Below, piece after piece: positions 1 to 64,000 of a DNA stretch of 64,000 nucleotides. Below the pieces are notes generated by a model that made no database searches, was not told the DNA's origin, and saw nothing but the letters and a program-made list of their open reading frames with translations. The translations under genes were made by a program, and so were the position numbers. The stretch comes from Verrucomicrobiaceae bacterium (lineage in GTDB: Bacteria; Pseudomonadota; Gammaproteobacteria; Pseudomonadales; CAMLJR01), in contig JAQGNY010000040.1 of assembly GCA_028293825.1 (NCBI GenBank), positions 1-64,000 on the forward strand. The letters are read 5' to 3'. How positions within the stretch are numbered: position 1 is the stretch's first letter; each line of letters starts with the position of its first letter.

Positions 1-89
1 GACTGATTATCGCAGACGGTGACAGTGACTCGATCCTGAATAATGCAAAAGTGCGCGAAATTTATTTAGGAGAACATTTCCGTCTATAA
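1..89 (+). CDS. lptB: LPS export ABC transporter ATP-binding protein LptB (3' end only)
   Basis: Only the last 28 codons are in the window, read in frame from base 3 to a TAA at 87-89. The C-terminal residues VREIYLGEHFRL match the characteristic LptB tail. LptB is the cytoplasmic ATPase of the LptBFGC complex that extracts lipopolysaccharide from the inner membrane. Its position directly before rpoN is the usual one in gammaproteobacteria and supports the call. The catalytic motifs lie outside the window, so the identification rests on tail plus context. Confidence 0.8.
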   Translation, partial: LIIADGDSDSILNNAKVREIYLGEHFRL

Positions 90-194
90 GCGATTGCTGA
101 TTGCAGGCAAATCGCTACGCGACTAAACTCAGGATGCAGAATTCGTTCCAGATTGCCGAATTTTTGCCCACCCCATAGTTCGCGGTAGAGGTTT

Positions 195-1667
195 ATGAAA
201 CAGTCGCTACAACTAAGACTTGGCCAGCAGCTGACGATGACACCGCAGCTGCAGCAAGCGATCAAACTTCTGCAATTGTCCACATTGGACTTGCAACAGG
301 AAATCCAGACGGCGCTCGACAGCAATCCCATGCTCGAGGTCAGCGAGGACGAAGAGCCGTCGGCACTACCGACGGCCGATCTGACCGCGCCGCTCAACGG
401 ACAAGAGTCCGCAGCGCCCACTACTGTCGACAGCCCCGAAGAAGAAATCAGCGACTGGCAGAACGACATTCCCGGCGACTTGCCGGTGGATACGCGCTGG
501 GACGATGTCTATCAAACTTCGGGCAGCGGCTCTGGCGGCGACGATTCCGACTTCGATTTCGATGCCCGCAACGGCACTAGCGATTCATTGCAAGATCATC
601 TGCAATGGCAGCTCAACCTCACCCGCATGTCCGATACCGACCGCGAAATAGCCACGGCGATTATCGACGCGATCGACAATGACGGCCGGCTGACGATCAG
701 CCCAGAAGAAATTCTTGAGGGCATGCCCGCCGAAGCCGAAGTTGAAATGGACGAGGTGATGGCCGTGCTGCATCGCCTGCAGCAATTCGATCCGCCCGGT
801 GTTGGCGGTCGCGATCTGCGCGAATGCCTGTTAATTCAAATGCAACAACTCGACCCCGCCACACCGTGGCTGCGAGAAGCAAAACTCGTTGTCGATAAAT
901 ATATTCAACTGCTTGGTAGCCGCGACTACATGCAGCTGATGCGGCGCTCGCGCCTGCGCGAAAATGAACTGCGCGAAGTTCTGAAACTTATTCAGACATT
1001 AAACCCGAGCCCCGGCTCGATGATTAATCCGAGCACCGCCGAATATGTTGTGCCCGATGTTTTCGTGCGCAAAATTCGCGGCCGCTGGACGGTTGAACTT
1101 AATCCGGAAATCGCGCCCAAACTACGGATTAACGCCGATTACGCAGCGTTGGTACGACGCTCCGATTCAGGCTCCGATAAAAATTATTTACGCGATAATT
1201 TACAAGAAGCACGCTGGTTCTTAAAAAGCCTGCAGAGTCGAAACGAAACGCTGCTGAAAGTATCGAGCAAAATTGTCGAGCATCAGCGCGGATTTTTCGA
1301 ATACGGCGAAGAGGCAATGAAGCCGCTGGTATTGCACGATATTGCCGAAGCCGTCGGCATGCATGAATCGACCATTTCCCGCGTGACCACACAGAAATAT
1401 ATGCACACACCGCGCGGTATTTTCGAATTGAAATATTTCTTTTCGAGTCATGTGGCAACGGAGTCGGGTGGCGAATGCTCGTCGACCGCGATTCGCGCAT
1501 TAATTAAAAAATTGATCGCCGTCGAAAATCCGCGCAAGCCATTGAGCGACAGCCGCATTACGGAATTACTTTCGGAACAGGGCATCGTGGTAGCGCGCCG
1601 TACCATCGCAAAATATCGCGAAGCAATGGCCATCGCACCATCCAACGAAAGAAAACGTTTAATCTAA
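195..1667 (+). CDS. rpoN: RNA polymerase sigma-54 factor RpoN
   Basis: This 490-residue protein is sigma-54, which directs RNA polymerase to -24/-12 promoters and needs AAA+ activators. The Gln/Leu-rich N-terminal region I (residues about 1-50, [20 protein letters not shown]) is the activator-interacting part. An acidic linker follows at about 50-125, then the core-binding domain, and the C-terminal RpoN box [10 protein letters not shown] near residue 470 recognises the -24 element. Length is normal for the family. The start is the ATG after GGTAGAGGTTT. It opens the usual rpoN-hpf-ptsN-rapZ-ptsO cluster. Confidence 0.98.
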
Positions 1668-1851
1668 TTTATACCGAAATAAATTAACGAAGAAGCGTTT
1701 AAATGGGTCGGTAATAGCTTTATCAATAATTGCGGACAACTCATCGAAAAGGTAAGCAACAGCGGCGCGGTTTGATCTATATTGAACACAGGGTACGTGA
1801 TTAACGCACTCTTCAGCGCCAACTCCCCATCGGTAACCAAGGAGTCTAACT

Positions 1852-2139
1852 ATGCAAATTACCGTGAGCGGTCATCATGTCGACGTTTCTCCCGCCCTGC
1901 GCGATTACGTGACGGTGAAATTGTCTAAACTACAAAATCACTTTGACAACATAACCAATACCGCCGTGACACTTACCGTGGAAAAACTGGTGCAAAAAGC
2001 CGAGGCAACGATGCATGTCGCTGGCGCCAATTTATTTGCGATGTGTGAATCCGAGGATATGTATGCGGCGATCGACAGTCTCGCCGACAAATTGGATCGA
2101 CAGTTAATTAAACACAAAGAGAAAATAAAAGGGCGTTGA
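1852..2139 (+). CDS. hpf: Ribosome hibernation promoting factor HPF (short form)
   Basis: This 95-residue protein belongs to the short HPF/YfiA family, which binds the 30S decoding region and promotes inactive 100S ribosomes in stationary phase. It starts MQITVSGHHVDVSPALRDYV, typical of the beta-alpha fold, and lacks the C-terminal dimerisation extension of long HPF. A clear AAGGAG Shine-Dalgarno precedes the ATG at 1852. A 184-bp gap after rpoN leaves room for its own promoter, while ptsN starts only 19 bp downstream. Confidence 0.96.
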   Translation: MQITVSGHHVDVSPALRDYVTVKLSKLQNHFDNITNTAVTLTVEKLVQKAEATMHVAGANLFAMCESEDMYAAIDSLADKLDRQLIKHKEKIKGR

Positions 2140-2158
2140 AAAACGCTCTTAGCCCCGT

Positions 2159-2614
2159 ATGCAACTCAATTCAATTCTTACTGTGGAGCGCACGCTATGT
2201 CGTGCGCAAGCAACCAGCAAACAATTGGCTCTGGAGAACTGCGCGCAATTTATTGCTGAATCGATTCCGTCATTAGCCGCAGCTGATCTACTACAAAATT
2301 TACTCGCACGTGAGCGCCTTGGCAGCACCGGCCTCGGTTATGGCATCGCCATTCCGCACTGTCGTTTAAAAAATATCGATAGCGTTATCGGTGCGCTAAT
2401 TACGCTGGAAACGGCGATTGATTTCGATGCGGTCGACGGGGCGCCAGTCGATATTTTATTTGTACTGCTCGCACCCGAACGCGCACTGCAAGAACATTTA
2501 AATGCGCTCGCCGCATTGGCGACCCAATTTAATGTGAGCGAGTACCGCCAACAATTGCGCGCAGCTACCACTGCCGAGCAATTGTTTACCACCGCCATTA
2601 AATCTTTTAATTAG
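2159..2614 (+). CDS. ptsN: Nitrogen-regulatory PTS enzyme IIA (EIIA-Ntr)
   Basis: The 151-residue protein is a PTS EIIA of the fructose/mannitol fold, working in the regulatory phosphorelay PtsP-NPr-EIIANtr that affects potassium and nitrogen metabolism rather than sugar uptake. The phosphorylated histidine is His67 in GIAIPHCRLKN. Gene order hpf-ptsN-rapZ-ptsO is the standard Ntr-PTS arrangement and the HPr partner is encoded 1 kb downstream. No membrane segment is present, as expected for a soluble regulator. Confidence 0.96.
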   Translation: MQLNSILTVERTLCRAQATSKQLALENCAQFIAESIPSLAAADLLQNLLARERLGSTGLGYGIAIPHCRLKNIDSVIGALITLETAIDFDAVDGAPVDILFVLLAPERALQEHLNALAALATQFNVSEYRQQLRAATTAEQLFTTAIKSFN

Positions 2615-2632
2615 ATAGCGCGAGGAGCGACG

Positions 2633-3487
2633 ATGCAGCTTGTCATCATCAGCGGTCGCTCCGGCTCCGGCAAAAGTTCCGCGTTGCACTTATTCGAAGA
2701 TGAAGGTTTTTACGCGATAGACAATTTGCCGGTCTCGCTATTACCGCAGCTCGTCGAAACATTACGCGACGATCAAAACGCCAATCGCAAAGTCGCGGTT
2801 TGCGTCGATGCACGCAATGCCACCAAAGATATATCGCGCTTCAGCGCGTTAATACAAGCGCTGCCGCCCGAAGTAAAAACTGAAGTTTTATATCTCGACG
2901 CCGACGATCACACGCTGATCAAACGTTTTTCCGAAACGCGCCGCCGTCATCCGCTGAGCGATGAACACACGGCCTTGCCGGAGGCGATTGCGCAAGAAAA
3001 ACGCTGGCTCGAACCGATTGCTATGGCCGCGGGACTCAAGCTCGATACCAGTACGATGAACGTGCACGAATTGCGCAGCACGCTGCGCGCGCGCGTACTC
3101 GGGCGCAGCGCGGCAGGCCTATCGTTAATGTTTATTTCGTTCGGGTACAAGCGCGGCGTGCCGGTTGATTCCGATTTGGTATTCGATTTGCGCGTGCTGC
3201 CGAATCCGCACTGGGATCCCTTATTGCGCAGCCTTACCGGGCGCGATGGACAGGTCGTGGCATTTCTCGATGAAAAAACCGAAGTTAACGAAATGTTCAA
3301 CGATATATTTAATCTGCTAAAAAAATGGCTACCGAAATTTCTCGCCGGCAATCGCAGTTATCTAACTGTTTCGCTTGGTTGCACCGGTGGGCAACATCGC
3401 TCAGTATATATGGCCGAGCGTTTAGCCAAGGCATTCAGCAGTAAATTCAAAGACGTGCAGGTGCGGCACCGGGAACTCGATAGTTAA
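2633..3487 (+). CDS. rapZ: RNase adapter protein RapZ
   Basis: This 284-residue protein carries an N-terminal P-loop GRSGSGKSSAL (residues about 7-17) and the C-terminal segment GCTGGQHRSVYMAERL conserved in RapZ/YvcJ. In enterobacteria RapZ delivers the small RNA GlmZ to RNase E and so tunes glmS expression; the role here is inferred from the family. The ATG at 2633 follows GCGAGGAGCGACG, a good ribosome site, 18 bp after ptsN. Confidence 0.96.
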   Translation: MQLVIISGRSGSGKSSALHLFEDEGFYAIDNLPVSLLPQLVETLRDDQNANRKVAVCVDARNATKDISRFSALIQALPPEVKTEVLYLDADDHTLIKRFSETRRRHPLSDEHTALPEAIAQEKRWLEPIAMAAGLKLDTSTMNVHELRSTLRARVLGRSAAGLSLMFISFGYKRGVPVDSDLVFDLRVLPNPHWDPLLRSLTGRDGQVVAFLDEKTEVNEMFNDIFNLLKKWLPKFLAGNRSYLTVSLGCTGGQHRSVYMAERLAKAFSSKFKDVQVRHRELDS

Positions 3488-3663
3488 ATATGTTGTCTGT
3501 AGCACAGCGAAATTACGCATGTTTAACGCCACACGTATTTTGTGTTTGCTCCACAGTTAATGCTTATCAGCTCGGCAACATTTAGTACCAGTTTTACCCT
3601 TTAAAATTTATGGCGATGTATTTCATCGCTGGGTATGTGAATCGGTTGGCAGCAGGCAATTTT

Positions 3664-3933
3664 ATGATTTCAAAAAAAATAACAATTATTAACAAGCTGG
3701 GTTTACATGCTCGTGCCGCCGCCAAATTGGTTTCGACGACAGCGGCGTTTCGCTGTCAAATCCGTGCTGGTTTGAGTAATCGCATGGTCGATGCAAAAAG
3801 CATTATGGCCGTGATGATGTTAGCTGCGAGCAAAGGCACCGACCTCGATCTGGAATTCGACGGCGACGATGAGCTGGTCGCTCATGATGCCGTCGTGGCA
3901 CTGATCAACAATCGTTTCGGCGAAGCGGAATAA
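3664..3933 (+). CDS. ptsO: HPr-family phosphocarrier NPr
   Basis: Starting at the ATG at 3664 this is an 89-residue HPr-fold protein, the usual size of NPr. The phosphorylation site is His15 in KLGLHARAAAKLV. It passes phosphate from PtsP to EIIANtr (ptsN, upstream). An upstream in-frame ATG at 3610 would add 18 residues with no family similarity, and it overlaps a small hairpin (GCGATG/CATCGC, 3613-3629), so I reject it as the start. The 176-bp gap after rapZ suggests separate control from the upstream genes. Confidence 0.93.
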   Translation: MISKKITIINKLGLHARAAAKLVSTTAAFRCQIRAGLSNRMVDAKSIMAVMMLAASKGTDLDLEFDGDDELVAHDAVVALINNRFGEAE

Positions 3934-3943
3934 AATTACAGCG

Positions 3944-4462
3944 ATGACTATGACCGACTCAGCCGATAGCGAATTTTTCGACCCGGAAAAACCCAGTAAA
4001 AGTGCGCGCAAACGCGAAATGCAGGCGCTGCAGGATATCGGCACCACCATCGTTAAATTAAGCGAAGGCGAGTTGGCGCATATTCCGCTCGAAGGCGAAT
4101 TACAAACGGCGATTCTCACCGCACGCCGCATCACAAGTCACGAAGGCCTTCGCCGCCAAATGCAATTTATCGGCAAGTTGATGCGCACGCAGGACACTTC
4201 GGCAATTCAGGCTGCACTTTACGATCTCGAACACGGCCGGCAGGAACACAACCAGCGCTTCCATCAACTCGAAGCATTGCGCGATGAATTAATCGCAGCC
4301 GGCGTCAGCGGCATGGACAAAGTGTTAGAGCCGTATCCACATGCCGACCGACAACACTTGCGCCAGCTGATCAGCGCGGCCGTAAAAGAAAAAGAACAGA
4401 ACAAACCACCAGCGGCCGCGCGTAAATTATTTCGCTATTTGCGCGAGCTGGCCGAGCTTTAA
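3944..4462 (+). CDS. darP: Ribosome biogenesis factor DarP (YjgA family, DUF615)
   Basis: This 172-residue acidic, helix-rich protein starts MTMTDSADSEFFDPEKPSKSARKREMQALQ, which is the recognisable N-terminus of the YjgA/DUF615 family. Family members associate with late 50S ribosomal precursors. It lies 10 bp after ptsO and is followed by a strong terminator. In P. aeruginosa the homologue sits between pmbA and tldD, and both are missing here. Confidence 0.92.
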   Translation: MTMTDSADSEFFDPEKPSKSARKREMQALQDIGTTIVKLSEGELAHIPLEGELQTAILTARRITSHEGLRRQMQFIGKLMRTQDTSAIQAALYDLEHGRQEHNQRFHQLEALRDELIAAGVSGMDKVLEPYPHADRQHLRQLISAAVKEKEQNKPPAAARKLFRYLRELAEL

Positions 4463-4482
4463 TAACGCGACAAACAATCCGT

Positions 4483-4508
4483 AAGGGCGCGATTTATCGC
4501 GCCCTTTT
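4483..4508 (+). terminator. Rho-independent terminator after darP
   Basis: An 11-bp perfect inverted repeat (AAGGGCGCGAT / ATCGCGCCCTT) with a two-base centre is followed by TTTT. It lies 20 bp past the darP stop, between converging genes, and probably ends the rpoN-darP transcript. Confidence 0.85.
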
Positions 4509-4579
4509 CACGGCTGCATTGAATCAATTTTGTGCGTAGACAATGTCCCTCGTGGTATATCAGAGAAACACACGCCGAT

Positions 4580-5464
4580 TTATTTCAACGCGATATCGAA
4601 TCGTCGGTGTTGGATCACCGGCATCGTGCCGCGCTCGCGTTTTAATTTTTCCAAATCGATAGTGGCAGTAATCACGCTCTCGCCGAATGCGGATTCCGCC
4701 AATACCGTGCCCCAGCTATCGACAATTACCGAGCCACCCGATGTATGTCGCGTCGCGCTATGTTCGCCGCCCTGATTCGCGCCGATAAAATAACACTGCG
4801 TTTCTATCGCGCGCGCCCGCAATAAAGGCAGCCAATGTGCGAGGCCAGTTTTGCGCGTAAACGCCGACGGAACGACGATAACTTCCGCGCCCTGTAAGCG
4901 CAGCTGTTGAAATAATTCGGGAAAGCGCAGGTCGTAACACACCGCCATGCCGACGCAGCCGAATGGCGTCGGCACGGTAACCACGGCATCGCCAGGCGCA
5001 AAGGTATTCGACTCGCGATAGCTGCCCTGCTTGTCGTTCACATCGACATCGAACAAATGCATTTTGTCGTAGCGCGCGACTTCGCGACCGCTGGCATCGA
5101 TTAAAAAACTTGCCGCGCGCGGGCGTGCTTTAGCAGAGTTTTTACTCGCATTCGCAGCGTCGCCTTTCTCTGCTTTCTCTGGAATAGCAATTTCGTCCAA
5201 CACCGGAATCGTGCCGCCAACGATCCACACCTTATGCAACGCCGCTTGCTCGGCGAGAAATGTGCGCACACGCGGCCTCGGGCCGGCTTCACTGGCGCCG
5301 AGTTGTTGCTGCTCCTGGCTGATAAATAATGCGAAAGCTTCGGGCAACACCAACAATTGCGCGCCGCGTTCGGCCGCCTGCGCAATTAAAACCTTGGCGC
5401 GCGCCAGATTGGTTTCCACGTCATTGCCGGAAACCATTTGTATCGCTGCAACACTGGTAGTCAT
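4580..5464 (-). CDS. Carbon-nitrogen hydrolase (nitrilase superfamily, Nit/YbeM-like)
   Basis: This 294-residue protein has the nitrilase triad: Glu in VLPEAFALF, Lys in YDKMHLFDV and Cys in AVCYDLRFPE. Relatives are omega-amidases or deaminated-glutathione amidases, so amide cleavage of a small cytosolic compound is expected; the substrate is not determined. An unusual Lys/Ala-rich insertion of about 25 residues sits near residues 112-137, before the catalytic Lys. The start overlaps the yhdP stop as ATGA, so the two are translationally coupled. The usual downstream partner tldD is absent. Confidence 0.92.
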   Translation of the reverse strand: MTTSVAAIQMVSGNDVETNLARAKVLIAQAAERGAQLLVLPEAFALFISQEQQQLGASEAGPRPRVRTFLAEQAALHKVWIVGGTIPVLDEIAIPEKAEKGDAANASKNSAKARPRAASFLIDASGREVARYDKMHLFDVDVNDKQGSYRESNTFAPGDAVVTVPTPFGCVGMAVCYDLRFPELFQQLRLQGAEVIVVPSAFTRKTGLAHWLPLLRARAIETQCYFIGANQGGEHSATRHTSGGSVIVDSWGTVLAESAFGESVITATIDLEKLKRERGTMPVIQHRRFDIALK

Positions 5465-8400
5465 GGTTTGTCCTCCGCTTTGACAGCGTTTGCATCTGCC
5501 GCTTTTTGCTGCAATTTGTCGTCGAATACGCTGCGCAATTTTACTTTCGGATCAGCCCACGGCCCATTGATGTCGTATGCCGCGCTGGCGAATTTATCTA
5601 CCTGATTGGCAAAAATTTTACTCGCAACAAATACCCCGGCCGCAACCGGCAATCCGCCCGCCAGCGCCGCGACCCAGGGCAAATTGCTCGCCACTGGCAA
5701 GGTTGCTACCAATTCCATATCGGTTTGATCGGTGTTGAAATCGATTTGCCCGGCAACGCGAAACCGGCTCGACGGACTTTTAATTTCCAGCGGGTCCGCC
5801 GTCTTCAATACGCCATGCTGCATCGCAAAACTGCCTTTCATGTCGTCGAAGCTAACGCCATCTTTAAACACATCGGAAAAATCGAGCTGCAGTCGTTTTA
5901 AAAAATTCGCGAAATTAAAAATACCGACCACTTTTAAAGCGCCGGTCGCCGAGCTCGATGCTTTCAGAAAGCGGCCATCGTCGATGGTTAAGCGCGCGTC
6001 GCCTTCCGCCTGCGTGAATTTGAATTGATCCGGCGCACCCGGCCACTCCAAGGCGATATCGATTTCACCGCGCTTTGAAGTTAGCACTGGCTCGTAATGC
6101 CAGCGCTGCAATGCCACCGCCGCATCGTCCACCACCAGATGCGCATTGAATGAGCTGCGATCGACGCCATCGCGGCGCGTCCACGTCATGCTCGCCGGCT
6201 GCTCGCCGCGCGGACCGATGGTGACATCGCGCAACTGCCCGAATACATTTTCAATCCGCATCCCGTCCGCAATCGGGCGCAGTTGCATCGACAGCGAACC
6301 CCACTCTTCACCCCCGCGCGATAAATGCTCGATGCTGATATCGATCGGAATAATTTTGGTCGGATCGATTTGCTCCAGCGCCGAATGCGGCGTAGTGGTC
6401 GGCACTACCGGCTCCGCTGCGGCAGCGGGCAACCGCACGTAATTTAATTTCGCGATCCACGGTTGTTGCGCGCTATCGGGCACGCGCAAGTTGCCGGCCA
6501 ATTGCTGCGCGGCGAGACTCAATTGCCAGGCCTGCGCATCGCGATGCCCCGACAGCGCCAATGCGTTAAGCGTTTGCCCGCCGATCGTCACCGTATCGAA
6601 TTGCAGATCACGCACCGATAACGCCAGCGCGTTCGCGTCCTGCGGTTTGTCCGCGCCTGCCGCGGTGCGATCCTGCGCCATGACATCGCGCCACTCGTTA
6701 AAATCGAGCACCGGCACGCGGCCGGTCAGAATCATTTGCTGCGTCGAGAAATGCGTTCGGCCAGTTTTGCTGAGACGCAGCACACCGGCATCGACCTGCG
6801 CGTCGTCGTCCCAACGCAGCCGCAACTCAGCCCACTCGCCCAAGTCCGCCAGCAACTCGCGCTGCCCACCCAAACTCATGCTCACTTCCAGCGGTAGCAC
6901 CTGGTCGGCTGCTTTGTTATACGGCGGCGGCAAATGCAGCGTCACACCCTGTAAATCCGAATGCACGATCACTTCGCTGTTGTCGCCGGCAATGCGCAGT
7001 TTTGCCTCAAACGGTGTATCGCCGTCGGCGTAATCGAACAGCGGCTGCTGCAACCACGTTTTTAAATCGGCCATGCCGATGATGCCGGCCGCTTCAATAT
7101 TCAAATCGCCGTTGGTTTCGTTCGCGACTTTTAGTGTCAGCGGCTTGCCGTACCACTTGCCGTTTAGCGCCGGCGATTGCAAACCGTTTTCGGTGCTGTA
7201 ATTCAACGGTCCGCGCACATCGGTGAGCACGATGTGTTGATCGGTCAGCGTCAACGTGCCCGGCCCCAACTCGCTGTCGATATGCAGTTGCGACACGCGC
7301 TCACCGCCAATCGGAATACCGAGATCGAGTTTTGAATGGACGCTGCCGCGCCAGTGCCATTTATCGAGCGCACTGCCCAGCCGCTTATGCAGCGGACTTT
7401 CGTACAGCAGCTTCAACACGTCGTCGTCGGCGCCGGTCGCATCGCCGCGCACGGTCAGCCAACTGCCGCTGTCGGGATGATGCAGTTCGACATTGATATT
7501 GCTCAGCGCGATGCGATCAAGCACGCGCGCGCTCGGCGCCTGCACCAACACATCGCCGTCGTCGACCCACACGCCGGCGCGCAAGTTATGCAGCGGCGGC
7601 CATTCGGGCTGATACGCCAGCTCGCCATCGCGCACGTCGAGAAACAATTGCACGGTGTCATTTAGCGAATCCTCGCCACTAAGCGACCCGCGATAAATAA
7701 AGCCGCCGAGCAGTAATTTGCCGCCCTGAATCGAGCGATCCAGCCATTCGAGCAAGGTTGGCTGCAGCGTGTACGGCACGAAACGATTGCGATACTGCGC
7801 ATCGGAATTGCGCAAACCGACCATCAACGTCATCAGCGATGGGCCATGCTCAACCGGCAAATCCAGTGCGAATCGCGCCGTGGCGCTGCCGGCATCGCCT
7901 TCGACCGGAATCGGCCCGCTGTTCACCAGAATATGCTCGCCCTCAACGCGCCAGCCGATGCGTCCGCGCACACGATCAAAGCGCAGCGGCTCGTGATAGA
8001 CGTGCGGAAACTCCATCGCGAAACCATCGCTGACCAAATCGACCGCACCGCTGTGTAAACCGGCATCGATATAGCCGCCGCCACCTTCGACACCCGGCGC
8101 GCCGCCCCAAGGGCGCACGGCAATCTGTGCGAGCTCGGCGCGCAGTCGCAGCTGATCGGCCTTGAGTGGCAAATCGATCAGCACATTGCGCAATGCACCG
8201 CGTGCAGCCATCGTCGATAAAATATCGCGCAGATGCGCGGGCAGCTCATTGCTGGCAAGCAGCGCTTCACTCAACGGTGCGATCTGCAACTCCGGCAAAG
8301 CCACCCGATAAAAGTCCGGCCGCTCGGCGCTGGTACTAAACGCCAGCTGACGAAAATCGAGCTTGATATCGCTCCAGGTGCCGGTCAGTTGCGGCAACCA

Positions 8401-9336
8401 CAATTGGCGGCGGCCGGCTTCTTCGCGCAATAAAAACTCGGCTTTGATATCGGTCACCGGTGGCAAGGCGAGGTCGCTAAAGCCGGCGATATCAAGCTGC
8501 GGCAGCGCCGCTTTGCCGCGCACTTCGATAGCGCCGCCAGCGCGCCAATCGAGCCACACCGCGCCGTCGATAAAACCGTGCTGCAAATCGACGCCGAAGG
8601 CTTTTGCCGCCGGCAGTACCGGCGTTAAATCGACGCCGTGCAAATCGGCGTGACCGCGCGCGGTGAACTGTTTTTCATCACGCGGATCGCCGTGCGTTTC
8701 CACCACCAGCGTGAATGGCGCCGACTTCTCGGAAAAAGTCAGTGCTAAATTGATTCGGCGAAAATCGCCGGCACGCTGCAGCTGCAATGTTTTGCCGGCA
8801 ATTTGCGCGGTGGCACCGCCGACAAAATGCAAATCGATTTGCGAATCGGTCAATTGCGCGCGATAAATCGCCAGCAGCAAATCGAACAACGCATCGGTGT
8901 TGGTTTCGCCCTGCGCGACAAAGCCGGGCAAGTGCCAATGCCCGATCGGCACTTCTTCCAATTGCACGTGCACGCCGCGACCTTGCAGGCTGCTGATTGC
9001 CAACGTGCGCTCATTAATGCTGCGAAACAGACCGAGCTGCAATTCGACGTGATCGATTTGCACAACAATTTCAGCGGGATTTTGCGGGTTGTATAAGCGC
9101 AGATTGTCGATTACAAAATGCGGCGAGAGCTGCTGCCAACGTCCGCTTATATGACCGACGCTCAGGTGCAGACCAGTGCGCTTATTGAACGCATCGACCA
9201 CTTGCTGCTGATGCGTTTCCACGTACGGAATGTAATGCCGCCCCAAACTCACCACCAGCCCGACCACCAACACCGCACCGACCAGTACAGTCCACAGCAA
9301 ACGGTTGAGCCAAACCAGCGTTGTACGCGACAGCAT
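5461..9336 (-). CDS. yhdP: YhdP family AsmA-like intermembrane phospholipid transport protein
   Basis: The 1291-residue product has one N-terminal membrane helix (about residues 8-30) followed by a long beta-strand-rich periplasmic region and an AsmA-like C-terminus near residues 1130-1240. This is the YhdP architecture: a bridge-like protein that helps move phospholipids to the outer membrane, partly redundant with TamB and YdbH in Escherichia coli. Size is as expected. It lies in the conserved mreBCD-maf-rng-yhdP-nit order, 102 bp after rng. Confidence 0.94.
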   Translation of the reverse strand: MLSRTTLVWLNRLLWTVLVGAVLVVGLVVSLGRHYIPYVETHQQQVVDAFNKRTGLHLSVGHISGRWQQLSPHFVIDNLRLYNPQNPAEIVVQIDHVELQLGLFRSINERTLAISSLQGRGVHVQLEEVPIGHWHLPGFVAQGETNTDALFDLLLAIYRAQLTDSQIDLHFVGGATAQIAGKTLQLQRAGDFRRINLALTFSEKSAPFTLVVETHGDPRDEKQFTARGHADLHGVDLTPVLPAAKAFGVDLQHGFIDGAVWLDWRAGGAIEVRGKAALPQLDIAGFSDLALPPVTDIKAEFLLREEAGRRQLWLPQLTGTWSDIKLDFRQLAFSTSAERPDFYRVALPELQIAPLSEALLASNELPAHLRDILSTMAARGALRNVLIDLPLKADQLRLRAELAQIAVRPWGGAPGVEGGGGYIDAGLHSGAVDLVSDGFAMEFPHVYHEPLRFDRVRGRIGWRVEGEHILVNSGPIPVEGDAGSATARFALDLPVEHGPSLMTLMVGLRNSDAQYRNRFVPYTLQPTLLEWLDRSIQGGKLLLGGFIYRGSLSGEDSLNDTVQLFLDVRDGELAYQPEWPPLHNLRAGVWVDDGDVLVQAPSARVLDRIALSNINVELHHPDSGSWLTVRGDATGADDDVLKLLYESPLHKRLGSALDKWHWRGSVHSKLDLGIPIGGERVSQLHIDSELGPGTLTLTDQHIVLTDVRGPLNYSTENGLQSPALNGKWYGKPLTLKVANETNGDLNIEAAGIIGMADLKTWLQQPLFDYADGDTPFEAKLRIAGDNSEVIVHSDLQGVTLHLPPPYNKAADQVLPLEVSMSLGGQRELLADLGEWAELRLRWDDDAQVDAGVLRLSKTGRTHFSTQQMILTGRVPVLDFNEWRDVMAQDRTAAGADKPQDANALALSVRDLQFDTVTIGGQTLNALALSGHRDAQAWQLSLAAQQLAGNLRVPDSAQQPWIAKLNYVRLPAAAAEPVVPTTTPHSALEQIDPTKIIPIDISIEHLSRGGEEWGSLSMQLRPIADGMRIENVFGQLRDVTIGPRGEQPASMTWTRRDGVDRSSFNAHLVVDDAAVALQRWHYEPVLTSKRGEIDIALEWPGAPDQFKFTQAEGDARLTIDDGRFLKASSSATGALKVVGIFNFANFLKRLQLDFSDVFKDGVSFDDMKGSFAMQHGVLKTADPLEIKSPSSRFRVAGQIDFNTDQTDMELVATLPVASNLPWVAALAGGLPVAAGVFVASKIFANQVDKFASAAYDINGPWADPKVKLRSVFDDKLQQKAADANAVKAEDKP

Positions 9337-9438
9337 TAATTAGAACCGGGAAAAGTGACGGACGCGGCAAACGCGAATGAGGCTATAGACGCATGCCGAT
9401 TTGAAAAATTCACGGCGGCTTTTTCCGAGGTTGGCTGA

Positions 9439-10929
9439 TTACAGCAGCACCACATCGAACTGCTCCTGCGAATACATCGTCTCCACTTGAAATTGAATGG
9501 TTTTGCCGAGGTGCTCTTCCAGGTCCGCGACGATATGCGAATCCTCATCGAGCAGGCGGTCGACGACTTCCTGCGAGGCTAACACCAATAATTTATTGTT
9601 GTCGTACATGCGCGCTTCGCGCAGGATTTCGCGAAAGATTTCGTAACACACTGTCTCCGGCGATTTCAGCGAGCCGCGGCCTTCACACACTGGGCACGGC
9701 GCGCACAGCACATGGCCGAGACTTTCGCGTGTACGCTTGCGCGTCATTTCCACCAGCCCTAATTCGGACACACCGGTGATGCTGATTTTTGCGTAATCGC
9801 GCTCCATCGCTTTTTCCAGCGCGCGCAGTACCTGGCGACGATGCTCGATATCCTTCATATCGATGAAATCGATAATGATGATGCCGCCGAGATTGCGCAC
9901 GCGCAGTTGTCGCGCGAGTGCCGCCGCTGCTTCCAAATTAGTTTTGAAAATCGTTTCTTCAAGATTGCGATGACCGACGAACGCGCCGGTATTCACATCG
10001 ACCGTCGTCATCGCTTCGGTCTGATCGATAATTAAATAACCGCCGGATTTCAGTTCGACTTTGCGCCCGAGCGCTTTTTGAATTTCAGTTTCGATGCCGT
10101 ACAAATCGAACAGCGGGCGCTCGCTTTTATACAGCTCGATGCGATCGCAAATTTCCGGAATGTAGGCGTTGGCAAACTCGAGCACGCGCGCGTGATTGTT
10201 GGCCGAATCGATGCGGATTTTTTCCAGACTCGGGCGCACCATGTCGCGCATCGTGCGCAGAAATAGCGGCAGGTCTTCGTAAATAATCGACGGCGTTATG
10301 TTGGTGGCGATGCGCTCGCGCAACGAGCGCCATAATTTTTTCAGAAAGCGAATATCGGCGAGAAATTCTTCCTCGCCCGCGCCGTCGGCCACGGTGCGAA
10401 TAATAAAACCGCCCGCCATTGCCATGTCTTCGACGGCAATGCATTTCTCGACCAACGCCTTCAAACGATTGCGCTCGGCCTCTTCTTCGATGCGCTGCGA
10501 AATACCGATATGCGCCGTCTGCGGCATGTACACCAGAAAACGCGATGAAATGGAGAGATGCGTGGTCAGCCGCGCGCCCTTGGTGCCGAGCGGGTCTTTG
10601 TTGACCTGCACCACGACGGACTGACCTTCGCGCAACACGGTGCGAATATCCGGCGGCTCGCTGCCGATGCCGGGCGGGCGTTGCTCCATGCCGTCCTTGT
10701 CCTGTAAAAAAATATCCGACACGTGCAGAAAACTGGCGCGCTCCAGACCGATATCGATAAACGCCGCCTGCATGCCCGGCAATACGCGCGCGACGGTGCC
10801 TTTATAGATATTGCCGACGATGCCTTTGGAGCGTTCGCGCTCGATGTAAATCTCTTGCAGCACACCGTTGTCGACCAACGCGACGCGCGTTTCCAGCGCG
10901 GTGATGTTGATCAGGATTTCTTCGCTCAT
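9439..10929 (-). CDS. rng: Ribonuclease G
   Basis: This 496-residue protein starts MSEEILINITALETRVALVD and has the S1 RNA-binding domain (about 35-125), the RNase H-like part and the catalytic DNase I-like segment with its metal-binding aspartates in MTTVDVNTGAF and IIIIDFIDM. The zinc-link motif CAPCPVC (near residue 405) makes the dimer interface. RNase G matures 16S rRNA 5' ends and degrades some mRNAs. It lacks the long C-terminal scaffold of RNase E. The start codon overlaps the maf stop (ATGA). Confidence 0.96.
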   Translation of the reverse strand: MSEEILINITALETRVALVDNGVLQEIYIERERSKGIVGNIYKGTVARVLPGMQAAFIDIGLERASFLHVSDIFLQDKDGMEQRPPGIGSEPPDIRTVLREGQSVVVQVNKDPLGTKGARLTTHLSISSRFLVYMPQTAHIGISQRIEEEAERNRLKALVEKCIAVEDMAMAGGFIIRTVADGAGEEEFLADIRFLKKLWRSLRERIATNITPSIIYEDLPLFLRTMRDMVRPSLEKIRIDSANNHARVLEFANAYIPEICDRIELYKSERPLFDLYGIETEIQKALGRKVELKSGGYLIIDQTEAMTTVDVNTGAFVGHRNLEETIFKTNLEAAAALARQLRVRNLGGIIIIDFIDMKDIEHRRQVLRALEKAMERDYAKISITGVSELGLVEMTRKRTRESLGHVLCAPCPVCEGRGSLKSPETVCYEIFREILREARMYDNNKLLVLASQEVVDRLLDEDSHIVADLEEHLGKTIQFQVETMYSQEQFDVVLL

Positions 10930-11531
10930 TTTTTTATATAGCCTTCGCCGATTCCATAGCGCCGCAGCTGCTCGGCTGTTTCGAACAATGGCAAACCCAC
11001 CACGCCGCTGTAACTGCCTTCGATACGCTCGACGAACACCGCCGCGCGCCCTTGAATGCCATACGCGCCGGCCTTGTCGCGCGGTTCACCGGTCAGCCAA
11101 TAAGCATCTATTTCGGCTGCACTCAACGGGCGAAACCACACCCGCGTGCGACTCATCGTCACCTGCACGCCATCTGTTCCGCAGACGGCAACGCCGGTCA
11201 GCACTTCATGCGCGCGACCCGCCAAGCGCTGCAATATTGCGCGCGCATCGTCGGCATCGGTCGGTTTACCGAGAATGATGTCATCGAGCACGACGGCGGT
11301 ATCGGCGCCCAATACGGGCAGCGGGGGCAGAGCGGCGTCGTGCAGATGCTGCCAGCCAGCGGCAGCTTTTTCGCGCGCGAGGCGCTGCACATACTGTTCG
11401 GCGCTTTCGTCGACCCTGCGGCTTTCGTCGATATCGATTTTAAGAGCGCGATGGGCGACGTCGATTTGGGTGAGCAATTCGCGCCGGCGCGGCGACTGCG
11501 AGGCGAGATAGAGCACGGCTTCCGCTGTCAT
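10926..11531 (-). CDS. maf: Maf family nucleoside triphosphate pyrophosphatase
   Basis: The 201-residue protein begins with the Maf signature LASQSPRRRELL and contains the conserved segments VLGADTAVVLD and AGAYGIQGRA. Family members hydrolyse dTTP/UTP or modified nucleotides as house-cleaning enzymes; this sequence resembles the YhdE branch next to mre genes. It overlaps rng by 4 bp and lies 29 bp after mreD, so it is part of the same operon. Confidence 0.94.
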   Translation of the reverse strand: MTAEAVLYLASQSPRRRELLTQIDVAHRALKIDIDESRRVDESAEQYVQRLAREKAAAGWQHLHDAALPPLPVLGADTAVVLDDIILGKPTDADDARAILQRLAGRAHEVLTGVAVCGTDGVQVTMSRTRVWFRPLSAAEIDAYWLTGEPRDKAGAYGIQGRAAVFVERIEGSYSGVVGLPLFETAEQLRRYGIGEGYIKK

Positions 11532-11560
11532 TGCTCAATCCTGATCATGGTGAAAAGTCC

Positions 11561-12052
11561 TCAGGTCACGGCAAAGCCGCGCCGAATTTTGCGCAACGTC
11601 AGCATGACCGTTGGCCAGATCAGCGCAGAAATCAGCGCCGGCAACAGAAACAACATGGTCGGCAGCACTTTCGTCGTGGTCAGCGTCTGCACCCAGTGAC
11701 ACAGCAATTGGTTGAGTCCGATCAGCACAAATACGATGCCGGCCTGCTGCCACAGCGCGTACATGCGCATGCGCTGATACAGAATCAAGGCCAGATAAGC
11801 GACCACGACCAGCGCGAACGCGTTTTCACCGGGCGGCGACCCTTCGACCAAATCGAGAATTAACCCGGTGACGAAAGCTACGCCGACGCCGATCCGATGC
11901 GGCAGCGCCAGCACCCAATAAATCAGCACCAGCGCCACCCATTCCGGCCGCGCCCAGCGCGCCCATTCCGGCAGCGGAATAATGCTGAGCCAGAGCGCGA
12001 TGGCCAGCGTCGCGGCAATGATGCCGCGGCCGGTGGCTTTCTGCTCGACCAT
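11561..12052 (-). CDS. mreD: Rod shape-determining protein MreD
   Basis: This 163-residue protein is almost wholly hydrophobic, with about five membrane helices, as in MreD. It links the MreB cytoskeleton to the elongation machinery in the inner membrane. The start codon overlaps the mreC stop by one base (TAATG), a strong sign of translational coupling. Sequence alone is poorly conserved in this family, so position between mreC and maf carries much of the weight. Confidence 0.93.
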   Translation of the reverse strand: MVEQKATGRGIIAATLAIALWLSIIPLPEWARWARPEWVALVLIYWVLALPHRIGVGVAFVTGLILDLVEGSPPGENAFALVVVAYLALILYQRMRMYALWQQAGIVFVLIGLNQLLCHWVQTLTTTKVLPTMLFLLPALISALIWPTVMLTLRKIRRGFAVT

Positions 12053-12921
12053 TAGTTCGGCGCTCCGACATCGTCGGCCGCATGCGGCAGATCGGGCAAT
12101 GCACCTTTTTCGCTGAAGATCAGCAGCAGATGTCGACTTTGATCGAGCAGCGCAGTCGGGCGCGCCTTAACTTTCATAAACGAGCTGGAGCTGGCATCGA
12201 CCGCAGTTACTACCGCGACCGGATAACCGGGCGGAAAGTGGCCGCCCAACCCGGATGTCACCAGCAAATCGCCGACCCGAACGTCCATCGTGGCGGCGAC
12301 ATGGCTGAGCTGCAACTCATCGATAAGGCCGGTGCCATCGGCGATGGCACGCACGCCGTTGCGATTGACCTGCACCGGCACGCCGTGCGTGCTGTCGGTA
12401 ATCAACATCACGCGACTGTAGTAGGCGCTAACTTCCACCACCTGACCGACCAGACCGCGCGCATCGATCACGGCCTGACCAACATAAACTCCAGCATCGC
12501 GGCCCTTATTAATGACGACGATATGACGCAGCGGATCGGATGAAACACCGATCAGCTCGGCGATCAACACGCTGTCATCGAGATGAGCGGAGGAATTAAG
12601 CAATTGGCGCAGACGGGTATTTTCGGCGCTGAGCGCGGCCATTTTTTCGACCTTGGCCTGCAGAATTAACGTCTGCTGGCGCAGCTCTTCGTTCTCTTTA
12701 TGCAGGCTGCTCCAATCGCGCAGCGAATGGCTGCTCCAATCCTTGATGCGATAGGGGGTATCCGCCAGCCAGTAAAACGGCGTCGCCAGAACGGACAGAT
12801 TGGATTCGAAATTGCGCAGCCAAGGCCACTGCATGCTGCCGAAGATCAGCACGAAGCCCAGCACGCACAGCAGAAGCATGCGCGAACCGATGGAGGGGCC
12901 TTTTTGAAAAAGCGGTTTAAT
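12052..12921 (-). CDS. mreC: Rod shape-determining protein MreC, apparent AUU start
   Basis: MreC is a bitopic protein with a membrane helix, a periplasmic coiled coil (about residues 70-110 here) and two beta-barrel domains; it scaffolds the elongasome. The first in-frame ATG is at 12879, but it has no ribosome site and would lose the conserved N-terminal segment KPLFQKGPSIGSR seen in MreC proteins. That segment is encoded directly upstream and begins at an ATT (12921-12919) placed 6-8 bases after a strong AGAGGTGGG. An in-frame TAA lies only two codons further up. I therefore annotate 289 residues from ATT; the 275-residue ATG form is the conservative alternative. Confidence 0.82.
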   Translation of the reverse strand: MKPLFQKGPSIGSRMLLLCVLGFVLIFGSMQWPWLRNFESNLSVLATPFYWLADTPYRIKDWSSHSLRDWSSLHKENEELRQQTLILQAKVEKMAALSAENTRLRQLLNSSAHLDDSVLIAELIGVSSDPLRHIVVINKGRDAGVYVGQAVIDARGLVGQVVEVSAYYSRVMLITDSTHGVPVQVNRNGVRAIADGTGLIDELQLSHVAATMDVRVGDLLVTSGLGGHFPPGYPVAVVTAVDASSSSFMKVKARPTALLDQSRHLLLIFSEKGALPDLPHAADDVGAPN

Positions 12922-12927
12922 TTTTTA

Positions 12928-12936
12928 CCCACCTCT
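12928..12936 (-). promoter_or_regulatory. Shine-Dalgarno that sets the mreC AUU start
   Basis: On the minus strand the bases AGAGGTGGG sit 6 nt before the ATT codon at 12921-12919. GAGGTG matches the 16S rRNA anti-Shine-Dalgarno closely. No comparable site precedes the ATG at 12879. Confidence 0.7.
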
Positions 12937-12979
12937 GTCAATCAGCGGAACCGCTGATTACGCCTAGCGCCAACATTAG

Positions 12980-13143
12980 CTGCCTTAAGCAAGCAAACGT
13001 GGATCGGGCGCCGCCGGAACGCAGGAGGCGGAACATACACGTCAGTATGTGCGCCCCTTCCTTCCCTCATCAAAGAGAGTAACGCCGATGTGCGATCTGC
13101 CGCCAAAGTAGGCGCCTGCAGGCGAGCACAATGGCTTAAGCAG
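12980..13143. repeat. Structured intergenic segment with terminal inverted repeats (mreB-mreC gap)
   Basis: The 229-bp gap between mreB and mreC is long for this operon. Near its ends lie CTGCCTTAAGCAA (12980-12992) and TGGCTTAAGCAG (13132-13143), which are inverted repeats of each other with one gap. Inside are three smaller symmetries: CCGCC/GGCGG (13011-13031), ACATAC/GTATGT (13033-13050) and the palindrome CGCCTGCAGGCG (13113-13124). It could be a small MITE-like insertion or a structured leader that modulates mreCD expression; no coding sequence is seen in it. Confidence 0.5.
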
Positions 13144-13150
13144 AGGCTCC

Positions 13151-14578
<1,428 letters not shown>

Positions 14579-14884
14579 ATGAGCATCACTGCCGACGACA
14601 TCGCAAAAATCGCCAAACTCGCCCGCATTCGCGTCGACAGCGACGAGGTGCCCGAGCTGTCGCAACGGCTCGCGAATATTTTGAAAATGGCGGACAAGCT
14701 GCAGACGGTAAATACCGACGGCGTGGTGCCGATGGCCAATCCGCTCGATGCGGTTCAGCGTCTGCGCGCCGATGTCGTCACCGAGCCTGCCGGCGCCGCC
14801 GCACTGCAAGCGCGCGCCGCATTTTTAGCGATTGCGCCAAGCAGCGAACAGGGTCTGTATTTGGTGCCCAAAGTAATCGAGTAG
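14579..14884 (+). CDS. gatC: Asp-tRNA(Asn)/Glu-tRNA(Gln) amidotransferase subunit GatC
   Basis: This 101-residue protein starts MSITADDIAKIAKLARIRVD, the typical GatC N-terminus, and ends near LVPKVIE. GatC stabilises the GatA-GatB complex that amidates mischarged tRNA. The ATG at 14579 follows CCGGAG at 6-nt spacing. The reading frame is open upstream to 14378 but that part has no family similarity. Confidence 0.95.
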   Translation: MSITADDIAKIAKLARIRVDSDEVPELSQRLANILKMADKLQTVNTDGVVPMANPLDAVQRLRADVVTEPAGAAALQARAAFLAIAPSSEQGLYLVPKVIE

Positions 14885-14989
14885 GGAAAGATGAATAAAG
14901 CGCTCAAGTAATTCATCGCGCTCTGCCGTAATCAATAAATTTATCGCAAAAATCATCGCTTAAATTCAGTCAGCCACGCGGAATTTTTC

Positions 14990-16468
14990 ATGCCCGATTC
15001 GCTTTCCAATACACCGCTGCACCAGCTCACCATAGCCGAACTGTTAGATGGGCTGACGCAAAAACATTTTTCCAGCGAAGAGCTGACGCAGCATTATCTC
15101 GCGCGTATCGATCGTCTCGATTCCAATTACAACAGCTACATCACCGTCACGGCTGAACGCGCGCTCGAAGCCGCACGCGCTGCCGATAACGCGCGCACAG
15201 AAAATAAGGCGGGACAATTAGCCGGCATCCCGATTGCGCATAAAGATATTTTCTGTACGAACGGTGTACGCACCAGCTGCGCATCAAAAATGCTCGACAA
15301 TTTCGTGCCGCCGTACGACGCGCACATCGTGACGAAATTTGCACAGGCCGGCGCGGTGTGTTTGGGCAAAACCAACATGGACGAGTTCGCGATGGGCTCG
15401 TCGAACGAAACCAGTTTTTACGGCGCGGTAAAAAATCCGTGGTCGACCGATTGCGTGCCGGGCGGATCATCGGGCGGATCGGCTGCCGCAATTGCCGCGC
15501 AATTGTGTGTCGCTGCAACTGGCACCGACACCGGCGGTTCGATTCGACAACCGGCGGCGCTGTGCGGATTAACTGGATTAAAACCAACGTACGGTCGCGT
15601 GTCGCGTTACGGCATGATCGCGTTCGCATCAAGCCTCGACCAAGGCGGCCCGATGACGCGCACAGCGCATGACGCTGCGCTGTTATTAAATGTGATGGCC
15701 GGCTTCGATGAGCGCGATTCCACCAGCGCGCAAAATGCCGTGCCCGATTACACCGCGACATTAAATAATTCGCTCGAAGGTTTACGCATCGGTTTACCGA
15801 AAGAATATTTCGGCGAAGGCCTGTCGCCTGAAATAGAAAAAGCCGTGCAAGCCGCCATTAAAGAATTCGAAAAACTCGGCGCGACAGTAAAAGAAATCAG
15901 CCTGCCGAATACCGAACTCGCGGTGCCGTGTTATTACGTCATTGCACCGGCGGAAGCATCGGCGAATTTATCGCGCTTCGATGGCGTGCGTTATGGTTAT
16001 CGCTGCGAGAACCCGAAAGATTTATTCGATCTGTACACACGCACCCGCGCCGAAGGTTTTGGCGATGAAGTAAAGCGCCGCATTTTAATCGGCACGTATG
16101 CGCTGTCCGCCGGTTACTACGACGCGTATTACCGCAAAGCGCAACAGGTGCGTCGCTTGATCAAACAGGATTTCGTCGATGCGTTTAAAGAGGTCGATGT
16201 TATCGCCGGCCCAACCACGCCGAACCCTGCATTCAAACTCGGCGCGATCAGCGATCCGGTGACAATGTATCTCGAAGATATTTACACGATTGCAGTCAAT
16301 CTCGCCGGCCTGCCGGCGCTGAGTATTCCCGCCGGATTTATGCAAAACAAACCGGTGGGCCTGCAATTAATCGGCAATTATTTTGCGGAAGCGCAACTAC
16401 TCAATATCGGTCATCAATATCAAACCGTGACCGACTGGCATAAACACACCGCGCCGAATATTGAGTGA
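14990..16468 (+). CDS. gatA: Asp-tRNA(Asn)/Glu-tRNA(Gln) amidotransferase subunit GatA
   Basis: The 492-residue amidase-signature enzyme releases ammonia from glutamine for tRNA transamidation. The Ser-cisSer-Lys triad is visible: Lys in IAHKDIFC, and the serines in the Gly/Ser-rich segments [12 protein letters not shown] and [14 protein letters not shown]. Length is normal. It lies 105 bp after gatC, and its TGA is 10 bp before the gatB ATG, so gatA and gatB are tightly linked. Confidence 0.97.
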
Positions 16469-16478
16469 GGAATCGAAC

Positions 16479-17933
16479 ATGAGTTGGGAAACTGTAATCG
16501 GTCTCGAAGTGCACATGCAGCTTGCGACCAAAACCAAAATATTTTCCGGCAGCAGCACTGAGTTTGGCCAAGAGCCGAACACGCAGGCCAACGCGATTGA
16601 TTTAGCAATGCCGGGCACGCTGCCGGTATTAAATGAAGAAGCGTTGCGTTACGCGATTATGTTTGGACTCGCCATCGATGCGGAAATAAATCCACTCAGC
16701 GCGTTCGAGCGCAAAAATTATTTCTATCCCGATTTGCCGAAAGGTTATCAAACCACGCAATTGGCCGAACCGATTGTTGGCCCCGGCAAAATCGAGATCG
16801 AACTCGCCGATGGCAGCAGCAAAACCATTCGCATCCATCATGCGCATCTCGAAGAAGATGCCGGCAAATCGCTGCATGAAGACTTTGCTGACCAGAGTGG
16901 CATCGATTTAAATCGCGCCGGTACACCGTTGTTGGAAATTGTCACCGAGCCCGATATGCGCAGCCCGGAAGAAGCGGTGGTGTTTGCGAAAAAACTGCAT
17001 TCGATTGTCACCAGTGTCGGCGTTACCGATGGCGAAATGTCGCAGGGCTCGATGCGTTTCGATGTGAATGTTTCGGTTCGCAAAAAAGGCGAAGAAAAAC
17101 TCGGCACGCGCACCGAAACAAAAAACCTGAATTCATTTCGCTTTATCGAAGAAGCGATTAAACAAGAAGTAAATCGCCAAATCGATGTGATCGAAGACGG
17201 CGGCAAAATTATTCAAGAAACACGCTTGTACGACGGCGACACCAAAACTGCGCGCGCGATGCGCAGCAAGGAAGAAGCAAACGACTACCGCTATTTTCCG
17301 TGCCCGGATTTATTGCCGGTTGTCGTCGATAAAGAAACCATCGAACAAATTCGCGCGACGCTACCGGAATTGCCGAATGCGAAAAAACAACGCTTTATCG
17401 ATACGTATGCATTATCGAGTTACGACGCCGGCGTATTAACCGCCGAGCGTGCGCTTGCTGATTATTATGAAGGTGTCGCTAAATTCAGCGGCGAGCCTAA
17501 ACTCGCTGCGAACTGGGTTATGGGCGAAGTAGTCAGTTTTTTAAATAAGAGCAACTTGAGTATCACAACTTTTGCAAACGAGCGTATGCGCGCAAAAGAT
17601 CTAGCCGCAATTATTGAGCGAATAACTGACAATACAATTTCAGGCAAGCAGGCAAAAGATCTTTTCCTTGCATATCTGGAAGAACAGGACGATATCGATG
17701 TAATTATTGAAAAGCGCGGCCTCAAACAAGTCTCCGATACCGGCGCTATAGAAAAAATCGTCGCCGATATCGTCGATGCCAATCCCGAACAAGTCGAACA
17801 ATATCGCGCCGCCGATGAAGGTAAGCGCAAAAAACTACTCGGCTTTTTTGTCGGCCAAATTATGAAAGCGTCGAAAGGCCAGGCGAACCCCGGCGTTGTG
17901 AACGAAATTTTATTGAAAAAACTGGAAAGCTAA
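16479..17933 (+). CDS. gatB: Asp-tRNA(Asn)/Glu-tRNA(Gln) amidotransferase subunit GatB
   Basis: This 484-residue subunit binds the misacylated tRNA and performs the kinase-like activation of the acyl group. It begins [20 protein letters not shown] and contains the GatB signature around [15 protein letters not shown]. The C-terminal helical YqeY-like tail (about 400-484) contacts the tRNA. The ATG at 16479 has GTGAGGA upstream; an in-frame TTG at 16461 overlaps gatA and is rejected. Presence of gatCAB implies that Gln-tRNA or Asn-tRNA is at least partly made by transamidation. Confidence 0.97.
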
Positions 17934-17942
17934 AACCACTGC

Positions 17943-18293
17943 ATGGCTTATCTGCTGTTTAAATATTTGACCACCGCAGCGCTGATTGTCGCAATCAGCG
18001 AAGTGGCCAAACGCAGCGATAAATTGGGCGCACTGTTGACCGCGCTGCCGTTGATTAGCGTACTAACGCTGATTTGGCTGTATGTCGAAAAACAGCCGCT
18101 CGATAAAATTGGCGATTACTCGTCGAATACATTTTGGTATGTGCTGCCGACGCTGCCGCTGTTTTTAATATTTCCATTTTTATTGGAGCGCATCGGCTTT
18201 TGGTTGGCGCTCATGGCGAGCAGCGGCGCGACGATGATTTTATTTTTTCTGCTCGCGCTAGTTATGCGCCGCTTCAATATCGGTTTGATGTAA
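17943..18293 (+). CDS. DUF3147 family membrane protein
   Basis: This 116-residue protein has four predicted membrane helices and begins MAYLLFKYLTTAALIVAISEVAKRSDKLGALLTALP, which fits the DUF3147 family. Function is unknown. It lies 9 bp after gatB and may be co-transcribed with the gat genes. No catalytic motif is visible. Confidence 0.8.
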   Translation: MAYLLFKYLTTAALIVAISEVAKRSDKLGALLTALPLISVLTLIWLYVEKQPLDKIGDYSSNTFWYVLPTLPLFLIFPFLLERIGFWLALMASSGATMILFFLLALVMRRFNIGLM

Positions 18294-18316
18294 CCAAAAA
18301 TCTGAAGAGAATTATT

Positions 18317-18607
18317 ATGGCCAAAGAAAAAGAAGTTGTTGTCGATGAAGTGTGGACCGAAGCGCGCGTGCGCGAATTCCTCGATGTGAAACCGGCTGAA
18401 TCTATTGAGGCCGATTTTCATATGTTGTTGAAAGCGTATCAGCAAATGCGCGCCGATAATTTCGAGCAGTTCCTCGCCATGTTTTTGCAGGAAAAACGCA
18501 ATATCAATGCGCGCGATCCGAGTGGGCGCACACTGTTGTCGTACGCGCGCGAGCACCAGAAATCCGCCGACTATGTCGAGATTTTGCAGCGCAACGGCGC
18601 GGAATAA
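18317..18607 (+). CDS. PA4642-family small conserved protein
   Basis: The 96-residue acidic soluble protein resembles the Pseudomonas PA4642 family, with the segment SGRTLLSYAREHQKSADYVEIL near its C-terminus and no signal or membrane helix. Function is unknown. The ATG at 18317 follows TGAAGAGAATT, a fair ribosome site, 23 bp after the DUF3147 gene. I recognise the family by pattern only, so the name is moderately sure while the gene itself is well supported. Confidence 0.75.
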   Translation: MAKEKEVVVDEVWTEARVREFLDVKPAESIEADFHMLLKAYQQMRADNFEQFLAMFLQEKRNINARDPSGRTLLSYAREHQKSADYVEILQRNGAE

Positions 18608-18843
18608 TCCGTTCACCGCTTTCTTATTTGTTGATCTGACAAATACTTATCCTTCCTTACGCCGGCCGTGTCGTTATTATTGCTGCGATGCTTTCGCAGA
18701 AGCGACACGCTGGCGCCGCAGCCCCATCGCTACCGCGCGCGCAGTGTTACTGTAACTGTCGACTCGCAAGCCAATAAAAAAACTAAGGCGCTGCACAACT
18801 GCAGCGCTCGAACTGCTCGCTCCGTATTCAGCAGGAAATAATA

Positions 18844-20040
18844 ATGAAAAACTCCACACCGATTTTAATGCTCCTGATCGCCTGCGCCGTGCAAAACGTC
18901 TCGACCGGTACGTCATACGGCAGTTACGGCGTCATCCTCAACGATCTGATCGGACAGTTTGGTATCAGTCATTCGATGGCGTCGCTGGGGTTGGCATTAC
19001 TCGCCTTGATTGCAGGCTTGAGCGGACCGTTAGTCGGCCGTTTGATCGATGGCTGGTCGCTGCGTGGCACAGTGATTATCGGCGCATTGATGGGCAGCGC
19101 GGGGTTGGCGCTCGCCGGCATCGCCACCAATTTTTATGTATTTCTGATCGGCTTCAGTTTGATTAGCGGTTTCGGTAGCGCGCTGGCCGGCGCGGTTCCC
19201 GGCAGTACCTTGGCGGGCCGTTGGTTTCCGTCGCGCACCGGGCTTGCCGTCGCCGTCGCCAATCTGGCATTGCTGATTTCAATCGGACCGCCGGTGTATG
19301 CGTGGATCACCGTGCATTTCGGTTGGCGCACGCTGATGTTCGGTTTATCCAGTTTGTATTTGCTGCTGTTGCTGCCGGTATTTTTTATTAAAAATCATCC
19401 CGCCGCCGCGACCACAACCGTCGCTGCTCCGGCCGGCGCCAAATTTCGTTTCAGCGATGTGGCGCGCGACCGCGCGTTTTGGCTGGTGACGATCAGCACC
19501 GGTATTTTATTCGGCACTGCGATTTCGTTATCGAGCCACATTATTGCGTTTGCGATCGAGCGCGGCGTACCGGTCGCCACTGCATCGTGGCTATTGTCGT
19601 TCGTCGGTATATTCGCCATGGTCGGCGGTTTGCTATTCGGCTGGATCAGCGATCGCGTCGGCGCTGTACCGACACTGGCCGCTAATGCCGCGCTCAATTG
19701 CATCGGCTGGTTTCTGCTCGGCATGGGTCATTCGTTCACGCCGATTGCGCTGTGCGTGGTCGTGCTCGGTTTGTGCGGCGGCGGCTTGCTCGCACCGCTC
19801 GGCGCATTTATCGCGCAACGCTACGGCGCGAGTGCATTCGGTTCGATCCTGGGACTGGTCACGCAGCTGATTTTACCGATGACATTCGGCGGCACGATTT
19901 TGGTCGGTGTGCTGTACGACACCACACACAATTATCAGGTGCCGTTTACGTTGCTGTCGGGATTGTGCGGGCTGGCCTGCATCTTATTTTTATTGCTGAT
20001 CAAGCAACCGGGGCCGGCGCGCACGGCGGCATCGGTTTAA
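18844..20040 (+). CDS. MFS transporter (first of a tandem pair)
   Basis: This 398-residue protein has about 12 membrane helices and the MFS motif-A-like loop GRLIDGWSLRGT between helices 2 and 3. It resembles oxalate/formate antiporter-like or monocarboxylate MFS proteins. The substrate is not known. AGGAAATAATA precedes the ATG. It is clearly paralogous to the next gene: both begin MKK/MKN, then share the patterns QNxSSGTxYxxYG and GKLIDRWSLRKT/GRLIDGWSLRGT. Confidence 0.9.
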   Translation: MKNSTPILMLLIACAVQNVSTGTSYGSYGVILNDLIGQFGISHSMASLGLALLALIAGLSGPLVGRLIDGWSLRGTVIIGALMGSAGLALAGIATNFYVFLIGFSLISGFGSALAGAVPGSTLAGRWFPSRTGLAVAVANLALLISIGPPVYAWITVHFGWRTLMFGLSSLYLLLLLPVFFIKNHPAAATTTVAAPAGAKFRFSDVARDRAFWLVTISTGILFGTAISLSSHIIAFAIERGVPVATASWLLSFVGIFAMVGGLLFGWISDRVGAVPTLAANAALNCIGWFLLGMGHSFTPIALCVVVLGLCGGGLLAPLGAFIAQRYGASAFGSILGLVTQLILPMTFGGTILVGVLYDTTHNYQVPFTLLSGLCGLACILFLLLIKQPGPARTAASV

Positions 20041-20078
20041 TGTCGACTCAATAATTATCTTCTCGCATTCGCTTACTG

Positions 20079-20128
20079 TTTTGCGCTGGCGGCGCGCGTT
20101 CTTTTCTCAGCGCGCCGCCAGCGCAAAA
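20079..20128. repeat. 19-bp perfect inverted repeat between the MFS genes
   Basis: The arms are 20079-20097 and 20110-20128, perfectly complementary over 19 bp with a 12-base loop. They run from TTTT through GC-rich sequence, so AAAA rather than a T-tract follows the stem on either strand. That is not a normal terminator layout. The RNA would still form a very stable hairpin. Confidence 0.85.
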
Positions 20129-20309
20129 ACAATTAGCTCGATAAAACTACTCGCACCCATTCATTGACTAAATGGCAAACAATGCCGTGTGTCATCGTGC
20201 GCAATAACTCATAGAATCGACGCGCGCATACTGAGATTAACGCTCGTTTATTTGCGGCATTTTAAAACTTGCACGGCATGCGCGCTCAAATTTCACGATC
20301 GAGATAATA

Positions 20310-21518
20310 ATGAAAAAAATTCCTCCGTCCGCAGCGATGCTGTTTATCGCCGTTATTATTCAGAATATTTCTTCCGGCACCGCCTACTCCGGTTACGGCA
20401 TCGCGATGCACGATCTGATCGATGAATTCGGCATCAGTCGTTCGACCGGCGCACTCGGCTCGTCGATTCTCGCCGTGGTCAGCGCGTTCGCCGCGCCCCT
20501 ATCCGGCAAGTTGATTGACCGTTGGTCGCTGCGCAAAACCGTATTGGTCGGTGCGGTGATTGGCGCGTTGGGCTTAACTCTGGCGTCGTTCGCGCCGAAT
20601 TTCATCGTGCTGCTGATCGGTTTCAGCCTGATGGGCGGTCTGGGGAACACGTTCTGCGGATCGTTACCGTCGAGCTCCATCGCGAGCCGCTGGTTTCCGC
20701 AGCGCACCGGCATGGCGGTCGCGGTGTGCATGCTGCCGATTATGGTTACGGTCGGCACGCCGGCATTCGGTTGGATCATCACGCAGGTCGGCTGGCGCGG
20801 CCTGTTCGGATTGTTCGCCGGCCTGTATGTATTCGCGTTGCTGCCTGCGGCGTTTATTCGCGACTTTCCGCCCGGCGGGCTCGAACGCCGCGCAGCCAAC
20901 GCGGCCTTGATGCCGGAATTCAAGGCCACCACGCTGCTGCGCCAGAGCACATTCTGGTGCTTGGTCATCGGCATCGGCATTCTGTTCAGCGCAGCGATCA
21001 CGCTGGTGAGTCACGTCGTCTCTGCGGCAGTTGAGGTCGGCGTGGATAAACCCACGGCGGCATTTTTGGTATCGATGGTGGGTGTTTCCGCAGCCTTCGG
21101 CGGGCTTGGCTTCGGCTGGCTGGGCGACCGCATCGGCGCCGGCTATGCGCTGGTGACGAACGCGTTGCTGACGGGTATCGGCTGGTTATTCTTAAGCGTC
21201 AGCACCTCGTTCGCGACCATGGCGCCGTGTGTGATTCTGATCGGCATCTGCACCGGCAGCGCGGTGGTTTCGCCGCTCAGTGCCTATATCGCGCATACCT
21301 ATGGGCGCGATGTGTTTGGGCGGGTATTTGGTCTGTTGAAACAATTCACGTTGCCGCTGCTATTCGCGGGGCCGGTCGTGATCGGCGCTTTATATGACTT
21401 CACGCATAGCTACCGCGTGCCATTTTTATTCGTCGCGGCGCTGTGCGGGTTATCGGCCGCGCTGCTGTTCGTTGTTCAACGGCGCTCGGCTGCACTGCCG
21501 GTTGCGGTGGCGATCTGA
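20310..21518 (+). CDS. MFS transporter (second of a tandem pair)
   Basis: This 402-residue, 12-helix transporter is a paralogue of the gene just upstream and shares its helix 1 motif (QNISSGTAYSGYG) and the motif-A-like loop GKLIDRWSLRKT. Substrate is unknown. A 269-bp gap with a large hairpin separates the two, so they need not share a transcript. The ATG follows CGAGATAATA. It converges on the M23 peptidase gene 33 bp downstream. Confidence 0.9.
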   Translation: MKKIPPSAAMLFIAVIIQNISSGTAYSGYGIAMHDLIDEFGISRSTGALGSSILAVVSAFAAPLSGKLIDRWSLRKTVLVGAVIGALGLTLASFAPNFIVLLIGFSLMGGLGNTFCGSLPSSSIASRWFPQRTGMAVAVCMLPIMVTVGTPAFGWIITQVGWRGLFGLFAGLYVFALLPAAFIRDFPPGGLERRAANAALMPEFKATTLLRQSTFWCLVIGIGILFSAAITLVSHVVSAAVEVGVDKPTAAFLVSMVGVSAAFGGLGFGWLGDRIGAGYALVTNALLTGIGWLFLSVSTSFATMAPCVILIGICTGSAVVSPLSAYIAHTYGRDVFGRVFGLLKQFTLPLLFAGPVVIGALYDFTHSYRVPFLFVAALCGLSAALLFVVQRRSAALPVAVAI

Positions 21519-21520
21519 GC

Positions 21521-21552
21521 TGTTGTCGACTCGAACCGTTGTCGATTCAAAC
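21521..21552. repeat. Two-copy 16-bp direct repeat between converging genes
   Basis: TGTTGTCGACTCGAAC (21521-21536) is repeated as CGTTGTCGATTCAAAC (21537-21552), 13 of 16 bases identical. It fills the gap between the MFS stop and the M23 peptidase stop. No hairpin terminator is visible there. Confidence 0.6.
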
Positions 21553-22517
21553 TACTGCTCGCGCGCAGCGACCTGCTCGAGCGGCATGCCGGTGATGGCC
21601 ATGCCTTTCTGCGGTTTCACCACGCCGTAGGGCGAGGCCAATAAAAACGGGATCGACTCCCACTTTAAACCGGCGTTGTGCAACACAGCGAAATGCAGAT
21701 GCGGGCCGGTGGAATAGCCAGTATTCCCCGATTGCGCCAGCAACTGCCCGGCGCGAATGCGCTGACCCACGCGCACCAACGCTGAACCCTTGCGCAAATG
21801 CGCGTACACACCGAACGTACCGTCTTCATGCAATACATACATGCTATTGGTCTGCGCGCGGAATGAAGTCGAATCGCCGCCTTCGCCGTGCGTGTCCTGC
21901 ACGCTGACCACTTCACCGCCGCGCGCCGCGCGAATACCGGTGCCGATCGGCATGCCGATGTCGATAGCGAAGCGACTGCCCGGCGTGTGGTGACTGTAGT
22001 CGCCGTCAAAACCCTGTGAAATCGTAAACGCCGCCTGCAATGGCACCGGCGGACTGTAGGCGAAATTCGCGGTCGGCCGCGCGCGCGGATCGCCCAATTG
22101 CCAGCGCATCTGGTAATCGTATTTCACCGCTGCGCCCGCATTTTGCGGCAGCAGCGTGGCGATTTTGGTCTCGCTCTTCCCGGCCACGACCCACTGCGCC
22201 GGAATCGATTGCGGCTTCAGATTGTCCTGCTGGGTGAGCTGAAAACTAACTTCGACCGGCGCCTGATTTTGATTGATCACATACAGCTCGGGCTGTTGCG
22301 GCGTGCCGCGCTTCTCGATAAACACGGTCTTTTTCTGCTCGGGCGCTTCACCCCATAACTGCAGAATTTCGGCGTTGTGTTTGCCGGCGGGATTGCGATC
22401 GGTGTAATGGGTGACGCCATCGGCATCGAGATATTTGAACACCGTCGTCGCGTGCGTCGTCGTCGCCAATAGGGCGAGCGCGAGCGGTGCAAAGGAGAGA
22501 AACGACGGATAACGCAT
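21552..22517 (-). CDS. Exported M23-family peptidase with DUF4124-like N-terminus
   Basis: The 321-residue precursor starts MRYPSFLSFAPLALALLATTTHA, a signal peptide with an Ala-x-Ala type cleavage site. A short DUF4124-like region (VFKYLDADGVTHYTDRNP) follows, then an Ig-like stretch, then a C-terminal LytM/M23 domain with GPHLHFAV supplying the HxH zinc motif. The first metal motif, usually H-x-x-x-D, reads R-F-A-I-D here; His residues lie just upstream in SHHTPGSR. M23 enzymes cut peptidoglycan cross-links or act as regulators. An upstream GTG/ATG extension has no signal character, so the start at 22517 is preferred. Confidence 0.88.
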   Translation of the reverse strand: MRYPSFLSFAPLALALLATTTHATTVFKYLDADGVTHYTDRNPAGKHNAEILQLWGEAPEQKKTVFIEKRGTPQQPELYVINQNQAPVEVSFQLTQQDNLKPQSIPAQWVVAGKSETKIATLLPQNAGAAVKYDYQMRWQLGDPRARPTANFAYSPPVPLQAAFTISQGFDGDYSHHTPGSRFAIDIGMPIGTGIRAARGGEVVSVQDTHGEGGDSTSFRAQTNSMYVLHEDGTFGVYAHLRKGSALVRVGQRIRAGQLLAQSGNTGYSTGPHLHFAVLHNAGLKWESIPFLLASPYGVVKPQKGMAITGMPLEQVAAREQ

Positions 22518-22666
22518 GAATTTGTGCAGGCTACGTTGATCGTGGCGAAGGACGGCAATTTCTAAAGCATATCGGGCATCGCGGATTTCACCAGTCCGCC
22601 GCCGCAAGACGCGAGTACTTTCACAATTCGCCCGCGTCCTATTGCCTCAATTAAAACGCGCCTTGA

Positions 22667-23674
22667 TTAAAGACCCCAGACTTCCGCCAGCAGTTCGTAC
22701 GAGCGGCAGCGCGCGGCAAAGTCATGCGCGACGCTGACGACGACCAATTCGTCGGCATCGAAGCGCTCAACCAACGCTTCCAATTGTTCTTTCACTTGTG
22801 CCGGCGTGCCGATGGCAGCGGAGCGCACGAACTTGCGCAGCAGCGATTGTTCCTGCTCGTTGTAGTTCTGGCTCAGCGCGGTTTCGACGCTTTGCACCGG
22901 GTTGTCCTGACCGGAGTAAACGCCGAGCAACCACAGCCCACGGCTGCTTTCGAGCCGCTTCGCCTCGGCTTCGGTTTCCGCGCACAGCACGAACACACCG
23001 AGCGACGCATACGGCTTGTCGGCATTCGGGCTGGGGCGAAATTCACGGCGGTAGGTGCGCAGAATATCGTCGCCCGCGCGCGGATTAATAAAGTACGCGA
23101 CGCTGTACGGCAGCCCCATGCGGCCGGCGAGGTGCGCGCTGTCCTCGCTCGAGCCGAGCATCCACAACTCCGGCGCGGTCTCGATAACCGGCATCGCGCG
23201 CGCGCGCTCCATGCCCGGTGTCGGCGGCGACTGATCGCGCAGCAGCGCATCGAGATCGGCGACTTTATTCGGGAAATATTCCGGTCCGAGCGGCGAGCCA
23301 TAGCGCAACGCATTGGCGACATGTTGATGCCCGCCCGGTGCGCGACCGACGCCGCAATCGACCCGACCTGGATACATCGCGCCCAGCAATTTGAAATTCT
23401 CGGCCACTTTGTACGGGCTGTAATGCGGCAGCATGATGCCGGCCGAGCCGATGCGAATGCGGCTGGTCTCGGCGCCGATACGCGCGAGCAACACTTCCGG
23501 CGACACGCCGACCAGGCCGTTGGTGCCGTGATGCTCGGATACCCAGAAGCGGCTGTAATTGAGCTGTTCGGTCAACTTCGCCAGCGCGAAGGTTTCATTC
23601 AGCGCCTCGGTGACGCCGCGGCCAGCGCAAATCGGCGATTGATCGAGGACGGAAAGGGGGATGCGTTTCGACAT
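22667..23674 (-). CDS. LLM-class flavin-dependent oxidoreductase (YhbW-like)
   Basis: This 335-residue protein has the luciferase-like monooxygenase TIM barrel. It begins MSKRIPLSVLDQSPI and contains SRFWVSEHHGTNG, the conserved segment of the MsnO8/YhbW group, and SAGIMLPHYSP and GRVDCGVGRAPGG, which line the flavin site. Such enzymes use FMNH2 or F420 supplied by a partner reductase; the substrate is unknown. The ATG at 23674 is preferred over a GTG four codons upstream. Confidence 0.9.
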   Translation of the reverse strand: MSKRIPLSVLDQSPICAGRGVTEALNETFALAKLTEQLNYSRFWVSEHHGTNGLVGVSPEVLLARIGAETSRIRIGSAGIMLPHYSPYKVAENFKLLGAMYPGRVDCGVGRAPGGHQHVANALRYGSPLGPEYFPNKVADLDALLRDQSPPTPGMERARAMPVIETAPELWMLGSSEDSAHLAGRMGLPYSVAYFINPRAGDDILRTYRREFRPSPNADKPYASLGVFVLCAETEAEAKRLESSRGLWLLGVYSGQDNPVQSVETALSQNYNEQEQSLLRKFVRSAAIGTPAQVKEQLEALVERFDADELVVVSVAHDFAARCRSYELLAEVWGL

Positions 23675-23715
23675 GACAAATTCCACAACAAATCAGTCGC
23701 GCCATTCTACGCAAC

Positions 23716-23790
23716 ATTTCATCCGGCGACGTTTTATCGACTGATGTTTTACCGGCTGATTTTTTACCGGGCAATGTTTTACTGGCAGTG
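23716..23790. repeat. Five tandem degenerate 15-bp repeats
   Basis: Units start at 23716, 23731, 23746, 23761 and 23776. The clearest copies are GTTTTATCGACTGAT, GTTTTACCGGCTGAT, TTTTTACCGGGCAAT and GTTTTACTGGCAGTG; the first copy is more diverged. They lie between the flavin oxidoreductase start and the SnoaL-like stop. No protein-coding role is evident. Confidence 0.75.
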
Positions 23791-23792
23791 TT

Positions 23793-24308
23793 TCAGTCGA
23801 GGTTTTGGTTGTGCTCATCGGCCGCGCTTTCTCGCAACACTTCCCCCACCGCCGCACCGCTGAACGTGACGGTCGGCGTGTCGAAGATGCGATAGCGCGG
23901 CTGTGGTGTGCCGCGCGTCAGCGGCGAATCGATCAGGCGATTGACGTAGTAGGTGTCGACGAACTCTTTGTATTCGATAATTTTTCCTTCGCGCAGCCGC
24001 ACGAAAAACACGTAGGTATTTTCGTAATCCTCGCCGCTTTTCAGCCGTGCGCTACTTTGCGCCTCGAACCAGACCTTATCGCCCTCGGCGGTGATGTCGC
24101 CGATTTCCATCGTGATCGGACCGTCGAGCTGCAGAATCGCGGTCTGGCCGAAGAAACCGGCCCGATCCATCCAGCCGCAATACGGCATATCGCCGGCGAC
24201 CAGGAAGCGGCAGTCGTCGGCGTAACAGTTTTTCAATGTGTCGATATCGCCCACGACCAGCGCGCGCATCCACTCGATAACGAATTTTTTATTGTCCTGC
24301 GTAGACAT
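23793..24308 (-). CDS. SnoaL/NTF2-like protein
   Basis: The 171-residue protein has the cone-shaped NTF2 fold pattern: an N-terminal helix pair (NKKFVIEWMRALVVGDIDTLKNCYADDCRF) followed by strands ending in GKIIEYKEFVDTYY. Members are small-molecule enzymes or binding proteins; no function can be fixed here. AGGAGCAGTC precedes the ATG. It lies 39 bp after the BNR-repeat gene and 118 bp before the flavin oxidoreductase, all on the minus strand. Confidence 0.82.
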   Translation of the reverse strand: MSTQDNKKFVIEWMRALVVGDIDTLKNCYADDCRFLVAGDMPYCGWMDRAGFFGQTAILQLDGPITMEIGDITAEGDKVWFEAQSSARLKSGEDYENTYVFFVRLREGKIIEYKEFVDTYYVNRLIDSPLTRGTPQPRYRIFDTPTVTFSGAAVGEVLRESAADEHNQNLD

Positions 24309-24347
24309 GACTGCTCCTGTCGAAATAGGGGTTTGAAATAAGCCAAT

Positions 24348-25436
24348 TCAGGCAAAGCGCGCGCAGTAAATCGGCGGCAGATTGTCCGAGAACCACAGCC
24401 AGTCGTCGCCGCCATTTTCGGAAATCCACAGGCTGCCGGTGGTGGAACCCATCACCAGTGCATCGCCGCTGGCATCGACATCAAGACCGTGGCGATAGAC
24501 CAAATCGTAGGCCGGTCCCTGCGGCAAACCGTTGCGCAATGTCTCGAAGGTTTGCCCGCCATCGCGCGTGCGCGTCACTACGAATTGATTATTCACCGGC
24601 ACGCGCAGCGCATCTTTTACCGCCGGCACGAACCAGGCCGTATCGGGATACTGCGGATGCACCGCGACCGCAAATCCAAACGCCGATGGCTGGGCATAAA
24701 TCTGCTGCCAACTGCGGCCGTCGTCGCGCGAGCGAAAAATGCCGCAATGATGCTGCACCCACAACGCGTCCGGCGCACTGGCGCAACGCACCAGTCGATG
24801 CGGATCTTGAATGCTGGGATCGCCGCGCAATTCTTCCGGCATGTAATCGGCGTACATGCCGCTCGCGCGCAGTTGCCACGTCGCGCCGGCATCGTCGGTG
24901 TGCCAAACGCCGCCGCAGGACACGCCGACACTAACACTGTCGCTGTGGCGCGGATCGACCGCGATGGAGTGAATACCGGGGCTGTCGTAGCCGCCGCCGA
25001 ACCATTTTTTGCGCTCGGGTTTATCCCACAGCGAGCGCACCAGCTCCCAACTATCGCCGCTGTCGCGCGATACGAATAAACCGCCCGGCAAGGTGCCGGC
25101 CCACAACGTGCCGGGGCGATCCGCGCCGCCGGTTTCAAGCGACCAGATTTGCGACAGCGTCCACGGCGTTTCGTCCTTGGCTTCCTGCGGCTGCGGCGGG
25201 TAAACCGGCACGGCGGTTTCGTCCCAGCTATTGCCGCCATCGCGCGAGCGCCGCATCTTCACGCCGAAGTGCCCGAGATTCAGCGCCGCATGCAAGCTGT
25301 CGTCGCGCGCGTCGTACAACGCCATCGAGATCGGATCGCCGAGAAAATGCGTACTCGCCACCTGCCACACGCCGGCAAAATCCTTTTGCAGCACGAACAG
25401 ACCTTTGCGGGTTCCGACCAGAATGCGCGTTGCCAT
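24348..25436 (-). CDS. BNR/Asp-box repeat beta-propeller protein
   Basis: This 362-residue protein contains about six Asp-box motifs, among them SRDGGNSW, SRDSGDSW, TDDAGATW, SRDDGRSW, TRDGGQTF and SENGGDDW, spaced as in sialidase-like beta-propellers. No signal peptide is visible, so it is probably cytoplasmic, and the sialidase catalytic arginines cannot be assigned. Database names such as exo-alpha-sialidase are probably misleading. It lies next to a ThiS/MoaD-like gene, an arrangement I recall from other genomes. The ATG at 25436 follows GAGGGTGGAGTG. Confidence 0.88.
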   Translation of the reverse strand: MATRILVGTRKGLFVLQKDFAGVWQVASTHFLGDPISMALYDARDDSLHAALNLGHFGVKMRRSRDGGNSWDETAVPVYPPQPQEAKDETPWTLSQIWSLETGGADRPGTLWAGTLPGGLFVSRDSGDSWELVRSLWDKPERKKWFGGGYDSPGIHSIAVDPRHSDSVSVGVSCGGVWHTDDAGATWQLRASGMYADYMPEELRGDPSIQDPHRLVRCASAPDALWVQHHCGIFRSRDDGRSWQQIYAQPSAFGFAVAVHPQYPDTAWFVPAVKDALRVPVNNQFVVTRTRDGGQTFETLRNGLPQGPAYDLVYRHGLDVDASGDALVMGSTTGSLWISENGGDDWLWFSDNLPPIYCARFA

Positions 25437-25546
25437 CACTCCACCCTCTTATTATGGAATCGGTTTTGTGTGCTTATAAAAATAGCGCTCGCAACCGTCG
25501 AACCGGTTTTAGACGCCTTGCCGAATAGATGCGTTGAATGCGCGAG

Positions 25547-25816
25547 TTAGCCGCCCGACAGCGCCTGCACCACATAAATTTGCGCATCGGCGTGAACGCG
25601 GTCGCTCAACTGGCGACGGTCGCGCAGTTGCTCCCCGTCGATAAAAATCGCGACATGGCGGCGCAGCGCGGCTTGATCGTCGAGCACGTAAGAACGCAGT
25701 GCGCCCTGTTGCGCAAACACTGCATCGAGCGCTTCGCGCACAGTCCTCGCCTCAACCTGCTGAGCGGCGCAATGAACGTGTCGCTGCAGCGCCGCTGCGA
25801 ATTCGACTCGCGCCAT
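25547..25816 (-). CDS. ThiS/MoaD-like sulfur carrier or ubiquitin-like protein
   Basis: The 89-residue protein has the beta-grasp pattern and ends in ALSGG, the C-terminal Gly-Gly that ThiS/MoaD proteins need for adenylation and thiocarboxylation. A segment VAIFIDGEQL matches the strand-turn of the fold. The partner is not obvious: it could feed molybdopterin or thiamine synthesis, or modify a specific target. It follows the Smr gene by 4 bp and precedes the BNR-repeat gene by 110 bp. A MoeB-like E1 enzyme occurs at 43.7 kb. Confidence 0.85.
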   Translation of the reverse strand: MARVEFAAALQRHVHCAAQQVEARTVREALDAVFAQQGALRSYVLDDQAALRRHVAIFIDGEQLRDRRQLSDRVHADAQIYVVQALSGG

Positions 25817-25820
25817 CGCA

Positions 25821-26435
25821 TTACCCTCTTGTTTCCGGGGCCCGCGTTTCCGGCACGCGGCCGCGATTGAGTCGGTCGCGATTTTCCTGTTTTTTCTTTT
25901 CGCTTTTCTTCAGCATGATGTACACCGCGCCGGTGCCGCCGTGCGCGGGAATCGCGCTGCAAAACGCCTGCACTTCGTCGAATTCCGGCAACCATTTATT
26001 CACGTAACTTTTCAGCACGGCTTCCGGTGCATTGCTGTGATTGCCGCGCCCGGGCACGATCATCACGTTGCGCAAATCGTACGCCACCGCCTCGCGAATA
26101 AATCCAAACACTTCCTCGCGCGCTTGTTCCGCCGTGAGCCGGTGCAGATCGAGACGCGCGTCCATCGCGTATTTGCCCTGCTTCAATTTTCGAAACACAC
26201 CGTTTTGCACGCCGGCCCGTTTGAATTCGAGCGGGAAATACGGATCGAGCATTTCGACATGATCGAGCACGAGGAAATTAAGCTCGGTAGCGAGATCGCG
26301 CTGTGCGGCTTCGCGCCGCGCTGCCGTCGCCAGTGCGGAAATCGGCGAGCGATTGAGCGGCACTCGCGCCGGCACCTGCAACGGCGCTACGCCCTGTAAT
26401 TCTTCGCGAAATAATTTATCGTCGGCGTCGGACAT
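25821..26435 (-). CDS. Smr-domain protein (SmrA-like putative endonuclease)
   Basis: This 204-residue protein carries a C-terminal Smr domain (about 95-180) with LDLHRLTAEQAREEV and PGRGNHS, the two signature segments. Smr domains nick or cleave nucleic acid; the bacterial SmrA/SmrB types act on DNA or on collided ribosomes. The tail is Lys/Arg-rich. The ATG at 26435 has an AGGAGAACGGCC ribosome site, so an upstream extension is rejected. It begins a minus-strand cluster that continues with the ThiS-like gene. Confidence 0.9.
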   Translation of the reverse strand: MSDADDKLFREELQGVAPLQVPARVPLNRSPISALATAARREAAQRDLATELNFLVLDHVEMLDPYFPLEFKRAGVQNGVFRKLKQGKYAMDARLDLHRLTAEQAREEVFGFIREAVAYDLRNVMIVPGRGNHSNAPEAVLKSYVNKWLPEFDEVQAFCSAIPAHGGTGAVYIMLKKSEKKKQENRDRLNRGRVPETRAPETRG

Positions 26436-26558
26436 GGCCGTTCTCCTCTGCCTCAGTATTTGCAAGTCTGGTGGATGCCTCACCTTAGCGATGCCCGCAC
26501 GCAGCGTCAATTTGCGACGCGGCGGCGTACAATTCGCAAAACTCGATTGGCTTTACCG

Positions 26559-26780
26559 ATGCAAATTTTCACACCCGGCCAAAATTTAACGTCCGCCAAA
26601 ATTTGTCCCGCCTGCGGCGGCGCCAATCAATGCGCGCTGGCGAGCACCGAACCGAGCGCGCCGCAATGCTGGTGCATGCAAAGCGACGTGCGTTTACCGC
26701 TGCCGCAATCAGCGTCGAGCGAAACCAGCAGCTGTTACTGTCCGAGCTGTTTACAAAAAATCTTGCAGAACCAACCGTAG
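26559..26780 (+). CDS. Cysteine-rich CWC family protein
   Basis: The 73-residue protein has paired cysteines ICPACGGANQCA, CWC and CYCPSC, matching the cysteine-rich CWC family. The cysteines look fit to bind a metal such as zinc. Function is unknown. The ATG at 26559 is chosen because similarity starts there; the frame is open upstream to 26460. It lies 85 bp before the DUF3311 gene. Confidence 0.78.
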   Translation: MQIFTPGQNLTSAKICPACGGANQCALASTEPSAPQCWCMQSDVRLPLPQSASSETSSCYCPSCLQKILQNQP

Positions 26781-26865
26781 CTTTGTTATTAACCTGCGCG
26801 GCTATTAGCCTGCGTGTATTTACGATTGCAATCGCGACCATCGACAACTTAATAAGGATAAGACT

Positions 26866-27072
26866 GTGTCCACCCCCGCCACGAATAAAAACTGGTACTG
26901 GCTACTGCTGATCCCCTTCTTCGCCATTTTTGCGCTGCCGTTTTACAACAAGGTCGAGCCCACGTTTTATGGCATGCCGTTTTTTTATTGGTACCAATTT
27001 CTGTGCGTGATACTGACGTCGCCCATCATTGCGTTTGTATTCAAGCGCAGTCACAACATAAAAAAGCCGTGA
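26866..27072 (+). CDS. DUF3311 small membrane protein, MctP-associated
   Basis: This 68-residue protein has two membrane helices and the DUF3311 pattern. It starts at a GTG preceded by AAGGAT. DUF3311 genes commonly precede sodium/solute symporters of the MctP type, and the next gene starts 10 bp later. A role as a small accessory subunit of the transporter is likely but unproven. Confidence 0.85.
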   Translation: MSTPATNKNWYWLLLIPFFAIFALPFYNKVEPTFYGMPFFYWYQFLCVILTSPIIAFVFKRSHNIKKP

Positions 27073-27082
27073 GGGCCGCAGC

Positions 27083-28675
27083 ATGAATGTCGTCGCCACC
27101 ACTGTTTTTGTCGCACTGTTCGCACTGGTTACCGTGCTGGGTTTTTTGGCTTCGCGCTGGAAACGCGCCGATCTCGATTCGCTGCACGAATGGGGATTAG
27201 CCGGTCGCCGCTTCGGCACCGTTATTACCTGGTTTTTACTCGGCGGCGATTTATTTACCGCGTACACATTTATCGCCTTGCCGGCATTAATTATGGGCAT
27301 CGGCGCCATCGGCTTTTTCGCGGTTCCGTATTCGATGCTGATTTATCCGTTCGCGTTCGTTATTTTTCCGCGCCTGTGGGCGGTCGCGCATAAACACGGT
27401 TACGTCACGCAAGCGGATTTTGTGCGCGCGCGTTACGGCAGTCCGTTTCTCGCGTTGCTCACCGCCATCACCGGTATTGTCGCGACGATGCCGTACATCG
27501 CGCTGCAATTAATCGGTATTCAAGTAATTATCGGTGCGCTCGGTTTCGAAGCCACCGGCTGGCTCGGCGAATTACCGCTGTTGGTCGCGTTCGGTATTCT
27601 CGCTGCATATACCTATTCGAGTGGATTGCGCGCGCCGGCGATGATCGCCGTGGTAAAAGATATTTTGGTTTACATCACCATTATCGCCGCGATGATTTTT
27701 ATTCCAGCGCAACTCGGCGGCTACGCAAAAATATTTTCCGCAGTGCCGGTAGATAATTTGCTGTTGAAAGTACCGACCGTCGATAGTGCTAACGGTTTCA
27801 GTAATTATTTAACGCTGACGATTGGGTCAATGCTCGCGATATTTTTATATCCGCACGCCACCACCGCGCTATTCAGCGCGTCGAGCGGCGACACCGTGCG
27901 CCGCAATATGATTTGGTTGCCGGCGTATTCCATCGTGCTCGGCATTCTCGCCATTTTAGGTTTTATGGCGTTATCGTCCGGCGTACAAAATCTGCCGGAA
28001 TACGCATCGGGCTTTAAACATTACGGCAAAAATTTCGCCGTACCCGCATTATTTCTGCACAGCTTTCCCGATTGGTTTGTCGGCGTTGCCTTCGCCGCCA
28101 TCGGCATCGGCGCATTAGTACCCGCCGCAATCATGTCGATTGCAGCCGCCAATTTATACACGCGCAATATTCACAAGGAATACATCAACCCAAAAACCAC
28201 ACCGGCGCAGGAAACCGAAATCGCAAAACTGGTTTCGCTGGTCGTAAAACTCGGCGCATTGGCTTTCGTATTTTTACTCGACAACCAATACGCATTGAAT
28301 CTGCAATTGCTCGGCGGCATCTGGATTATCCAAACCTTCCCCACCGTGATCACCGGCTTATACACCCGCTGGTTCGATCATCGCGGATTAGTCGCAGGCT
28401 GGATTGTCGGTATCGGCAGCGGCAGCTGGATGGCATTTCACGATGGTTTGAAATCATCATACACGCTGGATTTATTCGGCTATCACCTACCGGGTTACGC
28501 CGCGCTGTACGCATTTATTTTGAATTACACCGTCGCCGCAATCGTTACCGTCATCACCCGTGCAATGAAATTAAAAGTTACATCCGACGGCACGCAGCCA
28601 GAAGACTATGAAGACCAACCGGAGAGTTCGACATCGTTAAAACCGGATGCGCAGAATGTTGTTGCGGTGGAGTAG
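27083..28675 (+). CDS. mctP: Sodium:solute symporter, MctP-like monocarboxylate permease
   Basis: The 530-residue protein has about 13 membrane helices and the SSS family pattern, including WGLAGRRFGTVITWFLLGGD near residue 37 and GALVPAAIMSIAAANLYTRN around 350. MctP permeases take up lactate, pyruvate and related monocarboxylates, usually with a DUF3311 partner as here. The last 15 codons lie in an imperfect direct repeat found again at 31321, beyond the GNAT-PIN/ASCH genes, which suggests that the downstream DNA was inserted at this 3' end. Confidence 0.9.
   Translation: MNVVATTVFVALFALVTVLGFLASRWKRADLDSLHEWGLAGRRFGTVITWFLLGGDLFTAYTFIALPALIMGIGAIGFFAVPYSMLIYPFAFVIFPRLWAVAHKHGYVTQADFVRARYGSPFLALLTAITGIVATMPYIALQLIGIQVIIGALGFEATGWLGELPLLVAFGILAAYTYSSGLRAPAMIAVVKDILVYITIIAAMIFIPAQLGGYAKIFSAVPVDNLLLKVPTVDSANGFSNYLTLTIGSMLAIFLYPHATTALFSASSGDTVRRNMIWLPAYSIVLGILAILGFMALSSGVQNLPEYASGFKHYGKNFAVPALFLHSFPDWFVGVAFAAIGIGALVPAAIMSIAAANLYTRNIHKEYINPKTTPAQETEIAKLVSLVVKLGALAFVFLLDNQYALNLQLLGGIWIIQTFPTVITGLYTRWFDHRGLVAGWIVGIGSGSWMAFHDGLKSSYTLDLFGYHLPGYAALYAFILNYTVAAIVTVITRAMKLKVTSDGTQPEDYEDQPESSTSLKPDAQNVVAVE
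28629..28656 (+). repeat. Left copy of imperfect direct repeat flanking the AT-rich island
   Basis: This segment within the mctP 3' end begins CGACATCGTTAAAACCG and continues with GATGCGCA. It matches 31321-31347 at about 25 positions when two single-base gaps are allowed. The copies bracket the GNAT-PIN and ASCH genes. Confidence 0.6.
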
Positions 28676-28796
28676 CCGAAACGATTCAAAGCGAACACCA
28701 AAACTTGCAAGGATAATAAATTCTGATCGGTCAGCTAGTTCTACCAAAATTAGCATGGCCATCCGTTTTACCAAATTGGAATTGATTGAGGCCGCA

Positions 28797-30899
28797 ATGG
28801 AATACGCCATCCTAAAACAGTTTGACCAAGTTTCAGATTACGTTCGTCAAGTCTCCGCTATTGCGGATCAAAACAAAGAAGCTTTCGGCTTTTTGTCAGC
28901 TTCAGCTTACGAACAAATGGCTTCAAAGGGGCAGCTATGGGTTGCTGTCGATAATGCAAAAGAGCTTAAAGGCTACTTGATGTTTGGTGGCACTATGCCG
29001 ACTCTTAAGGTTTTTCAGGTTTATGCTTGTAAATCAGCTAAGGGGCATGGCATTGGTACGCAATTAATAGACGCATTAAAAGAATATGCTAGAGAAAAGT
29101 ACTACCACTCAATTGTTGCCAAAGTAGCTTCTGATTTATCTGCCAATAATTTTTGGGAGAGCAGAGGATTTTCAATCTACAGACAAGTTAAAGGTGGAAA
29201 AACAAAAAAACGAACAATAAATATCAGGGGATACCCGGTTTATGAAAATGATCTTTTTGGAAACTTAGCCAAAGAATCCACCGGCATCCAGCCCACCGGA
29301 CCAGTATTAGCACGCCCCATTTATGCCTTGGATTTGAACTTATTGCTCGATGTCTCTAAGGCCAGAGCGGGCTATAAGAAAGTCATAAAAATTATGCAAA
29401 TCGGCTTCCAAGGGGAATTTTTAATTTGCATAACACCGGAGTTTAAAAAAGAGCTTGAGCGCCAATCAGCCAACTTTTCTGATGATCCCATTTTAAGATT
29501 GGCTGAAGCGTTTCCAGTACTGAAGACTGATGATGATATTTCTGCTATTGCAGAATCCTTGAGAAACATTGTATTTCCTTCTCGAACATTAATCCGAAAG
29601 TCGGCACAGAATGATGAGTCTGATCTAATGCACTTGGCCTATTGTATATCGGCAGGCATAGGTGGATTTATTACACGCGAAAAAGCTTTATTGCGAGCCT
29701 GCAACGAGATCAAGGACAAACATGCCGTAGCAATTCTTTCGCCCGATGAGCTGATTTTGGAGGATAACGAGTCTTCGGATATTTCAACTCCGTTAAACTC
29801 CGATTTCTCATTTACAACCTCGTTGATAACTGATGAGGTCAAGAGTTTTCTTGATAGCTTCTCGGCACCAAAAGCAGTCACCGACGTACTGGTAGACACT
29901 TCCCCGACTAAAGATGCAACAAGTGTTTATGAGGCAAGATTGGACGGCTCTCTATTTGGAATTTATTTTTTCCAAAAACCAATGAAGACCACAAGCAGCG
30001 CCCTAGCTGCTTTGTATATAGATGAGAGCTGCCCGAAATCCACTGCTGCCATAGATCATTTCCTCGAAACGGCTTTTAGATATAAAAGTGGTTTTCCCTA
30101 TAGATTAGATTTGTACATAGGAAAAGGGCAAGATTCAACAGAAGAGACGCTCCTTAAAAAGGGTTTCTTTAAATCAGGCAATCACTTTGTAAAAATCATC
30201 AGCCATATCTTTTTAGAGGCCAAGAGCTGGCCTCGCTTCGCAAAAGATGTAAAGTCATTCTGTGGATTTTCCATCCCAGAAAAACTTCCGGCAAAGAAGG
30301 CGCTACAAAATACCGGCATTTTCTTTACTGATTCCAGTAATAAAATTCAGACATTTTCTTGGTTTGATTTTGAAACAATTGTCGGACCGAGATTTATACT
30401 AAACGCTGATAGAGACTGTATTCTCGTCCCCATCCAGGAAAACTATGCCGATGGATTAATAGGGAATGTCAGAAATCAGCTTTCCCTGCTATCAAGCCAC
30501 GACAAGACGCTTTTACTTGAAAAAGCGTATTTTCGCTCGACCGCCAAAGCATCCCTATTTAAAAGAGGAGGGGTTATTGCGTTCTATGTTTCTGGCAGTA
30601 AGAGCATTCAAGAACTCATTGGCTTTGCACGAATCACTTATTCAGAAGTAATTGACATCAATGAAGCGATTATTAAAGTAGATAGGCAAGGTGTTTTGTC
30701 TCGTCGAGAGCTCACCGAGTTCGCTGATAGCAACGAAAAAATACATGTTTTCACATTTGATAATTTTTTAGAATTTGATCAAAGAGTTTCTTTCTCAAAA
30801 GCGAAAGAACTTGGACTTATTAGCAGCGCAAATCTTGTTTCCCCTGAAAAAATAGATTTTGAAAAATTAAAAATCCTTATTGGAGAGGCTTTTAAATGA
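28797..30899 (+). CDS. Multidomain GNAT-PIN-ASCH-like protein of an accessory island
   Basis: The 700-residue protein combines domains not usually found together. Residues 1-145 form a GNAT acetyltransferase with the acetyl-CoA loop AKGHGIGTQL (81-90) and the closing ANNFWESRGF (116-125). Residues about 172-315 look like a PIN nuclease, with Asp179/Asp185, acidic residues around 215-219, Asp273/Asp276 and a Glu (295) where the last Asp is usual. Residues about 365-465 resemble a second, degenerate GNAT lacking the CoA loop. Residues about 538-660 resemble an ASCH/PUA-like RNA-binding fold. The ATG at 28797 has GAGG at 5-nt spacing; an ATG at 28755 is possible. It overlaps the next gene as ATGA and is visibly AT-richer than its neighbours. 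Function is unknown; RNA targeting is inferred. Confidence 0.8.
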   Translation: MEYAILKQFDQVSDYVRQVSAIADQNKEAFGFLSASAYEQMASKGQLWVAVDNAKELKGYLMFGGTMPTLKVFQVYACKSAKGHGIGTQLIDALKEYAREKYYHSIVAKVASDLSANNFWESRGFSIYRQVKGGKTKKRTINIRGYPVYENDLFGNLAKESTGIQPTGPVLARPIYALDLNLLLDVSKARAGYKKVIKIMQIGFQGEFLICITPEFKKELERQSANFSDDPILRLAEAFPVLKTDDDISAIAESLRNIVFPSRTLIRKSAQNDESDLMHLAYCISAGIGGFITREKALLRACNEIKDKHAVAILSPDELILEDNESSDISTPLNSDFSFTTSLITDEVKSFLDSFSAPKAVTDVLVDTSPTKDATSVYEARLDGSLFGIYFFQKPMKTTSSALAALYIDESCPKSTAAIDHFLETAFRYKSGFPYRLDLYIGKGQDSTEETLLKKGFFKSGNHFVKIISHIFLEAKSWPRFAKDVKSFCGFSIPEKLPAKKALQNTGIFFTDSSNKIQTFSWFDFETIVGPRFILNADRDCILVPIQENYADGLIGNVRNQLSLLSSHDKTLLLEKAYFRSTAKASLFKRGGVIAFYVSGSKSIQELIGFARITYSEVIDINEAIIKVDRQGVLSRRELTEFADSNEKIHVFTFDNFLEFDQRVSFSKAKELGLISSANLVSPEKIDFEKLKILIGEAFK

Positions 30900-31315
30900 T
30901 TGATGCAATTATCTCCATTAAACCAAGACATGTTGAAAACATCTTGTCGGGGAGAAAGACTGTAGAACTTAGGGCGAGAAGCATTAATTTACCTGCAGGC
31001 TCTCGGCTATGGATTTATACAACCCTTCCTGTTGGAAAAATAAGGCTATCTACGGAGATAAACTTCATCGAACTATTATCGCCGAGAGAAATTTGGAAAA
31101 AACACGGAAAGAGCATATGCATCCCAAAGAAAGAATTCGATGAGTACACACAAGGGCGTGATTTTGTAGCGGCTATAGGCCTGCGAAACATAAAGCCTTT
31201 AGACAACGATATTTGTTTGGATACAATGCGGAAATATCAGAAAAACTTCCAGCCGCCTCAATTCTTTTCAAAGCTCTATCCCGATCGGGCGCTGTACTCT
31301 GCATTTTATAAATAG
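30896..31315 (+). CDS. ASCH-domain protein coupled to the GNAT-PIN gene
   Basis: This 139-residue protein is a stand-alone ASCH domain (PUA-like fold) with the signature ISIKPRHVENILSGRKTVEL; Lys21 in G-R-K-T sits where the YqfB-type enzymes, which hydrolyse N4-acetylcytidine, carry a catalytic Lys. Whether this protein is an enzyme or only binds RNA cannot be told. Its ATG overlaps the TGA of the GNAT-PIN gene, so the two are translationally coupled and probably act together. Base composition is as AT-rich as its partner. Confidence 0.85.
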   Translation: MIDAIISIKPRHVENILSGRKTVELRARSINLPAGSRLWIYTTLPVGKIRLSTEINFIELLSPREIWKKHGKSICIPKKEFDEYTQGRDFVAAIGLRNIKPLDNDICLDTMRKYQKNFQPPQFFSKLYPDRALYSAFYK

Positions 31316-31672
31316 CTTTACGACGTCGTTAAACCGAGATGCGCAAAACACTACTGCAGCATATTAGAAGCAACAAATCATTGGTACTTTCTTCGCTCGA
31401 AAATTCAAAATTGCGAATATAGGTGGCACGGCCGGCGGGCGACCCATTCCTAACAGCTCCCCGTAGCGTGGATCCACAATTCAGAATGTAGTGCGCAATA
31501 ACCAAAGCGCACTTGTGCCCCGAATGGGGCAGCAGCATCACGATGAAATTCGATGCAATGTCGATAAGTCTTAACAAATTAAACAAGCAATCAAGTCTTG
31601 AGATTTGAACTCATCAAAATATCGCGAGCACTACTTAAGACCCAAGACTCAACCAGCCGCTAAGCACGAGCG
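31316..31672. other. Non-coding junction after the island
   Basis: This 357-bp stretch carries no convincing gene. It holds the right direct-repeat copy (31321-31347), a small hairpin GCCCC/GGGGC (31517-31530) and an attC-like sequence reaching the stop codon of the amidohydrolase gene. The G+C level changes along it, as at a recombination scar. Confidence 0.6.
31321..31347 (+). repeat. Right copy of imperfect direct repeat flanking the AT-rich island
   Basis: The segment starts CGACGTCGTTAAACCGAG and continues GATGCGCA-like, 5 bp after the ASCH stop. Read in the mctP frame, the sequence here gives TSLNRDAQNTTAAY and a TAG at the equivalent place, compared with TSLKPDAQNVVAVE and TAG at the true end of mctP. 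This suggests a remnant second copy of the mctP 3' end. Confidence 0.6.
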
Positions 31673-31678
31673 TTAGGC
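31568..31678 (+). other. attC-like sequence (integron cassette site candidate)
   Basis: At its left end lies GTCTTAACAAATTAAACAAGC, resembling the R''-L'' side of attC sites, and at its right end GCGTTAGGC, whose GTTAGGC fits the GTTRRRY core exactly. The 111-bp length is within the attC range, and AGTCTTG pairs with CAAGACT inside. The L'/L'' pairing is imperfect and no integrase is in the window, so this remains tentative. Confidence 0.3.
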
Positions 31679-32815
31679 AGCACCCAATCCAAAAATCCGT
31701 GCGGCATTGCCAAATGTCATCTGCTGGATTTCTGCTTCGGGAACGCCATCGAATTGCATGGCCACCATATCCTGCGAGTTCGGAAAAATTCCCTCCGCAT
31801 GCGGATAGTCATTGCCCCACATCAAACTATCCAGCCCTGTGGTGTGACGCATTTTCACCGCGACCGGATCGAACATAAAGGTGCAGGCGACCTGACGCTT
31901 CACGTAAAAACTCGGCAGCTCTTTTAATTTCAACTGACCACCGATCATCGTCAGCGGACCGGCGACCTGGGTGAAGCGACCGGCATAGGCGTAATCCATG
32001 TATTCGACCAGCCACGACAGCCAGCCGGCGCTGCCTTCGGTGAGGATGATTTTCAAATTGGGATGGCGTTCGAGAATGCCGCCGAATACCAGCCAGCAGA
32101 TCGTTTCGTTTTGCGCGACTGACGACCACATCAGCGAGGTCTGCGTCATGCCCGGCCAGATATCCATGTGGCGCTTTTCGGTATGGCCGAACGAGATGTG
32201 CATGCTGATCGGAATATTCAGCGCGGCCGCAGCTTCCCACAGCGGTTCCCAATACGGTTTGTAATACGGATTGTCGGGCAGGCAATCGGGGAGCAACGCG
32301 GGACGCAATCCCAACGCCGCCGCGCGCTGCAATTCGTTCACCACTGCGTCCATGCCGGCGTTCAACGGCAGCTGAATCGACGGCGCGAACTGTTGCAGGT
32401 GGTCGCGGTAATTGTCCGCGAGCCAGTCGTTCATCAGCCGGCACCACGCCAGATCGGCATCGCCCGGCATGTGGTGACCGAAACCCTCCGGGCCGATCAG
32501 CACTTCGGCGACAACGCCATCGCGCGCCATTTCGCGCAAGCGATCCTTCGGGTACGGGCTTGGATTGGAATCGCCGTGACCGGCCATCAGCATTTTGGCG
32601 GTTTCCTCCGGCTCAACCTTGCGGCCCATGCCCTGCATCGCCGTCATCAACGCGTTCTGATCCTGCATTTTGGCGAGGAAATTCGGCTGCACGAGGTAGT
32701 TGCCATCGGCGCGACGTTCCAGGTGCGGTACCAGTTCGCGGTAACTCGCGGTGAGTTCGTCGGCCAATTCTATGGGCGGGGACCAGTGGGAATCTGTTGT
32801 TATTAGTTTGCGCAT
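31673..32815 (-). CDS. Amidohydrolase family protein (ACMSD-like TIM barrel)
   Basis: The 380-residue protein belongs to the amidohydrolase-2 group of metal-dependent hydrolases and decarboxylases. Visible landmarks are DSHWSPP at the N-terminus, MHISFGH in the middle, ILTEGSAGWL and LMWGNDYPHAEG, the last carrying the metal-site Asp. The substrate is unknown; relatives act in aromatic-acid breakdown. GGAGGT lies 5 bases before the ATG at 32815. It is followed upstream by a VOC-family gene on the same strand. Confidence 0.88.
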   Translation of the reverse strand: MRKLITTDSHWSPPIELADELTASYRELVPHLERRADGNYLVQPNFLAKMQDQNALMTAMQGMGRKVEPEETAKMLMAGHGDSNPSPYPKDRLREMARDGVVAEVLIGPEGFGHHMPGDADLAWCRLMNDWLADNYRDHLQQFAPSIQLPLNAGMDAVVNELQRAAALGLRPALLPDCLPDNPYYKPYWEPLWEAAAALNIPISMHISFGHTEKRHMDIWPGMTQTSLMWSSVAQNETICWLVFGGILERHPNLKIILTEGSAGWLSWLVEYMDYAYAGRFTQVAGPLTMIGGQLKLKELPSFYVKRQVACTFMFDPVAVKMRHTTGLDSLMWGNDYPHAEGIFPNSQDMVAMQFDGVPEAEIQQMTFGNAARIFGLGAA

Positions 32816-33045
32816 GTTCACCTCCAGCTGTTTTTGCTGTGCATTCTTGGGTTGTTCTGCCGGGGCAAAACTTAACCGCTAAATACAAATAGAGGCAACC
32901 TATTTCAGCTAAAAATAGTCGTAAAACACATTAAATTTAGCAAATAAAGCAGACTCTATTTTCTAAACACCTTATTTGAGGCATCTATTTTAGCCGGCAA
33001 CCCGGCGCCGACCGACCACCGGCCGATCGCGACCGGTAAGCGAGG

Positions 33046-33483
33046 CTAGTACTTGGCCTCTTGTTCTGAGGCCTGATACAACTCGATCTGGTAGCCATCA
33101 GGATCGGTCAGGAAAAATACCGGTCGCCCTTCGAGTCCCGGCGCGCTGAAGGAGCGTGCAGCAAATCCGGCATCGGTGGCGCGGCGCGCGATAGCGGCGG
33201 CGTCGGTGGTATTGATAATCACGCGACCGAATCCGGCGCAGCCTGCGTTCGGCGTTTCGCCCAAATTCGCCAGCACCACAAACGGATCGCCACCCATCAA
33301 ATCGCCGCTGACCGAAAGCGCGATCTCGATCGGCGGACCGTCGAATGGCATCCGAATCGCCACTTTCAGCCCCACTATCTCGACATAAAATTTTTCCGAG
33401 CGCTGCATATCGGCCACGTTAAGACCCACACCGCCCATTTTGATGAGCGGCGCGCGCGAGCTGTCAGCCGGGCTTTTAGTCAT
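33046..33483 (-). CDS. VOC-family (glyoxalase/dioxygenase fold) protein
   Basis: This 145-residue protein has the paired beta-alpha-beta-beta-beta modules of the vicinal oxygen chelate superfamily, beginning IKMGGVGLNVADMQRSEKFY and ending FFLTDPDGYQIELYQ, where the Glu is a usual metal ligand. Members include glyoxalases, extradiol dioxygenases and epimerases. AAAGGAG precedes the ATG at 33483. With the neighbouring amidohydrolase and the divergent GntR-type regulator it may form a small catabolic locus. Confidence 0.88.
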   Translation of the reverse strand: MTKSPADSSRAPLIKMGGVGLNVADMQRSEKFYVEIVGLKVAIRMPFDGPPIEIALSVSGDLMGGDPFVVLANLGETPNAGCAGFGRVIINTTDAAAIARRATDAGFAARSFSAPGLEGRPVFFLTDPDGYQIELYQASEQEAKY

Positions 33484-33702
33484 TACGTTTCTCCTTTTAT
33501 TGTTAGGGTTCAAGACCGCTGAACGCTGGCACCATCAAGTTGAATGGCGCTTAGCAACGAACTATCGTGGCCGTCGTGTCGCTTGTGCCTCGTGAGGTAA
33601 TTCGATGTTGGCGGCGCCGGAATTAGGTATCCTCTTTCATAATTCAGTCAACTTAACCTTGCGCAATCTATTGCTTTAGGCAACAAAATCAGAGGGCTCA
33701 AT

Positions 33703-35094
33703 TTGACTTTTCTAGTCGATGACCGCGAAGCCGAGGCCGCCTCGAGCGCCGTGCCGGACTCCGCCGACGTGCAGCTTGCCGATCGGATCGCGCGTGGCAT
33801 CTTTGCCTCCAACGCAGCGCCGGGGACCGTCATCGCGTCGCAGCAGGAACTGCGGGCGTTGCATGAAGCCGGCCGCGCAGTGCTGCGACAGGCAGTGCGG
33901 ATTTTGGAGGAGCGCGGTATCGCCAAAATGCGTCGAGGCTTTGGCGGCGGCCTAGTCGTCGCCGAACCGAACGCCGATTTCGCCGCCCGCGCGTTGTCGA
34001 TCGTATTGGAAAGTCTGGGATCGGATACGCAGCAGTCATCGGTGCTGCTGGAAGCGGTGGACACGCACCTTTTTGTCCACGGCGCACCGCGACTGGGTCT
34101 TGAGCAATGCGCCGAATTGCTGCGCGCCGTGCAACGACTGAATCGCCTGCCCGATGATGAGTTCCTTCGCAGCGGCGCTCACCGCCAGCTGCATCGCGCA
34201 ATTCGCATCGCCTCGGGCGAGCCCGCCGTGCTGCTGGCCTACGGCACCGCCTTCGAGTACGGCCTGGACTTGATTCCGTACCGCGTCAATGTGGTATCGG
34301 AAGCGGCAAAAGGTGAGGCCTGGCAGATCACCTGCGACACCGCCACGGCGCTGGTTGCCGGCGATATGGGAAAGATGTTCGATTGCCGCCGCCGCCAGCG
34401 CGAAATGTTTCTGGCGAACTGGGGAAAATGGGAAGCCATCGCTCGCGACCCACTGCAACTGCCGCAGCTGAATGATCAGCAAAGACCGGAGTTCGAGCTA
34501 ACGAGCAATCGCGCCGAACGTCTGGCGCGGGAGATTTTGCGGGAAATCCGCCTGCTTGACTGGAAGCCGGGCGCACGCATCGGCAGTGGCAGCGAACTGA
34601 TGAGCCGCTATGGCGCCAGCGCCAACATCTTGCGGCAGGCCGTGCGCACATTGCAGGAACACGCCGCGGTCGATGTGGAAAAAGGTCGAAGCGGCGGTTT
34701 ATTTATCGCGGTCCCGGACCGGCAACGAGCGATTGAGCGCGCGCGCTTCTTCCTGCAAAACAGCGCGGCCACGGCGCTCGATATAAAGGCGTTTCTACTG
34801 CATCTGATATTGGAAACGCTGGAGCAAACGCCACCGATCGCCGCTAATAAATTACGCGATGACATGGGCACGAATAACGCAGTCTCTTTTATCGAGCTTT
34901 GTAAGCTGGTCGCAAAAATTTCGGCAAATCCGGTCACGCAAGTATTCACCGACATTCTCGCGCCGCTGTTGCCGAACGAGCAGCACACTGTTGCGGCATC
35001 GATTGCACGCGAAGCGCTATTGGCGCGCGATACCGCGCAGCGCAGACGGCTGATTCTCGCTGTCGCAAATGGAAATGTAATGTCGCAGGCTTGA
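33703..35094 (+). CDS. Double GntR-type transcriptional regulator (two fused halves)
   Basis: The 463-residue protein contains two GntR-like winged helix-turn-helix regions, about residues 22-85 and 267-339. Each has the pattern LRQAVR-x-L-x-E-x-x-A and a wing with a Gly-Gly pair (GFGGGLVV and GRSGGLFI), and each is followed by a helical FCD-like part. A single chain carrying two DNA-binding heads would be an internal pseudo-dimer. The likely start is TTG at 33703, with AGAGGG upstream. It is divergent from the VOC and amidohydrolase genes, which it may control; the ligand is unknown. Confidence 0.82.
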   Translation: MTFLVDDREAEAASSAVPDSADVQLADRIARGIFASNAAPGTVIASQQELRALHEAGRAVLRQAVRILEERGIAKMRRGFGGGLVVAEPNADFAARALSIVLESLGSDTQQSSVLLEAVDTHLFVHGAPRLGLEQCAELLRAVQRLNRLPDDEFLRSGAHRQLHRAIRIASGEPAVLLAYGTAFEYGLDLIPYRVNVVSEAAKGEAWQITCDTATALVAGDMGKMFDCRRRQREMFLANWGKWEAIARDPLQLPQLNDQQRPEFELTSNRAERLAREILREIRLLDWKPGARIGSGSELMSRYGASANILRQAVRTLQEHAAVDVEKGRSGGLFIAVPDRQRAIERARFFLQNSAATALDIKAFLLHLILETLEQTPPIAANKLRDDMGTNNAVSFIELCKLVAKISANPVTQVFTDILAPLLPNEQHTVAASIAREALLARDTAQRRRLILAVANGNVMSQA

Positions 35095-35114
35095 TGGTGC
35101 GAAAAGCTCAGCCA

Positions 35115-35792
35115 CTAACGCGCGATGCAACCCACCTGTCCGCGATTCAATTGCATGGCTCGAATCTGAATAGTGCGCGTGCGGCTCTCGATATAGGGCG
35201 TTGGCTTTGCGGCGTTCCAGCGAATGGGGTTCGGTAAAATTGCGGCGAGCCTTGCGGATTCGTACGGCGATAATTGCGCGGCGGGTTTGTGAAAATAATA
35301 TTGCGCGGCCGCTTCGGCGCCGAAAATTCCCGGGCCCCATTCGGCGATATTTAAATAAATTTCGATAATGTGGCGCTTGCTCCACGCGGCATCCAGCGAC
35401 AACGCCAGCGGTGCTTCCAATACCTTGCGTGCTGCGCCGCCACCGGTCCACAAAAACACATTGCGTGACACCTGCATGCTGATCGTGCTGGCGCCGCGCA
35501 ATTTTTCGCCGTCGCTGTAATCCTCAACCGCATCGGCAACCGCGTCGAAATCGATGCCGTGATGTATGCAAAAACGACCGTCTTCCGAGGCGATAACAGC
35601 GCGCTGTAAATTCGTGCTGATGCGCTCTATCGAAACAGTGCGGTGATCGATCCAACGGTGATTGTGATACGCGCTGATTAACATCGTCAGCGTGACGGGC
35701 GGACTGAAAAATCGAAACAACAAAAGCCCGGCAATCCACACAAATAAAATTGCACCGATAAAAACTTTCAGAATTTTTTTTAGAAATTTCAT
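35115..35792 (-). CDS. mtgA: Monofunctional biosynthetic peptidoglycan transglycosylase
   Basis: This 225-residue protein has one N-terminal membrane helix (about 10-30) and a GT51 domain containing the catalytic EDGRFCIHHGIDFDAV segment and GASTISMQVSRN. It polymerises lipid II into glycan strands without a transpeptidase domain. Length is typical. It converges on the GntR-type gene 20 bp away. Confidence 0.95.
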   Translation of the reverse strand: MKFLKKILKVFIGAILFVWIAGLLLFRFFSPPVTLTMLISAYHNHRWIDHRTVSIERISTNLQRAVIASEDGRFCIHHGIDFDAVADAVEDYSDGEKLRGASTISMQVSRNVFLWTGGGAARKVLEAPLALSLDAAWSKRHIIEIYLNIAEWGPGIFGAEAAAQYYFHKPAAQLSPYESARLAAILPNPIRWNAAKPTPYIESRTRTIQIRAMQLNRGQVGCIAR

Positions 35793-35818
35793 TGCATCGG
35801 TACAGCGTGTGGCAAGTC

Positions 35819-35856
35819 AAATCCCCCCTTTAATAAAAGGGGGGTTGGGGGGATTT
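35819..35856. repeat. Nested C/G-run palindrome between rhlB and mtgA
   Basis: The outer arms AAATCCCCCC (35819-35828) and GGGGGGATTT (35847-35856) are complementary, and an inner stem CCCCCCTTT/AAAGGGGGG (35823-35844) shares the left arm, so two alternative hairpins are possible. It starts at the base after the rhlB stop. The pattern resembles a REP-like palindrome I recall from many bacterial genomes and may act as a terminator or mRNA-end stabiliser. Only one copy is in this window. Confidence 0.7.
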
Positions 35857-37245
35857 CTACGACAACAATTCCGCCGGCGGCATTTCGCAGTCGATTTTTT
35901 TGCCGAGCAGGGTTTCTAGCGCAGGCAATAAAAAGCCATCGTCTTCGCTGGCAAAACTGATCGAGGTGCCAGTGGCGCCGGCACGACCGGTGCGGCCGAT
36001 GCGATGCACGTAATCTTCCGGATCTTCCGGCAAGGCGTAATTCACCACGTGGCTGACTGCATCGACGTGAATGCCGCGTCCGGCGACATCGGTTGCCACC
36101 AACACTTGCAGCTTGCCGTCTTTAAAATCCTGCAGTGTTCGCGTGCGCTTGTTCTGCGGAATCTCGCCGGAAATCATGTCGCAGTTGACGCCGGATTTTT
36201 TTAATTTCTCGCACAGCCAACGCGTTTCGTCGCGGCGATTGGCGAACACGATGACGCTGGTTGCATCGGGCTGTTTCAGAATATTGCGCAGCAGCTGAAA
36301 TTTCTCGCGCTCGGTCACCATGTACACTTTTTGCGTGACGTTATCGGTGGCGACGCGCTCGGGCTGGATTTCAACGTTGACCGGCTCGAACGTCCACTGC
36401 GTGGTGAGATTCATAATGTCCGGCGTGAACGTCGCGCTGAACAATAAGGTCTGGCGATGCGAAGTCGGCGGCGTACTGCGCACGATGCGTTTCACCTGCG
36501 GAATAAATCCCATATCGAGCATGCGGTCGGCTTCGTCGATGACGAGAATTTCAACCTGATCGAGATACAAATCTTTGCGCTGCTGAAAATCGAGCAAGCG
36601 GCCCGGCGTGGCGACAACCACATCGACCAGCGTCGAGTGCAGTTGATTTAATTGTTTCTGATAATCCATCCCGCCGATCAGTGTCAGCACGTTGAGGCCG
36701 GTGTATTTGCCGAGTTTGGTGGCGTCGTCCGCAATCTGCTGCACCAGCTCACGCGTCGGCGCGATGATCAGCGCGCGCGGCTCGCCAACAAAGCGTTCTT
36801 CGGCGATGGGGTTAACCAGCAAGTCGTTAAATACCGTCACCAAAAACGCGGCGGTTTTGCCGGTGCCGGTTTGGGCCTTGCCGATGGCATCGTGGCCGCA
36901 CAGCGTTTGCGGCAGCACCGCTGCTTGAATCGGCGAGCAGTATTCGAAACCTAAATCGGCGATGCCATGTAGCAGACGCTCGTCGATGCCGAGATCGTGA
37001 AAGCGTGTTTTGCCCGCTTGCGGCGGCACCGCGAATTGCTCGGGCGACCAGCTTTGATGGATTTCGGCCTTGGCCGCGTGTTTGCTTTTTGCACCTCGTG
37101 CACGCAGCTTGCGCGCAGGCGCCTGCGCGTCGACGCGATCGGATTGCTCATCTGCATCGTCAGGCGCTGGGGAGTCGAAAATTTCACTGGCCGCGAGTTC
37201 GGCTGAGGGCGTACCGGATAAGGATTTAAACCATTTGCGTATCAA
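35857..37245 (-). CDS. rhlB: DEAD-box ATP-dependent RNA helicase RhlB
   Basis: The 462-residue protein begins [11 protein letters not shown] and shows all helicase motifs: Q motif near 85-115, AQTGTGKT (motif I), DEAD (II), SAT (III) and [10 protein letters not shown] (VI). The Ala/Lys-rich N-terminal 75 residues are a basic extension. RhlB unwinds structured RNA, in enterobacteria as part of the RNase E degradosome. RhlB is the best match among DEAD proteins because of its start and C-terminal features; assignment to another subfamily is possible. Confidence 0.88.
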
Positions 37246-37400
37246 GGAGCGGTCTCAGAGTTGCGATAAATAGCGTTGGTGGCGAAAGAGTTGTGCGACG
37301 AAGAGCTGGATAAGATTTGGGCGGCCACGATTATCACCGCCCCGCCCGCACTTGGCAAACCCGCGGCCGCCTGGCGCGCACCCGCTGCCTCCTTTCCTAT

Positions 37401-38924
37401 TTATTTCTCCACCACCCGCAGCGGCTCCGCCACCACCGTCGCCGGTGGGAACAAATCGTCGAGCCGCACCGAGCGGCCACCGTCCACCACCATGCGCGCG
37501 TGATGACGCCGCAACTGACGCGGCTCGGTAACGCCGCAGGAGTGGGCGACGACTTCGACTTCTTTCAGCAGATTTTTCACGTAGTGATAGACGCGCTCGG
37601 CCTTGATCTCGACATCGAGCCCGCGCTGCAGCCGCGGGTTTTGCGTGGTGATGCCCGTCGGGCAGGTGTTTTTGTTGCACTGCATCGCCTGAATACAGCC
37701 GAGCGCGAACAGGAAACCGCGCGCGCTGTTGACGAAATCCGCGCCCATGCACAACGCCCACGCCACGCTGACCGGGTTGATCAGCTTGCCGGCGACCACC
37801 ACGCGAACGCGCTCGCGCAGGCCGTGCTCGGTCAATTTGTCGATCAGTGCCGGCAGGCTTTCGCGCAAGGTCAGACCTACGTTATCGAGCAGCGTTTCCG
37901 GCGCCGCGCCGCTGCCGCCATCGCCGCTGTCGAGGGTGATGAAATCCGGCGCCGCCTGCTCGCCGCGCAAATGAATGCGCGCGCACAACTCGTCGAGCCA
38001 TTCCGGTTCGCCGAGCGCGAATTTAATCCCGGTCGGTTTGCCGGTGACGCTGCGAATCTGTTCGATCATGTCGAGCAGTTCGTCGGTGGAATTGATCTCG
38101 GGATGGCGATTCGGGCTGATCGAATCGTGGCCGGGGCGAATGCCGCGAATACGCGCAATCTCCTCGCTCACTTTCACTGCCGGCAGAATGCCGCCTTTGC
38201 CAGGCTTGGCACCCTGACTCAACTTCAGCTCGAACATTTTTACCTGCGGGTACGCGGCAATTTCGCGCAGACGCTCTTCGCTTAACTTACCGTCGAGATC
38301 GCGCACGCCGTATTTCGCGGTACCGATCTGCATGACGATGTCGCAACCGCCTTCGAGGTGATACGGCGCCAGGCCGCCTTCGCCGGTGTCCATCCAGCAA
38401 CCGGCCTTGGCCGCGCCGTACGACAACGCCTGCACCGCCGGCTTCGACAGCGCGCCGAAACTCATGCCGGAAATATTGAACAGCGATTGCGGCGTATACG
38501 GGTTGGGGCAGAACGGGCCGATCAGCAGCGGCTTCGGCACTTCGGCCAGCGCTTCCAGAATCGGAAACGTGCTATGCGCGAAAATCACCGTGCCCGGCTC
38601 GTTCAGATTCAACGTCGAGCCGAACGCCGCCGTGTTATCCAAATCTTTCGCCGCGCGATACACCCAACTGCGCTCGGCGCGATTGAACGGCAGCCGGTCG
38701 CGGTCGGTGTCGTACAGATACTGGCGCATGAACGGGCCGAGGTTCTCGATGCCGTAGCGCGCGCGCCCGATCAGCGGAAAATTGCGCCGCACCGCGTGCG
38801 TGCGCTGAAACAAATCCTGTACGAACATCAGCGCAAACGCGATCAGCAGGCCGATGATCGCCACGAACATCACGACGCCGAAAATATTGGCGAACCAGAT
38901 CGCCATATGAGTGAGTGTCTGCAC
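37401..38924 (-). CDS. FMN-binding glutamate-synthase-like family membrane protein
   Basis: This protein of about 507 residues has one N-terminal membrane helix and a domain like the FMN-binding/synthase part of GltB, with ITLDSGDGGSGAAPE (FMN phosphate site) and the cysteine cluster CIQAMQCNKNTCPTG, likely an iron-sulfur site. It lacks the amidotransferase domain, so it is not a complete glutamate synthase; the reaction is unknown. The start is uncertain: a GTG at 38924 with GGGG seven bases upstream is chosen, with ATG at 38906 or GTG at 38975 as alternatives. Confidence 0.85.
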   Translation of the reverse strand: MQTLTHMAIWFANIFGVVMFVAIIGLLIAFALMFVQDLFQRTHAVRRNFPLIGRARYGIENLGPFMRQYLYDTDRDRLPFNRAERSWVYRAAKDLDNTAAFGSTLNLNEPGTVIFAHSTFPILEALAEVPKPLLIGPFCPNPYTPQSLFNISGMSFGALSKPAVQALSYGAAKAGCWMDTGEGGLAPYHLEGGCDIVMQIGTAKYGVRDLDGKLSEERLREIAAYPQVKMFELKLSQGAKPGKGGILPAVKVSEEIARIRGIRPGHDSISPNRHPEINSTDELLDMIEQIRSVTGKPTGIKFALGEPEWLDELCARIHLRGEQAAPDFITLDSGDGGSGAAPETLLDNVGLTLRESLPALIDKLTEHGLRERVRVVVAGKLINPVSVAWALCMGADFVNSARGFLFALGCIQAMQCNKNTCPTGITTQNPRLQRGLDVEIKAERVYHYVKNLLKEVEVVAHSCGVTEPRQLRRHHARMVVDGGRSVRLDDLFPPATVVAEPLRVVEK

Positions 38925-39096
38925 TGATGAACCCCAGCCTATAAAAAGAGAGGCGGCGCGGTCGAACCTGCGCACGCCATCGAATGGTGAAATTACCGCT
39001 TGTAGCGAGCCGCAAAAAAACCGCGAACTATCGGAGTTTCCAGCGTCGCGAATTTAACTAATACTAGCCGGCCGCTTACAACCGGCTGACCCATTT

Positions 39097-40491
39097 TTGA
39101 ATACCGTGTTAAACCCGATCCCGAAACCTGCCACCACCCGCGCGCACGATCTGCGCGAGTTGCTGCAACTCGCCTGGCCGATGCTGATCGGACAGGTCGC
39201 GCAGCTCGGCACCGGCGTGGCCGATACCATCATGGCCGGCGCCGAAGGCCCGACCGATCTGGCGGCGGTCGCGATCGGCTTCAGTATATGGCTGCCGGTT
39301 TACATTTTTTCGATCGGTGTATTGAGCTCGATTACCGCGCGCATCGCCCGCGCGTTCGGCGCCAATAATGAGCCGAGCCAGGCCACAGTGCTACAACAAG
39401 GTTTCTGGCTGGCACTGGCGCTGGCCGCGCTGTTATTCGCAATGATCCCGTTCGGCCATCATCTATTGCCGCTAATGCATGTCGATGGCGCCGTGCAACC
39501 GCAGACCAGAATCTACCTACAGGGCATGACGATGGGTATTCCCGCCGTCATGGGCTTTCAGGTGTTGCGCGCATTGAGCGAAGGCAGCGGTCGCAGCCGG
39601 CCGGTCATGGTGATTCAAATCATCGCGCTGCTGGCGAACCTGCCCCTCAACTACATCTTCATTCACGGCCTGTTCGGCGCACCCAGACTGGGTGGCGCCG
39701 GCTGCGGCTGGGCAACTGGCTGCGTGATGTGGCTGCAATTATTACTGCTCGCCGCACTCACTCGTCCGCGCTGGCGCGAATTGCTCGCGCATCCGATCCT
39801 GCGCGGCGCGCGCGGGCCGCAACTCAAAGTGCTGAAAGAATTATTCTTGCTCGGCGCACCGATCGGCGGCGCCATGTTCGCCGAGACCAGCATCTTTTCC
39901 GGCGCGGCATTATTGGTCGGCCAACTCGGCGCCACCACGCTCGCCGCCCACCAAATCGCGCTCAATTACAGCGCGATGATGTTTATGGTGCCGATGAGTT
40001 TGGGCTTGGCGCTGACGGTGAAAATCGGTCACGCGCTCGGCGCGAACGAACCGAGCCGCGCACGCCGCTTCGCCGGTTTCGGCGCGATCACCTCGGTCCT
40101 GTTCGCGGTATGCAGCGCCATCGTCATGCTGGTATTTCCGTATCAAATTTCATCGGCCTACACCGCTGACGAAGCCGTGCGCCAACTCACCGTGCAAATC
40201 CTCGCGTACTCGGCCTCATTCCAATTATTCGACGGCTTGCAGGTAACGGCGGTCGGCAGCCTGCGCGGCTATCACGACACGCGTATGACAATGGCCTTCA
40301 CGCTGATCGCGTACTGGGCTGTGGGTTTACCGCTCGGCTACGTGTTGGGACTTACCGATTTAATCGCACCCGCGCACGGCGTGCTCGGATTGTGGACGGG
40401 ATTAATCGGCGGCTTGGCCGTGGCGGCTGTGTTGTTGAATTGGCGATTAGTGGTGATTAGTAAACGGCATTTATTTAGCGCGGTGGCTTAG
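39097..40491 (+). CDS. MATE-family multidrug efflux transporter (NorM-like)
   Basis: The 464-residue protein has 12 membrane helices and the MATE pattern, for example WPMLIGQVAQLGTGVADTIM in helix 1 and the matching second half starting near residue 245. MATE pumps expel cationic drugs using Na+ or H+ gradients. The start is probably TTG (39097) or GTG (39106); neither has a strong ribosome site. A small hairpin AGCCGG/CCGGCT lies just upstream at 39067-39087. Confidence 0.9.
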   Translation: MNTVLNPIPKPATTRAHDLRELLQLAWPMLIGQVAQLGTGVADTIMAGAEGPTDLAAVAIGFSIWLPVYIFSIGVLSSITARIARAFGANNEPSQATVLQQGFWLALALAALLFAMIPFGHHLLPLMHVDGAVQPQTRIYLQGMTMGIPAVMGFQVLRALSEGSGRSRPVMVIQIIALLANLPLNYIFIHGLFGAPRLGGAGCGWATGCVMWLQLLLLAALTRPRWRELLAHPILRGARGPQLKVLKELFLLGAPIGGAMFAETSIFSGAALLVGQLGATTLAAHQIALNYSAMMFMVPMSLGLALTVKIGHALGANEPSRARRFAGFGAITSVLFAVCSAIVMLVFPYQISSAYTADEAVRQLTVQILAYSASFQLFDGLQVTAVGSLRGYHDTRMTMAFTLIAYWAVGLPLGYVLGLTDLIAPAHGVLGLWTGLIGGLAVAAVLLNWRLVVISKRHLFSAVA

Positions 40492-40529
40492 AAACTGCTG
40501 CCTCAACGGAGTAGAAGGACATCCCGTCA

Positions 40530-40979
40530 TTAACTGAATGAGTTGCATTGAACACCTTTAACCTTTATGAACTTTCGATTTTTAAGATCGACCTTCCAAG
40601 CCTCAATAACCGCCACAAATCCACCTCCTTTAAAGTGACCAATCAGCGCATCACCTTTTCGTACCTCAAGATTGTTTGCGCAATCAAAATTTACCCCATA
40701 AAACTCGCCACTAAGTATCTCGGTTACGGGCAGAGCATCAACGATCACATGGCCGTTCTCGAATCCGCACAGCTGTTTAGACGTATCCGATTCAACTAAG
40801 AAATAACTATGCTTGTCGCCGGTCCAACGATAGGCAATTCCATATGAATGGTTTATGGAAATGAAATAATCGCCTTGCCAATCGAGACTCTCCAAGCATT
40901 GCGTATTTTTGCTTGCAATGATTTCACCAAATGCCGAAGAAATAGCTAAAGTAAAAACGATGGCTGCAATCCTAATCAT
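40530..40979 (-). CDS. Hypothetical exported protein
   Basis: This 149-residue protein starts MIRIAAIVFTLAISSAFG, a plausible signal peptide, and has three scattered cysteines (in NTQCLES, KQLCGFE and NFDCANN) plus one near the C-terminus, which may form disulfides in the periplasm. I do not recognise a family. Base composition is more AT-rich than the MATE gene beside it. It converges on that gene and is followed by further small minus-strand genes, so it may belong to a recently gained block. Confidence 0.65.
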   Translation of the reverse strand: MIRIAAIVFTLAISSAFGEIIASKNTQCLESLDWQGDYFISINHSYGIAYRWTGDKHSYFLVESDTSKQLCGFENGHVIVDALPVTEILSGEFYGVNFDCANNLEVRKGDALIGHFKGGGFVAVIEAWKVDLKNRKFIKVKGVQCNSFS

Positions 40980-41038
40980 AAAAATAACACCAGAAATTTA
41001 TTCGGCTCACGAAGCGAACTCAGACCCTTCTCTGAGCG

Positions 41039-41413
41039 TTACGCGTGAATCCATTGTGCCAGATGCAGCAACACCCCGGCCGGGTCCCATAAATAAGTCA
41101 CCAACGCGCCATAAGATTCTTGCTTCGGCTCCGCAACACGCGCTGGTGCGAATTCGCCAGACTCCAATAATGCTTTGATCCGTGTGTAACTGGAAAATGC
41201 ATCCGCGACAGTGATATGCAACATCGTGTTCTCCGCCCACTCCTTCGCATAATAATTCTGCAGATAAAAACGTTGATTGGCGTTTTCCATTAACGCGAGA
41301 TTAGCGTCGGACCATTTGATAACCCAGCCGAGCGACTCGTAGAAATGCTTTGAGATCGCAAAGTCTTTTGCGGGGATGAAGGGTTTTACTTCGGTGATTT
41401 GTAGGTTAGCCAT
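41039..41413 (-). CDS. VOC-family / bleomycin-resistance-like protein
   Basis: The 124-residue protein has the VOC pattern: VKPFIPAKDFAISKHFYESLGW at the start and WDPAGVLLHLAQ near the end. The usual C-terminal metal Glu is not evident, so it may be a binding rather than a catalytic member. Substrate is unknown. It is one of a run of short minus-strand genes between the MATE gene and the methyltransferase gene. Confidence 0.8.
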   Translation of the reverse strand: MANLQITEVKPFIPAKDFAISKHFYESLGWVIKWSDANLALMENANQRFYLQNYYAKEWAENTMLHITVADAFSSYTRIKALLESGEFAPARVAEPKQESYGALVTYLWDPAGVLLHLAQWIHA

Positions 41414-41455
41414 AACGGTTTCTCACTCATCGAATAGGCCGCGCGTTGACGCCAT

Positions 41456-41974
41456 TTATTTAACTTGATCACCTGCACCACTTTTAACGCCGTCATATTT
41501 ATCTTTTATCAAAGCAAATGTTCTTGGCCCAAGAATCCCATCAGCAGCCACACCATTGTCCTGCTGAAATTTAGCGATAGCCTGCCGCAGCTGCGCGCCG
41601 TACTGTCCATCGATTGGTCCTGAGTAATAGCCGATGGCGCTCAACATTGTCTGTGCGTCTCGCAATGAAATTGTCGAGCCCGGCAATTGGATATTTTCGA
41701 TAAGATCTTTTTTCGCTTCGACAGAAAGCGGCACGCCCGAATAATTGGTGATGACCTGCGTTGCCCAATCGCGCAGATTGTGCGCCTGCTTCTCGGGTGG
41801 CTCGCGCAGAATGGCTACCGCAAGTTCGACGAATTTCCCCTGCAGCTCGCGCTCCTTCGTCGCGGTGGAATAATTGTTTCCTACGATCAAGACAACGACG
41901 GGAATAACCACCGCCGAAACGATCGAGCTAATCGATTTTAAGTTCTCAAGTTTTTCCGCCACCGTTTTCTCCAT
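41456..41974 (-). CDS. Membrane-anchored peptidoglycan-binding-domain protein
   Basis: The 172-residue protein has a membrane helix near residues 18-36 and a C-terminal PG_binding_1 domain (about 107-158) with AIGYYSGPIDGQYG and GILGPRTFALI. The linker is polar and helical. The domain would anchor the protein to the cell wall; no enzymatic domain is present. Its role is unknown. Confidence 0.82.
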   Translation of the reverse strand: MEKTVAEKLENLKSISSIVSAVVIPVVVLIVGNNYSTATKERELQGKFVELAVAILREPPEKQAHNLRDWATQVITNYSGVPLSVEAKKDLIENIQLPGSTISLRDAQTMLSAIGYYSGPIDGQYGAQLRQAIAKFQQDNGVAADGILGPRTFALIKDKYDGVKSGAGDQVK

Positions 41975-41996
41975 GCCTTTAATACTTCAAATAAAC

Positions 41997-42329
41997 CTAG
42001 TCATAGCTCAGCTCACCCACCGCAATTTCCACGAGCTTCTTTAATTGCGCCACGTCGTTTTCATCGTTGAAACGAATTTCAATCCAGGGCGAATTTGGCG
42101 AGCGATTCGGATGGTGAACCGAGCCCTTCAGATGTGAAAGACCGAGCGCCTGTATTTTCTTTTTCGTGAGTCTTAAATCGAGTTCATTGCCGTCGTGAAA
42201 GTGCGCGAATTCTTTATCGAAGTAGAACAAGGCTGTGCCGCCAGCCACCGGTGATGGCCGGTCTTGAACACCGTCGATCTTTCGAAGTTCGATGAGAAGC
42301 CTTTCCTTGAGTTGATCCATAAATTCCAT
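41997..42329 (-). CDS. DUF5519 / luciferase-domain-like small protein
   Basis: From the ATG at 42329 this is a protein of about 110 residues with the pattern GTALFYFDKEFAHFHDGNEL followed by HHPNRSPNSPWIEIRF, which resembles the small DUF5519 family (sometimes named luciferase family in databases, though not a known light-emitting enzyme). ATG 42320 is an equally possible start and neither has a strong ribosome site. Function is unknown. Confidence 0.68.
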   Translation of the reverse strand: MEFMDQLKERLLIELRKIDGVQDRPSPVAGGTALFYFDKEFAHFHDGNELDLRLTKKKIQALGLSHLKGSVHHPNRSPNSPWIEIRFNDENDVAQLKKLVEIAVGELSYD

Positions 42330-42469
42330 CCAGGGGAATGTTTTTTGGTAGTTCACGCGACGCCCACCATATCGGCACTGACCGGAATGGAGATCGGATT
42401 GCCTGACTGGGGCCGGTATTGCAGAACCAAGCAATAAGGATTCGATTGCTCCCCTCGCGAATTCGAAAA

Positions 42470-42853
42470 TTAACCCGAACTACCGAGTGCGGTCCACCTA
42501 ACTCGATGAGCGGATAGCGCGTCAGCGACTACGGAGCTGCCTATAGCTTGTTCGGGGCTCGGACGAGTGAGCGCAAAGCGAGATAAAAGTCGCTCGGAAG
42601 GAGCTCGTCCCCGCCTTGAGCGAGCCGTTGCTTGATCTGATCTCGCAATTGCTAGCTGCGAGCAACCTCTTTCTATCTCTGAGCTAGGTATTGCTGGCTC
42701 AGAGCTCCATTTTTCTCCCTCGGAGCGAGCTTTTTCTAGCTCCGAGCTCGCTGATCCAGGTTCCGAGCTAGCGAAGGATTCCTTCGAGCGAGGTGTTCCC
42801 AGTTCTGAGCTGCGAAAAGCCGTGTACTTGTGACTAATTCGAACCTCACTCAA
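42470..42853 (-). CDS. Possible heptad-repeat protein (Ser-Ser-Glu repeats)
   Basis: This 127-residue frame starts at a TTG (42853) without a clear ribosome site and is made largely of seven-residue units such as SSELEKA, RSEGEKW, SSEPAIP and SSEIERG. In successive copies the conserved Ser codon varies at its third base (TCG, TCC, TCT, TCA) while Ser-Glu is kept, which argues for protein-level selection. No known family, signal or membrane helix is seen. It could be a real small repeat protein or a decayed gene; expression is unproven. Confidence 0.45.
   Translation of the reverse strand: MSEVRISHKYTAFRSSELGTPRSKESFASSEPGSASSELEKARSEGEKWSSEPAIPSSEIERGCSQLAIARSDQATARSRRGRAPSERLLSRFALTRPSPEQAIGSSVVADALSAHRVRWTALGSSG
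42593..42823. repeat. Eleven degenerate 21-bp tandem units
   Basis: Near-palindromic cores of type CTCNGAG start at 42593, 42614, 42635, 42656, 42677, 42698, 42719, 42740, 42761, 42782 and 42803, exactly 21 bp apart. The best copies are CTCTGAG, CTCAGAG, CTCGGAG and CTCCGAG. Weaker copies extend left to about 42509. The unit equals seven codons of the minus-strand frame and two turns of DNA. Confidence 0.85.
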
Positions 42854-42933
42854 TCGAGAGAGTCTGATTTACCGGCACACGCGTCAATGGACGGCGCAAT
42901 TCCAATTGCTCAGGGTGAAAAAAACCATCGCGC

Positions 42934-43716
42934 TCAGGCGTCGTGCTTTTTAAAAATAACGAGGTGGGAAAGAAACGTGCTGGCGTAGCGCTCGTTAGTA
43001 CGAAACCGGTATTCGAAATTGGCATCGGCCACTTTTTCCCAACGCGGCGAAAAATAGTCGCTGATATCGCTGCGCGTTTGCATGAAATCCTTTACGTGTT
43101 TTTTATCCCACTGATACGTGCACGACAACGCCACCAAACCGCCGCACCGCGTATTTCGTTGCAGCGTTTCGACAATTGCCAGCGGCGAGCCGCATTGATC
43201 CAGCACGTTCAAGCAAACGGTTACGTCAAATGCCTCAAGCGAAAGAGGTGCATCAATGGGCGATTCGATAAAAGAAAAATCGATATTCGAACAGGCGCGC
43301 GTTACTGGGTTCGCATCGAACGTGACTTGACCAAGCTGTCGGAAGTTTGTGATAGCTGGGAATTCGTGTTGCCCACCCGAGGTAATAATATTTTTAAAAT
43401 GCTTCAATAAAATTTGCGATGGCTCGATCACGGTAATTTTCTTGAGCGAATTATTTGCCGTTATCAACTCGTAACAGGTACGACCGAGCGAGGGACCAAT
43501 CTCTAATAAATTTTCCGCCGCTACTGCGTGCGCACGCAGCGATGAGGTAATCAGTTCGGCGCTTTGTTGAAAGAAAGGTAATTGAATAAAATTTTCAGCG
43601 ACAGGCGCGGCGGCAAAATCGGACAGCGCGCTTTTATCGTGCCATGACAATTTATCGAACCACTGCGCTTCGAAATACGCAGCCAGCTCTCGGTCTTTAA
43701 TGTAGTAATCATCCAT
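42934..43716 (-). CDS. Class I SAM-dependent methyltransferase
   Basis: This 260-residue protein has the Rossmann-type SAM site NLLEIGPSLGRTCYEL (motif I), with VIEPSQ as the acidic end of strand 2 and DVTVCLNVLDQCGSP as motif IV. Substrate is unknown. It follows the MoeB-like gene by 30 bp on the same strand, so the two may be co-transcribed. An upstream GTG at 43737 would add seven residues. Confidence 0.82.
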   Translation of the reverse strand: MDDYYIKDRELAAYFEAQWFDKLSWHDKSALSDFAAAPVAENFIQLPFFQQSAELITSSLRAHAVAAENLLEIGPSLGRTCYELITANNSLKKITVIEPSQILLKHFKNIITSGGQHEFPAITNFRQLGQVTFDANPVTRACSNIDFSFIESPIDAPLSLEAFDVTVCLNVLDQCGSPLAIVETLQRNTRCGGLVALSCTYQWDKKHVKDFMQTRSDISDYFSPRWEKVADANFEYRFRTNERYASTFLSHLVIFKKHDA

Positions 43717-43746
43717 GCAATTTGATTCATCCAGCACGATAGAAAA

Positions 43747-44499
43747 TTAATGGCTTACCCCGCACACAGGACAGTCTTGATTTTTCTTCAGCGTCAGGCT
43801 GCGCCATTCCAATGCTTTACCGTCGAAGATTTGTAATTTACCGATGGCCGGCTCGCCGTATTGTGCGAGCACTTTAATCGTTTCCAACGCCTGCAGCGTG
43901 CCGATAATGCCGACGATGGGTGCGAGCACGCCGTTTTGTGCGCAGCTGAGTTGTTCGTCATCGACTGCGTCGTCGTATAAGCAGCGATAGCACGGTGAAT
44001 TCTCCACGCGTGAATCGATCACTAATAGCTGACCTTCGCTGCGAATTGCCGCACCGGAAATAAGTGGCTTTTTATTTTTCCAGCACGCGGCATTTAATGC
44101 GAAGCGTGTCGAGAAATTATCGGAGCAATCGACGACTAAATCGACTGCGCGCACGGCGTCATCGAGCAAAACTCCCTGCAGTTTTTCGTGAATGGTATTG
44201 ACGCGCGCGGAGGGATTTATCGCGCGAATGGCATCGCTGGCGGAGGCGACTTTGGCGCGACCGATATCGACATGACGATGCGCGATCTGGCGTTGCAAAT
44301 TCGACAGATCGACATCGTCGTGATCGACCAACCACAATTCGCCGACACCCGCCGCAGCCAAGTACAACGCCACCGGCGAACCCAAACCGCCGAGACCGAC
44401 GATTAATACTTTGGCCGCGAGTAATTTTTCCTGCCCGGCGATATCGAAATCCGGCAACATAATTTGGCGGCTGTAACGCAGTAATTCATCATCGTTCAT
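43747..44499 (-). CDS. moeB: MoeB/HesA/ThiF-family E1-like adenylyltransferase
   Basis: The 250-residue protein has the E1 nucleotide loop VLIVGLGGLGSPVALYLAAAGVG, the DVDLSNLQRQ segment and the zinc pairs CYRC and CPVC. MoeB adenylates the C-terminal glycine of MoaD for molybdopterin synthesis. It lies downstream of hemA-prfA-prmC in the Pseudomonas-like order, though 134 bp separate it from prmC. It could also serve the ThiS/MoaD-like protein at 25.5 kb. Confidence 0.92.
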   Translation of the reverse strand: MNDDELLRYSRQIMLPDFDIAGQEKLLAAKVLIVGLGGLGSPVALYLAAAGVGELWLVDHDDVDLSNLQRQIAHRHVDIGRAKVASASDAIRAINPSARVNTIHEKLQGVLLDDAVRAVDLVVDCSDNFSTRFALNAACWKNKKPLISGAAIRSEGQLLVIDSRVENSPCYRCLYDDAVDDEQLSCAQNGVLAPIVGIIGTLQALETIKVLAQYGEPAIGKLQIFDGKALEWRSLTLKKNQDCPVCGVSH

Positions 44500-44633
44500 T
44501 GCGAGCCTCGTTTAAAAACTTCAATTGCCGGTGCATGAATTTCTAGCGCGCGCTTGAATTTTAATTAAAAGTTAAAGACTCTTTCACAGCTCTACCTTTT
44601 CACACGCAGAAATTTTCTGCCCACAAATTTCTT

Positions 44634-45515
44634 TCACGATTTTGCGTTGTGCAATTTCTTCGGCTGCTTTAATTCATTTGCGCGCACGCCGCGCCAGCGA
44701 CCGCCGGTAACGCGTTCATGTCCGCCCAAATCACTCCAGGTCGAAATCGTGTCGAAGGCGTGTTGTGATAATAAGGTGCGCACGGCCGGCGCCTGCTCGA
44801 AACCGTGCTCGAACAACAACCATGCATTCGATTTTAAATACGGCTGTGCGTCGGCGATAATTTGTGCAATGGCGGCCAAGCCATTTTTTTCCGCCACCAA
44901 TGCGCGACGCGGCTCGAAGCGCACATCGCCCTGCGTTAAGTGCGGATCGTCGCCATCGATATACGGCGGATTGCTGACAATTAAATCGAACGGTTGCAGC
45001 GGTATTTTCTCAAACCAATCCGATTCAAATATTTTTGCATTTTCAAGCGCGAGCGCACGCGCGTTGTGCTGCGCCAATTCAACTGCCGCAGCATTTACAT
45101 CGACAGCCGTTAGTTGCCAAGCTGGATTTTCTTTGGCGAGCGCCAGTGCAATCGCGCCGGTGCCGGTGCCAAGATCGAGTACCGCAGCGTCTTTTTGTTT
45201 TAACAATTCGAGCGCGACCTCAACCAAGCGCTCAGTGTCCGGGCGCGGAATTAATGTGCTGTTATTGACTGCCAGAGAGAACGACCAGAAATCGCGATAA
45301 CCCAATAAATAGGCAACCGGTTCGCCGCGCACGCGTCGCTCGATTAATTCGCGAAATAATTTTTCCGTGGCCGAATCGATATCAAGCTCGGGCCATGTGT
45401 ATAAATACGCCCGTTCTTTTTGCAGGCAATGGCACAGCAACAACTCCGCATCAAGCGCGGCGGAATCGCTGTCGGTTAACAATTGCGATAAAGCGAGCAA
45501 TTCGCGAATGGTCAT
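44634..45515 (-). CDS. prmC: Release factor glutamine methyltransferase PrmC
   Basis: This 293-residue enzyme methylates the GGQ glutamine of release factors 1 and 2. The SAM site VLDLGTGTGAIALALA and the catalytic NPPY (in LIVSNPPYIDGDDP) are present, with the N-terminal helical domain that holds the release factor. It lies 146 bp after its substrate gene prfA, in the usual order. Confidence 0.96.
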   Translation of the reverse strand: MTIRELLALSQLLTDSDSAALDAELLLCHCLQKERAYLYTWPELDIDSATEKLFRELIERRVRGEPVAYLLGYRDFWSFSLAVNNSTLIPRPDTERLVEVALELLKQKDAAVLDLGTGTGAIALALAKENPAWQLTAVDVNAAAVELAQHNARALALENAKIFESDWFEKIPLQPFDLIVSNPPYIDGDDPHLTQGDVRFEPRRALVAEKNGLAAIAQIIADAQPYLKSNAWLLFEHGFEQAPAVRTLLSQHAFDTISTWSDLGGHERVTGGRWRGVRANELKQPKKLHNAKS

Positions 45516-45661
45516 GCGTCGTCACTGAAATCGTTGGCATCATGCACAAGTTAATATCGCGCCATCAAAGCGGATATTATTTATTGAGTGTTGTGACAAA
45601 TCGGCGCTACGACTGGCTAACAATTTATTATTCATCACGCACTTACTATTCATGCCCCGCC

Positions 45662-46747
45662 TTACTCATCACCCATCGCCGCCAACAGATCGGCCTGGTG
45701 TTCCTGCATCAATGCATCAATCACCGAATCCAGACTGCCTTCCATCACATCTTCCAATTGATAAATGGTGAGGTTGATGCGGTGATCGGTAATGCGGCCC
45801 TGCGGATAATTGTAGGTGCGAATACGTTCGGAGCGATCGCCGGAGCCGACCAGATTGCGCCGCTCTTCCGCTTGTTCTTGCTGCTGCTTGCTCTGCGCCT
45901 GGGATAATAATTTCGCATTCAACAATGACATCGCTCGTGCACGATTTTTATGTTGCGAACGCTCGTCCTGGCACTCGACAACAATACCGGTCGGCAAATG
46001 CGTGATGCGAATTGCCGAATCAGTTTTGTTGACGTGCTGGCCGCCGGCGCCACTCGAACGATACGTATCGATACGCAAATCAGCTTTGTTGATTTCGATT
46101 TCTTCGACTTCGTCGACTTCCGCCAAAATCGCTACAGTGCACGCCGAGGTATGAATACGTCCCTGCGCTTCGGTTTTCGGCACGCGTTGTACGCGATGTG
46201 CGCCGGATTCGAATTTCAACCGCGCGTAAACATTCTGTCCTTCGACGCGCGAAATTATTTCTTTATAGCCGCCGTGTTCGCCGGGGCTTTCACTGACGAT
46301 TTCAACACGCCAGCCACGACGCTCGGCGTAACGTGCATACATACGAAATAAATCGCCGGCAAAAATCGCCGCTTCGTCGCCGCCGGTGCCGGCGCGCACT
46401 TCCAGGAAAATATTACGGCTGTCGTTCGGGTCGCGCGGCAGTAATAGAGTTTGTAATTGCGCAGCGAGCGGTTCGAGACGCGCGCGGCCGCTCTGCAATT
46501 CGTCTTCGGCCATCGCGCGCATGTCGGCATCGTTTTCCGCCAGCATGCTCTGTGCGGTGTCGATATCTTCCTGCACTTTGCAATAATCGCGATAGCAATA
46601 CACGATCGCTTCTATTTCGGAAAACTCTTTTGACAGCGCGCGAAATTTATCTTGATTGTTAATCGTCTCGGCGTCGCTGAGCAGCGCCGATAGCTCTTCA
46701 TAGCGATCGAGCAGGTGATCGAGTTTTTGCAGAACGGAGGCTTTCAT
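45662..46747 (-). CDS. prfA: Peptide chain release factor 1
   Basis: The 361-residue protein recognises UAA and UAG. The tripeptide anticodon region around residues 185-200 and the catalytic GGQ in [17 protein letters not shown] are both visible. Length matches RF1. It lies 74 bp after hemA and is probably co-transcribed with it and with prmC. Confidence 0.97.
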
Positions 46748-46821
46748 TAAATCGTTGCTTTCATTAATTAGTTACTGTCATTAAATAGTTTCTTTGATTA
46801 AAAGCCACTTGCATTAAAGAG

Positions 46822-48120
46822 CTATTCGCTGTCGTCGGCGGCGGTTTTTGCATTCTCGACATGCATGTCGAGTTCGAATAATTCGCGTGACCAGTTGATC
46901 ACTTCATTGCGGCCCATCGCGCTGGCGCGACGCATTTGGCTGCTGGGGCTGTGCAATAATTTATTGGTGAGGTTGCGCGCTAAACCGCTGAGAACGGCTT
47001 CGGGCAGATCGCCGCGCGCCAAAGCGCGTAAGGCTTTTTCGAGTTCCGCATCGCGCAATGTTTCGGCTTTACTGCGCAACGCTTTTACTGTCGACACCGC
47101 ATTCAACGAGCGCAGCTGCCGATAAAATTCTTCTACACCGGCGGCAATTATTTGATCGGCTTTACGCGCTTCTTGCTCGCGGTTTTTTAAACCTTCGTCG
47201 ACGATATCTTTTAAGTCATCGACCGTATACAGATAAATATCGTCGAGCTCGCCGACCTGTTCTTCGATATCGCGCGGCACCGCGAGATCGAGCATGAAAA
47301 TCGGTTTGTGTTTGCGCAACCGCAATGCGTGCTCGACCGCGCCTTTACCGAGAATCGGCAATTGACTCGCGGTCGACGAAATGACGATATCGGCCTTGGC
47401 TAATTGCTCGGGTATTTCCGACAGTAACACGGCTTCCGCGCCGAATTTTTCGGCGAGCTCATGCGCGCGTCCCAACGTGCGATTGGCAACGACAATCTCG
47501 CGCACGCCTTTATCGCTCAAATGACGCGCGACTAATTCAATCGTTTCGCCAGCGCCAATTAATAACGCGCGGGTGCGGCTGAGATCGGTAAAAATATGCT
47601 GCGTGAGATTAACTGCGGCGTACGCGACGGACACTGGATTTTCGCCAATCGCAGTATCGGTGCGCACGCGTTTGGCGATATTAAATACCTGCGGAAATAT
47701 GCGGCCGAGCTCGCTGGCGATGCTGCCCGAATGCGCGGCGACGGCGTACGCGGATTTCATCTGCCCGAGAATTTGCGGCTCGCCGAGAATCATTGAATCG
47801 AGTCCGCTCGCCACTTGCATCATGTGATGCAGCGCCTGCTGCTCACGAAACACGTACGAGCATTCGCGCAACTCATCGAGCGTCATGCTGTGGTAATTGC
47901 CGAGCCATTGCAGCAGGCGGTTATCGCCATCAAGCTCATCGCTGGCGACGGCAAAAATTTCGGTGCGATTGCACGTGGACAAAATTGCAATTTCATCGAC
48001 CTGCGCACTGACGAGCGCATCGGCCAGTGCTTCGTTCATCAGTTCGGGGGCGAAATTAACCCGCTCGCGGATCGCCAATGGCGCCGACTTGTGGTTGATT
48101 CCAATCACCAACAGACTCAT
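46822..48120 (-). CDS. hemA: Glutamyl-tRNA reductase
   Basis: This 432-residue NADPH enzyme makes glutamate-1-semialdehyde, the first step of tetrapyrrole synthesis by the C5 route. It begins [19 protein letters not shown] and has the catalytic Cys in [10 protein letters not shown] and the NADPH loop [13 protein letters not shown]. The start at 48120 fits the family; a longer frame upstream has no similarity. It is divergent from the TPR lipoprotein gene. Confidence 0.97.
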
Positions 48121-48254
48121 GCAGGGGTTTAGCTCAGCGGAAAAGCGCGTAATTCTAACAAGGTAGTTACGAAATGTGCATTTGCATACGCGCGGAGTCA
48201 ATTGCCAATCATGCTAGACTGGCCGCGTCCACCCTCCTTAAAGATTCTTGCTTG

Positions 48255-50018
48255 ATGACGAAACGCGTCGGGACATTTCCCACAGCCGTCGGCTTACTAT
48301 TGCTCGGCAGCTTTGCGCTCAGCGGATGCAATGTGCATCCCACTCAACATGCTCATCAGACGCCATCGTCCGCTGCGCCCGCAGAGGGCGAGCAACCACC
48401 GCCGCCCATCGTGGAAAAAACCCGCCCGTTCCCGCCCGAAAGTTTTTACGATCTGCTCGTGGCGGAATTCGCGCTGCGGCGCAGCGATTACGAACTCGCG
48501 CTCAGCAATTATGTGCAACAGGCGCACAGCACGTTAGACGCCGGCGTTATTGCACGGGCAACGCGACTCGCGCAATTTTTGAAAGCGGATCGCGCGGCGC
48601 TTGAGTCCGCGCAATTGTGGGTTTCGCAAGAGCCCGACGATATGGAGGCGCAATTCACGCTGGCCTCGCAATTGGCGAAAGCGCAGCGTCCGCTCGAAGC
48701 CATGCCGCCAATGGTGAAAGTGCTGGAAGCCGGCACTAAAGCCAATTTCGCCATGATCGCCGCCGCCGCATTGCAACAATCCGATGCGGTACAAACCGAT
48801 CTGCTCAATCAATTCAATGCGCTACTCGTCACCTACAAAGACAATGTCGAATTGATGACCGGCAAAGCGCTGTTGCTGCAGCAGCGCGGCGAGAGAACCG
48901 AAGCGCTCGCGCTGATTCGCAAAGTGCTCGACCAAGCGCCGGACGAAACGCACGCGATTATTATCGAAGCGAAATTGCTGGAAGATCTCGGCCGACAAGA
49001 CGAAGCATTCGCGCGTTTACGGCAGATGGTGGAAATAAATCCGGGCAATCGTCGCCTGCGCTTGCAATATGCGCGGCTGCTGATTCAAACCGATATTGAA
49101 AAGGCGCGTGAGCAATTCGCGATTCTGGTCGCGCAATCGCCGGGCGATGGCGACATGCTGTTATCGCTAGCACTGGTGAGTAAAGAAACCGGCGCGCTCG
49201 ACGACGCCGAACAGTATTTCCAAACCCTGCTGACGATGAATCAGCATGTGCAGGAAGCACATTTCTATCTCGGCCAGATTTACGAGCAGCGCGGCAATCG
49301 CGCTTCCGCGATTCAACACTACGAACAAATTCCACCCGGACCGGATTTCTTCCCGGCGCTGGGCCGCATTATCGAACTGCAGGTTTCCAGCGATAACGCC
49401 GCCGCGGCGCGTAAACATTTGCGCGGGCTGCGCGATCAATATCCGCAACACGCAGTGCGGTTTTATTTGATCGAAGCGGAATTACTGATGCAGACCAAGG
49501 CATATCAGGCCGGTTCCGATCTGATGACCGAAGCGCTGAAGCAATTTCCGCTGCAGCCGAATTTGCTCTACACGCGCTCAATGTTCAGCGAGCGCCGCCA
49601 CGATATTCCGCTGCTGGAAAAAGACCTGCGCGCGATCCTGAAAAAAGATCCGGGCAATGTCACCGCGCTGAATGCGCTCGGCTACGCGTTGGCGAATTTG
49701 ACCAGTCGCCATACCGAAGCCTATCCGCTAATCCGAAAAGCGCTCGACGAGAAACCGGACGATCCCGCCATCATGGACAGCATGGGCTGGGTCGAGTACA
49801 AACGCGGCAATTTGAGCGAAGCGCGCGAATGGCTGGAAAAGGCCTACGCGGCATTTCCCGATCCCGAAGTGGCGGCGCATCTGGGTGAAGTGTTGTGGCA
49901 CGACGGCAATGAAAAGCGCGCGCGCGAAGTCTGGCTGAAGGCGTTGCAAGAAAGCCCGGACAGCGAGCAAGTGCGCACCGCGCTCAAGCATTTCGCCCCC
50001 GATGCGTTAACGCCCTGA
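48255..50018 (+). CDS. Tetratricopeptide-repeat lipoprotein
   Basis: The 587-residue precursor has a lipoprotein signal with the lipobox LSGC (Cys25) followed by many tetratricopeptide repeats over residues about 70-580, ending with the clear copy AREWLEKAYAAFPDPEVAAHLGEVLW. It matches the protein encoded beside lolB in Pseudomonas (PA4667-like). A scaffolding role in the outer membrane is plausible but not established. It lies 5 bp before lolB and shares the divergent region with hemA. Confidence 0.9.
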   Translation: MTKRVGTFPTAVGLLLLGSFALSGCNVHPTQHAHQTPSSAAPAEGEQPPPPIVEKTRPFPPESFYDLLVAEFALRRSDYELALSNYVQQAHSTLDAGVIARATRLAQFLKADRAALESAQLWVSQEPDDMEAQFTLASQLAKAQRPLEAMPPMVKVLEAGTKANFAMIAAAALQQSDAVQTDLLNQFNALLVTYKDNVELMTGKALLLQQRGERTEALALIRKVLDQAPDETHAIIIEAKLLEDLGRQDEAFARLRQMVEINPGNRRLRLQYARLLIQTDIEKAREQFAILVAQSPGDGDMLLSLALVSKETGALDDAEQYFQTLLTMNQHVQEAHFYLGQIYEQRGNRASAIQHYEQIPPGPDFFPALGRIIELQVSSDNAAAARKHLRGLRDQYPQHAVRFYLIEAELLMQTKAYQAGSDLMTEALKQFPLQPNLLYTRSMFSERRHDIPLLEKDLRAILKKDPGNVTALNALGYALANLTSRHTEAYPLIRKALDEKPDDPAIMDSMGWVEYKRGNLSEAREWLEKAYAAFPDPEVAAHLGEVLWHDGNEKRAREVWLKALQESPDSEQVRTALKHFAPDALTP

Positions 50019-50023
50019 AAGCA

Positions 50024-50617
50024 ATGAAGACAGCGCGAACAATTGGCCAGCGGCTGCTCACACTGAGTATGGCGATATTGCTTGCGGCATGCGGCACCAC
50101 CGGCATCCGCCCCGGCACCGACGACCATGAACGCTGGCAGCTCAGCGGCAAAATCGGTTTGCGCGGCCCGCAGCTGGCCGAGAGTGCTTACATAAACTGG
50201 CGCCAGTGCGGTAATAACTACGACGTGCGCATTTCCGGCCCGCTCGGCCAAACCGTGGCACGCATCGATGGCTCCGGCGAGCAACTGAGCATCTGGTTCG
50301 AAGGAAAAGAGCCGGTCGTAAGCGCCGATCCCGAAGCACTGATGCAGCAACAACTCGGCTGGTCGGTGCCGTTGCGCGCGCTGCGCTACTGGGTTCGTGC
50401 CGAAGCTGTGCCCGGCTCACCAGCGCAAATGTCTGGACCAGCCCATCAACCTGAATCGCTGCAACAACTGGGCTGGCAAGTGGCTTATCTCGGCTATCAC
50501 CAAAATGGCGCGACCATACTGCCGGCGAAGCTGCGCGTAAGCGGGCAACAAGATTTGCAGGCAACGCTCATCATCAACGAATGGCTGCTCAGCGATGCGG
50601 TCACCGGCTGCCCCTGA
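50024..50617 (+). CDS. lolB: Outer-membrane lipoprotein LolB
   Basis: This 197-residue precursor has a signal ending in LLAAC (Cys23) and then the LolB domain, starting [21 protein letters not shown]. LolB receives lipoproteins from LolA and places them in the outer membrane. It is packed between the TPR gene and ispE, with 5-bp gaps, as in other gammaproteobacteria. Confidence 0.94.
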
Positions 50618-50622
50618 TCGCC

Positions 50623-51459
50623 ATGTTGACGCTGCTCTCGCCTGCCAAACTCAATCTATTTCTGCATATCACCGGCCGCCGCGCGGATGGCTATCACGAG
50701 CTGCAAACGCTGTTTCAACTGCTCGATTATGGCGACACACTGCATTTTGTTGAGAGCGATACGCTTACGCTAAACCCGCAAATTCCCGGAGTGGCGGCCG
50801 CTGACAATCTAATTCTTCGCGCCGCGCGCCTTTTGCAAGCCACAACCGGCTGTAACAAAGGCGCAGCCATCACGCTGGAAAAACGTCTGCCGCTGGGCGG
50901 GGGCATTGGTGGCGGCAGCTCGAATGCGGCGACGACGCTACTCGCGCTCAATGCCTTGTGGGACTTGCGATTATCGCTCGATGAGCTGGCAGCGCTGGGG
51001 TTGCAGCTCGGTGCCGACGTGCCAGTATTCGTTCGCGGCCGCACTGCCTGGGCCGAGGGTGTCGGCGAAAGTCTCGACGCTGTCACCGTACCGCCGCGTA
51101 ACTACCTGATTTTAGTGCCGCCCTGCCTGGTTTCGACGGCACTGATTTTTTCTCAGCAATCGTTGACACGTAATTCGAGTGCCATCACAATAGCCGCCTT
51201 TCTGCGGGAGGGTGGCCGCAACGACTGCGAACCAGTGGTCCGTTCACTCTACCCTGAGGTTGCTTTTGCGCTTGATTGGCTGAGTAATTTCGCTCCCGCG
51301 CGAATGACAGGCACAGGTGCCTGTGTATTCGCAAGCTTCACCGAACGCGCGGCAGCTGAATCAGTTTTGCTGCAGCGGCCTGAAGGCTACCAGGGCTTCG
51401 TGGCGCAAGGTGTAAGCGTGTCGCCCGTGCATACCGCGCTCGGTTTAGCGACAGCTTGA
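50623..51459 (+). CDS. ispE: 4-diphosphocytidyl-2-C-methyl-D-erythritol kinase
   Basis: The 278-residue GHMP kinase of the MEP isoprenoid pathway starts [27 protein letters not shown], with the catalytic Lys in PAKLNLFL and the ATP loop [15 protein letters not shown]. Starts upstream of 50623 lie inside lolB and are rejected. It is followed 16 bp later by tRNA-Gln. Confidence 0.96.
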
Positions 51460-51475
51460 GTTAAGAGTTAACTAC

Positions 51476-51550
51476 AGGGGTATCGCCAAGCGGTAAGGCA
51501 GCGGGTTTTGATCCCGCCATTCGGTGGTTCGAATCCATCTACCCCTGCCA
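51476..51550 (+). tRNA. tRNA-Gln (anticodon UUG)
   Basis: The 75-base gene folds into a full cloverleaf: acceptor AGGGGTA / TACCCCT, anticodon stem GCGGG / CCCGC with loop TTTTGAT giving UUG at 51508-51510, T-arm GGTTCGAATCC, and an encoded CCA. Location between ispE and prs is the common one. The D-loop contains GCGGTAAGGC. Confidence 0.97.
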
Positions 51551-51648
51551 TATTTCACGTATCCGACCATTCGGGTGCGTATTCCGGCAGTTCGTATCCA
51601 CCTGCAGCCAGCCCCCACACAGGCCTGCTCATCACAGGAAAGCCCGCC

Positions 51649-52593
51649 GTGTCCAGAATGATGGTTTTCTCCGGCAATGCGAATCCCGAGTTGGCTCGCA
51701 AAGTGGTCGAACGCCTGCACATCCCGCTCGGCGATGCCACCGTCAGCTGTTTTTCCGACGGCGAAATCATGGTCGAAATCAACGAGAACGTGCGCGGCGC
51801 CGATATTTTCGTGCTGCAATCCACCTGCGCACCGACCAACGACAACCTGATGGAACTGGTGTTCATGGTCGACGCGCTGCGGCGCAGCTCGGCTGGCCGG
51901 ATTACTGCCGTCGTTCCGTACTTCGGCTATTCGCGCCAAGATCGCCGCGTGCGCTCGGCACGAGTGCCAATCAGCGCGCGCGTTGCCGCCGACATGATCA
52001 CCAGCGTGGGTGTCGACCGCGTCCTGACGGTCGATCTGCACGCCGAACAAATTCAAGGCTTCTTCGACGTACCGGTCGATAACGTTTACGGCTCTCCGGT
52101 ACTGCTCGACGATATCGAACGCCAGCACTACGAAAACCTGATGGTGGTATCGCCTGATATCGGCGGTGTGGTACGCGCCCGCGCCGTCGCCAAACAATTG
52201 GACGACGCTGATCTTGCCATCATCGACAAACGCCGACCCGCTGCCAATGTCGCGCAGGTGATGCATATCATCGGCGAAGTGAAAGACCGCACCTGTATTC
52301 TGGTCGACGACATGGTCGACACCGCTGGCACGCTATGCAAAGCGGCACAGGCATTGAAAGAACACGGCGCCAAACGAGTGGTCGCCTATTGCACCCATGC
52401 CGTGCTGTCCGGCAATGCCATCAGCAATATCGTTGAATCCGAACTCGACGAACTGATTGTCACTAACACGATCCCGCTGACTGAAGCGGCGCGAGCCTGC
52501 TCGCGCATTCGTCAGCTCGATATCGCCAATTTGCTGGCCGAGGCCATGCGCCGCGTCAGCAATGAAGAATCGATCAGCGCGATGTTTCGCTGA
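51649..52593 (+). CDS. prs: Ribose-phosphate pyrophosphokinase (PRPP synthetase)
   Basis: This 314-residue enzyme makes PRPP for nucleotides, histidine and tryptophan. It has [16 protein letters not shown] and the PRPP loop [12 protein letters not shown], and the family ending [12 protein letters not shown]. The start is the GTG at 51649, 9 bases after CAGGAAA; the frame is open upstream through the tRNA but that is coincidental. Confidence 0.97.
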
Positions 52594-52681
52594 GCAACGA
52601 TTCGGTAAATACGATTTCATCAACAGCAGCGCCCGACCGGTCGCAGGTTTGGCGGTGTTTTAATCACCTAGGAGCAACACC

Positions 52682-53314
52682 ATGGCAACTAACTTCACAC
52701 TGACAGCTAAGGTCAGAACCGATGCAGGGAAAGGTGCGAGCCGCCGCCTGCGTCGTCTGGCCAGCGAACTGCCGGCGATCATTTACGGTGGCACTAAAGC
52801 CCCGCAAAACATCAGCGTGCTACAAAAAGATCTGCACAAAGCGCTCGAAGACGAAGCGTTTTACTCGCACATCATCACGCTGACTGTCGACGGCACCGCT
52901 GAGAAAGTCGTATTGAAAGCACTGCAACGCCATCCGGCCAAACCGGTATTGCTGCACGCTGACTTCCAACGCATCGACGACACGCACACGATTACGCTGC
53001 GCGTACCGTTGCACTTCATCAACCAGGAAAAATGCGTCGGCGTGCGTCTCGAAGGCGGCGTTATTTCTCACTCGATCTCCGAAATCGAAGTGCGCTGCTT
53101 ACCGCAGAACCTGCCGGAGTTCATCGAAGTCGACTTGGCTGACGTTCACGTTGGCGAGATTCTGCACATCTCCCAATTGAATCTGCCCGCCAACGTGGAA
53201 AGCGTCGAGCTGTCGCACGGCGCTGCCCATGATCATGCGGTTGTGAGCGTGGCCTTGCCGCGCGGCGCTTCCGGTGACGACGTAGAAGAAGAGAAGAAAG
53301 AAGAAGGCAAATAA
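52682..53314 (+). CDS. rplY: Ribosomal protein bL25 (Ctc form)
   Basis: The 210-residue protein has the N-terminal L25 5S-rRNA-binding domain (about 1-95) and the extra Ctc/TL5 C-terminal beta domain, ending in an acidic, Glu/Lys-rich tail. The ATG at 52682 follows CCTAGGAGCAACACC, an exact ribosome site. It sits between prs and pth as in related genomes. Confidence 0.96.
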
Positions 53315-53370
53315 GCTTTTTTACTTTTCTTTAGTACAGCAAGCTTCTCTGGTAATGACAGGTTTCACTT

Positions 53371-53961
53371 GTGAGCGCAATTCAACTGATCGTCGGCCTG
53401 GGCAATCCGGGCCGCGAATACGAAGAAACCCGCCACAATGCTGGAGCCTGGTTCGTCGAGCAGTTGGCCCGCACCCATCGCGGCGCGCTGCAAAGCGAAA
53501 GCAAGTTTTCTGGACTGACCGGCCGCATTCAGCTCGCCGGTCAGGACCTCAAATTATTAATCCCCACCACATTTATGAATCTGAGCGGCCAAGCCATAGC
53601 GGCGCTCGCGACATTTTTTAAAATCCCCATCGATGCGATATTGATTGCGCACGACGAACTCGATATTCCGGTCGGCGAGGCGCGCTTTAAACAAGGCGGC
53701 GGCCACGGCGGTCACAATGGTCTGCGCGATACCATTAGCAAACTCGGCAACCAAAATAATTTTCATCGCCTGCGCATCGGCATCGGCCATCCCGGCAGCG
53801 CCGACAAAGTGGTCGGCTATGTTTTGGACAAACCGTCGGGCGACGAGCGCATCAGCATTGATCGCGCACTCGATGCCGCCGCCGCCGCACTGCCGCTTGC
53901 AATCAGCGGACAATGGGCGCGCGCGATGACTCAACTTCACGCTTTCAAAGTAGAGAATTGA
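53371..53961 (+). CDS. pth: Peptidyl-tRNA hydrolase
   Basis: This 196-residue enzyme recycles peptidyl-tRNA. Active-site residues are Asn12, His22 in YEETRHNAG and the Asp in [10 protein letters not shown]. The start is a GTG (53371) with AGG 8 bases upstream. It lies one base before the ychF ATG region, so the two are tightly linked. Confidence 0.96.
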
Positions 53962-53962
53962 T

Positions 53963-55054
53963 ATGGGCTTTAACTGCGGCATCGTCGGTCTACCCAACGT
54001 CGGCAAATCCACGCTGTTCAATGCGCTGACCAAAGCCGGTATCGCGGCGGAGAATTTCCCGTTCTGCACGATCGAGCCGAACTCCGGCATCGTGCCAATG
54101 CCCGATCCGCGCCTGGGTGAACTGGCCGCGATCGTCAGCCCGGAGCGCGTCGTGCCGACCACTATGGAATTCATCGACATCGCCGGCATTGTCGCCGGTG
54201 CGTCGAAAGGCGAAGGCCTCGGCAATAAATTTCTCGCCAATATTCGCGAGACCGATGCGATTGCTCACGTGGTGCGCTGCTTCGAGGACGATAACATCAT
54301 CCATGTCGCCAACGTCGTGAACCCGACCAACGACATCGAAATCATCAATATGGAACTGGCGCTGTCGGATCTCGACAGCGTCGACAAGCAATTGCTGAAG
54401 GCGGTCAAATTGGCACGCGGTGGCGACAAAGACGCGCTGGCGCTGAAAACCGTGCTGGAAAAAATTCATCCGCACCTGAGCGAAGGTCTGCCGGTGCGCT
54501 CGCTAAAATTGAGCAGCGATGAGCTCGCCGCACTGAAGCCGCTCAATCTACTCACCACCAAACCGACCATGTATATCGCCAACGTTGCCGAGGACGGCTT
54601 CGAGAACAACCCCCATCTCGATACCGTCAGACAGATCGCAGCGACGGAAAATGCCGTGGTGGTGCCGATCTGCAACAAGCTCGAAGCGGAGATTGCCGAG
54701 CTTGAAGACGATGAGAAAATCGAATTTCTGACCGAACTCGGCATGAGCGAACCCGGTCTCGATCGCGTGATCCGCGCCGGTTATGGCTTACTCGGCCTGC
54801 AGACCTACTTCACCGCCGGCGTCAAAGAAGTACGCGCCTGGACTGTTCGCGTCGGCGCTACCGCCCCGCAAGCGGCCGGCGTCATTCATACCGATTTCGA
54901 GAAAGGCTTTATCCGCGCCGAAGTCATCGCCTATGCGGATTTCATCGCCAACAAAGGTGAGCAAGGCGCGAAAGACGCCGGCAAATGGCGATTGGAAGGC
55001 AAGGATTACATCGTCCAGGACGGCGATGTGGTGCATTTTCGCTTTAACGTCTAG
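53963..55054 (+). CDS. ychF: Obg-family ATPase YchF
   Basis: The 363-residue protein has the P-loop [12 protein letters not shown], the switch II region [17 protein letters not shown] and NKLE in place of NKxD, which explains the ATP preference of this family. The C-terminal TGS domain is about residues 278-361. YchF is linked to redox-stress response and ribosome function. It follows pth by one base. Confidence 0.97.
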
Positions 55055-55096
55055 CAGACAGAGTGGCGCGCACCAGGCTGAGTGCGCACCGCCAGC

Positions 55097-55459
55097 TCAT
55101 GGCTGCTTGAGTGGATTGCAGTTCTTGATAATCACGCGGCCTTGCAGCAAATCGCCGCGCGAGTATTCGCGAAACTCGCAGGTGTTGCTTACCGGATCGT
55201 AATTCTCCACCCACAAATTATCGTCCTTCCAGGTCACGCCGATATGGTGCTGCCCTTGCGGCACATCGATGCTCATCACGCCGCCAAAACGCTTCACGAA
55301 TATTTGTTGAAAGTGAAAGTAGTACGCCGTCAATCCGACTAAAAAAATCAGTGCCGCTGCGATCAACGCCACGCCCCATTTGCGCATGACGAAGCCAAAT
55401 ACCCACAGCGCCCCCAACATAAGCGCGGCAACCAAAAACCAATATAAGTACGTCACCAT
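55097..55459 (-). CDS. Small membrane protein of unknown function
   Basis: The 120-residue protein has two membrane helices (about 5-25 and 29-50) and a soluble domain with two cysteines, CEFRE and KNCNPL. I do not recognise the family. The ATG at 55459 is chosen because the six preceding codons add nothing. It is convergent with ychF. Confidence 0.7.
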   Translation of the reverse strand: MVTYLYWFLVAALMLGALWVFGFVMRKWGVALIAAALIFLVGLTAYYFHFQQIFVKRFGGVMSIDVPQGQHHIGVTWKDDNLWVENYDPVSNTCEFREYSRGDLLQGRVIIKNCNPLKQP

Positions 55460-55579
55460 TTTAATGCCCCACCCCAACGCAAAAGGCTATTGTCACCACG
55501 CGGTAATTTTTGCGCCAGGTAATTATTTTATGCTTAGCGCCGATCTATAAGATGGCCAAGAGACACGACTGGAACCCCC

Positions 55580-56500
55580 ATGATTCCTACTGAACGCAAC
55601 TGGTCGCGCGGCTTACTACTGTCCTTTGTCACCGCCGCGCTGTGGGGCGGAATGCCATTGGTTCTGAAAGGACTAGTGGATTATCTCGATCCGCTCACGG
55701 CCACCAGCTATCGCTATTTTCTCTGCCTGCTGGGCAATGTCGCTTATGTGCTGATCTTGCGCAATTCAAGCTGGAAGCATCTGCGCAATCGGCGCGTGCT
55801 GGCCCTGGTCGCCATTTGTATCGCCGGCATGCTGATCAACAACATCCTCTTTTTATACGGACTAAGGCTTACCGGCCCCGGCGCGTCGCAGGTTATCAGC
55901 CAGCTCGGGCCGGTGATGTTACTGCTCGGCAGCGTGCTTATTTTTCGCGAAGCGTTCAGTTCCCGGCAGTGGTTGGGTGCTGCGCTTGTCGTTACCGGTC
56001 TGGTTTTATTTTTCCACAACCGGCTGACCGCACTGCACGATCTCGACGGTTACGGCACGGGCATGTTGATTCTGATGATCGCGCCGGTGTTCTGGGCGGC
56101 ATATGGGCTCGCGCAGAAGAAGATGACGGGGCTACTCGGGCCGCAGCAGGTGCTGGTCATGATTTACGGAGCGGGAACGCTGCTGTTATTGCCGATAGCG
56201 TCGCTACCGGCGATTGCCGCAATGAACATTAATGGTCATCTATTTGCGCTGGGCGGCATGGTCGTAACGGTGGTGAGTTACGGGACCTTCAACGGTGCGC
56301 TCGCGCAGTGGGAGGCATCGCGTGTCAGCGCCATCTTAACGCTGACGCCGCTGTTCACATTGCTAATCACTCGAGTAGCTGCGTTCGCTCGGCCCGACTT
56401 ATTTGTCTACGAGCACAACGATGCGCTGAGCTGGCTGGGTGCTGGCGTTGTCGTTCTGGGGTCATTGTGCGTTGCAGTGCCGCGCTATCGGCGGCGGTGA
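55580..56500 (+). CDS. DMT-superfamily transporter (EamA-like)
   Basis: This 306-residue protein has ten membrane helices in two EamA repeats, the usual layout of the drug/metabolite transporters. The first helix contains TAALWGGMPLVLKGLVDYL. Substrate is unknown; RhaT-like and amino-acid exporter relatives exist. It is followed 60 bp later by a tRNA gene. Confidence 0.9.
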   Translation: MIPTERNWSRGLLLSFVTAALWGGMPLVLKGLVDYLDPLTATSYRYFLCLLGNVAYVLILRNSSWKHLRNRRVLALVAICIAGMLINNILFLYGLRLTGPGASQVISQLGPVMLLLGSVLIFREAFSSRQWLGAALVVTGLVLFFHNRLTALHDLDGYGTGMLILMIAPVFWAAYGLAQKKMTGLLGPQQVLVMIYGAGTLLLLPIASLPAIAAMNINGHLFALGGMVVTVVSYGTFNGALAQWEASRVSAILTLTPLFTLLITRVAAFARPDLFVYEHNDALSWLGAGVVVLGSLCVAVPRYRRR

Positions 56501-56560
56501 ATAATCTTGACAGTGCACGCCCCAATCGGGACAATGCGCGCCTCGTAAAACACCTCCCTT

Positions 56561-56637
56561 GGCAAGGTAGCTCAGCTGGTTAGAGCACAGCACTCATAAT
56601 GCTGGGGTCGCGGGTTCGAGTCCCGCCCTTGCTACCA
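56561..56637 (+). tRNA. tRNA-Met (anticodon CAU, elongator type)
   Basis: The 77-base gene forms a full cloverleaf with acceptor GGCAAGG / CCTTGCT, anticodon stem CAGCA / TGCTG, loop CTCATAA with CAU at 56595-56597, T-arm GGGTTCGAGTCCC and an encoded CCA. The first pair is G-U/G-T rather than the mismatch typical of initiator tRNA, and the anticodon stem lacks its three G-C pairs, so it is the elongator. Confidence 0.94.
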
Positions 56638-56735
56638 AATTCGAAATACCTTTGGCTTGCGCACCCCAGTTGTGCTTTGTTTATCCAACTGTTCGGTGGA
56701 AAAAGACGCGCCAGACAGCGCGCCTTGGCACGCCA

Positions 56736-58691
56736 TCAGTCCTGTTCCGACTGATCCATCTCTTCGTGCAGCACTAACCACTGCTCTTCTTTTTGCGTCA
56801 GTTGTTGCTGTAACGCGCCCTGATCTTTCAGCAATGCCTGCAACTGATCGCGGCGTGCACTTTCGTACAAATCGGCATCGCCCAACAATTCGCCCAATGC
56901 GGCAAGCTTCTGCTGCAGCGTGCTAATTTCCCGCTCGATCTTTTGCACGCTTTGTTTCAGCGCTGAACGCTGACTGCGCTGATCGGCCGCCTGCTGGCGC
57001 TGGGCTTTCTTATCTATTTTGTCGGCCGCGACCACTACGTCATTTTTTGGAGTGTTTTTTTTTGCAGTGTCTTTGCCGGAGGCGCCGTTTTTCGCAGCCT
57101 CCTTCTGTGCGTCGGTGCGGCGCTGGTTGCGCGCTTCGCTGAGCAACCAATTGCTGTAATCATTCAGATCGCCATCGAACTCGGTGACCTGACCGTTCGA
57201 TACCAGCAGCAACTCCTCAACCGTGTTGCGCAGCAGATGCCGGTCGTGCGAAACCACGACCACCGCGCCCTCGAACTCTTGCAGCGCCACAGTCAACGCG
57301 TGGCACATTTCCAGATCAAGGTGGTTGGTGGGCTCATCGAGCAACAATAAATTCGGTTTCTGCCAGACGATCAATGCCAGGGCGAGACGCGCCTTTTCGC
57401 CGCCCGAGCTGTTTCGGATCGGCCCGGTTGCCACGTCGCCGCGGAAATTAAAGCCGCCAAGGAAATCGCGGATGTCCTGCTCGCGCGCCTGCGGGCTCAT
57501 ACGCTGCACATGCAAAATCGGGCTGGCATCGAGATCGAGCGCCTCCAACTGATGCTGTGTGAAGTAACCAAGCTTGGCGTGCTCGCCGGTGACGCGATCG
57601 CCCAACACCAGCGGTAATGTACCCGCCAGCGATTTCAGCAGCGTCGACTTGCCCGCGCCGTTGGAGCCGAGCAGGCCGATGCGCGAGCCCGGATGAATAT
57701 TCAAACTGATGCCGCCGAGCAATACCTTGCCGACGTAGCCCAGATCGGCCTGCTGAATGCTGAGCAGCGGATCGGAAAAACGCTCCGGCACCGGAAAGGT
57801 GAAATCGAAGGGTGAATCGATGTGCGCGGGCGCGAGTGTCTCCATCCGCGCCAGCTCTTTCATGCGGCTTTGCGCCTGCTTGGCCTTGCTGGCCTTGGCG
57901 CGAAACCGGGCGATGAAGCTCTGGATGTGCTGAATTTTTTCCTGCTGTTTCTCGAACGAAACCTGCTGCTGGGTCAGACGCTCGGCGCGCTGGCGCTCGA
58001 AACCGGAATAGTTGCCGCGATAGCGATTCAGCTGCGCGTTTTCGACATGCACGATCTGCTCACAGACATTGTCGATAAAATCGCGGTCGTGCGAGATCAA
58101 TACCAGCGTGCCGGTATAGCGCGCCAGCCATTGTTCCAGCCACAGACTGGCATCGAGATCCAGGTGGTTGGTCGGCTCATCAAGCAGCAATAAATCCGAC
58201 GGACACATCAACGCCTGCGCGAGATTGAGCCGAATTCGCCAGCCGCCCGAGAATGAGCTGACCGGCTGCTGGCCCTGAGCCGGCGCAAAGCCGAGACCAA
58301 GCAGCAACTGTTCAGCGCGGCGCTCGGCCTGGTAACCGTCGATCGCGTCGAGCTCGCCGTATAAATGAGCGAGGTGATTATCGTCGGTGGTTTCGGCCAG
58401 CTCGCGCTCGATGCGCCGCAGTTCTACGTCGCCATCCAGCACAAACTCCAGCGCGGTACGGTCGCCGGCGGCAACCTCCTGCGCCATGTGCGCGATCCGC
58501 CACTGCGCGGGAATCGAAACCATCCCGGCATCGACTTGCAGCAGACCCTGCAACAATAGGAAGAGGCTGGTTTTGCCGCAGCCGTTGGCACCCACGAGCG
58601 CGGTTTTTTCACCGGGGTGGATACGGAGGCTAGCGCCCTTCAGCAATATTTTGTTGCCGCGGTGCAGAGATATAGATTGCAGTTCGATCAT
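56736..58691 (-). CDS. ABC-F family ATPase (YheS-like)
   Basis: The 651-residue protein has two ATPase domains with Walker A loops GANGCGKTS and GSNGAGKST, signature motifs VSSFSGGWRI and NSSGGEKAR, and the ABC-F linker between them (about 235-315). A Lys/Ala-rich segment (about 530-580) and a C-terminal coiled coil follow. ABC-F proteins act on the ribosome in translation; YheS is the closest in layout. In Pseudomonas the homologue lies beside algP as here. Confidence 0.93.
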   Translation of the reverse strand: MIELQSISLHRGNKILLKGASLRIHPGEKTALVGANGCGKTSLFLLLQGLLQVDAGMVSIPAQWRIAHMAQEVAAGDRTALEFVLDGDVELRRIERELAETTDDNHLAHLYGELDAIDGYQAERRAEQLLLGLGFAPAQGQQPVSSFSGGWRIRLNLAQALMCPSDLLLLDEPTNHLDLDASLWLEQWLARYTGTLVLISHDRDFIDNVCEQIVHVENAQLNRYRGNYSGFERQRAERLTQQQVSFEKQQEKIQHIQSFIARFRAKASKAKQAQSRMKELARMETLAPAHIDSPFDFTFPVPERFSDPLLSIQQADLGYVGKVLLGGISLNIHPGSRIGLLGSNGAGKSTLLKSLAGTLPLVLGDRVTGEHAKLGYFTQHQLEALDLDASPILHVQRMSPQAREQDIRDFLGGFNFRGDVATGPIRNSSGGEKARLALALIVWQKPNLLLLDEPTNHLDLEMCHALTVALQEFEGAVVVVSHDRHLLRNTVEELLLVSNGQVTEFDGDLNDYSNWLLSEARNQRRTDAQKEAAKNGASGKDTAKKNTPKNDVVVAADKIDKKAQRQQAADQRSQRSALKQSVQKIEREISTLQQKLAALGELLGDADLYESARRDQLQALLKDQGALQQQLTQKEEQWLVLHEEMDQSEQD

Positions 58692-58734
58692 GGGCGCGCA
58701 TTATAGCCACGCACATGCTGTTGTCGGGGATATC

Positions 58735-59217
58735 GTGAAAAAAAAGGGTAATCCTTTATGGAGATTCGCCGCCGAGTGTTATGCCCGGCCCGGCGTGGCC
58801 GAAACTTGCCTGCACGCCCAAGATGATTTTGGGGCGGATATCAATATGGTTTTAGCCGCAGCTTGGTTAGCGCAGCAGGAGGTCAGCTGGGAAGATAGTG
58901 ACATCTATAGATTGAAGGCACTTTGCGCCGACTGGCGCGAACACTGCGTGCTGCCGCTGCGCGCGGTGCGGCGCTACCTTAAGCAAAAACCAACGACGAC
59001 CGAAATGTATTCCCACGCCAAAGCGCTGGAGCTGGAAGCCGAAAACTACCAACTGCAGTTTCTCGAAGCGGAACTGGCGGTTATTCCTGCAGCGAACGCT
59101 AACGCCGACGACCTGCTTGAGCGCAATTTGCACCTGTATTTCGAAACGCTACCCTGCGCTCATCAAATAGATGCCGCCTTTATTGCTTCGCTCACCGCAC
59201 TTATTAAAGCCGTCTAA
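58735..59217 (+). CDS. TIGR02444-family conserved protein
   Basis: From the GTG at 58735 (GGGGATATC upstream) this 160-residue protein shows NPLWRFAAECYARPGVAETCLHAQDDFGADIN, the typical start of the TIGR02444 family. Function is unknown. It is divergent from the ABC-F gene. A slightly earlier ATG (58690) overlaps the ABC-F start codon in antisense and is the alternative. Confidence 0.85.
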   Translation: MKKKGNPLWRFAAECYARPGVAETCLHAQDDFGADINMVLAAAWLAQQEVSWEDSDIYRLKALCADWREHCVLPLRAVRRYLKQKPTTTEMYSHAKALELEAENYQLQFLEAELAVIPAANANADDLLERNLHLYFETLPCAHQIDAAFIASLTALIKAV

Positions 59218-59233
59218 AAACACACAAAGAAAA

Positions 59234-59256
59234 GCCCGCAATGCGCGGGCCGTTTT
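59234..59256 (+). terminator. Terminator after the TIGR02444 gene
   Basis: A GCCCGC/GCGGGC stem (59234-59250) with a five-base loop is followed by CGTTTT. It lies 17 bp past the stop and between convergent genes. Confidence 0.8.
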
Positions 59257-59290
59257 CCTCCTTATATAAGCACTAACCAGCGAGTAACAG

Positions 59291-59974
59291 CTAATCGTCG
59301 ATGGGATCAAACAGACTGCGCATCCGACCTGGCTCTAGCGGTTCCAGCGGTTTATGTGGCTCGGGCCTGGGTTCTGGCTTCGGCTCTGGCGGTACCACTG
59401 GCTTCGGCTTGACGACTGGCGCTGTAGGTTTCGGCGTTTCGGCCACTACCGGCTTTGGCGCTGATTCGGCCGTCGGCGGTTTTGGCTCTGCCATCGCTTT
59501 GGGCTTTGGTTTCGCTGTCGATGACTTCGCTGCAACCGGGCTACTCGAAAGTGACTTATCCACTACGGGAGCTACTGGCTTCGGGGGCGATACAACCACT
59601 GGCGCAGGGACTGCTTTTTCCTGTGGTTTGGGTGTTGCCGGGGCCGCGGATTTAATCGGAGTGGCCTTTTTCGGCGCGCTGGCTACAGATTTAGCGGGAA
59701 CTTTCTCGACTGTTGGTTTTGCGGGTTTTGAGTTGGCAGCAACCGGCGATTTGCTGGGTGCTTTTAATTTGCCAGGTATTTGCGATTTATTGAGCACTAC
59801 AGAGGATTTAGCCTTCGTCAAAGCGGGTGCCGCCCGCCGAGCCAGTTTATCGGCGCCCTTTTTTACCTGGAGCTTGGCTTTATCAAGCTTTTCATACAGT
59901 ACGGCTAATTGCTTTTCCAACTCGACAATAGGATTGCCGACCTTCTTTGTGGGGGATTTTTTTTTGCTCGCCAT
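59291..59974 (-). CDS. AlgP-like Lys/Ala/Pro-rich protein
   Basis: The 227-residue protein begins MASKKKSPTKKVGNPIVELEKQLAVLYEKLDKAK, a short coiled coil, and then becomes a long low-complexity tail of Pro, Ala, Lys and Val with repeated PKPxxPxV-like pieces. This fits AlgP, the histone H1-like protein encoded beside the FKBP and rsd/algQ genes in Pseudomonas. The second of two close ATGs (59974) has AGGA at eight bases and is preferred. DNA binding is inferred; the tail has fewer KPAA units than classic AlgP. Confidence 0.75.
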   Translation of the reverse strand: MASKKKSPTKKVGNPIVELEKQLAVLYEKLDKAKLQVKKGADKLARRAAPALTKAKSSVVLNKSQIPGKLKAPSKSPVAANSKPAKPTVEKVPAKSVASAPKKATPIKSAAPATPKPQEKAVPAPVVVSPPKPVAPVVDKSLSSSPVAAKSSTAKPKPKAMAEPKPPTAESAPKPVVAETPKPTAPVVKPKPVVPPEPKPEPRPEPHKPLEPLEPGRMRSLFDPIDD

Positions 59975-60292
59975 ATCCATTTTCCTGAGCGTTGATGAAA
60001 AATAGAGCAACTTGATTATACAAACTTGTTTCTGATAATCCAGCCGACAGATTCATTTTCAATGAAGTCTCTACCGTAAAAACAACTTTTCCTTGCGCCA
60101 AGCGTCATACAGGGCCTGCCCGTCCGCCTGTGATCAAATAGACGCTGTTGCCAGTGCGCGCTATTCAACCCGCGGCGGCCGGTAGTACACTGTCGCCCGC
60201 GTTAAAGGCGCCGTCTTGCGGCGACCTCATTCACGGAAATTTTCGCGGGCAAATACCACTTAATAGCCCTCATACGACCACAAGGAATTCAT
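59975..60292. other. Divergent intergenic region algP-like / FKBP
   Basis: This 318-bp region holds the promoters for both flanking genes. A minus-strand TATAAT (bases 60015-60020) is a good -10 box for the algP-like gene, though its -35 is weak. AAGGAATTCAT precedes the FKBP ATG. I see no coding sequence or strong repeat. Confidence 0.5.
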
Positions 60293-61003
60293 ATGCGTAA
60301 CAAGCTACTCCTCTGCGCAGCCGTCGCCACCGCTCTTGTCGGCTGCCAACCCAAGGTAGAAAAGAAGGAACTTAAGCTGGAATCCGATGAGCAAAAGGTC
60401 TCCTATGGCATCGGCCTTATGGAAGGCAAACGCTTCAAACAAGATTTCACCGTCGATATCGACGCCTTCACCGCCGGCCTCACCGCTTCGATTAAAGACG
60501 AAAAGCCGTTGATGACCGAAGATGAGATCAAAGCGACGATTCAAACGTTCGGCCAGAAATTGATGGCCAAGCGCGAAGAAGAGCAAAAAGTGGTAGCGGA
60601 AAAGAACAAAACCACCTCAGACGCATTCCTGGTCGAAAATGCTAAAAAAGACGGCATCAAAACGACAGCGAGCGGACTGCAATATAAAGTGGTTACCGAA
60701 GGCAACGGCGCCAAGCCCAAAGCCGACGATACCGTTGAAGTGAATTACAAAGGTACGTTGATCGACGGCACTGAGTTCGACAGCTCCTACAAGCGCAATC
60801 AGGCAGTGACTTTCCCGGTCAATGGCGTAATCCCTGGCTGGACCGAAGCGCTGCAATTGATGCCAGTCGGCTCCAAGTTCGAGCTGTATATTCCGTCTGA
60901 TCTGGCCTACGGCCCAGGCGGCACGGGTGGCGTGATTGGACCAAACCAGGCGTTGATCTTTGAAGTCGAATTAGTCGACATCAAAAAGCCCGAGAAGAAA
61001 TAA
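60293..61003 (+). CDS. FKBP-type peptidyl-prolyl isomerase lipoprotein
   Basis: The 236-residue precursor has a lipobox LVGC (Cys18), an N-terminal dimerisation domain (about 30-125) and a C-terminal FKBP domain with EVNYKGTLIDGTEFDSS and GVIPGWTEALQLMPVG. It is a Mip/FkpA-like folding helper acting in the periplasm, anchored by lipid. In Pseudomonas the homologue lies between algP and algQ as here. Confidence 0.93.
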   Translation: MRNKLLLCAAVATALVGCQPKVEKKELKLESDEQKVSYGIGLMEGKRFKQDFTVDIDAFTAGLTASIKDEKPLMTEDEIKATIQTFGQKLMAKREEEQKVVAEKNKTTSDAFLVENAKKDGIKTTASGLQYKVVTEGNGAKPKADDTVEVNYKGTLIDGTEFDSSYKRNQAVTFPVNGVIPGWTEALQLMPVGSKFELYIPSDLAYGPGGTGGVIGPNQALIFEVELVDIKKPEKK

Positions 61004-61028
61004 AGAAGAAGTAGTTTTGCTAGATGTA

Positions 61029-61054
61029 ACGCCCGCCATATGGCGGGCGTTTTA
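61029..61054 (+). terminator. Terminator after the FKBP gene
   Basis: A perfect 11-bp palindrome, ACGCCCGCCAT / ATGGCGGGCGT (61029-61050), is followed by TTTTA. It lies between converging genes and may end the FKBP transcript; the fold works on both strands but the T-tract favours the plus strand. Confidence 0.85.
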
Positions 61055-61085
61055 CTTTGGGGCGGAGCGTGAGGCTGCGAAACTA

Positions 61086-61556
61086 TTAAGCAACCTGCTC
61101 GCGATGGCTCGAATGCGTGGTGCGAATCAGCTGATCTTCGATATCGAAGCGGTCGGCAAGAACCTCTCCCAAACGCGATAAATCCTTCGCCAAACCGGCA
61201 ATCGGTATTTGCGTTTTTTCGACGTACTTATCGTTGAAGTCGAGGGCGTCGGCAGTGGTCGCATTAATCTCCGGAATCAATGCGTGCGCGGCTTCTGCGC
61301 TGCCATCTTCGAAGGCTTCCGCTTCGCTCAACAATTCGTAATAAATTTCAAAGTGCCCAGACGAAACATAATCGACCAGCATCTCGCAAAAATGGCGCAA
61401 CCGCGGGCTGCGAGCGACGCCTTCTTGTGGCGATAATTCATGCACACCGCTGAGCGCACAAAACTGCACAATCAGTGACTGACGTTCCGATAACCAGCGT
61501 TCGACCAGCTTATTAACGCCACTCCAACGCTCTTTGATGTCACAGTTTTCCAACAT
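61086..61556 (-). CDS. rsd: Anti-sigma-70 regulator Rsd/AlgQ
   Basis: This 156-residue all-helical protein matches Rsd/AlgQ: it starts MLENCDIKERWSGVNKLVERWL and contains LRHFCEMLVDYVSSGHFEIY. Rsd binds sigma-70 region 4 and frees core polymerase for other sigma factors. GGGG occurs eight bases before the ATG. It belongs to the conserved algP-FKBP-algQ group. Confidence 0.92.
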   Translation of the reverse strand: MLENCDIKERWSGVNKLVERWLSERQSLIVQFCALSGVHELSPQEGVARSPRLRHFCEMLVDYVSSGHFEIYYELLSEAEAFEDGSAEAAHALIPEINATTADALDFNDKYVEKTQIPIAGLAKDLSRLGEVLADRFDIEDQLIRTTHSSHREQVA

Positions 61557-61762
61557 GATTATTACCCCAAAGAAAATAGTTGGTTGCAGCGGCGCAACCG
61601 GCATCGCGAGAAGCTCTCTGGCTTCGTGACGAATGCACGTCGGTAGCATACTACCGTGACCGCGGTTTCCGTTACCGTTGTTATCGATAAATCAGTGCCG
61701 ACGGCCCAATATATGCAAGTATTAGATTAAGAGCAATACGTAACAGCACGTCGCTATTGAGA

Positions 61763-62488
61763 TTATTGAATCCAGTGCGCGAGCAACGGAATTGCCACCG
61801 CAGTGATCACGCCAGTCAAACACAAACTCAATGTGGCAAAGGCGCCGGTAACGGCATTGGTTTCAAACGAACGCGCCGCGCCCAGTGCGTGTGCGGCAAT
61901 GCCGAGCGCTACGCCTTGCACGCGCGCATCGCTAATTCGCAATAATTTAAATATCCACGGCGCCAGCGTCACGCCAGTTGCGGCCGTAATCAGCACCGCG
62001 CCGTTGGTGAGCTCGACGATACCGCCACTCTCGCGACTTATACCAATAGCAATCGGTGTCGTTACCGATTTCGGCGCGAGCGACCACAAAATTTGCGCAT
62101 CGCAACCGGCCAGCCAGGCAATTGAAACCACCGATAACGCACCGATGGCGGCGCCCAAAATTACGGCGCCGGCGATCGGCAGCGCGAGCTCGCGGATCAA
62201 CGGCAAATAACGATACAGCGGAATAGCCAACGCGACGGTGGCAGTGCCCAGCAACCATTGCAATAACCGGGTGCCATCGGCATAAGCCCGATAATCAACG
62301 CCAAAAATCGCAAGCACCAATGCAATGAGTAAGGCACCGACGATGGCCGGATGCAGCAGTGAAAATGAATTTGTGCGCCGATAAATTATCGCGCCGATTT
62401 CGTAAGCAGCCACCGTCAGCGTCAGTAACACCAGCGGACTGCTAAACCAGTCGCGATAGGTTGACGGCAGCATCGATAGCGCGCTCAC
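61763..62488 (-). CDS. lrgB: LrgB/CidB-family membrane protein
   Basis: The 241-residue protein has about seven membrane helices and the LrgB signature SLAPKSVTTPIAIGISRESGG. It works with LrgA, now viewed mainly as a carrier or channel for pyruvate and related by-products and earlier as an antiholin-type system. Its GTG start (62488) overlaps the lrgA stop in GTGA, a four-base coupling. An internal ATG at 62473 is less likely. Confidence 0.92.
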   Translation of the reverse strand: MSALSMLPSTYRDWFSSPLVLLTLTVAAYEIGAIIYRRTNSFSLLHPAIVGALLIALVLAIFGVDYRAYADGTRLLQWLLGTATVALAIPLYRYLPLIRELALPIAGAVILGAAIGALSVVSIAWLAGCDAQILWSLAPKSVTTPIAIGISRESGGIVELTNGAVLITAATGVTLAPWIFKLLRISDARVQGVALGIAAHALGAARSFETNAVTGAFATLSLCLTGVITAVAIPLLAHWIQ

Positions 62489-62835
62489 GATTTGCTGCCG
62501 CCCCACCACTGCGTGAACTTGGCCATGAAGATGGCGCTGCAAAACAACGTAATCGCGGTGCCGAGCACAACCGACACAATCACTGCCAGCCAATGCCCGC
62601 GCATGCGCTCGCCGAGAAAAAACAAACCCACGCAAGGTGCGGTCAACAACAGCGGTAAGCGCGCGATTAACACATTGCCTGCGGCGTCGACACTCGCAGG
62701 AATGCCGCCGCGAATTACTAAAAATACAAACAGCAGTAACAGACCGATAACCGCTCCGGGCAAGGTAACGCCGGTAGCGATTTTTATTAGTTCACCGGCG
62801 CATTGAAATAAAAGGAGGACTAATAGACCGCGCAT
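62485..62835 (-). CDS. lrgA: LrgA/CidA-family membrane protein
   Basis: This 116-residue protein has four membrane helices and the LrgA/CidA pattern, MRGLLVLLLFQCAGELI and IPGxxIG-like TLPGAVIGLLLL. It is the small partner of LrgB. Its ATG overlaps the dsbB stop by one base (TGATG), so dsbB-lrgA-lrgB form one translational series. Confidence 0.9.
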   Translation of the reverse strand: MRGLLVLLLFQCAGELIKIATGVTLPGAVIGLLLLFVFLVIRGGIPASVDAAGNVLIARLPLLLTAPCVGLFFLGERMRGHWLAVIVSVVLGTAITLFCSAIFMAKFTQWWGGSKS

Positions 62836-63329
62836 CACTGCGCTCGCTTTCGACGCATTGCCTGCCACACACCCACGGCGATAAAAAACAGAAAACACAG
62901 CAGCGACCACTCCGCCATGCTCAAACCCAACAAGCGCCAATCGACGATTGCACAATTACCGTCGCCTTTGAGCATGCGCGAAAACACCTCGCCAAACGGC
63001 AGCGTCTGCAACATATATTCGAGACTCGGACCGCATGCCGGCACTTCGTTCGGCGGCAGGTGCTGCAACCACACTTGGCGCGTCGCGATACCGGCGCCGG
63101 CTAACGCACTGAGCGCAACCAGCAAGCCATAGACGGCTTTGTGCCGATTGTGAATTGCCGCAATCGCTGCGATCACCGCCGTCGTTACATAGAACACTCG
63201 CTGCGTCATGCACAGCGGACAAGGATCGAGACCAATCACGTACTGCGTGTACAAAGCGAAACTAAATAATCCAATTATCGCGATTACGATCAATCCAAAT
63301 ACCGAGCGCGGTTGCAATGCAAAGCCCAT
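62835..63329 (-). CDS. dsbB: DsbB-family disulfide bond formation protein
   Basis: The 164-residue four-helix membrane protein has the active pair CPLC in the first loop and a second pair of cysteines, in CGPSLEYM and GDGNCAIVDW, in the second loop, as DsbB needs to pass electrons from DsbA to quinone. In Pseudomonas the gene near algQ is called dsbH; the name here is by family. Confidence 0.92.
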   Translation of the reverse strand: MGFALQPRSVFGLIVIAIIGLFSFALYTQYVIGLDPCPLCMTQRVFYVTTAVIAAIAAIHNRHKAVYGLLVALSALAGAGIATRQVWLQHLPPNEVPACGPSLEYMLQTLPFGEVFSRMLKGDGNCAIVDWRLLGLSMAEWSLLCFLFFIAVGVWQAMRRKRAQ

Positions 63330-63453
63330 AAAATCATTTCTCTAATTTGGCAGGCCGATACAGTAGGGCAACGCTGCAGGCGACTCAAGTTTTCGAATAG
63401 GCTATTCACCGCTACACTGAAGCTACTCCCCTCCCGAAAACGGAAATGCCTTT

Positions 63454-63885
63454 ATGTCGCGCAGACTGCAAACGCTATTATTCATTGCCAGTTTTTTTCT
63501 GGCGCTCGGCGCGCAGGCTAATTCGGAGGAAAAAAAAGAAGGCGAAGGTGCAGCGACATCAAGCAGTGAATATCTCGATATCAAACCGGCGCTAATCACC
63601 AATTACGGCGGGCCGGGACCGATTCATTTCATCAAAGTGGAAATCGCATTGCGCGTTGGCAAAGATCCCGAAGCGGGATTGAAAGTCGCCCACCATATGC
63701 CGCATATACGTCACGAATTGGTAATGCTATTTAGCCGGCAGACCGAAGACAGCATCGGCACAATGGAAGGCAAAGAGCAATTACGCAAAGATGCGCTGGC
63801 GGCCGTGCAGAAAGTAGTTCAGGAAGAAGAAGGCAAACCGATTGTGGAAGATTTGTTGTTTAATAATTTCATCGTACAGCGTTAA
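63454..63885 (+). CDS. FliL-like exported protein (not in a flagellar cluster)
   Basis: This 143-residue protein has a signal peptide (MSRRLQTLLFIASFFLALGAQA) and a FliL-like domain, with FIKVEIALRVGK and RHELVMLFSRQT and the usual ending DLLFNNFIVQR. True FliL is a flagellar motor protein with an uncleaved anchor; this one is probably exported, and no flagellar gene is nearby. Its role is unknown. Its stop overlaps the next gene, which is on the opposite strand. Confidence 0.8.
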   Translation: MSRRLQTLLFIASFFLALGAQANSEEKKEGEGAATSSSEYLDIKPALITNYGGPGPIHFIKVEIALRVGKDPEAGLKVAHHMPHIRHELVMLFSRQTEDSIGTMEGKEQLRKDALAAVQKVVQEEEGKPIVEDLLFNNFIVQR

Positions 63886-64000
63886 TTATTTATTCCCAGC
63901 GCGTCGACATGCGCAATGAGTTGCGGATACAACGCTAAAAAAATCGATTCGGACGCCGCCAAATAGATGTCGATATCACCGCGCACATAACGCAGCGGAT
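63882..64000 (-). CDS. C-terminal end of an unidentified protein (partial)
   Basis: An open minus-strand frame enters from the right edge and stops with TAA at 63884-63882. It encodes 39 residues including YVRGDIDIYLAASESIFLAL and ends ALGINN. The family is not recognisable from this piece. Its stop overlaps the last bases of the FliL-like gene by four bases. Confidence 0.55.
   Translation of the reverse strand, partial: PLRYVRGDIDIYLAASESIFLALYPQLIAHVDALGINN

Follow-up and report, generated by a model that had tools for sequence, protein, structure and literature searches.

A GNAT-PIN-GNAT'-EVE gene coupled to an ASCH gene, a candidate variant of the PDC-M11 and (PIN)-GNAT-EVE systems

Two overlapping genes, encoding a four-domain GNAT-PIN-GNAT'-EVE/PUA protein (A) and an ASCH protein (B), are carried by the window, that is, the whole 64,000-nucleotide stretch of DNA that was analysed. 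On balance, the pair is best read, with modest confidence, as an anti-invader module that moves horizontally and is built in the manner of toxin-antitoxin systems, as a variant of the (PIN)-GNAT-EVE + ASCH operons, which are also represented by PDC-M11. This reading is supported by the PADLOC matches of both proteins, the published operons that have a partner of this type and a defence setting, the ASCH partner at all nine loci of the long form, a natural fusion of the two protein types, the neighbouring genes, the occurrence of a low-G+C cassette in many hosts, the sparse spread, the contrast between kept and lost CoA loops, and the likeness of B to ZmASCH.

Gene A (28797..30899, forward strand) encodes 700 amino acids plus stop and was assigned to a long subfamily of PDC-M11A-type proteins from its open reading frame, aligned homologues and PADLOC; gene B (30896..31315, forward strand) encodes 139 amino acids plus stop and was assigned as an ASCH protein (PDC-M11B) by Pfam, PADLOC and a ZmASCH profile match. 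The coordinates of both open reading frames, and the ATGA at 30896-30899 by which they overlap, had been placed correctly by the first-pass annotation, which had also described the pair as richer in A+T than its neighbours. This holds, with G+C of 38-42% across A and B, about 51-56% directly outside and 58-60% further away, the neighbouring genes being at ~55-60%. An alternative, longer ATG start of A is located at 28647; because it would run into the upstream gene, and because the homologues aligned with A (from loci L002, L003, L004, L029, L030, L031, L021 and L027) begin at the methionine of 28797, the start was taken at 28797. Purifying selection acts on all of the domains (pN/pS about 0.12-0.31), and A and B are confirmed as a real gene pair and not a product of chance. 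One copy of A and one ASCH match are present in the source genome, and promoter and terminator scans gave counts at chance level. The upstream neighbour of A resembles MctP-type monocarboxylate symporters (~50% identity), and downstream of B an amidohydrolase-type protein, judged by eye, is encoded on the opposite strand. According to this low G+C and the metabolic neighbours on both sides, the pair is a foreign two-gene cassette within metabolic genes; it lies outside any defence island, and no defence gene was recognised by eye beside it.

The order GNAT, PIN, degenerate GNAT and ASCH/PUA within A, which had been proposed from the letters, was borne out by profiles and a partial structural model, with profile searches supporting the N-terminal GNAT and the PIN and the predicted fold alone indicating the middle GNAT. 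The N-terminal GNAT acetyltransferase domain (28797..29246, forward strand; residues ~1-150) matches Pfam Acetyltransf_1 above the cut-off (E 1e-8) and has an intact CoA loop at residues 82-87, K82-G-H-G-I-G87 (KGHGIG). It is followed by a PIN-like nuclease domain (29304..29771, forward strand; residues ~170-325), whose Pfam signal is weak in the window protein alone (E 0.11); among homologues, Pfam PIN_3 was matched with E 3.6e-5 in L021 and PIN with E 8e-4 in L031, and the region of A aligns with the PIN domains of PDC-M11A proteins (hhalign 91%, E 1e-6). The acidic metal-binding residues of the four PIN motifs are present in A as D179, E215, D273/D276 and E295, and these columns are kept in most of the aligned homologues. 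The first PIN catalytic aspartate is lost in the Calothrix homologue (L027), so that cleavage may be dispensable in some members.

The middle domain, GNAT' (29799..30341, forward strand; residues ~335-515), gave no signal against GNAT sequence profiles (hhalign 0.3%). In an AlphaFold model of residues 333-700, which is of moderate quality (pLDDT 58.5), it shows the strand and helix order of GNAT proteins without the CoA-binding loop, and it matches GNAT structures in the PDB with Z up to 8.2 and Foldseek E of 1e-3 to 1e-2, Z values near 8 for this model being only suggestive when taken alone. The AlphaFold prediction for the full length of A, made with four close homologues, was of poor quality (pLDDT 44) and was left out of all fold claims. 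On the predicted fold only, we accept that the middle domain has a GNAT fold, and it is probably inactive. The C-terminal EVE/ASCH/PUA-like barrel (30342..30896, forward strand; residues ~516-700) matches PADLOC PDC-M11A through its last ~160 residues (E 1e-13) and aligns with the EVE part of PDC-M11A (hhalign 98%, E 5e-14); its model is a PUA-superfamily barrel, for which the best Foldseek match is ZmASCH (E 1.4e-5) and the YqfB match has a Z of 8.1. Pfam EVE gave weak matches, confined to shorter relatives (E 0.0015-0.0095).

The main account of Bell et al. (2020; PMC7641849) describes proteins in which an EVE domain has been joined to a GNAT at its C-terminal end. Many of them also have a PIN at the N-terminus, an ASCH gene accompanies nearly all, and an AAA_17 gene is a frequent addition. 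The account predicts toxin-antitoxin or defence roles for such operons, reports their association with defence genes, credits Iyer et al. 2013 for the systems, and states that no module of them had been experimentally characterised. PADLOC lists the candidate defence system PDC-M11A/PDC-M11B, and in the literature searched for PDC-M11 and GNAT-EVE we found no experimental study and no phage, toxicity or enzyme data for any member. The remark of the first-pass annotation that no described system was known to have this architecture is thus wrong, in view of the PADLOC entry and of the (PIN)-GNAT-EVE + ASCH operons of that main account. The window pair and its subfamily share with these operons the PIN-GNAT-EVE order, the C-terminal EVE, the near-obligate ASCH and the association with defence genes, and with the PDC-M11 kind a PDC-M11A-type EVE/PUA C-terminus, a PDC-M11B-type ASCH in the operon and a PIN N-terminal to a GNAT fold. 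However, the subfamily differs in having an extra intact N-terminal GNAT, of which no mention was found in the passages of Bell et al. that describe these operons (PMC7641849), an inner GNAT without the CoA loop, an ASCH protein without HTH, and no AAA_17 gene, none of which adjoins the window pair. Compared with PDC-M11A, A is ~200 amino acids longer, and the PADLOC match covers neither its PIN nor its middle domain. An inner GNAT with an intact CoA loop, as in most of the known forms, is absent from the window subfamily; since the intact GNAT is N-terminal instead of inner, the pair is a variant and not a plain member of the PDC-M11 kind. The individual domain folds of A are also those of GNAT toxins (TacT/AtaT type) and VapC-type PIN toxins, whereas in A the domains are fused in one chain with readers, and a canonical small DNA-binding antitoxin is missing.

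The long form was found in nine loci, those of the window and the eight aligned homologues, at 20-78% identity to A. Their hosts range from Gamma- to Alphaproteobacteria and Cyanobacteria, and two copies are carried on plasmids, one of Caulobacter (L021) and one of Calothrix (L027, 4977-7112, on pCAL6303.01). The CoA loop of the N-terminal GNAT is kept in all nine proteins, while the G-x-x-x-G loop of the inner GNAT is found in none of them, compared with 20 of 22 PIN-GNAT-EVE or GNAT-EVE proteins. PADLOC PDC-M11A matched the other long homologues only at E 1e-8 to 1e-12. From these sequence comparisons, the nine-locus subfamily with an added intact N-terminal GNAT and an inner GNAT without the CoA loop appears to be new, and in the simplest reading catalysis would have moved to the newly fused GNAT, with the old domain kept as a scaffold. 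A bolder form of this idea, which we regard as tentative and rather doubtful, is that the long form is a defence subtype of its own. Here the N-terminal GNAT would have replaced the original as catalyst, acetylation would be essential to immunity, and the PIN would cut the nucleic acid or tRNA acetylated by its own chain, controlled by two PUA-type readers. As catalytic GNAT and GNAT' scaffold would be split within one chain, loop mutations in each of the two could show directly if acetylation is important.

GNAT toxins are known aminoacyl-tRNA acetylases, the N-terminal GNAT of A resembles RimI-type GNATs, and the overlapping two-gene layout is like that of toxin-antitoxin loci. These features would agree with a scheme proposed explicitly in the main account of Bell et al. 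(2020; PMC7641849), where GNAT acetylates aminoacyl-tRNA, EVE aims at modified tRNA, PIN degrades the acetylated tRNA and ASCH regulates expression, so that the long variant would fuse a toxin (the N-terminal GNAT) with its remedy (PIN). However, no GNAT-toxin-specific profile matched A, and a toxin and its remedy in one chain would be odd. B, as the other ASCH partners of the long form, is a plain ASCH protein without HTH, so a transcriptional role for ASCH is unsupported here, and we consider the scheme unlikely for this pair.

Protein B matches Pfam ASCH with E 4e-5 and PADLOC PDC-M11B with E 3e-22 over 90% of its length. The closest solved structure is that of ZmASCH (Zymomonas mobilis ZMO0922, PDB 5gus/5guq; profile E 5e-33), a protein that binds nucleic acid and has nuclease activity on single-stranded RNA (PMC5615036). 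Tyr47, Lys53 and Ser128 lie in the basic cleft of ZmASCH. Tyr47 and Gln127 of ZmASCH are kept in B as Y41 and Q122, while Lys53 and Ser128 are replaced by Gly47 and Phe123, and the equivalent of Tyr47 is kept in 17 of 17 B-type partners. By profile comparison, B-type proteins group closest with ZmASCH, and B is predicted to be a nucleic-acid binder, a link which gives an RNase structure that had been an orphan a place in a family of defence-like operons. A YqfB-like segment had also been suggested for B. The N4-acetylcytidine amidohydrolase YqfB uses Thr24 as nucleophile in a triad Lys21-Thr24-Glu74 with Arg26, and has the ASCH fold, the GxKxxxxR motif, Lys21 and Arg26 in common with B (PMC6972931). 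The nucleophile, however, is replaced by Glu24 in B, and glutamate occupies this position in all 17 partners, which makes deacetylation by B unlikely; the hint was not sustained, and B as a YqfB-like deacetylase was rejected.

Conservation of the two-gene order was evident among the homologues, with an ASCH gene directly downstream in nine of nine long loci. In addition, PIN-GNAT-EVE-ASCH was found in a single 638-aa open reading frame (L046:1234-3150, G089), a natural fusion in one genome that is good evidence for joint action of the A-type and B-type proteins; it also offers a single-chain form of the module. Shorter forms, already published, were recovered as well; they include PIN-GNAT-EVE with AAA_17 adjoining type I restriction-modification genes (L034), further AAA_17 genes in L022 and L037, HTH-ASCH partners carried by plasmids, among them rhizobial ones, and GNAT-EVE at 42 IMG/VR loci. 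GNAT-EVE genes that are close relatives of one from E. coli (L025) are common among IMG/VR contigs (L075-L116), which fits the published prophage association. A PDC-M11A C-terminus fragment in frame after an unrelated segment (L053:937-1863, G265) is probably a decayed or rearranged copy. We also identified a PDC-M11B-type ASCH gene after a type I operon of HsdM, HsdS and HsdR (L035:2920-9975, G403), with no recognisable GNAT-EVE gene beside it.

In known relatives, ASCH and PIN-GNAT-EVE genes have type I restriction-modification genes around them (L034, L035). This setting, and the presence of two PUA-superfamily readers in one module, would favour the proposal of Iyer et al. 2013, as reported in the main account of Bell et al. 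(PMC7641849), in which a DNA base acetylated by the GNAT labels DNA as self or as invader, the label is recognised by EVE and ASCH, and the PIN works together with RNA as its target or guide. BapA, a ZmASCH-like hydrolase that belongs to a defence operon and acts on modified DNA of phages (preprint PMC13160076), points in the same direction. However, restriction-modification genes do not adjoin the window pair. PIN domains are usually RNases, and we know of no acetylated DNA base in such systems; base modification is distinctly unlikely as the role of this pair.

At six of the eight comparison loci, a gene for defence, for a toxin-antitoxin system or for a nuclease was recognised nearby, a raw count taken without a control set. 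These neighbours are AbiEi/AbiEii, HipBA and PDC-M21 at L031, a DRT-class UG19 reverse transcriptase at L002, a SIR2 protein at L003, an HNH nuclease at L029, an Eco29kI restriction-modification system with a McrBC-like 5-methylcytosine restriction component at L027, and HNH and HipA at L021; no defence neighbour was recognisable by eye at L004 and L030. The distribution is patchy: of 398 genomes from the phylum, 3 have the long form, and of 369 from the class, 8 have a PDC-M11B match. Close relatives of the pair have a G+C of 39-42%, whereas the DNA around them is at about 50-67%. No relatives of A were found among INPHARED phages and IMG/VR contigs, and complete E. coli genomes contained no similar DNA. 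A pair with an ordinary role in RNA metabolism or housekeeping, outside any conflict, might be thought of, as ASCH and PUA domains are frequent in RNA metabolism and metabolic genes flank the window copy. However, the very patchy distribution, the base composition, which is foreign in all close relatives, the defence and mobile-element neighbours and the presence on plasmids make this the least likely explanation, and a very improbable one.

In the favoured anti-invader reading, A would be the effector, and its C-terminal EVE/PUA barrel together with the separate B may recognise one kind of nucleic acid, which is probably modified; BapA is a precedent for a ZmASCH-like protein with modified phage DNA as its substrate. 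The PIN of A would cut RNA, and the N-terminal GNAT is presumed to have an acetyl-CoA-dependent activity aimed at nucleic acid or charged tRNA, with GNAT' retained as a scaffold after its acetyltransferase role passed to the new domain. A and B probably form one complex, in which B would serve as co-reader or restraint, and once the trigger appears, RNA cleavage would halt translation or destroy invader transcripts. The metabolic setting of the window copy, L004 and L030 with their lack of defence neighbours, the weak PIN signal of the window protein and the loss of the first PIN aspartate in the Calothrix homologue count against this reading. The RNA-directed defence or toxin pair proposed in the first-pass annotation thus stands as a reading, given the ASCH partner in nine of nine loci and the frequent defence or toxin-antitoxin neighbours, in which an RNA target and a phenotype of defence are inferred. 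If true, the pair would encode an immune effector joining RNA cleavage and acetylation under PUA-type readers. The (PIN)-GNAT-EVE + ASCH systems have been predictions since 2020, crediting work of 2013, and the long variant could help to work out their function.

Mobility was also considered from repeats around the genes. In the window, a possible, diverged 47-bp direct repeat has its left copy (28629..28675) at the 3' end, the last ~15 codons, of the MctP-like symporter gene and its right copy (31321..31367) just after gene B, with the same stop-codon offset (TTSLNRDAQNTTAAY versus STSLKPDAQNVVAVE, each followed by the stop). The 28-nt core is identical at 26/29; strict scoring gave 0 of 200 shuffles, and lenient scoring gave 7 of 2000 shuffles and 49 of 1976 real controls, so the significance depends on the scoring. 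The repeat may mark integration at the 3' end of the symporter gene, which is suggestive only. In an empty-site test, no DNA of relatives matched the region, and the upstream symporter lacked a close orthologue among them. At L031 (G640), the homologous pair is flanked by a perfect 68-bp direct repeat (8289-8356 and 11405-11472), which suggests mobility; it has inverted-repeat ends (GGGGTCAAAGCC...GGCTCTGACCCC) and partial copies elsewhere in that genome, and the repeats are possibly the ends of an insertion element. At the same locus, a 150-bp direct repeat (6283-6432 and 8357-8506, 95% identical) brackets the HipBA genes beside the pair, as if defence cassettes were exchanged modularly at this site.
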